The position numbers and the translations under genes were made by a program. Shown here in pieces: positions 1 through 23,785 of a stretch of DNA of 23,785 nucleotides. The stretch spans positions 1 through 23,785 of IMG/VR virus record IMGVR_UViG_3300042465_001344; one strand, 5' to 3'. The DNA comes from a virus. How positions within the stretch are numbered: position 1 is the first letter of the stretch; the number at the start of each line of letters is the position of its first letter. The notes under the pieces were generated by a model. The model worked only from the letters and a program-made list of their open reading frames with translations. It did not search any database and was not told the origin of the DNA.

Positions 1-386
1 TCGCCATATTCGTCTAGATATATGCCATCAAAGCCCAAGCCACGCATAGCATCCGCGTTGTCAGCCCCGAACAACCTTATCTTTGCCGAGTTCATTAAGG
101 TAACCGTTAGCTCGGCCTCGTTGCTGTCCAAGATGATCGGTTGAGCAAAGTTCTTAAGGTAATCCCAAACGACTGACTTAGCCTGGCTGCGGTACGGTGC
201 GACATAGCCAAACAAAGGGAAAGCGCTCTTACAGGTAGCCGCTGCCCTGATTACGTCATTGATAGCGGCAACAGTCTTACCTGCGCGTCTGTGGGCGACT
301 AGACAGCCCCACCGCTGCGTCCTTGCGTGGAACGGCAAGAATGCCGGTCTCGGCGCATAAGGAAGGATTATTTCGGATCGGCCCAT
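1..386 (-). CDS. terL: Terminase large subunit, N-terminal part (partial at left edge)
   Basis: This is the ATPase part of the packaging motor that drives DNA into the prohead. The first 128 residues are visible and the reading frame stays open to the window edge. A Walker A-like motif HRRAGKT lies at residues 32-38, preceded by a Q-R-W adenine-recognition-like segment at 24-26. A Walker B motif IYLDEYG lies at 122-128, giving the usual spacing for a TerL ATPase; the nuclease domain is outside the window. The chosen ATG at 386 lies inside the end of terS (19 nt overlap) with an AGGA about 11 nt upstream. TerS immediately upstream supports the call. Confidence 0.93.
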   Translation of the reverse strand, partial: MGRSEIILPYAPRPAFLPFHARTQRWGCLVAHRRAGKTVAAINDVIRAAATCKSAFPLFGYVAPYRSQAKSVVWDYLKNFAQPIILDSNEAELTVTLMNSAKIRLFGADNADAMRGLGFDGIYLDEYG

Positions 387-607
387 CGGATCACCATTTC
401 CTGCGGCCCGCCCTCATTACCTACGTTCTCAGTCCTAGCCAAGTCAGGAACGACCTTTTTCAGCAGGATATCCGCTGCTTTGACCTGCGTACCTGATAGC
501 TCAATCTCGCCCTCAACGTGCTTCAAGAGGCGATTCATGATCTGACTGGCTTGAATCTTCTCTCTCCAAGCATCAGACAACACAACTTTCCGTTTTCTAG
601 CAGCCAT
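368..607 (-). CDS. terS: Terminase small subunit
   Basis: This 79-residue protein should recognise phage DNA and regulate TerL during packaging. It has a basic N-terminus (AARKRK), then a helical segment containing WREKIQASQIMNRL and a segment SGTQVKAADILLKKVVPDL. This arrangement is typical, from memory, of the short TerS proteins found directly upstream of TerL in proteobacterial phages. It ends 19 nt inside the terL start, so the two are probably translationally coupled. The ATG at 607 lacks a strong Shine-Dalgarno sequence. Assignment rests on sequence pattern and position. Confidence 0.85.
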   Translation of the reverse strand: MAARKRKVVLSDAWREKIQASQIMNRLLKHVEGEIELSGTQVKAADILLKKVVPDLARTENVGNEGGPQEMVIRWADPK

Positions 608-653
608 GTCGTTGATTTGTAACAGAAATTGTTAACATACTTAATTTATGTTA

Positions 654-1022
654 TTACTTAAGAAAGCGCAATTTGTAGAGGGTCGAATCGATCTGATCCG
701 CGATGCCGTCTACCAAGTTGTTCAGCTCGCTATCCTGTGGCAAATCCTTGCGAATGTCGTTTACAAACTCTTTGATTTGCGTCAGGTACTTGACCGGGTC
801 GGTGGCTAGGTGGAAGTCCTTGGGGTAGCCGGTAATTATGTCGTAGACACCCTGATACGCTTCAGCCCAGGCATCGGTCAGCTCCACGATGGCGTCGTAG
901 TATGCACCGAGCGCAACGTGCTGCGAGTAGCTCTTAGTCTGCAAGTGCATGAAATGCGTATTGGTTGCTGAGTGAAACAGCACACTAACAAACGCCGCCG
1001 CCGATTCGTTGTATTTCGACAT
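654..1022 (-). CDS. Dps/ferritin-like phage protein (DUF5856-type)
   Basis: The 122-residue protein is predicted to be mostly helical. It carries the segment FMHLQTKSYSQHVALGAYYD (residues 24-43), followed by acidic helices with VELTDAWAEAYQG. This His/Asp/Glu-spaced pattern resembles small four-helix Dps/ferritin-like proteins (DUF5856) that many aquatic phages carry. Whether it binds iron or DNA cannot be told from the sequence. It starts with ATG behind AAAAAGGGTG and has its own good promoter just upstream (1050-1078). It lies between the nuclease gene and terS, so it may be expressed with packaging genes. Confidence 0.6.
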   Translation of the reverse strand: MSKYNESAAAFVSVLFHSATNTHFMHLQTKSYSQHVALGAYYDAIVELTDAWAEAYQGVYDIITGYPKDFHLATDPVKYLTQIKEFVNDIRKDLPQDSELNNLVDGIADQIDSTLYKLRFLK

Positions 1023-1049
1023 TTTTCACCCTTTTTCAGCAATTTCACT

Positions 1050-1078
1050 ATGATATTCTGAATTTATCAGCCAGTCAA
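1050..1078 (-). promoter_or_regulatory. Sigma70-like promoter for the Dps-like/terminase genes
   Basis: On the minus strand a -35 box TTGACT (1073-1078) is separated by 17 nt from a -10 box TATCAT (1050-1055). Both boxes match the consensus at five of six positions. The -35 overlaps the stop codon of the upstream nuclease gene. It would start a leftward transcript about 25 nt before the Dps-like gene, allowing late or extra expression of that gene and the terminase. Confidence 0.65.
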
Positions 1079-1371
1079 GCCCGTAATTTCACCATTTGAG
1101 CAATCATAATTTCGACCGTATCCTTGACTCCTTGCTTGTCTCGGACGATTGCTCGACACCCCGTCCATTGCAGCGCAAACTTTTGTTGATCCTCGGTTTC
1201 CTTACCCTTTGGCCCTTTGACTTCGACCAGCCATGTAACCCCGCCAAAAGCCACCAACAGATCGGGAACGCCTCTACCCATCGGGGCGAGGGATAAGACC
1301 GCACAGCCGCGCATTTTGAATTCAGTAACGATCTCTTGATGATTCGCATCGACTTTAGCAGCGCGTCTCAT
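1075..1371 (-). CDS. VRR-NUC-type nuclease
   Basis: This 98-residue protein has the PD-(D/E)XK nuclease core of the VRR-NUC family: GRGVPDLLVAF with Asp37, then WLVEVKG with Glu50 and Lys52, and a following Gln-rich helix (DQQKFALQW). Family members cut branched DNA such as Holliday junctions or 5' flaps. In a phage it would resolve replication or recombination intermediates before packaging. The start ATG overlaps the stop of the preceding gene as ATGA, so translation is likely coupled. The short length is usual for stand-alone phage VRR-NUC proteins. Confidence 0.85.
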   Translation of the reverse strand: MRRAAKVDANHQEIVTEFKMRGCAVLSLAPMGRGVPDLLVAFGGVTWLVEVKGPKGKETEDQQKFALQWTGCRAIVRDKQGVKDTVEIMIAQMVKLRA

Positions 1372-1913
1372 AAACCCTCAACAAAAATTGCTTTTGTGGG
1401 CGTTTTCCAGTTCTTGTCCGGCGCAGGCGCTATCCAAGACGGGTCGAGCCACACGAGCCTGTTGTTAGGGTAAGCAATCAACTGCCCGGTTTGCAAGGCG
1501 ATAATGTGGTGATTCTTGTGCTGATCCGGCGTTTCTGACCACCCCGTTCTCATCCAATCAAGGGTAAACAGGTAATTACCCGTTCGGATAACCCCATCCC
1601 TGCCGAGCGCCGTGACTTTGTGGTTTTTCAGGAATGAGAATTGATGCACCGCAAATTCATAGCCGTAGCTGTCCCACCACACTAGCTGCTCAATCGGTAA
1701 TTGTTCGCAAGGCTGTAAACAAATCTTGTTTATTGGAACTCGCGCCCATTGCGCTCCCGATTCCAACATAACTTGAAACATGGGAACTCGCGCAGGTTCT
1801 GCTCGCACCCCAAAAATTACCGCTTTAACGAACTCCCCGTGACCTTCCTTCTCATCGTACAAAAATTCCTTCCTTACAAAGCATTGAATCGTCGGGCAGT
1901 CGTCAATTAACAT
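1368..1913 (-). CDS. Phage protein of unknown function (181 aa)
   Basis: I do not recognise this protein's function. The frame is open further upstream, but the ATG at 1913 is preferred because it overlaps the end of the preceding gene by only 11 nt. The protein is rich in Trp and aromatic residues, with no membrane segment or signal peptide. Its C-terminal half contains LFTLDWMRTGWSETPDQHKN and then PNNRLVWLDPSWI, which could be a small beta-rich fold. It sits between a recombination gene set and the VRR-NUC gene and ends with an ATGA overlap onto the latter, suggesting a role in DNA metabolism or its regulation. Confidence 0.72.
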   Translation of the reverse strand: MLIDDCPTIQCFVRKEFLYDEKEGHGEFVKAVIFGVRAEPARVPMFQVMLESGAQWARVPINKICLQPCEQLPIEQLVWWDSYGYEFAVHQFSFLKNHKVTALGRDGVIRTGNYLFTLDWMRTGWSETPDQHKNHHIIALQTGQLIAYPNNRLVWLDPSWIAPAPDKNWKTPTKAIFVEGL

Positions 1914-2139
1914 GGGCTGCTTTCTGAATAGCTTTAGCGGATTCAATTTCGGCAATGACTTCCGGGCCAGTCTCAATCGTGATCCGCATATCTTGCACCA
2001 ACAATTCCATACACACCCCGTCAGCAAGTTCTGTTTCGCTGTAGTCGCTTTGCGCTTGACCAAACGCAAGAAAGTCCGAACAAATCTTGTGCAGCACTTC
2101 TACGGCTCGTTGCTCATTTACCTTTAAAAATTGGCACAT
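1903..2139 (-). CDS. Small hypothetical protein (78 aa)
   Basis: This acidic, probably helical protein of 78 residues has no recognised domain. Its start is well supported: a GGAGG lies four bases before the ATG at 2139 and the start overlaps the end of the Ref-like nuclease gene by 16 nt. Its end overlaps the next gene by 11 nt. The tight packing on both sides argues that it is a real gene of the leftward operon. No function can be assigned. Confidence 0.7.
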   Translation of the reverse strand: MCQFLKVNEQRAVEVLHKICSDFLAFGQAQSDYSETELADGVCMELLVQDMRITIETGPEVIAEIESAKAIQKAAHVN

Positions 2140-2411
2140 AATTCCTCCGTTTGCTGTAACAATTCTTGCTCTGTCCCGTAACGCTTCTCAAATTCACGCC
2201 GCCACGGATGCCTACTGACGTACTCAGGATTATTGCGTCCACTTCTGTGATGAGTCGGACACAGGCATATCACAAACATTTCACCCGCCCGTTTGCTGCC
2301 ACTCAGGACGTGATGGATATCGCCGTCGGAATGTTCCCCGTGAAACAATCGGCAAACAATACAGCCCAAATCCCTGACCTTGGCGTGCCACTCTTGCTCA
2401 AGTTTTGTCAA
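2124..2411 (-). CDS. Ref-type HNH nuclease (recombination enhancement function-like)
   Basis: The 95-residue protein has Cys17 and Cys20 in a CxxC pair, a conserved DIHHV (His33-His34), and a C-terminal CLCPTHH block (Cys49, Cys51, His54, His55), followed by RNNPEYVSRHPW. This is the pattern of the Ref family of phage HNH nucleases; the best-known member, from phage P1, nicks DNA in a RecA-dependent manner. The start appears to be TTG at 2411, with AGGGG about 7 nt upstream, overlapping the end of the ninB-like gene by 14 nt. Its position next to NinB and VRR-NUC supports a recombination role. Confidence 0.8.
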   Translation of the reverse strand: MTKLEQEWHAKVRDLGCIVCRLFHGEHSDGDIHHVLSGSKRAGEMFVICLCPTHHRSGRNNPEYVSRHPWRREFEKRYGTEQELLQQTEELCANF

Positions 2412-2700
2412 CGTCTACCCCTAACGCAACCGAAGCATGATTCAGCCAGTCTAGCCATTCACTAAACTTTTCTCGTTCGTATTCGCTGGTTCGTCTGCCT
2501 AACATCACAATGCCCCCATAAAGCCCCGGAGCAAGTCTAGGAGCGACTTCGCCCTCGTAGGTAGCTGTGAGTATGTCCTTCCAGTCATTTTCGTGCAGGA
2601 ACGTCTTTTGACCGTTTATCAGCCATTCTTTCTGTTTTGACCAAGCCTTGAGGATTCGCCATTGCGCCGCGTTTTGTTCAACGGTGCGCTTAGTATTCAT
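2398..2700 (-). CDS. ninB: NinB-like recombination protein
   Basis: The 100-residue protein resembles lambda NinB (Orf), which binds single-stranded DNA and SSB and takes part in phage recombination. Visible signs are the RTVEQNAAQWRIL segment (residues 5-17), the motif HENDWKDILTATY in the middle, and GRRTSEYEREKFSEWLDWL near the C-terminus with the ending GV. Length is slightly shorter than the lambda protein, as is common. It is followed by the Ref-type nuclease, just as ninB neighbours other recombination genes in lambdoid phages. The start overlaps the preceding gene by 11 nt. Confidence 0.82.
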   Translation of the reverse strand: MNTKRTVEQNAAQWRILKAWSKQKEWLINGQKTFLHENDWKDILTATYEGEVAPRLAPGLYGGIVMLGRRTSEYEREKFSEWLDWLNHASVALGVDVDKT

Positions 2701-3103
2701 AGTTCACCGTTTCCTTGTTTTCTTGCAGCAATTTAGCCCCGTTCTTCAGGTGAAAGTTCCTTGCCATGTCAGTTTTTGGTGACATCGTTATGATGCGACA
2801 ATAAGATTCTTTTCTGATTTTTTTAATCATTGCTCGCACTAGCTTAGTTGCTGATCCTTTTTTGTATGACCACACAGAATACAAAACAATGGTGGTAGGC
2901 CAACCCCAACCTTTTTTAAACAAGTCTTTTTCTGTTTTTGGTATTGAATTCTCGTGACTCATACATACCACCGCGCAGATTTGTCTGTCCTCTAGCCATG
3001 CATAAACGTGTTTTCCATTCTCGATGCGCCGTTTGGGGCTAATCTTTGGGCGCACAGGGTCATCGCGCAGGATCGGGTCGGGGTCAAGTAGTTGGACTAG
3101 CAT
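2690..3103 (-). CDS. GNAT-like acyltransferase (phage type)
   Basis: This 137-residue protein looks like a small GNAT-fold protein seen repeatedly in phages. It has an N-terminal MLVQLLDPDPI strand, a central region TIVLYSVWSYKKGSATKLVR that resembles the acetyl-CoA-binding strand and loop, and a C-terminal ARNFHLKNGAKLLQ segment typical of GNAT ends. The substrate is unknown. The start overlaps the previous gene by 7 nt and the end overlaps ninB by 11 nt. A second, unrelated GNAT-like gene lies at 18995-19438. The family call is from memory of phage homologues; function is inference. Confidence 0.6.
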   Translation of the reverse strand: MLVQLLDPDPILRDDPVRPKISPKRRIENGKHVYAWLEDRQICAVVCMSHENSIPKTEKDLFKKGWGWPTTIVLYSVWSYKKGSATKLVRAMIKKIRKESYCRIITMSPKTDMARNFHLKNGAKLLQENKETVNYEY

Positions 3104-3591
3104 CCGTTCTTCTCCCGCAGCTTGGCTTCAATAGCATCAATAAAAGCAGGTACACCTTCAATCCATGCTTCTACTTGATTTCGTGCTGCATAAAGATGCA
3201 GACCTTCAAAATGGTCACGCTCCTCCTCCGTCAGCCCAACCCATTTGCGCTTTGGTGGGGTGGTATAGAGGGGTTCGGCATTTTTAATTTTTTCTTTCCA
3301 ATTACTGCCGCTGCCGTTGTCAATGTATAACCACCCATATCCATCAAAGTCGTAGCGCATAGCCACCGGCTCTTGATCCGGCTTGCGCTGTAGTGCATCT
3401 TTGTTTTTGCCGTCATGAAATCCAATCATGTAAGCAATGGTAAGGTCATCAGATTCTTGCTCCGGCTGTGCCAAGGCTTCTTTGATGGCTTTCATCGCGT
3501 TGCCAACTTTTGTAATCTCACGAACATGCAGCGGCGAACAAATACAATCCAACGCCTCAAGCGCCAGCTTCAATGCTTCGTCTTTAGTCAT
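3097..3591 (-). CDS. Phage hypothetical protein with N-terminal MTKDEALKLALEAL motif
   Basis: This 164-residue protein starts with MTKDEALKLALEAL and contains the segment KNAEPLYTTPP. Both are hallmarks of variable hypothetical proteins in phage replication/ninR-like regions. No enzymatic motif is visible. I chose the ATG at 3591 rather than an earlier in-frame start at 3612, because it gives an ATGA overlap with the preceding winged-helix gene and matches the usual N-terminus. The C-terminal part (HFEGLHLYAARNQVEAWIEG) is helical. Function unknown. Confidence 0.75.
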   Translation of the reverse strand: MTKDEALKLALEALDCICSPLHVREITKVGNAMKAIKEALAQPEQESDDLTIAYMIGFHDGKNKDALQRKPDQEPVAMRYDFDGYGWLYIDNGSGSNWKEKIKNAEPLYTTPPKRKWVGLTEEERDHFEGLHLYAARNQVEAWIEGVPAFIDAIEAKLREKNGC

Positions 3592-3896
3592 TTCCGCACC
3601 CATACGCGACACATCCTGCCACTCGCGCCTTTCTTTTTGCCATCGGTGTAAGCCAAGTCCATACGTTCCAACTCGCTCATGCGCCTAGCAACAGCGTTAT
3701 GGTCAAGATCAGTACGGTCAGCAATATCGTAGATCGTGCCGGGTGTCTCTAACGCGACGATGATAATGAGATGATGCTTGGTGGCGAGTTCTGCTGCCTG
3801 ATCCGCTGCTGCATGGCTTGTATCGGGATCGGTGTTACGTACTCGGGGAAATTGCAGGTTTGGGAAATAACGATCTAGTATCATTTTTTTATCCAT
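3588..3896 (-). CDS. Winged-helix DNA-binding protein
   Basis: The 102-residue protein contains NTDPDTSHAAA near the N-terminus (residues 21-31) and a winged-helix module: GTIYDIADRTDLDHNAVARR (about 53-72), then MSELERMDLAYTDGKK and a short beta hairpin. This is a common phage protein that resembles MarR/ArsR-type helix-turn-helix domains. It may be a regulator or a replication accessory factor. It lies directly after the helicase-loader-like gene. The start ATG has a weak Shine-Dalgarno and overlaps the end of the preceding small ORF; an internal ATG four codons later is an alternative. Confidence 0.75.
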   Translation of the reverse strand: MDKKMILDRYFPNLQFPRVRNTDPDTSHAAADQAAELATKHHLIIIVALETPGTIYDIADRTDLDHNAVARRMSELERMDLAYTDGKKKGASGRMCRVWVRK

Positions 3897-4012
3897 TCAT
3901 AGAAAAGGTTATTTTCTGTTGCCCTAACTTCAACCACCGAAAACTCAGCCGCAAACGCCCTCACGATTGTTGCTGATTCGGGCATAGCTGCCGCCCGTTC
4001 TTCTCGCGTCAT
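3881..4012 (-). CDS. Small hypothetical protein, start uncertain (43-93 aa)
   Basis: The frame ending at 3881 carries a protein-like sequence: SWQERVATVVRVQS, then MTREERAAAMPESATIVRAF. The listed ATG at 4012 gives 43 residues and no overlap with the upstream gene. Alternatives are GTG at 4027 or 4021, and ATG at 4162, which has an AAGG upstream but would overlap the helicase-loader-like gene by 109 nt. The conserved-looking SWQERV part lies upstream of 4012, so the true start may be earlier or unusual. No function recognised. Confidence 0.45.
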   Translation of the reverse strand: MTREERAAAMPESATIVRAFAAEFSVVEVRATENNLFYEWIKK

Positions 4013-4053
4013 ACTTTGCACGCGCACTACTGTTGCAACTCTTTCTTGCCAAC

Positions 4054-4398
4054 TTACGCGGCCCGTAACCGCAGGCGATACTGAAACATATCCTCGCCCG
4101 GTCTTGCCGGTACTCCGATCTTCCTGCCGTGCTCCATTGTTAGCTGATCGCTTGTCCACCATGCGACTACCTTTTTCTCAGGCATTGAGATTTCATCATC
4201 AAAGCGCTCACCATTGAGCCAGCTTGCAGGGTGAGGGATGAACTGTTTATCTCGTCCCTCTGCTGTCCACATCCGCACATGATCGTCAATCGCCTGTAGT
4301 GCTTTCTGTTGCTGCTCGGCAGTAAGGCGTGCGTATGCTTTCTGTGCATCCTTGCGAGCTACTTTCTTTGGGTACTTGATGTAGAAGTCGTCAAACAT
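4054..4398 (-). CDS. Replication protein/helicase-loader-like C-terminal domain protein
   Basis: The 114-residue protein starts MFDDFYIKYPKKVARKDAQK and contains FIPHPASWLNGERFDDE (residues 53-69). These two patterns are typical of the C-terminal domain of phage replication initiation or helicase-loading proteins; here the domain stands alone, without the N-terminal DNA-binding half. The ATG is preceded by GGAGG at five bases, a very strong ribosome site, and overlaps the glycosyltransferase gene end by 40 nt. It likely acts with the host or phage helicase at the replication fork, but this is inference from the motif. Confidence 0.7.
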   Translation of the reverse strand: MFDDFYIKYPKKVARKDAQKAYARLTAEQQQKALQAIDDHVRMWTAEGRDKQFIPHPASWLNGERFDDEISMPEKKVVAWWTSDQLTMEHGRKIGVPARPGEDMFQYRLRLRAA

Positions 4399-5237
4399 TT
4401 TTCCTCCGTTTCCTGTTGTGCGACTAACTTCATTCCGTAGTTGTTAACGCCCTCACGAACAACCACGTTCTTCTTGATGAGTCTGTTTCGCTTGAACACA
4501 TCAAAGTCAACGCGATGATGCCAGCGACCGTAGCGCATGACAAGACTTGCCATGTCGGGCCATGTATCAACAAGCATCTGTGACTTTTCTTTGTTACGAC
4601 TGCCGTTACCGTAAAGCTCTTCTGTGTTGCCTCCTTTCACACTCAGAGTTGCTGCTTTGTTTTGCAAGAAAGCGTTGAAGATGATCGTGCACCAACCTGC
4701 TGTGAGCATCTGCAATGAGAGATCCACGTCTTCGTTGTATTTGAGTCTCCAACGAAACGGCACGTCGTTGCGAATCAAGATGCACGAGAAAATTCTTGTA
4801 TTGATTCTGAACGGTGGCATCGCTGTTCTCTGCTCTGCAAAGAAACGATACTGCAAGCCAGCTTGTGCGACGTTCTCATAGCGATCAACGAAATCTTCGC
4901 ACGCTTTGAAGATCGCAGGTGATCTGCAAGGTATTTTTTTGTTGTTGTTCAAGCGCACAAAACCATCGATGTTGTCATCCATGATCCAGTGCCATGTAGC
5001 GCCTTGCGAGATCGAGTGCTCCCAACACCAGTTGCGTGCAGGATAAGAGCCAAGTCCGTGATTGCTGAACGGTAGCACTAAGATTTTTCTCGCTTCAATG
5101 ACTGCTGCATAAGCATCGTATTCTTGAGGCTCTACTGCAATGCGATAGTCAACGTTCATGCGCTCAAGTGCTCTGCTCGTATGACGCGAGTCAGCACGAC
5201 CCTTGCTGATGATGTAGATCGGATGCTTAGGCTTCAT
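4359..5237 (-). CDS. TET-associated-type glycosyltransferase (possible DNA base modification)
   Basis: The 292-residue protein begins PKHPIYIISKGRADSRHTSR, followed by YRIAVEPQEYDAYAA and ILVLPFSNHGLGS. It then has a GT-A-like metal/sugar-nucleotide motif WIMDDNIDGF (Asp87-Asp88) and a second acidic motif YNEDVDLSLQ (residues 167-176). This pattern matches the TET-associated glycosyltransferases of phages, which add sugars to hydroxymethylated bases. No TET/JBP dioxygenase or hydroxymethylase is visible in this window, so the substrate is not established. The ATG at 5237 gives an 11 nt overlap with the preceding small gene; a GTG four codons earlier is an alternative. Confidence 0.72.
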   Translation of the reverse strand: MKPKHPIYIISKGRADSRHTSRALERMNVDYRIAVEPQEYDAYAAVIEARKILVLPFSNHGLGSYPARNWCWEHSISQGATWHWIMDDNIDGFVRLNNNKKIPCRSPAIFKACEDFVDRYENVAQAGLQYRFFAEQRTAMPPFRINTRIFSCILIRNDVPFRWRLKYNEDVDLSLQMLTAGWCTIIFNAFLQNKAATLSVKGGNTEELYGNGSRNKEKSQMLVDTWPDMASLVMRYGRWHHRVDFDVFKRNRLIKKNVVVREGVNNYGMKLVAQQETEEKCLTTSTSSTQRK

Positions 5238-5463
5238 CGACGTAAACACGCTTTTCTGACTTCTCTTTGACAGGAAATAACACGCTCTTCGTCGTAAACG
5301 ATATGCGACGACCTATCAGCTCTGAAAACTCATTCATGTCCTCAGTCGTCAGAAAACTAATCGTTACTTGATGAATCGTGCGTAAGTTCTCTTGAATGAA
5401 CTCAGGCATGTCTTGCCATTCTTTCTTGTAGTCAAACGTTTCTTCGCCGAACAAATCACTCAT
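5227..5463 (-). CDS. Small protein coupled to the glycosyltransferase gene (78 aa)
   Basis: This 78-residue protein begins MSDLFGEETFDYKKEWQDMP and contains DMPEFIQENLRTIHQVTISF, then EDMNEFSELIGRRI and a Lys-rich end. I recall similar small proteins upstream of the same glycosyltransferase type in aquatic phages, which suggests a functional pair, but no activity is known to me. It has an AGGTGA before the ATG and overlaps the glycosyltransferase start by 11 nt. It is the first convincing gene after the structured leader at 5507-5830. Confidence 0.72.
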   Translation of the reverse strand: MSDLFGEETFDYKKEWQDMPEFIQENLRTIHQVTISFLTTEDMNEFSELIGRRISFTTKSVLFPVKEKSEKRVYVDEA

Positions 5464-5506
5464 GAGTCACCTGTATAAGTAGCTAGTAGTATCTGCTTTC
5501 TGGTGA

Positions 5507-5830
5507 GCGCACTTAGCCTAAGCCAAATGCGCCTTTAGTCTGTGCTTTCCGGAGCCACGACACTCGTCAGTCTTTCGGTCAAGGGCACTAACTTCGCCAC
5601 CCTTATGCGTGCTGTCGCAGACCTTAGCCACCAGTAGCACTCTTCCAATCGCAGCCCTGTTGCTCTCATTGCCGACTGCGTTGTAGTCAAAGAAAAACCC
5701 ATCACGGCTGGGCTTCGAGCTGCGGTGGAAGAGAACGGAAACGGAACAGTCTCGACAACCGAAGCCCATGCGTGATGGGTCTATTGTTCCCGTTCGCGCT
5801 TCCACACGCGGCCCGATCTTTCTCTCGGAC
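5507..5830 (-). ncRNA. Candidate structured leader RNA between cro-like gene and glycosyltransferase module
   Basis: About 400 nt separate the cro-like gene from the next good gene on the same strand. The only long frame here (5518-5838, GTG start) encodes a Cys/Arg-rich sequence unlike its neighbours. On the minus strand the stretch can form an 18/20 bp long-range stem (5698-5779) followed by five Us. It can also form a 12-pair hairpin (5507-5532) that is fully paired only as minus-strand RNA, because its three non-Watson-Crick positions become G-U pairs on that strand. The likely role is regulatory (attenuation, antitermination or antisense). The boundaries and the RNA itself are inference. 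Confidence 0.35.
5698..5779 (-). terminator. Long inverted repeat with U-tract: attenuator/terminator-like
   Basis: Arms at 5698-5717 and 5760-5779 are complementary at 18 of 20 positions, with a 42 nt loop. On the minus strand the 3' arm is followed at once by TTTTTCT. Part of the loop (5727-5747) is also partly complementary to 5786-5803, upstream in the transcript, so two stems would interlock as a pseudoknot or compete. An intrinsic terminator normally has a shorter loop, so a conditional attenuator is at least as likely. Confidence 0.45.
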
Positions 5831-5836
5831 AAACAC

Positions 5837-5865
5837 ACAGTAAACGACTATTTTCTGTTTGTCAA
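5837..5865 (-). promoter_or_regulatory. Possible promoter for the structured leader
   Basis: A perfect TTGACA (5860-5865, minus strand) lies just after the cro-like stop codon. At 17 nt spacing the -10 position reads TACTGT (5837-5842), a poor match. If active it would give a transcript starting about 5830, right at the structured stretch. The weak -10 box makes this tentative. Confidence 0.3.
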
Positions 5866-6087
5866 CTACTGCTGCGGGACGATCTCAGCAACAAGCTGCT
5901 GCACAGGTATGTAATCGACAGGATTGACGACCAGCGCGTTTTGAGTGATGACTTGCAACTTGTACGCAACGCCCTCGGGAATCGTGCCACGCTTCGCCCA
6001 TTGACTCACAGCTTGACTTGTAATGCCCAATGCCTCAGCCAGCTTGCGCCGATTGCCAAAATGCTGCTCTGCTTGTACAACTTTCAT
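5866..6087 (-). CDS. cro: Cro-like helix-turn-helix repressor
   Basis: The 73-residue protein has a compact helix-turn-helix near its N-terminus: RKLAEALGITSQAVSQWAKR (residues 14-33), then GTIPEGVAYKLQVIT, the usual arrangement of lambdoid Cro/DicC-type proteins. The ATG at 6087 has a perfect AGGAG six bases upstream; an in-frame start at 6159 lies upstream of the predicted transcription start and is rejected. A strong promoter (6125-6152) drives it leftward, and palindromes in the intergenic region (6106-6121, 6167-6182) are likely operators. It should set the balance between leftward and rightward transcription. No divergent CI-type gene is adjacent. Confidence 0.88.
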   Translation of the reverse strand: MKVVQAEQHFGNRRKLAEALGITSQAVSQWAKRGTIPEGVAYKLQVITQNALVVNPVDYIPVQQLVAEIVPQQ

Positions 6088-6105
6088 AGTAGCTCCTAGG
6101 TTGAA

Positions 6106-6199
6106 AAGAATACTTGCAAAGAGCAGTATAGTGTAGCAATCTATCTTGTCAAGAGACATTGATTAAGTTAAGAATACTTAACAATTTTCCTTTGCAAGT
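6106..6199. promoter_or_regulatory. Operator region: repeated palindromic sites between divergent promoters
   Basis: GTTAAGAATACTTAAC at 6167-6182 is a perfect palindrome with a 4 nt centre. The core AAGAATACTT recurs at 6106-6115 on the start site of the leftward promoter. ACTTGCAAAG (6112-6121) and CTTTGCAAGT (6190-6199) are perfect inverted copies of each other. A partial site, AAGTATGTAAC, lies at about 6218-6226 near the rightward -10 box. Such spaced, related sites between divergent promoters are what a Cro/CI switch uses. Which protein binds is inference. Confidence 0.6.
6125..6152 (-). promoter_or_regulatory. Strong leftward promoter of the cro-like gene
   Basis: On the minus strand a perfect -35 TTGACA (6147-6152) and a -10 TATACT (6125-6130, five of six) are separated by 16 nt. 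The predicted start near 6118 leaves a leader of about 30 nt with an AGGAG before the cro-like ATG. An operator-like sequence (6106-6121) overlaps the start site, as expected for autoregulation. Confidence 0.82.
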
Positions 6200-6200
6200 T

Positions 6201-6229
6201 TTGTAATTGATCGAAAAAGTATGTAACAT
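6201..6229 (+). promoter_or_regulatory. Probable rightward early promoter
   Basis: TTGTAA (6201-6206), a 17 nt spacer, then TAACAT (6224-6229). Each box matches the consensus at four of six positions. It would start transcription about 35 nt before the first plus-strand gene. It is the best rightward candidate in the intergenic stretch, but is weaker than the leftward promoter. Confidence 0.45.
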
Positions 6230-6270
6230 TTGTTTTGTGGTAACTGATTGACAACAACAAGGAGCAACAA

Positions 6271-6516
6271 ATGTATTCATATACGTTCAACTTTGTAGGT
6301 ACTTATGCAGCAGGTACAAATCAATACTATGCACCCCGCGCTCGCGGAACGATTGATGTGTGGCACGACAACAAACGTCACGTTTACAAGAAACTTAACT
6401 TTGACGTACCGCAAAGCATCGTCAAAAACGACATCCTTGCTGCTTGGGACGAAGCGCACGGTACAACGCATCGCATGACCGGTGTGTATCCCTCATACAA
6501 AATACAAGTTAAGTAA
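6271..6516 (+). CDS. First gene of rightward early operon, hypothetical (81 aa)
   Basis: This 81-residue protein is rich in Tyr and basic residues and begins MYSYTFNFVGTYAAGTNQYY. It looks like a small beta-rich soluble protein and contains GTIDVWHDNKRHVYKKLNFD. No known domain was recognised. The start has AAGGAG six bases upstream. As the first gene after the early promoter it may be a host-takeover or regulatory protein, but nothing in the sequence shows that directly. Confidence 0.75.
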   Translation: MYSYTFNFVGTYAAGTNQYYAPRARGTIDVWHDNKRHVYKKLNFDVPQSIVKNDILAAWDEAHGTTHRMTGVYPSYKIQVK

Positions 6517-6526
6517 GGAGACGCAC

Positions 6527-6814
6527 ATGAATTACTGCCGAGACTGTACGCACTTCAGGCGCAACGAAACAAACGCAGAAGCATCAGAGTGTCGTCGCAA
6601 GACGCTGTTTTCGCCCGTTACTGGCGCTTGCTTGCAAATCTTTTGCAACATCGAACGAACTGACTTTGGAACTTGCAAGCCTGAAGGCATTCACTTCAAA
6701 AAAGCAACGCCTGTCATTGAAGAGTGGGATAAGACCCGCGAGTGGGAACGTTGGGTAGATCGCGGCGACTACGACTACGACGTTTTTTCACGCAAACTGA
6801 GAGCAGGCACATGA
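6527..6814 (+). CDS. Cys-rich, probably zinc-binding small protein (95 aa)
   Basis: The 95-residue protein has six cysteines near the N-terminus: YCRDC, then ASECRRK, TGACLQIFCNIE and FGTCKPEG. This spacing suggests one zinc-binding module rather than disulfides. The C-terminal half is acidic and aromatic (EEWDKTREWERWVDRGDYDY). The ATG at 6527 with AAGGAG seven bases upstream is preferred over the in-frame ATG at 6482, which lies inside the previous gene. Similar small Cys-rich proteins occur in phage early regions; the function is unknown. Confidence 0.75.
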   Translation: MNYCRDCTHFRRNETNAEASECRRKTLFSPVTGACLQIFCNIERTDFGTCKPEGIHFKKATPVIEEWDKTREWERWVDRGDYDYDVFSRKLRAGT

Positions 6815-6885
6815 ATGCAGATCACGCAGTTGCAGTTGGTTTCACAATCCTTTTCCTACTCATCATTACAGGAGTCCTTTCATGA
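6811..6885 (+). CDS. Membrane micro-protein of 24 aa, coupled to ERF gene
   Basis: A 24-codon frame starts with ATG in an ATGA overlap with the preceding stop and ends in an ATGA overlap with the ERF start. After a short polar start (MNADHA) the rest is hydrophobic (VAVGFTILFLLIITGVLS), enough for one membrane-spanning helix. A GAGAG lies upstream. Precise coupling on both sides argues for a translated gene; it could also serve mainly to deliver ribosomes to the ERF start. Confidence 0.5.
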   Translation: MNADHAVAVGFTILFLLIITGVLS

Positions 6886-7469
6886 ACAAGTCAGAATCAA
6901 TCGCTAACCTTGCGACAGCACTAGCCATGGCGCAACCAAACATTAAAGGCGCACTTAAGGACAGCAACAATCCTTTCTTCAAGTCTCGTTACGCTGATTT
7001 GAGTTCTGTCGTTGAGGCTATCAAGCCAGCTTTCGGTGAGTGCGGTCTTAGCTACATCCAGCGTATCGAGCCTAGCGACAAGGACGAGGTGCGCGTCGAA
7101 ACGATTCTTTTGCACGCATCTGGCGAATGGTTGTCTTGCGGAGTGCTGAATTTGCCAGTCTCAAAAGCTGATGCTCAAGGCTACGGCTCAGCTTTGACCT
7201 ATGCCCGCCGCTATAGCTTGGCTGCTGCTTGCGGCGTAACGCCCGAGGACGACGACGGCAACGCAGCGAGTGGCAAGAATGCACCTCAGAAACGATTAGA
7301 AACGTTGCCACAGCTACTTGAGGCAATCAACACAGCAACGACAGCAGATGAGCTGAAACTGTTCTATACGCAGGCCTATCACGCCGCCAAGAAGATTGAA
7401 GATACCGACGCGATGCAAACAATTGTTGCTGCCAAAAATGCCCGCAAATTGGCAATGGTGGAAGCATGA
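6882..7469 (+). CDS. erf: ERF-family single-strand annealing protein
   Basis: This 195-residue protein belongs to the ERF superfamily of phage recombinases, which bind single-stranded DNA and anneal complementary strands. It has NPFFKSRYADLSSVVEAIKP (residues 30-49), the central ERF signature GYGSALTYARRYSLAAACGV (100-119), and the acidic DDDGN (123-127) that closes the core. The C-terminal part is helical and linker-like. It overlaps the YqaJ exonuclease gene by 4 nt, so an annealase-exonuclease pair is formed like Red alpha/beta. An AGGAG lies before the ATG. Confidence 0.93.
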   Translation: MNKSESIANLATALAMAQPNIKGALKDSNNPFFKSRYADLSSVVEAIKPAFGECGLSYIQRIEPSDKDEVRVETILLHASGEWLSCGVLNLPVSKADAQGYGSALTYARRYSLAAACGVTPEDDDGNAASGKNAPQKRLETLPQLLEAINTATTADELKLFYTQAYHAAKKIEDTDAMQTIVAAKNARKLAMVEA

Positions 7470-8107
7470 AAGTTTTGACGATGGAGCAAGGCAGCCCTGA
7501 GTGGCTCGCAGCTCGCGCAGGCAAAGTCACAGCCAGTCGGATCTCAGACGTAATGGCAGCCAAAACAACTGCGAGTTATCGAGACTACAGAGCGCAGCTC
7601 ATTGCTGAGATTTTGACTGGTGCGCCTCAAGACTCAGGTTTTACATCTGACGCTATGCGATGGGGTACTGAAAAAGAACCTTTGGCGCGTGCAGAATACG
7701 AAATTTTCTGTGCTTGGGATGTAACTGAAGTCGGTCTAGTGCTGCATCCTACGATTGCTCGAGGCGCAGCCAGTCCTGATGGTTTGATAGGTGAAAGCGG
7801 TCTTGTTGAGATCAAGTGCCCAAAGACAGCAACGCACCTGCAAACGTTGTTAGACAAGAAACAGCCGCGGCAGTACGAGAACCAAATGCTGTGGCAAATG
7901 GCTTGCACAGGTCGTGAATGGTGTGATTTCGTTAGCTACGATCCACGGTTGCCTAACGATCTACAGTTGTTTGTGCATAGGTTCGACCGTAATGAGCAAC
8001 GCATTGCGGAGATTGAAGCAGCAGTAATGCAGTTTTTGTCCGAAGTAGACGATCTGATTGACAACATTAAAGGAAATCAAAATGGCTTACATACCAAAAC
8101 CCGGTAG
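7466..8107 (+). CDS. YqaJ-like recombination exonuclease
   Basis: The 213-residue protein is a lambda-exonuclease-like YqaJ family nuclease, which resects 5' strands to make single-stranded ends for the annealase. Visible motifs are QGSPEWLAARAGKVTASRIS (residues 8-27), then RWGTEKEPLARAEYE (65-79), and the PD-(D/E)XK active site SPDG with Asp105 and LVEIKCPK with Glu115 and Lys117, followed by YENQMLWQMACTG. It directly follows the ERF gene, which supports a two-component recombination system. All catalytic residues are present, so it should be active. The start is an ATGA overlap. Confidence 0.94.
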   Translation: MKVLTMEQGSPEWLAARAGKVTASRISDVMAAKTTASYRDYRAQLIAEILTGAPQDSGFTSDAMRWGTEKEPLARAEYEIFCAWDVTEVGLVLHPTIARGAASPDGLIGESGLVEIKCPKTATHLQTLLDKKQPRQYENQMLWQMACTGREWCDFVSYDPRLPNDLQLFVHRFDRNEQRIAEIEAAVMQFLSEVDDLIDNIKGNQNGLHTKTR

Positions 8108-8336
8108 CTTTACGCTTTTCAAGAACGACAAAAAACAAACAGAAACCCATCCCGACTATCGCGGTGACGGTCTTGACTTGATGGGCGAACCTATCTGGGT
8201 AAGTGCTTGGCTGCGCGAAGGCGCAAAGGGCAAGTTTATGAGCTGCTCAATACAGCACAAGAACAAGGATCAGCCCAAGCCTAAGAAAGCTAATCCCGGC
8301 GACTTGTCTGATATGGATGACTCCATCCCTTTTTGA
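8082..8336 (+). CDS. Small protein with SSB-like C-terminal tail (DUF736-like)
   Basis: The 84-residue protein begins MAYIPKPGSFTLFKNDKK, has a beta-rich middle (PIWVSAWLREGAKGKFMSCS), a Lys-rich linker, and ends in DMDDSIPF. The end resembles the acidic tail by which bacterial SSB recruits partners (DDDIPF), and the middle resembles DUF736 proteins. It is likely a single-strand DNA-binding or SSB-mimic protein serving the neighbouring recombination pair. The ATG at 8082 has AAAGGAAA upstream and overlaps the exonuclease gene by 26 nt; an in-frame ATG at 8058 is less suitable. Confidence 0.68.
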   Translation: MAYIPKPGSFTLFKNDKKQTETHPDYRGDGLDLMGEPIWVSAWLREGAKGKFMSCSIQHKNKDQPKPKKANPGDLSDMDDSIPF

Positions 8337-8386
8337 TCTAACGGGGGAAAGCTGCGGTGAGTACCCTAGCAATTTAAGGAAAAACA

Positions 8387-8695
8387 ATGGAATACGATTA
8401 TTTTGGAAAAATTCGTGAATGGGCAAATGATCGCAACTTGGTCAAAGGCAGCACTTTGCACGCGCAAGTGGTCAAGCTGTTAGAGGAATCCGGCGAACTT
8501 GCTGCTGGCGTTGCTCGTAATGACATAGATCGCATCGTTGATTCTATTGGCGACATTATGGTCGTGTTAACCATCATTGCCGCGCAGATTGATATGCCAG
8601 CCGAAGAATGCCTTGATCTTGCATGGAATGAAATCCGTTACCGCAAAGGCAAAATGGTCGATGGCATTTTTGTGAAAGAGAACGACAATGGATGA
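8387..8695 (+). CDS. MazG-like nucleotide pyrophosphohydrolase
   Basis: The 102-residue protein has the MazG-type metal-binding motif EESGE (Glu33, Glu34, Glu37) and the partner motif DSIGD (Asp52, Asp56), spaced as in all-alpha NTP pyrophosphatases. These enzymes hydrolyse (d)NTPs to monophosphates; phage versions may alter nucleotide pools or alarmone levels. An AAGGA lies before the ATG. The end overlaps the next gene's start by 8 nt. It is a single-domain, compact version. Confidence 0.87.
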   Translation: MEYDYFGKIREWANDRNLVKGSTLHAQVVKLLEESGELAAGVARNDIDRIVDSIGDIMVVLTIIAAQIDMPAEECLDLAWNEIRYRKGKMVDGIFVKENDNG

Positions 8696-9065
8696 AGAAG
8701 CCCAAACCATCGCCTGCACTCAGTTGCTGGCAAATGTCGTCACGCTTGCTGTGCTTGATGCTTGCTTGAAACCCGTTAAACGCAAAGATTCACTACGGCA
8801 CAAAGTTTTTGTTTCTCAAGATCAAGCAATGGATGCCATGATGTTTCTCATGGAGGGAGCAAAAAATTACGTTGAAATGATCGGGATGGAAGGCGAGCGA
8901 TTCAAAAAGCAACTCATCAAAGCCATGTACGACGATACCGATAATTACTTCACTAAGCACATCACAGCGGAGCAGCGCCGCAATTTTCGATTCAATCTGT
9001 ATTTTTGGCAGAACAACCCTGCACGCCGCAGATTCTTACCGGAGGAAGACGATGAGACTAGCTGA
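8688..9065 (+). CDS. Phage hypothetical protein (125 aa)
   Basis: A 125-residue, mainly helical protein with no recognised domain. It contains KVFVSQDQAMDAMMFLMEGA in the middle, FRFNLYFWQNNPARRRFLPE near the end and an acidic tail. There is no signal peptide or membrane segment. It starts within the end of the MazG gene and overlaps the next gene by 14 nt, so it is clearly part of the operon. No function can be assigned. Confidence 0.72.
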   Translation: MDEEAQTIACTQLLANVVTLAVLDACLKPVKRKDSLRHKVFVSQDQAMDAMMFLMEGAKNYVEMIGMEGERFKKQLIKAMYDDTDNYFTKHITAEQRRNFRFNLYFWQNNPARRRFLPEEDDETS

Positions 9066-9315
9066 TGCAATCAACTGGATGATGACCTACGACGCACTAC
9101 AGCCTGACCTGATACCCGTCGATAATTGGAGGCCACAAGACCCGCGACGCTACGACGAAAAACGGAAGGAGTGCATCAAGTACCTGCGGGAAAGAAATCT
9201 TTACATTCTCGACGGCAAGTTCACTCCCACGAAATCAAGCCACACCGACATAACCGTGATCTTTAACCGCGCCCGCCAACAGCAGGGCGAAACCTTGATA
9301 CAGGTAGCCAAATGA
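9052..9315 (+). CDS. Phage hypothetical protein (87 aa)
   Basis: A basic 87-residue protein beginning MRLADAINWMMTYDALQP, with a central DNWRPQDPRRYDEKRKECIK and a C-terminal FNRARQQQGETLIQVAK. It is probably helical and nucleic-acid-compatible in charge, but no domain was recognised. A GGAGG precedes the ATG by about seven bases. It ends in an ATGA overlap with the lipoprotein gene. Confidence 0.72.
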   Translation: MRLADAINWMMTYDALQPDLIPVDNWRPQDPRRYDEKRKECIKYLRERNLYILDGKFTPTKSSHTDITVIFNRARQQQGETLIQVAK

Positions 9316-9575
9316 AAACATTACTTTGCTTTGCAGTTGTCATTCTTAGCGGCTGTGCATCATTGCAGCCCACAGCAAGCACTACCGTACCGGAGGCTAT
9401 CTCTAGCTTGCAAGTCGAAAAAGAAGTGCCGCCGCTGTCTAGGCTTGAAGTCATCAATGGCATTGGGGAGTGCGAGAAGGCAGGTATGCGCCCCGTAGTC
9501 ATCAGCACAAAGCGCAAAGTCAACAATCAGTTAGTTCCGTCTGTGGTGGATGTTACATGCCTGCCCAAGCTCTGA
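9312..9575 (+). CDS. Small phage lipoprotein
   Basis: The 87-residue protein has a short signal sequence MKTLLCFAVVILSGC with a lipobox ending LSGC (Cys15), so the mature protein would be a lipid-anchored 73-residue periplasmic protein. The mature part has two more Cys (in GECEKAG and VTCLPK), which could form a disulfide. It lies in the early operon rather than in the lysis cassette and is not proline-rich, so an Rz1-type outer-membrane spanin is possible but not favoured. Superinfection exclusion is another option. The start is coupled (ATGA) to the previous gene. Confidence 0.72.
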   Translation: MKTLLCFAVVILSGCASLQPTASTTVPEAISSLQVEKEVPPLSRLEVINGIGECEKAGMRPVVISTKRKVNNQLVPSVVDVTCLPKL

Positions 9576-9967
9576 AACCCCGCGCCCGTCAGATCATTGC
9601 TGCCATGCGTGAAGTTTTAGCGCGTGATATCGAAATGACGGGTGTCAACATTGCCGGAGTCTTGAACGAGGATGCTGGCACTATTGGCAGCTATCTCAAC
9701 GGCATGGCAAAGGATGGGCTTGTTTCCCGCATGGGTCTACGTTTGCAATACAACGGACGAACCCGCACCAAACACATGATGTGGAAACTCAATCACAAAC
9801 TGATTCGGAAGCTAGAAAATGAGAAAACAGAGACGCTGGAGGCTGAAGGAACACCCGGCACAATGCACGCAGTGCCAAGAGATCAAGCCGCCGACAGAGT
9901 TCAACTTGACAGAATACAAAACGCTCTCGTCCTGGTGCAAAGAGTGCCACCGAACCCTGTGCCGTGA
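9557..9967 (+). CDS. Winged-helix-like DNA-binding protein with overlapping 3' end
   Basis: The 136-residue protein begins MPAQALKPRARQIIAAMREV and shows a helix-turn-helix-like stretch: GVNIAGVLNEDAGTIGSYLN, then MAKDGLVSRMGLRLQYNGRT, typical of winged-helix domains that score DNA with a recognition helix and wing. The last 49 residues are Pro/Gly-rich and low in complexity; they are read across another gene (9819-9998) in a different frame. The ATG at 9557 lies 19 nt inside the lipoprotein gene. An in-frame ATG at 9470 is rejected as it lies deep in that gene. Likely a regulator of early genes. Confidence 0.65.
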   Translation: MPAQALKPRARQIIAAMREVLARDIEMTGVNIAGVLNEDAGTIGSYLNGMAKDGLVSRMGLRLQYNGRTRTKHMMWKLNHKLIRKLENEKTETLEAEGTPGTMHAVPRDQAADRVQLDRIQNALVLVQRVPPNPVP

Positions 9968-9998
9968 ACGTTACCATTTGACTAAGGGGGGAAAATGA
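9819..9998 (+). CDS. Small zinc-ribbon/HNH-like protein nested in previous gene (59 aa)
   Basis: In the +1-shifted frame a 59-residue protein starts MRKQRRWRLKEHPAQCTQC and continues with KPPTEFNLTEYKTLSSWCKE, then CHRTLCRERYHLTKGGK. The Cys pairs CTQC and CKEC, with KPxxEF between, form the common phage zinc-ribbon pattern seen in small HNH-like or 'recombination endonuclease VII-like' proteins. GGAAG lies 8-9 bases upstream. It overlaps the preceding gene by 149 nt and the next gene's start by 4 nt. The motif density makes it much more protein-like than the competing frame here. Confidence 0.7.
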   Translation: MRKQRRWRLKEHPAQCTQCQEIKPPTEFNLTEYKTLSSWCKECHRTLCRERYHLTKGGK

Positions 9999-10171
9999 TC
10001 TTTTGGGGCGGCTTGTTTATGATTGCAGTATCGTTTGCCGTGTTTGTCATGTTTGTTGATCCGATCAATGACAAACGAGCATGGTTAGAGGATGCTTGCG
10101 CTGCCGTAATGATGATGGGACTAGGCATTGCCATCATTGGCGCTCTTATTTGGATTGGACGATTTATATGA
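9995..10171 (+). CDS. Small membrane protein, two TM helices (58 aa)
   Basis: A 58-residue protein has two hydrophobic helices: one in the first 20 residues (FWGGLFMIAVSFAVFVMF) and one at about 37-55 (AAVMMMGLGIAIIGALIWIG), with a charged loop VDPINDKRAWLED between. A very strong AAGGGGGGAAA ribosome site precedes the ATG. It overlaps the zinc-ribbon gene by ATGA and the next gene by ATGA. It could be a holin-like or superinfection-exclusion protein; sequence alone does not decide. Confidence 0.68.
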   Translation: MIFWGGLFMIAVSFAVFVMFVDPINDKRAWLEDACAAVMMMGLGIAIIGALIWIGRFI

Positions 10172-10347
10172 AAGACTATTCAGAAAGCATCCTAGAAGTC
10201 GATAGGCTTCGCAAAGAGATACACCACGCTGCATTAGGTAAGCAATGGTGGAAAGCCTCTGCCCTCACCAATGACCTACTGGTGGCAGTATCAGAACTGA
10301 AAGTAGAATTCCACGAACGGCAAAAGGATCAAAATGGAAAACTATGA
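10168..10347 (+). CDS. Small helical hypothetical protein (59 aa)
   Basis: This 59-residue protein is predicted to be a helical hairpin: DYSESILEVDRLRKEIHHAA, then a WWKASALTNDLLVAVSELKV helix. An earlier in-frame ATG at 10081 is rejected because it lies inside the membrane protein gene. The chosen ATG makes an ATGA overlap with that gene and the 3' end overlaps the next gene by 14 nt. No function recognised. Confidence 0.6.
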   Translation: MKDYSESILEVDRLRKEIHHAALGKQWWKASALTNDLLVAVSELKVEFHERQKDQNGKL

Positions 10348-10504
10348 ACGCTGCAAGGTTTGTGATGTTGCTTTCAAGACCGGCGATAAGGTCATGTGGT
10401 GCAAGGTCAATTCATGCCCCGAAACTGAACAGCGGGTTATGAGTGAACAGCAATACCGTTGGGTAATGAAGAAAAAAGCCGCGCTTCATCAGTTCGACGC
10501 TTGA
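10334..10504 (+). CDS. Last early gene, Cys-containing small protein (56 aa)
   Basis: A 56-residue frame starts MENYERCKVCDVAFKTGDKV and has Cys7/Cys10 and Cys23/Cys28, a possible zinc-binding module. An AGGATC lies before the ATG. The 3' end runs 68 nt antisense to the end of the endolysin gene on the opposite strand. Because it is short and its last part is shared with a strongly supported gene, I keep moderate confidence. Confidence 0.52.
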   Translation: MENYERCKVCDVAFKTGDKVMWCKVNSCPETEQRVMSEQQYRWVMKKKAALHQFDA

Positions 10505-10937
10505 CTAACCCTGGCAGGATTTTACCCCCTGCCTTGGTGAACTTCATGAACTCAGCCGCAGCCGCTTGGTAATCCCTCCGCAAAACCTTCTGACGGAGGG
10601 TGCTGCGCTGTAGCGTTCCCAAACCAAGATTAAAAGCAAAGCTAACGAGAGCATCGAATTTACTTTGGGCAAGCTCTCCGCAATACTGGGTAACGCCGCG
10701 CTCAAATCGAGCCAAATCGCCTGCAAGTATTGCATCCACTTCCTCCTTGCTCCACACCCGATTGTCCTCGGGATGTAAGTCTACTTTCAGCCGGTCAGCC
10801 ATTGTCAGCTTCGCGTGGTCGGGATACATGACGTGCCCGATTCCGATAGTCCACAAGTTCGCAGGGCATCTGTAAGGCTTGTATCTAACGCCCTCATGGT
10901 GTGCAATCATCTTGATGCACAGCGGCGAGACTTTCAT
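10437..10937 (-). CDS. Endolysin, GH24 (T4-type) lysozyme
   Basis: This 166-residue enzyme should cleave the glycan strands of peptidoglycan at the end of infection. The GH24 active-site block is clear: HEGVRYKPY with catalytic Glu15, then Cys24 at the position of the T4 Asp20, and Thr30 in WTIGIGH. The family region SKFDALVSFAFNLGLG follows at about residues 92-107 and KRRTDEARLF near the end. Cys in place of Asp is known in other GH24 enzymes, and an Asp-to-Cys T4 variant keeps activity. No signal peptide is seen, so release would need the holin. Start is an ATGA overlap with the holin gene. Confidence 0.93.
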   Translation of the reverse strand: MKVSPLCIKMIAHHEGVRYKPYRCPANLWTIGIGHVMYPDHAKLTMADRLKVDLHPEDNRVWSKEEVDAILAGDLARFERGVTQYCGELAQSKFDALVSFAFNLGLGTLQRSTLRQKVLRRDYQAAAAEFMKFTKAGGKILPGLVKRRTDEARLFSSLPNGIAVHS

Positions 10938-11458
10938 CGCTTGAATGCCTGCCCGCCGAAGTAGAAAGCAATAATTGACGAGAAGATGATCTGCGAGTCG
11001 TCATCCCACAGGTTATTCAGCGCCACGTCAAACGCCACGCCAGTCTTGAAGGCGTACAGGAAACCAAATACGTCCACAAACACTAGCAGCAGAAACATGC
11101 CGTAGGCGATGCCAGGACGCACCATAGCGCGTGCGTTGACTACCCATTGACTAGCACCCTTGGCGCTGTCGGTATCGTGCTGTAGGAGGGCGATTTTCTC
11201 GGTTACAGCGACTTGCTGCGACTGAACGGCTAGCTCCTCAGTCCGGCTTTGCGCCTGCACCTTGATCTGCTCGGTCTTGATTTCCTCGATCTGCTTTTCA
11301 AGCTCGAAACCGGCTTTCTTCAGCTCCAACTCCCGCTCAATCTGCATCTGCGCCAAAGCGATCTCGTGCTTCTTATCGGCTCGGTCTTGAAAGAACGACA
11401 GGATCGACGGCAAACCGCCCATGAGGAATGAAAGTGAACTTGATATCAGAGATAGCAT
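10934..11458 (-). CDS. Holin-like protein with long coiled coil (3TM type)
   Basis: The 174-residue protein has an N-terminal hydrophobic stretch (residues 3-22), a long charged coiled coil (about 25-95, e.g. ERELELKKAGFELEKQIEEI), and a C-terminal membrane region with ARAMVRPGIAYGMFLLLVFV (110-129) and IIFSSIIAFYFGGQAFKR (157-174). The C-terminal part resembles the 3TM holin superfamily found beside phage and GTA lysins. The gene immediately precedes the endolysin with an ATGA overlap, which supports a role in releasing it. Class assignment is inference. Confidence 0.72.
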   Translation of the reverse strand: MLSLISSSLSFLMGGLPSILSFFQDRADKKHEIALAQMQIERELELKKAGFELEKQIEEIKTEQIKVQAQSRTEELAVQSQQVAVTEKIALLQHDTDSAKGASQWVVNARAMVRPGIAYGMFLLLVFVDVFGFLYAFKTGVAFDVALNNLWDDDSQIIFSSIIAFYFGGQAFKR

Positions 11459-11459
11459 T

Positions 11460-11993
11460 TCAGCCCCTAGAAGTTATGGCAACGTACAACAGCACCGCGC
11501 CAATTAACACAAAAATTACAATGCCCGCCACGGAAAGTACCTGCTCTAGCTCTTCGCGTTTCCTAGTAGCACGATCTCGCTCTAGCCTAGCCTTACGAAT
11601 CTTTTCTCGCGCCGCTTCATCTTGAGAGTTAACAATAAGCTGTCGTTCTTTGACTAACTCATGATAAAAATCAAGCTCCCCTTTGAGCGAAAAAAGATCG
11701 CGCAACTCAGTCTCAAACAGCTTTAGTTCCCTGCGTCTGCTCACAATGGTAAACGCTTGAGACAGTGCTGACTCTTGCGCTTTTGCTTGTTGTGGATCGT
11801 CAGATTTAGGTTGCGACTTTAGCTTCTCAACTTCATTGGCAGCCTTCTCAATCTCGCCTTGAGACTTGAAGAAATCAGAGAGTTCCTTACCGCAGTCTCT
11901 GATCTCTCGGCCCATGTTGATCGCCTCTTTGACAAAGGCGACCGAAGTTTTAGCTACGGCAAACGCTGCTCCAATAGTAACGGGGTCGATCAT
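11460..11993 (-). CDS. Coiled-coil protein with C-terminal TM helix (phage structural/lysis-associated)
   Basis: This 177-residue protein begins MIDPVTIGAAFAVAKTSVAF, then has GREIRDCGKELSDFFKSQGE, a long charged coiled coil, and a single C-terminal membrane helix (VAGIVIFVLIGAVLLYVAI, about 155-173). This family is common in podovirus genomes, usually between tail fibres and the lysis genes, and is often annotated only as a structural protein. It could be a spanin-like or injection-associated membrane protein. Start makes an ATGA overlap with the preceding gene. Confidence 0.7.
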   Translation of the reverse strand: MIDPVTIGAAFAVAKTSVAFVKEAINMGREIRDCGKELSDFFKSQGEIEKAANEVEKLKSQPKSDDPQQAKAQESALSQAFTIVSRRRELKLFETELRDLFSLKGELDFYHELVKERQLIVNSQDEAAREKIRKARLERDRATRKREELEQVLSVAGIVIFVLIGAVLLYVAITSRG

Positions 11994-12259
11994 TTTGCAT
12001 AAATCCTCGCTCTTTCTTCCATTAACTTAACGCGAACTTGCAAATCGTGAATGTCTTTGTAAATTTCTTCTTTCAGCCTATGCCGCGCTTCAGCAGACAA
12101 TGGACTGTCCGTAGGCGTACCGGATGGCGTAATCAAAGCAGGCATAGAGCCTTCGATCTTAGTCAGTCGGGTAGAAAACTCCGAGACTTGTCCAAGTAGC
12201 CAAGCCAACGCCGCTACAACTATCGGGATGATGGCTTTAAGTACGTCTTGCCAGTTCAT
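11990..12259 (-). CDS. Small membrane-anchored coiled-coil protein (89 aa)
   Basis: An 89-residue protein with an N-terminal membrane anchor (AIIPIVVAALAWLLGQV, about residues 9-25) and a charged helical remainder ending DLQVRVKLMEERARIYAK. This topology (short cytoplasmic start, one TM, periplasmic coiled coil) is the one seen in inner-membrane spanins (Rz), though a matching outer-membrane lipoprotein was not found beside it. It is linked by ATGA overlaps on both sides. Confidence 0.62.
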   Translation of the reverse strand: MNWQDVLKAIIPIVVAALAWLLGQVSEFSTRLTKIEGSMPALITPSGTPTDSPLSAEARHRLKEEIYKDIHDLQVRVKLMEERARIYAK

Positions 12260-12414
12260 TGCTTAATCACCAAATGCAGCAATAACAGAATGATCGAACC
12301 GGCACACGCGATGCCAATAGACTCTATTCGCTTGATGCGAAGAATTGTTTCTTTCCACCGTTCAGCACACACAGCTTCATGCGTCAGAAACTTTGCTTCA
12401 AGATTATTCTCCAT
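12256..12414 (-). CDS. XhlA-like small membrane protein (52 aa)
   Basis: The 52-residue protein has an amphipathic first half (MENNLEAKFLTHEAVCAERW) and a C-terminal membrane helix (IGIACAGSIILLLLHLVI), the layout of haemolysin XhlA-like proteins in phage lysis regions. The ATG at 12414 overlaps the previous gene's stop by 11 nt; an in-frame ATG at 12468 lies well inside that gene and is rejected. Likely assists membrane disruption, by context. Confidence 0.58.
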   Translation of the reverse strand: MENNLEAKFLTHEAVCAERWKETILRIKRIESIGIACAGSIILLLLHLVIKQ

Positions 12415-12604
12415 AAACCATCTCCATAATGTCATCAATGGATTCTTGCACTTCCCAAGAATTGCCATTTATTCCAAACGCGACGGTAACTTTTGTGCCA
12501 TCCTCTTGCGTACTTTCAAAGAATGACATCATCGCCTCGGTGTTAAGAATCAAGCCTTCACCGATACGCCCTTTAGTAGCGTTGGTTAGACGGATAAGAT
12601 TCAT
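12404..12604 (-). CDS. FlbD-like small phage protein (66 aa)
   Basis: A 66-residue protein beginning MNLIRLTNATKGRIGEGLIL, with VTVAFGINGNSWEVQESIDD at the end. The pattern (Leu-Thr-Asn start, a beta strand pair, and V-x-E-S-x-x-x-I) is like the FlbD-type small proteins common in phage tail/lysis regions. The function there is unknown. The ATG makes an ATGA overlap with the preceding gene; the GTG four codons upstream is the less likely choice. Confidence 0.62.
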   Translation of the reverse strand: MNLIRLTNATKGRIGEGLILNTEAMMSFFESTQEDGTKVTVAFGINGNSWEVQESIDDIMEMVYGE

Positions 12605-12957
12605 GCTTGCACCCACGAAGTCGTAGCTTCATCCCACGAATATTGCTTGTCGTCTGTAGGCATTGGCACAGGCGCACCCCATAGGCAAGTATCCTCGTTC
12701 AGCACCCAGGATGGATAGGGTTGCGGCGGGATAAACGCATCGCGCTGCGCGTCATAGGTGTAACCCAATCCTGCATAGTTCTTACGGAATGGCGTACCAC
12801 CGAGGGCGTGAACGCCGCCGTGCGTGTTGTACGAGGTCTGCTTGTAGAAATCCCCGGCACGCGCAGTCAGCTCGTCTTCCTTGCCGTTGTCTTCATCCCT
12901 ACCGACGGTGACAAACACCACAACATTGTTTTCATCAAGTTTTGCAAAGTGTGCGAT
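12601..12957 (-). CDS. Tail-fibre-associated structural protein with apparent ATC start
   Basis: The 118-residue protein shows NYAGLGYTYDAQRDAFIPPQ, then PYPSWVLNEDTCLWGAPVPM and a C-terminal YSWDEATTSWVQA. This family is common in aquatic podoviruses beside tail fibre genes. Homologues, as I recall them, start M-x-HFAK. Here the matching codons read ATC GCA CAC TTT GCA AAA, with ATC at 12957 and GGAG eight bases upstream. No ATG, GTG or TTG lies at that place, and the first conventional start (GTG at 12921) would cut off 12 conserved-looking residues. I annotate the ATC start; a sequence error or true rare start are both possible. Confidence 0.75.
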   Translation of the reverse strand: MAHFAKLDENNVVVFVTVGRDEDNGKEDELTARAGDFYKQTSYNTHGGVHALGGTPFRKNYAGLGYTYDAQRDAFIPPQPYPSWVLNEDTCLWGAPVPMPTDDKQYSWDEATTSWVQA

Positions 12958-12975
12958 TTTAAAATCTCCGTCTGG

Positions 12976-13896
12976 CTAGTTGAATGTCACAGTTTCGCTA
13001 GTTGTTGATGTAGCGGTCACAGTGTAAATCTTGAACCCGCCGCTAGTCGTGGAAGTTTGCGTCACACCGCCGGAAAAAGTGGCAGTAACCGTATCAGGCA
13101 CTTTGATGATTACAACGCCCGATCCGCCATTTTTTGCATCGTTGGAGTCGCCACCTGGGTTTGTTTCTCCTGCTCCACCACCGCCGCCACCCGTATTGGC
13201 TGTTCCCGCTACAGCAGCAACGTAGGGCGTATCGCCGCCCCCTCGACCGCCGCCGCCCGTTCCACCTGCGCCGCCCGTTCCGGTTGCCCCGCCTGCGGAT
13301 CTTCCGCCCCCGCCCCCGCCCCCGCCTCTAGCAACGGAATCAATGGTTGAAGTTAATCCAGCGCCGCCAGCAGTGCCATTAGTGCTTGTTGTTAGGCTTG
13401 CAGCCGCAGCACTTGCGCCACCACCACCGGCACTACCGTAATTTCCCGCTGCGCCCGTTGATGCGCCTCCGGCATAACCTTGGTTTGCAGTGCCTGCTCC
13501 AGCAATTCCACTAGCGCCGCCATTCCTTGCACCGCCGCCCGAGCCGCCAGACGAACCAGCAGCGCCGGTAATTGTGCCGCCGCCTTTGCCACCACCAGTT
13601 GAAGTGATGGTTGTAAATACAGAATCTGAGCCGTTGCTACCGTTTGTCGAAGGCGTAACTTGCGCCGCACCTCCCGCGCCTACCGTTACCGTATAAGCAA
13701 CACCATACGATAGCGTTAACTGCGCTTCAGTAGAGCCGCCCCCGCCGGTAGTTCCAACCGTAGTTCGATAACCACCTGCGCCACCGCCGCCGCCCGGAGC
13801 GCCGCCACCACCACCGCCCCCGCCTGCTATGACAAGGTAATCAACAGTAAGAGGAACAACACCACCGACAAGAAAGAAATTTTTAGCGGCGAACAT
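12976..13896 (-). CDS. Glycine-rich tail adhesin/receptor-binding protein
   Basis: The 306-residue protein begins MFAAKNFFLVGGVVPLTVDY, followed by LVIAGGGGGGGGAPGGGGGA and about 200 residues with many GGGG runs alternating with Ala/Ser/Thr. It ends in a beta-rich part: GSGVVIIKVPDTVTATFSGG and a Thr-rich tail. Gly-rich blocks are known in phage adhesins, where they form polyglycine sandwiches whose loops bind the receptor. Its place next to the tail fibre gene supports a host-recognition role. The ATG overlaps the fibre stop as TAATG. The earlier in-frame start at 13932 lies inside that gene. Confidence 0.8.
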   Translation of the reverse strand: MFAAKNFFLVGGVVPLTVDYLVIAGGGGGGGGAPGGGGGAGGYRTTVGTTGGGGSTEAQLTLSYGVAYTVTVGAGGAAQVTPSTNGSNGSDSVFTTITSTGGGKGGGTITGAAGSSGGSGGGARNGGASGIAGAGTANQGYAGGASTGAAGNYGSAGGGGASAAAASLTTSTNGTAGGAGLTSTIDSVARGGGGGGGGRSAGGATGTGGAGGTGGGGRGGGDTPYVAAVAGTANTGGGGGGAGETNPGGDSNDAKNGGSGVVIIKVPDTVTATFSGGVTQTSTTSGGFKIYTVTATSTTSETVTFN

Positions 13897-14864
13897 TATG
13901 GGGTGTATCCCTGTGCGATTGAACCGTACCAATTTGTGCCATCAGCGATGAAGGTCAGAATGTCCATCTTGCCTGCGGTAGCAGTAATCGTCGGAGCACC
14001 AGCAGTACCCCACTTCACGCCGGTAAACGTCGCAGTACCGTTACCCGTCGAAGCTGCTTGCTTGAGCAACAAGACAAAAGACTTACCAGCGGTTGCCGTG
14101 GGCATGGTGAACGTGCAAGCCGTAGATGCGGTCAGCGTAGCAGTCTGAACCGTACCGCTAGTCAACGACAACGTGCTAGACGATGTAACCGTTCCAATAG
14201 CAACCACGCTTTCGACGTAGTTCGTAACGGTCGGATTGTTGACGGTTGGGCTAGTATCTAGCACCATCTTGCCTGTGCCGGTAACTGCATTCGTCAGCGT
14301 CACACCGCCATAGGTCAACGTTCCCGACACAACTAAATTCGTGTAGCTGTTGGGATTTAACAATTGGAAGCGCGTGCCGTCATATTCAATTAGCACAACC
14401 TCGCCCGCAACCATGTCGCCAGCAACTAGCGCCGTTGATCCTGTGCGCGTGATGGATTTAGAGCCAACGCCGTCAATGTTGATCGTTACCGCGCCGGTGT
14501 TCGTGTTAGCCACAACGAACGAGAACAGATTGCCCGCAGCGTAAGCAGTCAGCGCGGGAGTGACTGAGCCAGTCAAGGTATCAGTACCGCTAACCGTGAC
14601 GAGCTTGTCGGTATTGCTCTGAATTTGCCCGTACTGAACCGCATCCGTTCCAACCGTAGCAGCGCCAAGACCTGTGATCTTGAAGCCTGCTAATGGAATG
14701 TTAGCAGTAACCGTCGTTTGCCCGTCTTTAGTGATAGCCGTAGAAAGACCGGTCGCTAAGTCCGAAGTCAGCGCGTTAAACGCTGTTGAGGAAATGACTG
14801 TACCCGCTACGACGGGTTGCCCCGTTGTATTGATCTGAAAAACGCCGCTGCCGTTGTAGCTCAA
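13896..14864 (-). CDS. Tail fibre protein
   Basis: This 322-residue protein begins SYNGSGVFQINTTGQPVVAG, continues TVISSTAFNALTSDLATGLS, and has a long Thr/Ser/Gly-rich beta-structured remainder, ending NWYGSIAQGYTP. The N-terminus is a common phage tail fibre start and probably attaches to the baseplate or tail tube. The start codon is TTG at 14864, with GGGAG eight bases upstream; no ATG is suitably placed. The distal part probably forms a trimeric beta-helix ending in a receptor-contacting tip. It is followed by the glycine-rich adhesin. Confidence 0.85.
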   Translation of the reverse strand: MSYNGSGVFQINTTGQPVVAGTVISSTAFNALTSDLATGLSTAITKDGQTTVTANIPLAGFKITGLGAATVGTDAVQYGQIQSNTDKLVTVSGTDTLTGSVTPALTAYAAGNLFSFVVANTNTGAVTINIDGVGSKSITRTGSTALVAGDMVAGEVVLIEYDGTRFQLLNPNSYTNLVVSGTLTYGGVTLTNAVTGTGKMVLDTSPTVNNPTVTNYVESVVAIGTVTSSSTLSLTSGTVQTATLTASTACTFTMPTATAGKSFVLLLKQAASTGNGTATFTGVKWGTAGAPTITATAGKMDILTFIADGTNWYGSIAQGYTP

Positions 14865-14904
14865 AGTTTTATCTCCCGTGAATAAGGCATAAACAATGAA
14901 TTAA

Positions 14905-16428
14905 TCATTGCTGTGCCCCTTGTTGTCTTGCTGCCGCAAGTGCGTTTAGTAATGCTTCTTCTTCGGGCCTCATGCCACCGAGAGGAGCAAGTGCGCGATT
15001 CGTCATGCCAGGCGAATAGTTAGGCTGTGCCATTCTTTTTTGATATGCAGGCGATGTTACCAATGCCCTAGCAGGGATGCTTGCATAAGGCAGAGCTGCT
15101 GCCAATGCGCCAGGCGTGCCCATTTGCGTGCCGCCAACTGTTCCAAGTATTGCAGAAGCTAAAGCATTACCTGCACTTACGCCGGGAGTTGGAATTCTTT
15201 CACCCTCACGCATTGACGATGGAAACGCATTAGCAAATCGGCCTGTCGTGGCTAGGTTGCCAGTAAACGGAGCACCTTTGTCCATTTGCCTCGCAAGGAT
15301 TGGCGCTGAGATGTTGCCCGTTCCTATATTGAGTGCGTTTTCAATGTTGTAAGATTTTGCAATCTGCTTTCGTGCTTCTCGCAAGTCATCAACTAGCTGT
15401 GGTTGATTTGATCTCGCAGCAATTTTTTCTAAAGCCGTTTCTAGCATGTCAGCTTTATCATCAAATTCTTTTGCAAGTTTTAATGCTTTTGGGTCTGCAC
15501 TTCTGTTGTAATAATTCCATTGATTTTTTGCTTCAAATCGCGCATCTTTTAGTTTTTCTAAGGTGTTGCCTGCTAATGGCGATATGGCTGCAATTTCTTG
15601 ATATGGCGTTGAAACCCTAGCCCGAAAATCAGACAATGCTTTTTCTGATATCGGCGTGCCTTCGGGAAGCCCCAACTCTTGACGCATCAATCTGTTGGTG
15701 ATTTCCTGATTGCGTAAGCTAACTTCTTGACCTACTGCTGCTTTACCCGCAACGCTTTCAAGGATTTTATTGACTGCTGACGGGTTGACAGTAGACGGGG
15801 GAATCATGTATCCCGCTTCTTGACCTGCTCTCAACGTCTGATTCCGCAAGCCTTGCTCTGCTTCTTGCATTCTTGCTTGATTGACAGCAGCTTGTGCTCG
15901 ATTGCCCACAGCGCTCATTACGCTTGGGGTCGTCATGCTTGCAAACATACCCGCTATCGGGCTTCCTGTGGCTTCGGTTGTACCTTGCCCAGTAGCGCCG
16001 CTAACGCCGCCTACAGCGACATTTCGCCCCATTCCACCAAGTGATGCAGCGGGAGACATGACACCGCCTCCTACACCTTGTCCTGCAACGTCTAGCACTC
16101 GTTGCCCTGTAGTGGAAGGTTCAAACTCAGGACGAATGCCACCAAGGGCGGTAAACGCTCTGCGAGCCAAATCAGGGGTCGGACGAATCTCAGGCGCAAG
16201 ATCAGGACGGCCAGCTGCGATTGCCGCTGTCCCAAACCCCGCGCGTGCAAGGTTTGCCACGTTTTGCGGAGCATTTAGCAGCAGGTCAATCGTGTTAGCC
16301 ATGCCTTTGTTAACAGCATTGACTCCTACTTGATAAGCAGCAGGCGATTCCTTTACTGATGCCAAGTAAGCATCAGGATCAAATGCAGGCTGTTGTGCTA
16401 GATACGCATCAGGATCAAATTTTTCCAT
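14905..16428 (-). CDS. Internal virion/DNA ejection protein with FDPDAYL repeats
   Basis: The 507-residue protein begins with a tandem motif FDPDAYLA (residues 4-11 and 16-23), then Ala/Gly-rich helices (VGVNAVNKGMANTIDLLLNA, ARAGFGTAAIAAGRPDL) and further helical segments (MRQELGLPEGTPISEKALSD). Large Ala-rich helical proteins at this place are internal or ejection proteins released into the cell envelope to pass DNA; this one is like P22 gp16/gp20-type partners. No peptidoglycan hydrolase motif was recognised. Its start overlaps the previous gene's stop (TAATG). Confidence 0.68.
   Translation of the reverse strand: MEKFDPDAYLAQQPAFDPDAYLASVKESPAAYQVGVNAVNKGMANTIDLLLNAPQNVANLARAGFGTAAIAAGRPDLAPEIRPTPDLARRAFTALGGIRPEFEPSTTGQRVLDVAGQGVGGGVMSPAASLGGMGRNVAVGGVSGATGQGTTEATGSPIAGMFASMTTPSVMSAVGNRAQAAVNQARMQEAEQGLRNQTLRAGQEAGYMIPPSTVNPSAVNKILESVAGKAAVGQEVSLRNQEITNRLMRQELGLPEGTPISEKALSDFRARVSTPYQEIAAISPLAGNTLEKLKDARFEAKNQWNYYNRSADPKALKLAKEFDDKADMLETALEKIAARSNQPQLVDDLREARKQIAKSYNIENALNIGTGNISAPILARQMDKGAPFTGNLATTGRFANAFPSSMREGERIPTPGVSAGNALASAILGTVGGTQMGTPGALAAALPYASIPARALVTSPAYQKRMAQPNYSPGMTNRALAPLGGMRPEEEALLNALAAARQQGAQQ
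16370..16420. repeat. Direct repeat encoding the FDPDAYL tandem motif
   Basis: GCATCAGGATCAAAT is repeated at 16370-16384 and 16406-16420, a 36 nt period. On the minus strand it encodes two copies of F-D-P-D-A at the N-terminus of the ejection protein. The in-frame 12-residue period fits a duplicated binding motif rather than random repeats. Confidence 0.7.
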
Positions 16429-18032
16429 TATTGTCCTAGCCTTTTCCTAATAGCTGCGGCTCTTGGATCAGTTGGATTTGTATTTGCCCATTGCAATGCT
16501 TGCTGATCTCGGGTTAATTGAACTCCACCGCCACCACTTTCAGGAACAGCTATTTCCTCTAACTGAGATTGCAAGCCACTCATGCCAGGCGCTTTCTTCA
16601 ATCGTTTGATTGTTTGATTGCCTTTTTCAATAGATGCCAATCCTGCACGTTCGTTAAGCCTTGCCAAATCAGCAAGCGTTTGAGCGTTGATTTGTATGTT
16701 TCCTGACTTTGCACGTTCTAGGAATTCTCTATCTTTGTCCGTAAATCCTTGTCCTGCACCAAGACCGCTAGTTTTGATTGAATCCAACGTTCCTGCTGCC
16801 AAACTAGACATTAGATTTTCAGTTGCTTGCGTTCTTGACGGATCAATAAGCCCGGCTGTTGACAATGCTTTATCAATCTGCAATCTAATTTCAGCACCTG
16901 TTCCGGTAATCGGATTTTGCTGCAACGTCTGAAGCACGCGCCTTGCGCTTGTAACTCTTTCAGGCGCTGAACGTGCTGCTTCTATTGTTGACGCATCAGA
17001 CTTTGCCAATCCTTCTGCAACGTTGCCAAAGTAAGATCGTTCTGTGTTTACGTTGACAGTTGTTGCAGGTTGATTGCTAGTCATTTTGTTTAAAAACGCA
17101 CCAAAAGCCGCACGACCTTGTTGACTATTGGGATCAATTCCTGCGCCCGTTAATGCTGCATTGACGTTGCGAATTTCTGTGGTTGTAGCTTCATAAGGCG
17201 TTGCCTGCAAAGGACGTTCAATAACTTCCCCTCGTTTTCCATACACTCGTTCAACAAGAGTGCCATCAGCCTTTCTAAACGTTTCGCCTTTTGTGCCAAA
17301 CTCAGGCGCATTTTTTTGCAAAAAGTTAGCAAGTTCTCGACCACGTTTACTTGCAGACATAGCAAGCACTTCAGGATTCAAACCTAACCTTTGCTGCCCA
17401 GTTTGTTGCATCGCTTGCGGAGCAGCTTGTGGTGCAACGGGCGGCGCTACGGGCGGTGTAGTGCCTTCTGCACCTGCCATAACGGATGAACCTGTCTGTC
17501 CAGGAATCATCGGGTTCATTCTTTCCGCAGCGGGGGCAGCAGAAACAGGCGCTTGATTTCCTCTAGCAGCGTTCAACGCACGTTGGAAATCTTTTTCTTC
17601 CATATCTTGAGCAAGCATTGTTTGTGCGAATCCGGCAGTTGCGGGATTGCTCAAGCCTTTGAACAAGTGTACTCTGCGTTCTTCTTCACTACGCTTTCGT
17701 GCGGGAATCATATCTTCTGCACTAATGTCAGATGGCACAGTATCAATGTTCTGATACCAGTTTTGTGCCTCTGTTTGAGCCTTTTCGCCCAATGCTTTTT
17801 GCTCTTGGATTAGATCGCGCTGCGTCTTGCCAGCCACATAGCCTTGCAACATCTTTGCAAGCCCCGTTAGCGGAGAAGTACGAGCCTGAATGCCGCCATA
17901 GCTAAACGTCTCTGCGGGCTGGAAAGCCTGTTGCTGCATGATCTCAGCCATCTTTTGACGGCGAGCAATATCAGCCTGTTCAGCTTGGTAAGGGCTTTGA
18001 AGCGTAAAGTTTAGTGCTTGATTTTCAGCCAT
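16428..18032 (-). CDS. Internal virion/ejection-associated protein
   Basis: A 534-residue protein begins MAENQALNFTLQSPYQAEQA, followed by a helical, Gln-rich segment (MAEIMQQQAFQPAETFSYGG) and a Pro/Ala/Gln-rich linker around residues 185-215. The C-terminal half is helical (e.g. RSAPERVTSARRVLQTLQQN) and ends ALQWANTNPTDPRAAAIRKR. The QWA-x-x-NP-x-DP-x-A pattern is common at the C-terminus of phage internal virion proteins. With its two neighbours it probably forms the ejectosome of this short-tailed phage. GGGGC lies before the ATG. No enzyme domain was seen. Confidence 0.68.
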   Translation of the reverse strand: MAENQALNFTLQSPYQAEQADIARRQKMAEIMQQQAFQPAETFSYGGIQARTSPLTGLAKMLQGYVAGKTQRDLIQEQKALGEKAQTEAQNWYQNIDTVPSDISAEDMIPARKRSEEERRVHLFKGLSNPATAGFAQTMLAQDMEEKDFQRALNAARGNQAPVSAAPAAERMNPMIPGQTGSSVMAGAEGTTPPVAPPVAPQAAPQAMQQTGQQRLGLNPEVLAMSASKRGRELANFLQKNAPEFGTKGETFRKADGTLVERVYGKRGEVIERPLQATPYEATTTEIRNVNAALTGAGIDPNSQQGRAAFGAFLNKMTSNQPATTVNVNTERSYFGNVAEGLAKSDASTIEAARSAPERVTSARRVLQTLQQNPITGTGAEIRLQIDKALSTAGLIDPSRTQATENLMSSLAAGTLDSIKTSGLGAGQGFTDKDREFLERAKSGNIQINAQTLADLARLNERAGLASIEKGNQTIKRLKKAPGMSGLQSQLEEIAVPESGGGGVQLTRDQQALQWANTNPTDPRAAAIRKRLGQ

Positions 18033-18047
18033 TTTTCATTGCCCCAA

Positions 18048-19007
18048 TTAGAAGCCAAACAACCCTTTAACAGCGGTCGGATTGTAAGAGTAAGCACCAA
18101 GTCCTGCACCAAGCAACCCAGTCAATCCTGCTTGATTTGCATTGGCTTGCGATTGTTGTAGACCATACTGATTCATAGCCGCTTGCCCTTGCGCTTGCGC
18201 TCCCGCCATGATTGGGGCGGGTGCAACTTGGGCAGCTTGATAACCTTGGAATTGCGGCATCTGAATCTGCGAACCCGATAACAGTCCGGTAATCTCATTC
18301 AGCGGTTGTTGACGCATTGCCAACTGCCGAGATAGTTCTTGCTGCTGTGCTGCATTCTGTGCTGCCATTTGTGATTGCTGTTCATTGAAACCTTGAGCGC
18401 GTGCGCCCGTGTCAAGGCTGATCCCTTGCAACGCAGCCTGGCTTAACAGATCGTTTCGGTTTTGCCCTGCTTGCGTTTGAGCCGTCCGATAAGCCTCCGA
18501 ACCTGGCGTTATGCCTTGATTAGCAAGCTGATTTTCCATCGCTGCCTGTTGGCGTTGCAGTTGCGGCTCAAGCCTTGCCATAATTGCTTGCTGACCTGTA
18601 GTGCCCGCATTGACAGGCATTTGCGCTAGGTTAGAAAGATCAAGCCTTGTTTGCAATCCTTGACCTGCCGTACCAGTTGGCGCAAAAGCGTTGCTGATAA
18701 CGTCTTGTGCTGTTTTGCCGCCCGTTTCACCAAGGCTTGCAAGCAGCTTTTGAACCCGTTGTTGCGTGTCAAATGTTTCTTGCGCGGTTGGGGTCAGAGT
18801 CTGCCGAATTGTGGGTTGCTGGTTCTCGCCAAACGTCACCGTTTGCGAACCCGCAGGGGTGTAAACGTTGGGATTGTTGATGTAGCCTTGCAGCCTTGCC
18901 GTGGCTTCATTAGCCGCACCTTGTTCTCTTGCCGCTCCTGCATAATCAGGAACGGCTGGAGCTGCCGGTTGCGAACCACCAAAAATGCTGCTCACTATGC
19001 CGCCCAT
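18048..19007 (-). CDS. Virion/DNA-transfer-like protein, N-terminal GGIVSSIFGG
   Basis: The 319-residue protein begins MGGIVSSIFGGSQPAAPAVP, then DYAGAAREQGAANEATARLQ, a Thr/Gln-rich region with NPNVYTPAGSQTVTFGENQQ, and a Gln/Ala-rich helical C-terminus. This N-terminus, a short amphipathic/hydrophobic stretch followed by Pro-Ala, is very common in podoviral injection-type proteins. GGAGG stands five bases before the chosen ATG at 19007. It overlaps the acetyltransferase gene end by 13 nt. Likely an ejection or tail-internal protein. Confidence 0.72.
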   Translation of the reverse strand: MGGIVSSIFGGSQPAAPAVPDYAGAAREQGAANEATARLQGYINNPNVYTPAGSQTVTFGENQQPTIRQTLTPTAQETFDTQQRVQKLLASLGETGGKTAQDVISNAFAPTGTAGQGLQTRLDLSNLAQMPVNAGTTGQQAIMARLEPQLQRQQAAMENQLANQGITPGSEAYRTAQTQAGQNRNDLLSQAALQGISLDTGARAQGFNEQQSQMAAQNAAQQQELSRQLAMRQQPLNEITGLLSGSQIQMPQFQGYQAAQVAPAPIMAGAQAQGQAAMNQYGLQQSQANANQAGLTGLLGAGLGAYSYNPTAVKGLFGF

Positions 19008-19438
19008 ATAGCCTCCAGTTTCTTCATGTAGCGCGGCTGAATCCACTTTTCAGCATCGCTTTTCATCAATCCATAAATGCACAAATCGCCATGCTCTCCA
19101 GCGTCACGCATCACACCTTCCAACTTTGCGCCCAAGTGATGAGCGAACCGTCGAGATTTTTTGTTTCTCTTGTCAATGATTCCTGTGACACGCTTGCAGT
19201 TGTTTTTCACAAAAGCATAGTGCATCACCGTCGATATAAAGCCTGGCGTAATTGCATCCGCTGAGATGTGCATCATGATGTTCGGCGCAATGTAACCGTT
19301 GAACACCACACCAGCGATTAGCTCCTCATCATCATTGATTAGCCCAAACGCAACGAATAAGCCCCAATCCGGCGATCTGCCTTGTTTGCTTGCAACATAG
19401 CGCCCGATGAGTTCTTTCGGCTCGGTAATGATCTTCAT
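18995..19438 (-). CDS. GNAT-family acetyltransferase in virion gene cluster
   Basis: The 147-residue protein begins MKIITEPKELIGRYVASKQG and contains the GNAT-like C-terminal block NKKSRRFAHHLGAKLEGVMR (residues 92-111), then GDLCIYGLMKSDAEKW. The core strand LIAGVVFNGYIAPNIMMHIS may hold acetyl-CoA. Such small GNAT genes often lie among podovirus structural genes; the target could be a host or virion protein. The ATG at 19438 makes an ATGA overlap with the gene before it, and an upstream ATG at 19483 is rejected. Confidence 0.72.
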   Translation of the reverse strand: MKIITEPKELIGRYVASKQGRSPDWGLFVAFGLINDDEELIAGVVFNGYIAPNIMMHISADAITPGFISTVMHYAFVKNNCKRVTGIIDKRNKKSRRFAHHLGAKLEGVMRDAGEHGDLCIYGLMKSDAEKWIQPRYMKKLEAIWAA

Positions 19439-21000
19439 ATTCCAGCCCATCCGGTCTGATAAACAATGTCCGTTGATGCCCATTCAATCTGAATGCCACC
19501 GCTTGCGCTTTTCATCTGAATGCCGCCGCAGTAACCGATGCCCGTAATGCCTTGCCAGTTGTTCGTAATCGTTGAATCCGAACCCCACAAACCCACGTCC
19601 CATAGCGATGTACCCCAAACGCCATAAGTTTGCGGGCTAAACGAAAGCGCAGCAGTCGTATCTTGAATGTCGAAATCAACGTTCATGCCGACAAAAATTG
19701 CCGGTTGTCCGTTCGTAAAAATGCTAGGTCTTGCGCGGGTGAAATACTTTTTAACGCCACGCGATCCATAATAGTTGAATGCTTGCAGGGTGTTGGCTTG
19801 GATGTTTGCAGAATTGTCCTGATAGTCCAGCGTCCACGCTTTGCCTACAAAACCATTCCCGCCGAAATACGGATCATCGTTGAAGATTTCCCAACAGTTA
19901 GCATTCCAGTTCGTAAAGTTGCACCACGCTTTTGTGATGTTGTTCATTACATACTGCTGCTGTTGCGATCCTTCCGATACCGGCACATTGACAAACAATG
20001 CGTTGTTTTTTGCGTTGTACAGAATCTGCCAGCCAAAGTTGTTTTGATACGTCCTTGTTGCAGCCGCAAATGCGCCCTGTATCTTGTCAGATAGCGCAAT
20101 CCTCGGATCAAGCCGCGAACTTTGCACAGCCGACGCAAGCGGATACAAACCGTCAAGGGTCAGAATCAGCAAGTCGCCCGAATACTTGAACATACAACGC
20201 TTGCCGATGGGAGTGCCTAGCTTCCACACCCCAATCAGCGCCCACGTCGATGCGGAGGCCGGATCAGTCCCACGGTACGCAATCACTTCGCCATTGCTAG
20301 TGACAAACACTAGGTTATCGTCAGCACCGTAACCTGCGTCGATTGTCCAAGTTCCGATAGATACAAGATAGCCACCGAAACGACAAATCGAACTTAAGTC
20401 AAACTGCTCAGCAACGCCGCCAACTGAGGAAGTCGGCAAGTACCATGCTTTGAGGGTGTTCTTTTGAATGAACCAAACTCGATTCTTAAACAGCGTCACA
20501 TCATCAAGCGTTGTTGTTGTAACGCCCGTAATTGCAGGGGTTGAAGCCCCTGTAATCGAAGTCCAGGTCGTGCCGTTGTAAAGCAAGGGCGCATCCGAAC
20601 CGTTTGCGGCGTACATAAACGCGCCGCCAGGCGTTGAGACGTTGACATACTCCCACCGGCTGTTAGTCAGTCCTGAGACAACCGCAGCGCCAACAGCACC
20701 ACCTGCGGTAACGTCATAGATTTTGCCGCCAGCAACTGCAAACAGCTTCTCAGAATTGCCGCCTGAGTAATTGAACAGGCTATCAACTTGACCCGTGATA
20801 CCCGTTGCATACTGCTGATAGCCGCCTCGCAAATTGACGCTAGAGACAGTCGGAAACATATTTGTCAACTGCACAGCATCCGTCGCTTCCATGTTGGCCA
20901 GCGAATCCCGAGCATTCCAGCCGCCGATAGGCGCAGGCAAGGAAGCCACTTGCGCGGCTGTGCCTTGAACCATCATGCGTTGGCGTGCGCTGCGTGCCAT
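19435..21000 (-). CDS. Tail accessory/DNA stabilisation protein (P22 gp10-like)
   Basis: A 521-residue beta-rich protein beginning MARSARQRMMVQGTAAQVAS, with LPAPIGGWNARDSLANMEAT (residues 21-40), then AVQLTNMFPTVSSVNLRGGY. Later repeats such as KYSGDLLILTLDGLYPL and AKAWTLDYQDN-like strands suggest a beta-propeller. This matches the phage stabilisation proteins that lie at the tail hub of short-tailed phages and plug the portal channel, as in P22 gp10. The neighbouring gp4/gp11-type connector supports it. The ATG overlaps the connector stop by one nucleotide (TGATG). Confidence 0.8.
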   Translation of the reverse strand: MARSARQRMMVQGTAAQVASLPAPIGGWNARDSLANMEATDAVQLTNMFPTVSSVNLRGGYQQYATGITGQVDSLFNYSGGNSEKLFAVAGGKIYDVTAGGAVGAAVVSGLTNSRWEYVNVSTPGGAFMYAANGSDAPLLYNGTTWTSITGASTPAITGVTTTTLDDVTLFKNRVWFIQKNTLKAWYLPTSSVGGVAEQFDLSSICRFGGYLVSIGTWTIDAGYGADDNLVFVTSNGEVIAYRGTDPASASTWALIGVWKLGTPIGKRCMFKYSGDLLILTLDGLYPLASAVQSSRLDPRIALSDKIQGAFAAATRTYQNNFGWQILYNAKNNALFVNVPVSEGSQQQQYVMNNITKAWCNFTNWNANCWEIFNDDPYFGGNGFVGKAWTLDYQDNSANIQANTLQAFNYYGSRGVKKYFTRARPSIFTNGQPAIFVGMNVDFDIQDTTAALSFSPQTYGVWGTSLWDVGLWGSDSTITNNWQGITGIGYCGGIQMKSASGGIQIEWASTDIVYQTGWAGI

Positions 21001-21908
21001 CAGTTCGTACCGTATCCCGAATCGGGGATGTTGTCGTAACCAATAAGCACAGTACCCGGACGCGGTGCGAGCGACAGATTGGCAGACGACATATCGAGAG
21101 CTTTCGCTGCTTCCATCTCTGTCAGATAGTTACGCATCATCGCTGTAGTATCAAAGCCTTTCGCCTCGAAATACTTGAGCTTTGTAGCGTTGACGATCAA
21201 CCGATCAGGATAGATGCAAGTGTCGGTGTCGGCAGTAAACGAGTTCTTGACAGTCCCATCAGCAGCAGCTGCCCATCCCTTGCTGCGATACTCAAAGCCT
21301 AGATATTCAGCCGTAGACATACCCGGCCATATTTGAAAATACGCACCTAGCAAACGCCACCGGATACGCGGGCCAGTCGAGATATAGCCCGACAGCAGCC
21401 ATTCCCATTGCTGTGCATCTTCCGGCCCGAGCATTTCCCAATGCTTGGATTTATCCCACATCGTGCGCGGGACAAGGCTTTCGTAATCGCTCGGTAGCGA
21501 ATACTTGATTTTCTGAAAGTAGGCAGTCGCACCTGCGGCGCTTGCAGAGAAGTCCTGATTGACTGTAACTTGCGTCAGAGAATCAACCGAAACAATATAG
21601 GTATTCTGATTGATGCCTGTGCCTTGAACCTGATACGTTGTATCAAGCCCCGCAGTCGATGCCATTGTGATCGTGCGGGCTGCGGTCGTCCAAGTGCCGG
21701 TCGTCGTGATGTATTGCGTATAAAACGCGTTTTGTTTTGTCAGTTCCCGCCAAGCGTGGCGACGAAGAAACTCGTACCCGTTCGCGTTCATCAACGCGAG
21801 AATTTGGATAACATCTTGGTTCGTGTTTCCTGCTACGCTCGACGGGGTTGCAACGCCAAGCTCGTTAGTTACTTGCTGCACTAACTCCAGCATCGTTGTC
21901 GTTGACAT
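21000..21908 (-). CDS. Head-tail connector/tail adaptor (P22 gp4/T7 gp11-like)
   Basis: A 302-residue protein begins MSTTTMLELVQQVTNELGVA, has a helical N-terminal domain (DVIQILALMNANGYEFLRRH), a beta insertion (residues 61-131), then YSLPSDYESLVPRTMWDKSK and ARLLGAYFQIWPG-like strands, and a C-terminal helix LKYFEAKGFDTTAMMRNYLT. This N-terminal helical bundle plus LPSDY...W pattern is shared by short-tailed-phage adaptor proteins that form a dodecameric ring under the portal. It overlaps the gene before it by 44 nt. Confidence 0.8.
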   Translation of the reverse strand: MSTTTMLELVQQVTNELGVATPSSVAGNTNQDVIQILALMNANGYEFLRRHAWRELTKQNAFYTQYITTTGTWTTAARTITMASTAGLDTTYQVQGTGINQNTYIVSVDSLTQVTVNQDFSASAAGATAYFQKIKYSLPSDYESLVPRTMWDKSKHWEMLGPEDAQQWEWLLSGYISTGPRIRWRLLGAYFQIWPGMSTAEYLGFEYRSKGWAAAADGTVKNSFTADTDTCIYPDRLIVNATKLKYFEAKGFDTTAMMRNYLTEMEAAKALDMSSANLSLAPRPGTVLIGYDNIPDSGYGTN

Positions 21909-22431
21909 TCTCTTTCCTCGGTCGGCCAGGCTTGCGCTGCTCTAAGAGCATTGCCATCTGCGCCTTAAGTTCTTCAAGCTGTGCGCGGGTTGCTTCCAAC
22001 TCGCTACTCGAAACCTTTTGATTCTTGTTCAACAAGTAATTGCGGGCACGTTCGCGCAGTCCCACGCCACCCATGCCGATCCGTTGAAGCTGATTATCGC
22101 TTGCCGTAGCCACTTGTTCAACCGTCTGAAACTTCAGAATCTGCAACTCAGCCAGTTGATTGTCGCCAAGTTCATCAGGACGGTCTTGAAACCAATCTTT
22201 CAGCGGCGTGCCGATAACCGGCCCATCACCGCTTTGCATCTGAAAATGCAGCCATTGGCGAGGGAATCTCTCTTTGTGGTCATCCCGCACCGGCTGATCG
22301 ATTACCGTCGTTTTGTCGCCTGGCACTACGATTCGGATAAACGGCTTGCCCTTGTAAGGGTCTTTCTCGGACGTGTAAAACTCGACGTAAAGCTGCGAGT
22401 CTGCATTGTTGATATCTGAATCGAGTGCCAT
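21865..22431 (-). CDS. Capsid-associated protein with C-terminal GRPRK motif (188 aa)
   Basis: The 188-residue protein begins MALDSDINNADSQLYVEFYT, has a beta-rich first half and then TVEQVATASDNQLQRIGMGG (residues 103-122), which resembles a helix-hairpin-helix, a coiled coil (about 142-166), and GRPRK (169-173), an AT-hook-like sequence. This domain order is seen in small proteins next to capsid genes of podoviruses. A role in head assembly or DNA contact is plausible but not shown. GGAG precedes the ATG; the end overlaps the connector gene by 44 nt. Confidence 0.68.
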   Translation of the reverse strand: MALDSDINNADSQLYVEFYTSEKDPYKGKPFIRIVVPGDKTTVIDQPVRDDHKERFPRQWLHFQMQSGDGPVIGTPLKDWFQDRPDELGDNQLAELQILKFQTVEQVATASDNQLQRIGMGGVGLRERARNYLLNKNQKVSSSELEATRAQLEELKAQMAMLLEQRKPGRPRKENVNDNDAGVSAASN

Positions 22432-22449
22432 AACGTTCTCCTGTGGGGA

Positions 22450-22815
22450 TTAGGTTTTCGTGCCGTTGATGCTGTACCAAATACTATTCGTTACTGCAAA
22501 AAAAATGCTTGTGTGATCTTTATTGATCGTTGCCGAAGTCGTTTGATTGATCGTTGACGTTGATTCATACGGGTAAACCGTCAATGTACTAGCGCCGGAA
22601 TTAACCACGAAAATCACTTCCCCCATTTCAGTCTGAGGAAGTTTTACGCCAGTTCCCGAAGTTACCGTATCAACAGAGTTGAAAACCGCCGTCAGTTGCT
22701 TGGCATCGGCTCTCGTCGATCCTGTGGCGACAATCTCGTCCTTACCATCTCCACATATAGAGACAGTCGATAGCTGATTTACACCTGAACCAAGAACCCG
22801 CGACGGGATAGACAT
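22450..22815 (-). CDS. Head decoration-like protein, paralogue B
   Basis: A 121-residue beta-rich protein: MSIPSRVLGSGVNQLSTVSI, then CGDGKDEIVATGSTRADAKQ, AVFNSVDTVTSGTGVKLPQT and TLTVYPYESTSTINQT. It aligns along its full length with the gene directly upstream (22815-23174). Small Ser/Thr-rich beta proteins of about 120 residues next to capsid genes are usually decoration or head-fibre proteins. Its start overlaps the paralogue's stop as TAATG. Confidence 0.72.
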   Translation of the reverse strand: MSIPSRVLGSGVNQLSTVSICGDGKDEIVATGSTRADAKQLTAVFNSVDTVTSGTGVKLPQTEMGEVIFVVNSGASTLTVYPYESTSTINQTTSATINKDHTSIFFAVTNSIWYSINGTKT

Positions 22816-23174
22816 TAGGCAGTAGTAACAGAAGCCCAGGTCGTTGCGCTCGTAGCAAAGAACAGCGCAGCTTTGCCATCAGCAAGATCAACGCTTGCAG
22901 CGGCTGCATTGATCGTCGAGCTAGTCGCAGGATAAACCTTGATCGTCTGCCCCGATGCGTTCCAAATACCCACCATTGCACCGGCTTCGGTCGGCGGCAG
23001 CTTCACACCAGTTGAGGCTGCGGAAGTCGTGATCGCATTGAAAACAGCCGACAGTTGCAGAGCCGTTCCAGCAGTTGAACCGACAGCAACAAGACCAGTT
23101 GCGGTATCGCCGCATATCGTCGTTGACGACAGCGGAGAATTACCAGCAGCTAAAACTCGTGACGGAATAGCCAT
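22815..23174 (-). CDS. Head decoration-like protein, paralogue A
   Basis: A 119-residue protein: MAIPSRVLAAGNSPLSSTTI, CGDTATGLVAVGSTAGTALQ, LSAVFNAITTSAASTGVKLP, then TIKVYPATSSTINAAAASVD and a final ALFFATSATTWASV. Its shared positions with paralogue B include IPSRVL, ICGD, AVFN, TGVKLP-TE, VYP and STIN. The copy is more Ala-rich than B. A tandem duplication of a capsid decoration gene is the simplest reading. GGAG precedes the ATG. Confidence 0.74.
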   Translation of the reverse strand: MAIPSRVLAAGNSPLSSTTICGDTATGLVAVGSTAGTALQLSAVFNAITTSAASTGVKLPPTEAGAMVGIWNASGQTIKVYPATSSTINAAAASVDLADGKAALFFATSATTWASVTTA

Positions 23175-23176
23175 GA

Positions 23177-23662
23177 TTACTCCTTAGATTTGCTGCCAAC
23201 GACGCGGAGATCGCGCTGCGGCAAGTGGAAAAATGGTTCTTCAAAACGTACATTCTCAAAACCTGATTCAACTAACATCGTGCCAATTTGCTGTTTTGAG
23301 TAGCACCAATGGTGACGCATCGTATCAGGTTCGGGCATTCCGAACAATGCACGCCCGATCAAATCGTCATTCCTGTGTCCCTGATTCCATAGCGCAATCA
23401 CGTTATCAAGGCATGGCATTTCAAGCGATAACTGACCGCCTGGCTTTAGCACCCGCAACCACTCTAGCAACGTTTGTTTCGCTTTAGGGGTCGGGATATG
23501 CTCAAACAAATGGATTGCGGAAATCTCATCGGCATGGTTATCCGGCAAATCAAGTTCTGTTACATCCGAAATCAGGTCTTGCTCGCCAATGCAATCAACA
23601 TTGATCCAGCCTGGCCAAGACCTATCGCCCGCCCCTAGATGGAGTCGAATACGCTCTGCCAT
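23177..23662 (-). CDS. Class I SAM-dependent methyltransferase
   Basis: The 161-residue protein has LHLGAGDRSWPGWINVDC (residues 7-24), the SAM-binding motif I with the acidic residue Asp23, then SAIHLFEHIPTPKAK (48-62) and RVLKPGGQLSLEMP (70-83), the usual motifs of small Rossmann-fold methyltransferases. The substrate is not visible; glycan or virion-surface modification is possible because a glycosyltransferase-like gene precedes it. The ATG overlaps the end of that gene by 28 nt. The missing full C-terminal domain suggests a minimal enzyme. Confidence 0.85.
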   Translation of the reverse strand: MAERIRLHLGAGDRSWPGWINVDCIGEQDLISDVTELDLPDNHADEISAIHLFEHIPTPKAKQTLLEWLRVLKPGGQLSLEMPCLDNVIALWNQGHRNDDLIGRALFGMPEPDTMRHHWCYSKQQIGTMLVESGFENVRFEEPFFHLPQRDLRVVGSKSKE

Positions 23663-23785
23663 TTGCGCCCCAAGGTTTCCGGTGAATAGTGCCGCTGAAT
23701 GTATTGCTGTCCTGCCCTTACCAAAGCGTTCAATTCGTGCCTGTAGGCTTGCGAGAACTGAAGCCCACCCTTTAGCGGCCCAAGG
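23635..23785 (-). CDS. Glycosyltransferase-like protein, C-terminal end (partial)
   Basis: Only the last 49 residues are in the window, open to the right edge. They read FSQAYRHELNALVRAGQQYI, then QRHYSPETLGRKWQSVFDSI and a TAG stop at 23635. A helical end with SPE-x-x-G-x-x-W is typical of the C-terminus of GT-B-type glycosyltransferases in phage and polysaccharide clusters. A second frame is also open to the edge, in line with the methyltransferase, but this one is more protein-like. Family call is tentative because the catalytic part is missing. Confidence 0.5.
   Translation of the reverse strand, partial: LGPLKGGLQFSQAYRHELNALVRAGQQYIQRHYSPETLGRKWQSVFDSI

Follow-up and report, generated by a model that had tools for sequence, protein, structure and literature searches.

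A small partner domain that accompanies a branch of TAGT-family glycosyltransferases in phages and bacteria

The glycosyltransferase gene and its overlapping partner

The window, by which we mean the whole stretch of DNA analysed, is a linear virus record of 23,785 bases with no CheckV completeness value. Its minus strand carries two overlapping genes, one for a TAGT-family glycosyltransferase and one for a 78-residue protein made of a domain that we refer to as SP, with the following features.

4359..5237, minus strand: TAGT-family (PF20691) GT-A glycosyltransferase, 292 codons from ATG, assigned by Pfam and PHROG 842
4971..4979, minus strand: DDN codons (HWIMDDN), putative metal/nucleotide-sugar motif; D86, D87 and N88 invariant in alignment A1
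4728..4736, minus strand: NED codons (YNEDVDLS), putative catalytic-base region; N167 and D169 invariant, E168 in at least 90% of alignment A1
5227..5463, minus strand: 78-residue partner, a stand-alone SP domain that overlaps the TAGT gene, with 73 related IMG/VR loci
5398..5418, minus strand: W-x-x-M-P-E-F motif of SP; W16, M19 and P20 invariant and E21 in at least 90% of 47 SP sequences
5272..5295, minus strand: T-T-K-S-x-x-F-P motif of SP (consensus KTKSIWxP); P64 invariant in 47 SP sequences

The protein encoded at 4359-5237 matches the Pfam TAGT profile PF20691 with 158.7 bits against a cut-off of 27.5 (E 2.4e-46, profile positions 2-205 of 205), and PHROG 842, named 'beta-glucosyl-HMC-alpha-glucosyltransferase', at E 5.7e-47. 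The initial annotation had called a TAGT-type enzyme with MDDN and NEDVD motifs and an 11 nt overlap with its neighbor, and all of this is confirmed. The same minus-strand frame can also be read from a GTG (4359-5249, 296 codons), the ATG at 5237 being the likelier start, and the overlap with the SP gene is accordingly 11 nt counted from the ATG or 23 nt from the GTG. The motifs PIYIISKGRADS, WIMDDN and YNEDVDLS were all found in the window's enzyme, and 24 columns are invariant among the 60 TAGT relatives of alignment A1. The role of DDN as a metal/nucleotide-sugar motif is one that we take to carry over from GT-A enzymes, and NED presumably marks the region of the catalytic base. In comparison with close relatives, dN/dS was 0.05-0.09 for the TAGT gene and 0-0.09 for the gene of the 78-residue partner; both are under purifying selection, and the gene pair is thus far more than a chance observation.

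The partner protein matched no Pfam family, its best PHROG match was non-significant (E 0.05), and tblastn returned nothing from 50,697 phage records at E<=1; relatives are present in the 73 IMG/VR loci. The pair sits in an early position, with a Cro-like gene (5866-6159) on one side and, on the other, a gene resembling the C-terminal part of replication initiators (4054-4398). The approximately 400 nt that separate the Cro-like gene from SP (5464-5865) hold minus-strand frames only, one of 106 codons at 5518-5838 and one of 56 codons inside it. Elsewhere in the window, the gene at 1368-2069 matches PHROG 3704, 'ferredoxin' (E 4.3e-44), without any Pfam match, and this name looks doubtful.

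Neither TAGT nor SP had a solved relative by sequence profile. A natural SP-TAGT fusion (locus L139), whose TAGT part is 54% identical to the window's, was predicted with a pLDDT of 90.4 and a pTM of 0.88, as a GT-A fold that Foldseek and VIA-align matched to GT-A enzymes, at a best Z of 14.2 across 229-234 residues. VIA-align placed polysaccharide synthases and polypeptide GalNAc-transferases nearest among solved folds, a resemblance that speaks to fold and not to function. SP modeled alone reached a pLDDT of 78.4 and a pTM of 0.43, a value too uncertain for a fold search, and this model was dropped as a query. That SP appears better defined with TAGT attached would fit docking, if weakly.

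Constancy and architecture of the pair

SP was scored as present when fused to TAGT or when encoded on the same strand within 2 kb. Counted from the TAGT side, SP lay beside or was fused to the enzyme in 75 of 80 IMG/VR viral loci and in 50 of 57 loci from bacterial genomes (51 if a weaker match in L211, E 7e-5, is included); because the SP profile was trained on viral loci, the viral count is partly circular, and the bacterial count is not. Among ten sampled reference phages nine carried SP, the exception being P12024L, in which an annotated TET gene lies directly upstream of the SP-less TAGT. Counted from the SP side, TAGT adjoined in 71 of 73 loci, and the remaining two (L107 and L135) stop just after SP. 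Contig edges or partial genes account for almost all of the misses: in the five viral loci without SP (L041, L042, L046, L060, L061) TAGT is within ~750 nt of a contig edge, and of the six bacterial ones four are at edges (L189, L221, L222, L224), L225 is half a gene with its upstream sequence present, and L226 is a spurious match. Scored without a nearby SP were L225 and three second TAGT frames, of which two are divergent (L021:16168 and L224:715) and one reaches the contig end (L015:8152). The co-occurrence check, with SP at 75/80 viral and 51/57 bacterial loci, thus bears out the earlier view of the 78-residue gene as a true partner.

No third constant gene was found within 4 kb on either side of the pair, the commonest neighbor families (replication gene, epimerase, HNH, terminase) occurring in at most 12 of 69 clusters, and 2 of 50 records had a C5-methylase. 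One close relative of the window has an identical SP and, between it and TAGT, a SAM methyltransferase gene (L004:4079-4921); 5 of 69 clusters have a member of this family, perhaps one of sugar methyltransferases, adjoining SP-TAGT.

SP occurs in three architectures: as a separate gene, as in the window; as the N-terminal part of TAGT (e.g. phage Aeh1, Vibrio phage 1.076.O, L139); and as the C-terminal part of a longer protein. Of 87 such long SP proteins 83 have a ParB-like domain. Alignment A4 has 34 members, of which 23 are ParB-SP proteins and 19 match Pfam ParB_N. A FastTree phylogeny of 114 TAGT sequences, from which sequences shorter than 225 residues or containing X were dropped together with L001 and L226, requires at least 21 switches of architecture, and two changes explain the presence and absence of SP. 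This exchange of architectures suggests that SP is recruited as a module. Outside the SP branch fall the TAGTs of T6 and P12024L and three further SP-less ones, all on long branches of unsure placement; six long-branched rows of the tree have unsure positions. At L139:4734-7131, two SP-TAGT fusion genes stand in tandem and are preceded by a third, stand-alone SP-like frame.

Hydroxylases and ParB-like proteins

Since the window is a fragment without a completeness value, the lack of a gene there means little by itself, and the search for a base hydroxylase relied instead on a related contig (G001), 49 viral records and 50 host genomes. G001, an IMG/VR contig of 33,783 bp that has a 34-bp terminal repeat and is collinear with the window throughout, is therefore probably a complete relative. 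Beyond the window's span it encodes a terminase, portal-size and capsid-size proteins, GIY-YIG, an MptE-like protein and a glycosyltransferase-like protein, where portal, capsid and glycosyltransferase are our reading in the absence of a Pfam match. Its methyltransferase, glycosyltransferase-like and MptE-like genes form a cluster (L276:12701-14882), of which the window holds only the methyltransferase (23177-23662).

The TET search covered 50 viral records and recovered 22 of 22 known TET records as a control. Its sole match was the SP-less P12024L, so that TET/JBP was found in none of the 49 SP-type records (G001, 39 other IMG/VR records and nine reference phages). Likewise, a dCMP hydroxymethylase or other thymidylate-synthase-family gene was found in none of 42 SP-type records (G001, 39 other IMG/VR contigs and two 47-kb Vibrio phages), and among SP-type records such genes were present only in seven large reference phages. 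2OG-FeII oxygenase genes exceeded the cut-off in 3 of the 49. The T4-type beta-glucosyltransferase PF09198 was matched in 0 of 50 records, and control genomes likewise gave no match. On the bacterial side, TET was detected in one of 50 whole genomes with an SP-type TAGT, a Winogradskyella MAG (L204/L263) in which TET is accompanied by an SP-less TAGT of its own and by a ParB-like gene, next to the SP-TAGT. The absence of the known hydroxylases is thus systematic in SP-TAGT phages and is not an artefact of the window.

These counts bear on three explanations that the initial annotation had offered for seeing no hydroxylase, an observation that holds for the window and extends to G001 with respect to TET and thymidylate-synthase-family genes. 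A location outside the window is unlikely, given that the collinear 33,783-bp relative has neither gene, and a base supplied by TET of the host is unlikely as well, since 49 of the 50 host genomes lack TET. What remains is a different substrate, or an acceptor made by an unrecognised hydroxylase. The 'TET-associated' label also proved unfit for the SP clade, because the TET-linked TAGTs are without SP.

TET loci have a constant partner of their own. Of 79 IMG/VR TET loci (L286-L364), 69 have a ParB-like gene that directly borders TET or overlaps it, and in the other ten TET is at most 267 nt from a contig edge; SP was found in none of the 79. The ParB-like domain of the ParB-SP proteins is homologous to this gene adjoining TET (profile match E 5.7e-49), and the constancy of the ParB-like neighbor suggests that phage DNA modification systems share a principle of targeting. 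The C-terminal region of the ParB-like genes at TET (KMxQLFF...) is unlike SP. A homology between the two was considered and found to be unsupported alone (probability 1, E 0.054); in a longer profile alignment they occupy the same position. In two Bacteroidota loci (L265:714-2334 and L266:1354-2732) the TAGT gene has no SP, and a ParB-like gene overlaps it. The ParB-like domain occurs in 340 phage records, and among the 60 matches listed, 21 fall within genes whose annotation is DNA methylase or methyltransferase. A PNAS 2025 survey likewise describes phage proteins in which a ParB fold is fused to an N6/N4 methyltransferase (PMC12704722). The ParB-like partner of TET and the methylase fusions argue that SP-TAGT acts on DNA too, and according to a further study the TAGT of T6 is a DNA glucosyltransferase (PMC13216743). 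DNA is, by association only, the likeliest target of SP-TAGT. For the window this link is indirect, as no ParB-like gene was found in it or in five related contigs. The suggestion that the small partner is a specificity or DNA-binding subunit is plausible insofar as SP is often C-terminal in ParB-like proteins, and the window's partner itself has no ParB_N domain. Neighborhoods of ParB, TET and TAGT may have been described earlier, and we claim no priority for the ParB links.

A proposed two-part enzyme, its alternatives and known systems

Taken together, we consider it probable, though well short of certain, that SP and TAGT form a DNA glycosyltransferase of two parts, with SP docking or positioning the catalytic subunit and with an acceptor that does not come from known enzymes. 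TAGT, as the GT-A glycosyltransferase, would be the catalytic subunit, and SP a docking or positioning subunit needed by the whole TAGT branch, which would hold or orient the enzyme on its acceptor; ParB-SP versions would add a DNA-loading domain. The pair would be made early and would most likely attach a sugar to phage DNA in place, which would probably block host nucleases, and the acceptor would be made neither by TET/JBP nor by a thymidylate-synthase-family hydroxymethylase. To our knowledge every characterised DNA glycosyltransferase requires a hydroxylated base, which counts against this explanation. Other sugar genes at some SP-TAGT loci (GT32-like, GT4, epimerase, methyltransferase) mean that another acceptor would fit too. 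A more far-reaching version, which we regard as doubtful, is that SP-TAGT glycosylates an ordinary, unhydroxylated DNA base directly, with SP or ParB-SP presenting the DNA, in one step without prior oxidation, and does so across numerous phages and phyla of bacteria. In its broadest form, ParB-like proteins whose C-terminal domains can be exchanged would be a platform on which TET, DNA methylases and glycosyltransferases alike are loaded.

There is perhaps a one-in-several chance that the pair instead glycosylates 5-hydroxymethyl (or hydroxy) bases of DNA like other TAGTs, the hydroxyl coming from an unrecognised hydroxylase of phage or host. We know of no TAGT of established substrate that acts on anything other than a hydroxymethylated base, which supports this explanation, as does the large number of phage genes here without assigned function. 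The T6 enzyme is a case in point (PMC13216743). The 2OG-FeII oxygenase genes in three of the 49 SP-type records would also suit such a hydroxylase; however, 12 of 69 clusters is the most in which any third gene family accompanies the pair, and TET and thymidylate-synthase-family genes are absent from the respective 49 and 42 records. The one SP-TAGT that adjoins TET, in the Winogradskyella MAG, might be cited in its favor, but that TET sits with its own SP-less TAGT.

That the pair glycosylates a host or virion protein, with SP either as the acceptor or as the part that recognises it, is improbable. Conserved Thr, Ser and Trp residues in SP, the peptide GalNAc-transferases among the nearest solved folds, and the separate MptE-like, GT-like and methyltransferase cluster near the capsid genes of G001 are compatible with it, but SP is fused to ParB-like domains that elsewhere go with TET and DNA methylases, and the T6 TAGT acts on DNA (PMC13216743). 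Least likely of all is SP as a regulator (e.g. an inhibitor or stabiliser) of a TAGT that finds its substrate alone. The small size of SP, the overlap of its gene with that of TAGT and its poor model in isolation would suit a regulator, but protein chains that combine SP with TAGT or with ParB-like domains are more easily explained by docking, and the exchange of architectures suggests modular recruitment.

If DNA is glycosylated in Vibrio phages 1.076.O and 1.124.O, which are cultivated, 47 kb long and free of both TET and thymidylate-synthase-family genes, either an unknown base hydroxylase or new acceptor chemistry is implied. A 2026 NAR study counts 288 of 753 phage genomes with solitary TAGT homologues, which it regards as potentially novel transferases, and describes TAGT function as yet to be defined (PMC13216743). 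One branch of these solitary TAGTs now has a constant partner, and known hydroxylases are absent from this branch as a rule.

The TAGTs with a known source of hydroxymethyl groups, i.e. that of T6 and the TET-linked ones, are without SP. The ggt of T6 shares PF20691 with the window's enzyme (35.8 bits) and the GT-A fold (PMC13216743); unlike the window's gene, it adjoins a dCMP hydroxymethylase gene, lacks SP and encodes an enzyme that puts another glucose on a base already bearing one. TET-linked TAGTs, in Nonlabens phage P12024L (29% identical to the window's) and in the IMG/VR TET loci, likewise combine PF20691 with a context of phage DNA modification, but have TET next door, SP in 0 of 79 TET loci and, in the IMG/VR clusters, a ParB-like gene. 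The ParB-methylase fusions (PMC12704722, in whose text the word 'glycosyltransferase' does not appear) have the ParB_N domain in common with the ParB-SP proteins that are paired with TAGT elsewhere, whereas the window has the SP part only. A further comparison is with the SP-TAGT fusions of Aeromonas phages Aeh1 and 65 and Vibrio phages 1.076.O and 1.124.O, which have the same SP and the same TAGT branch at 41-46% identity, in one chain rather than the two genes of the window, and several of which belong to large phages that also carry thymidylate-synthase-family genes.
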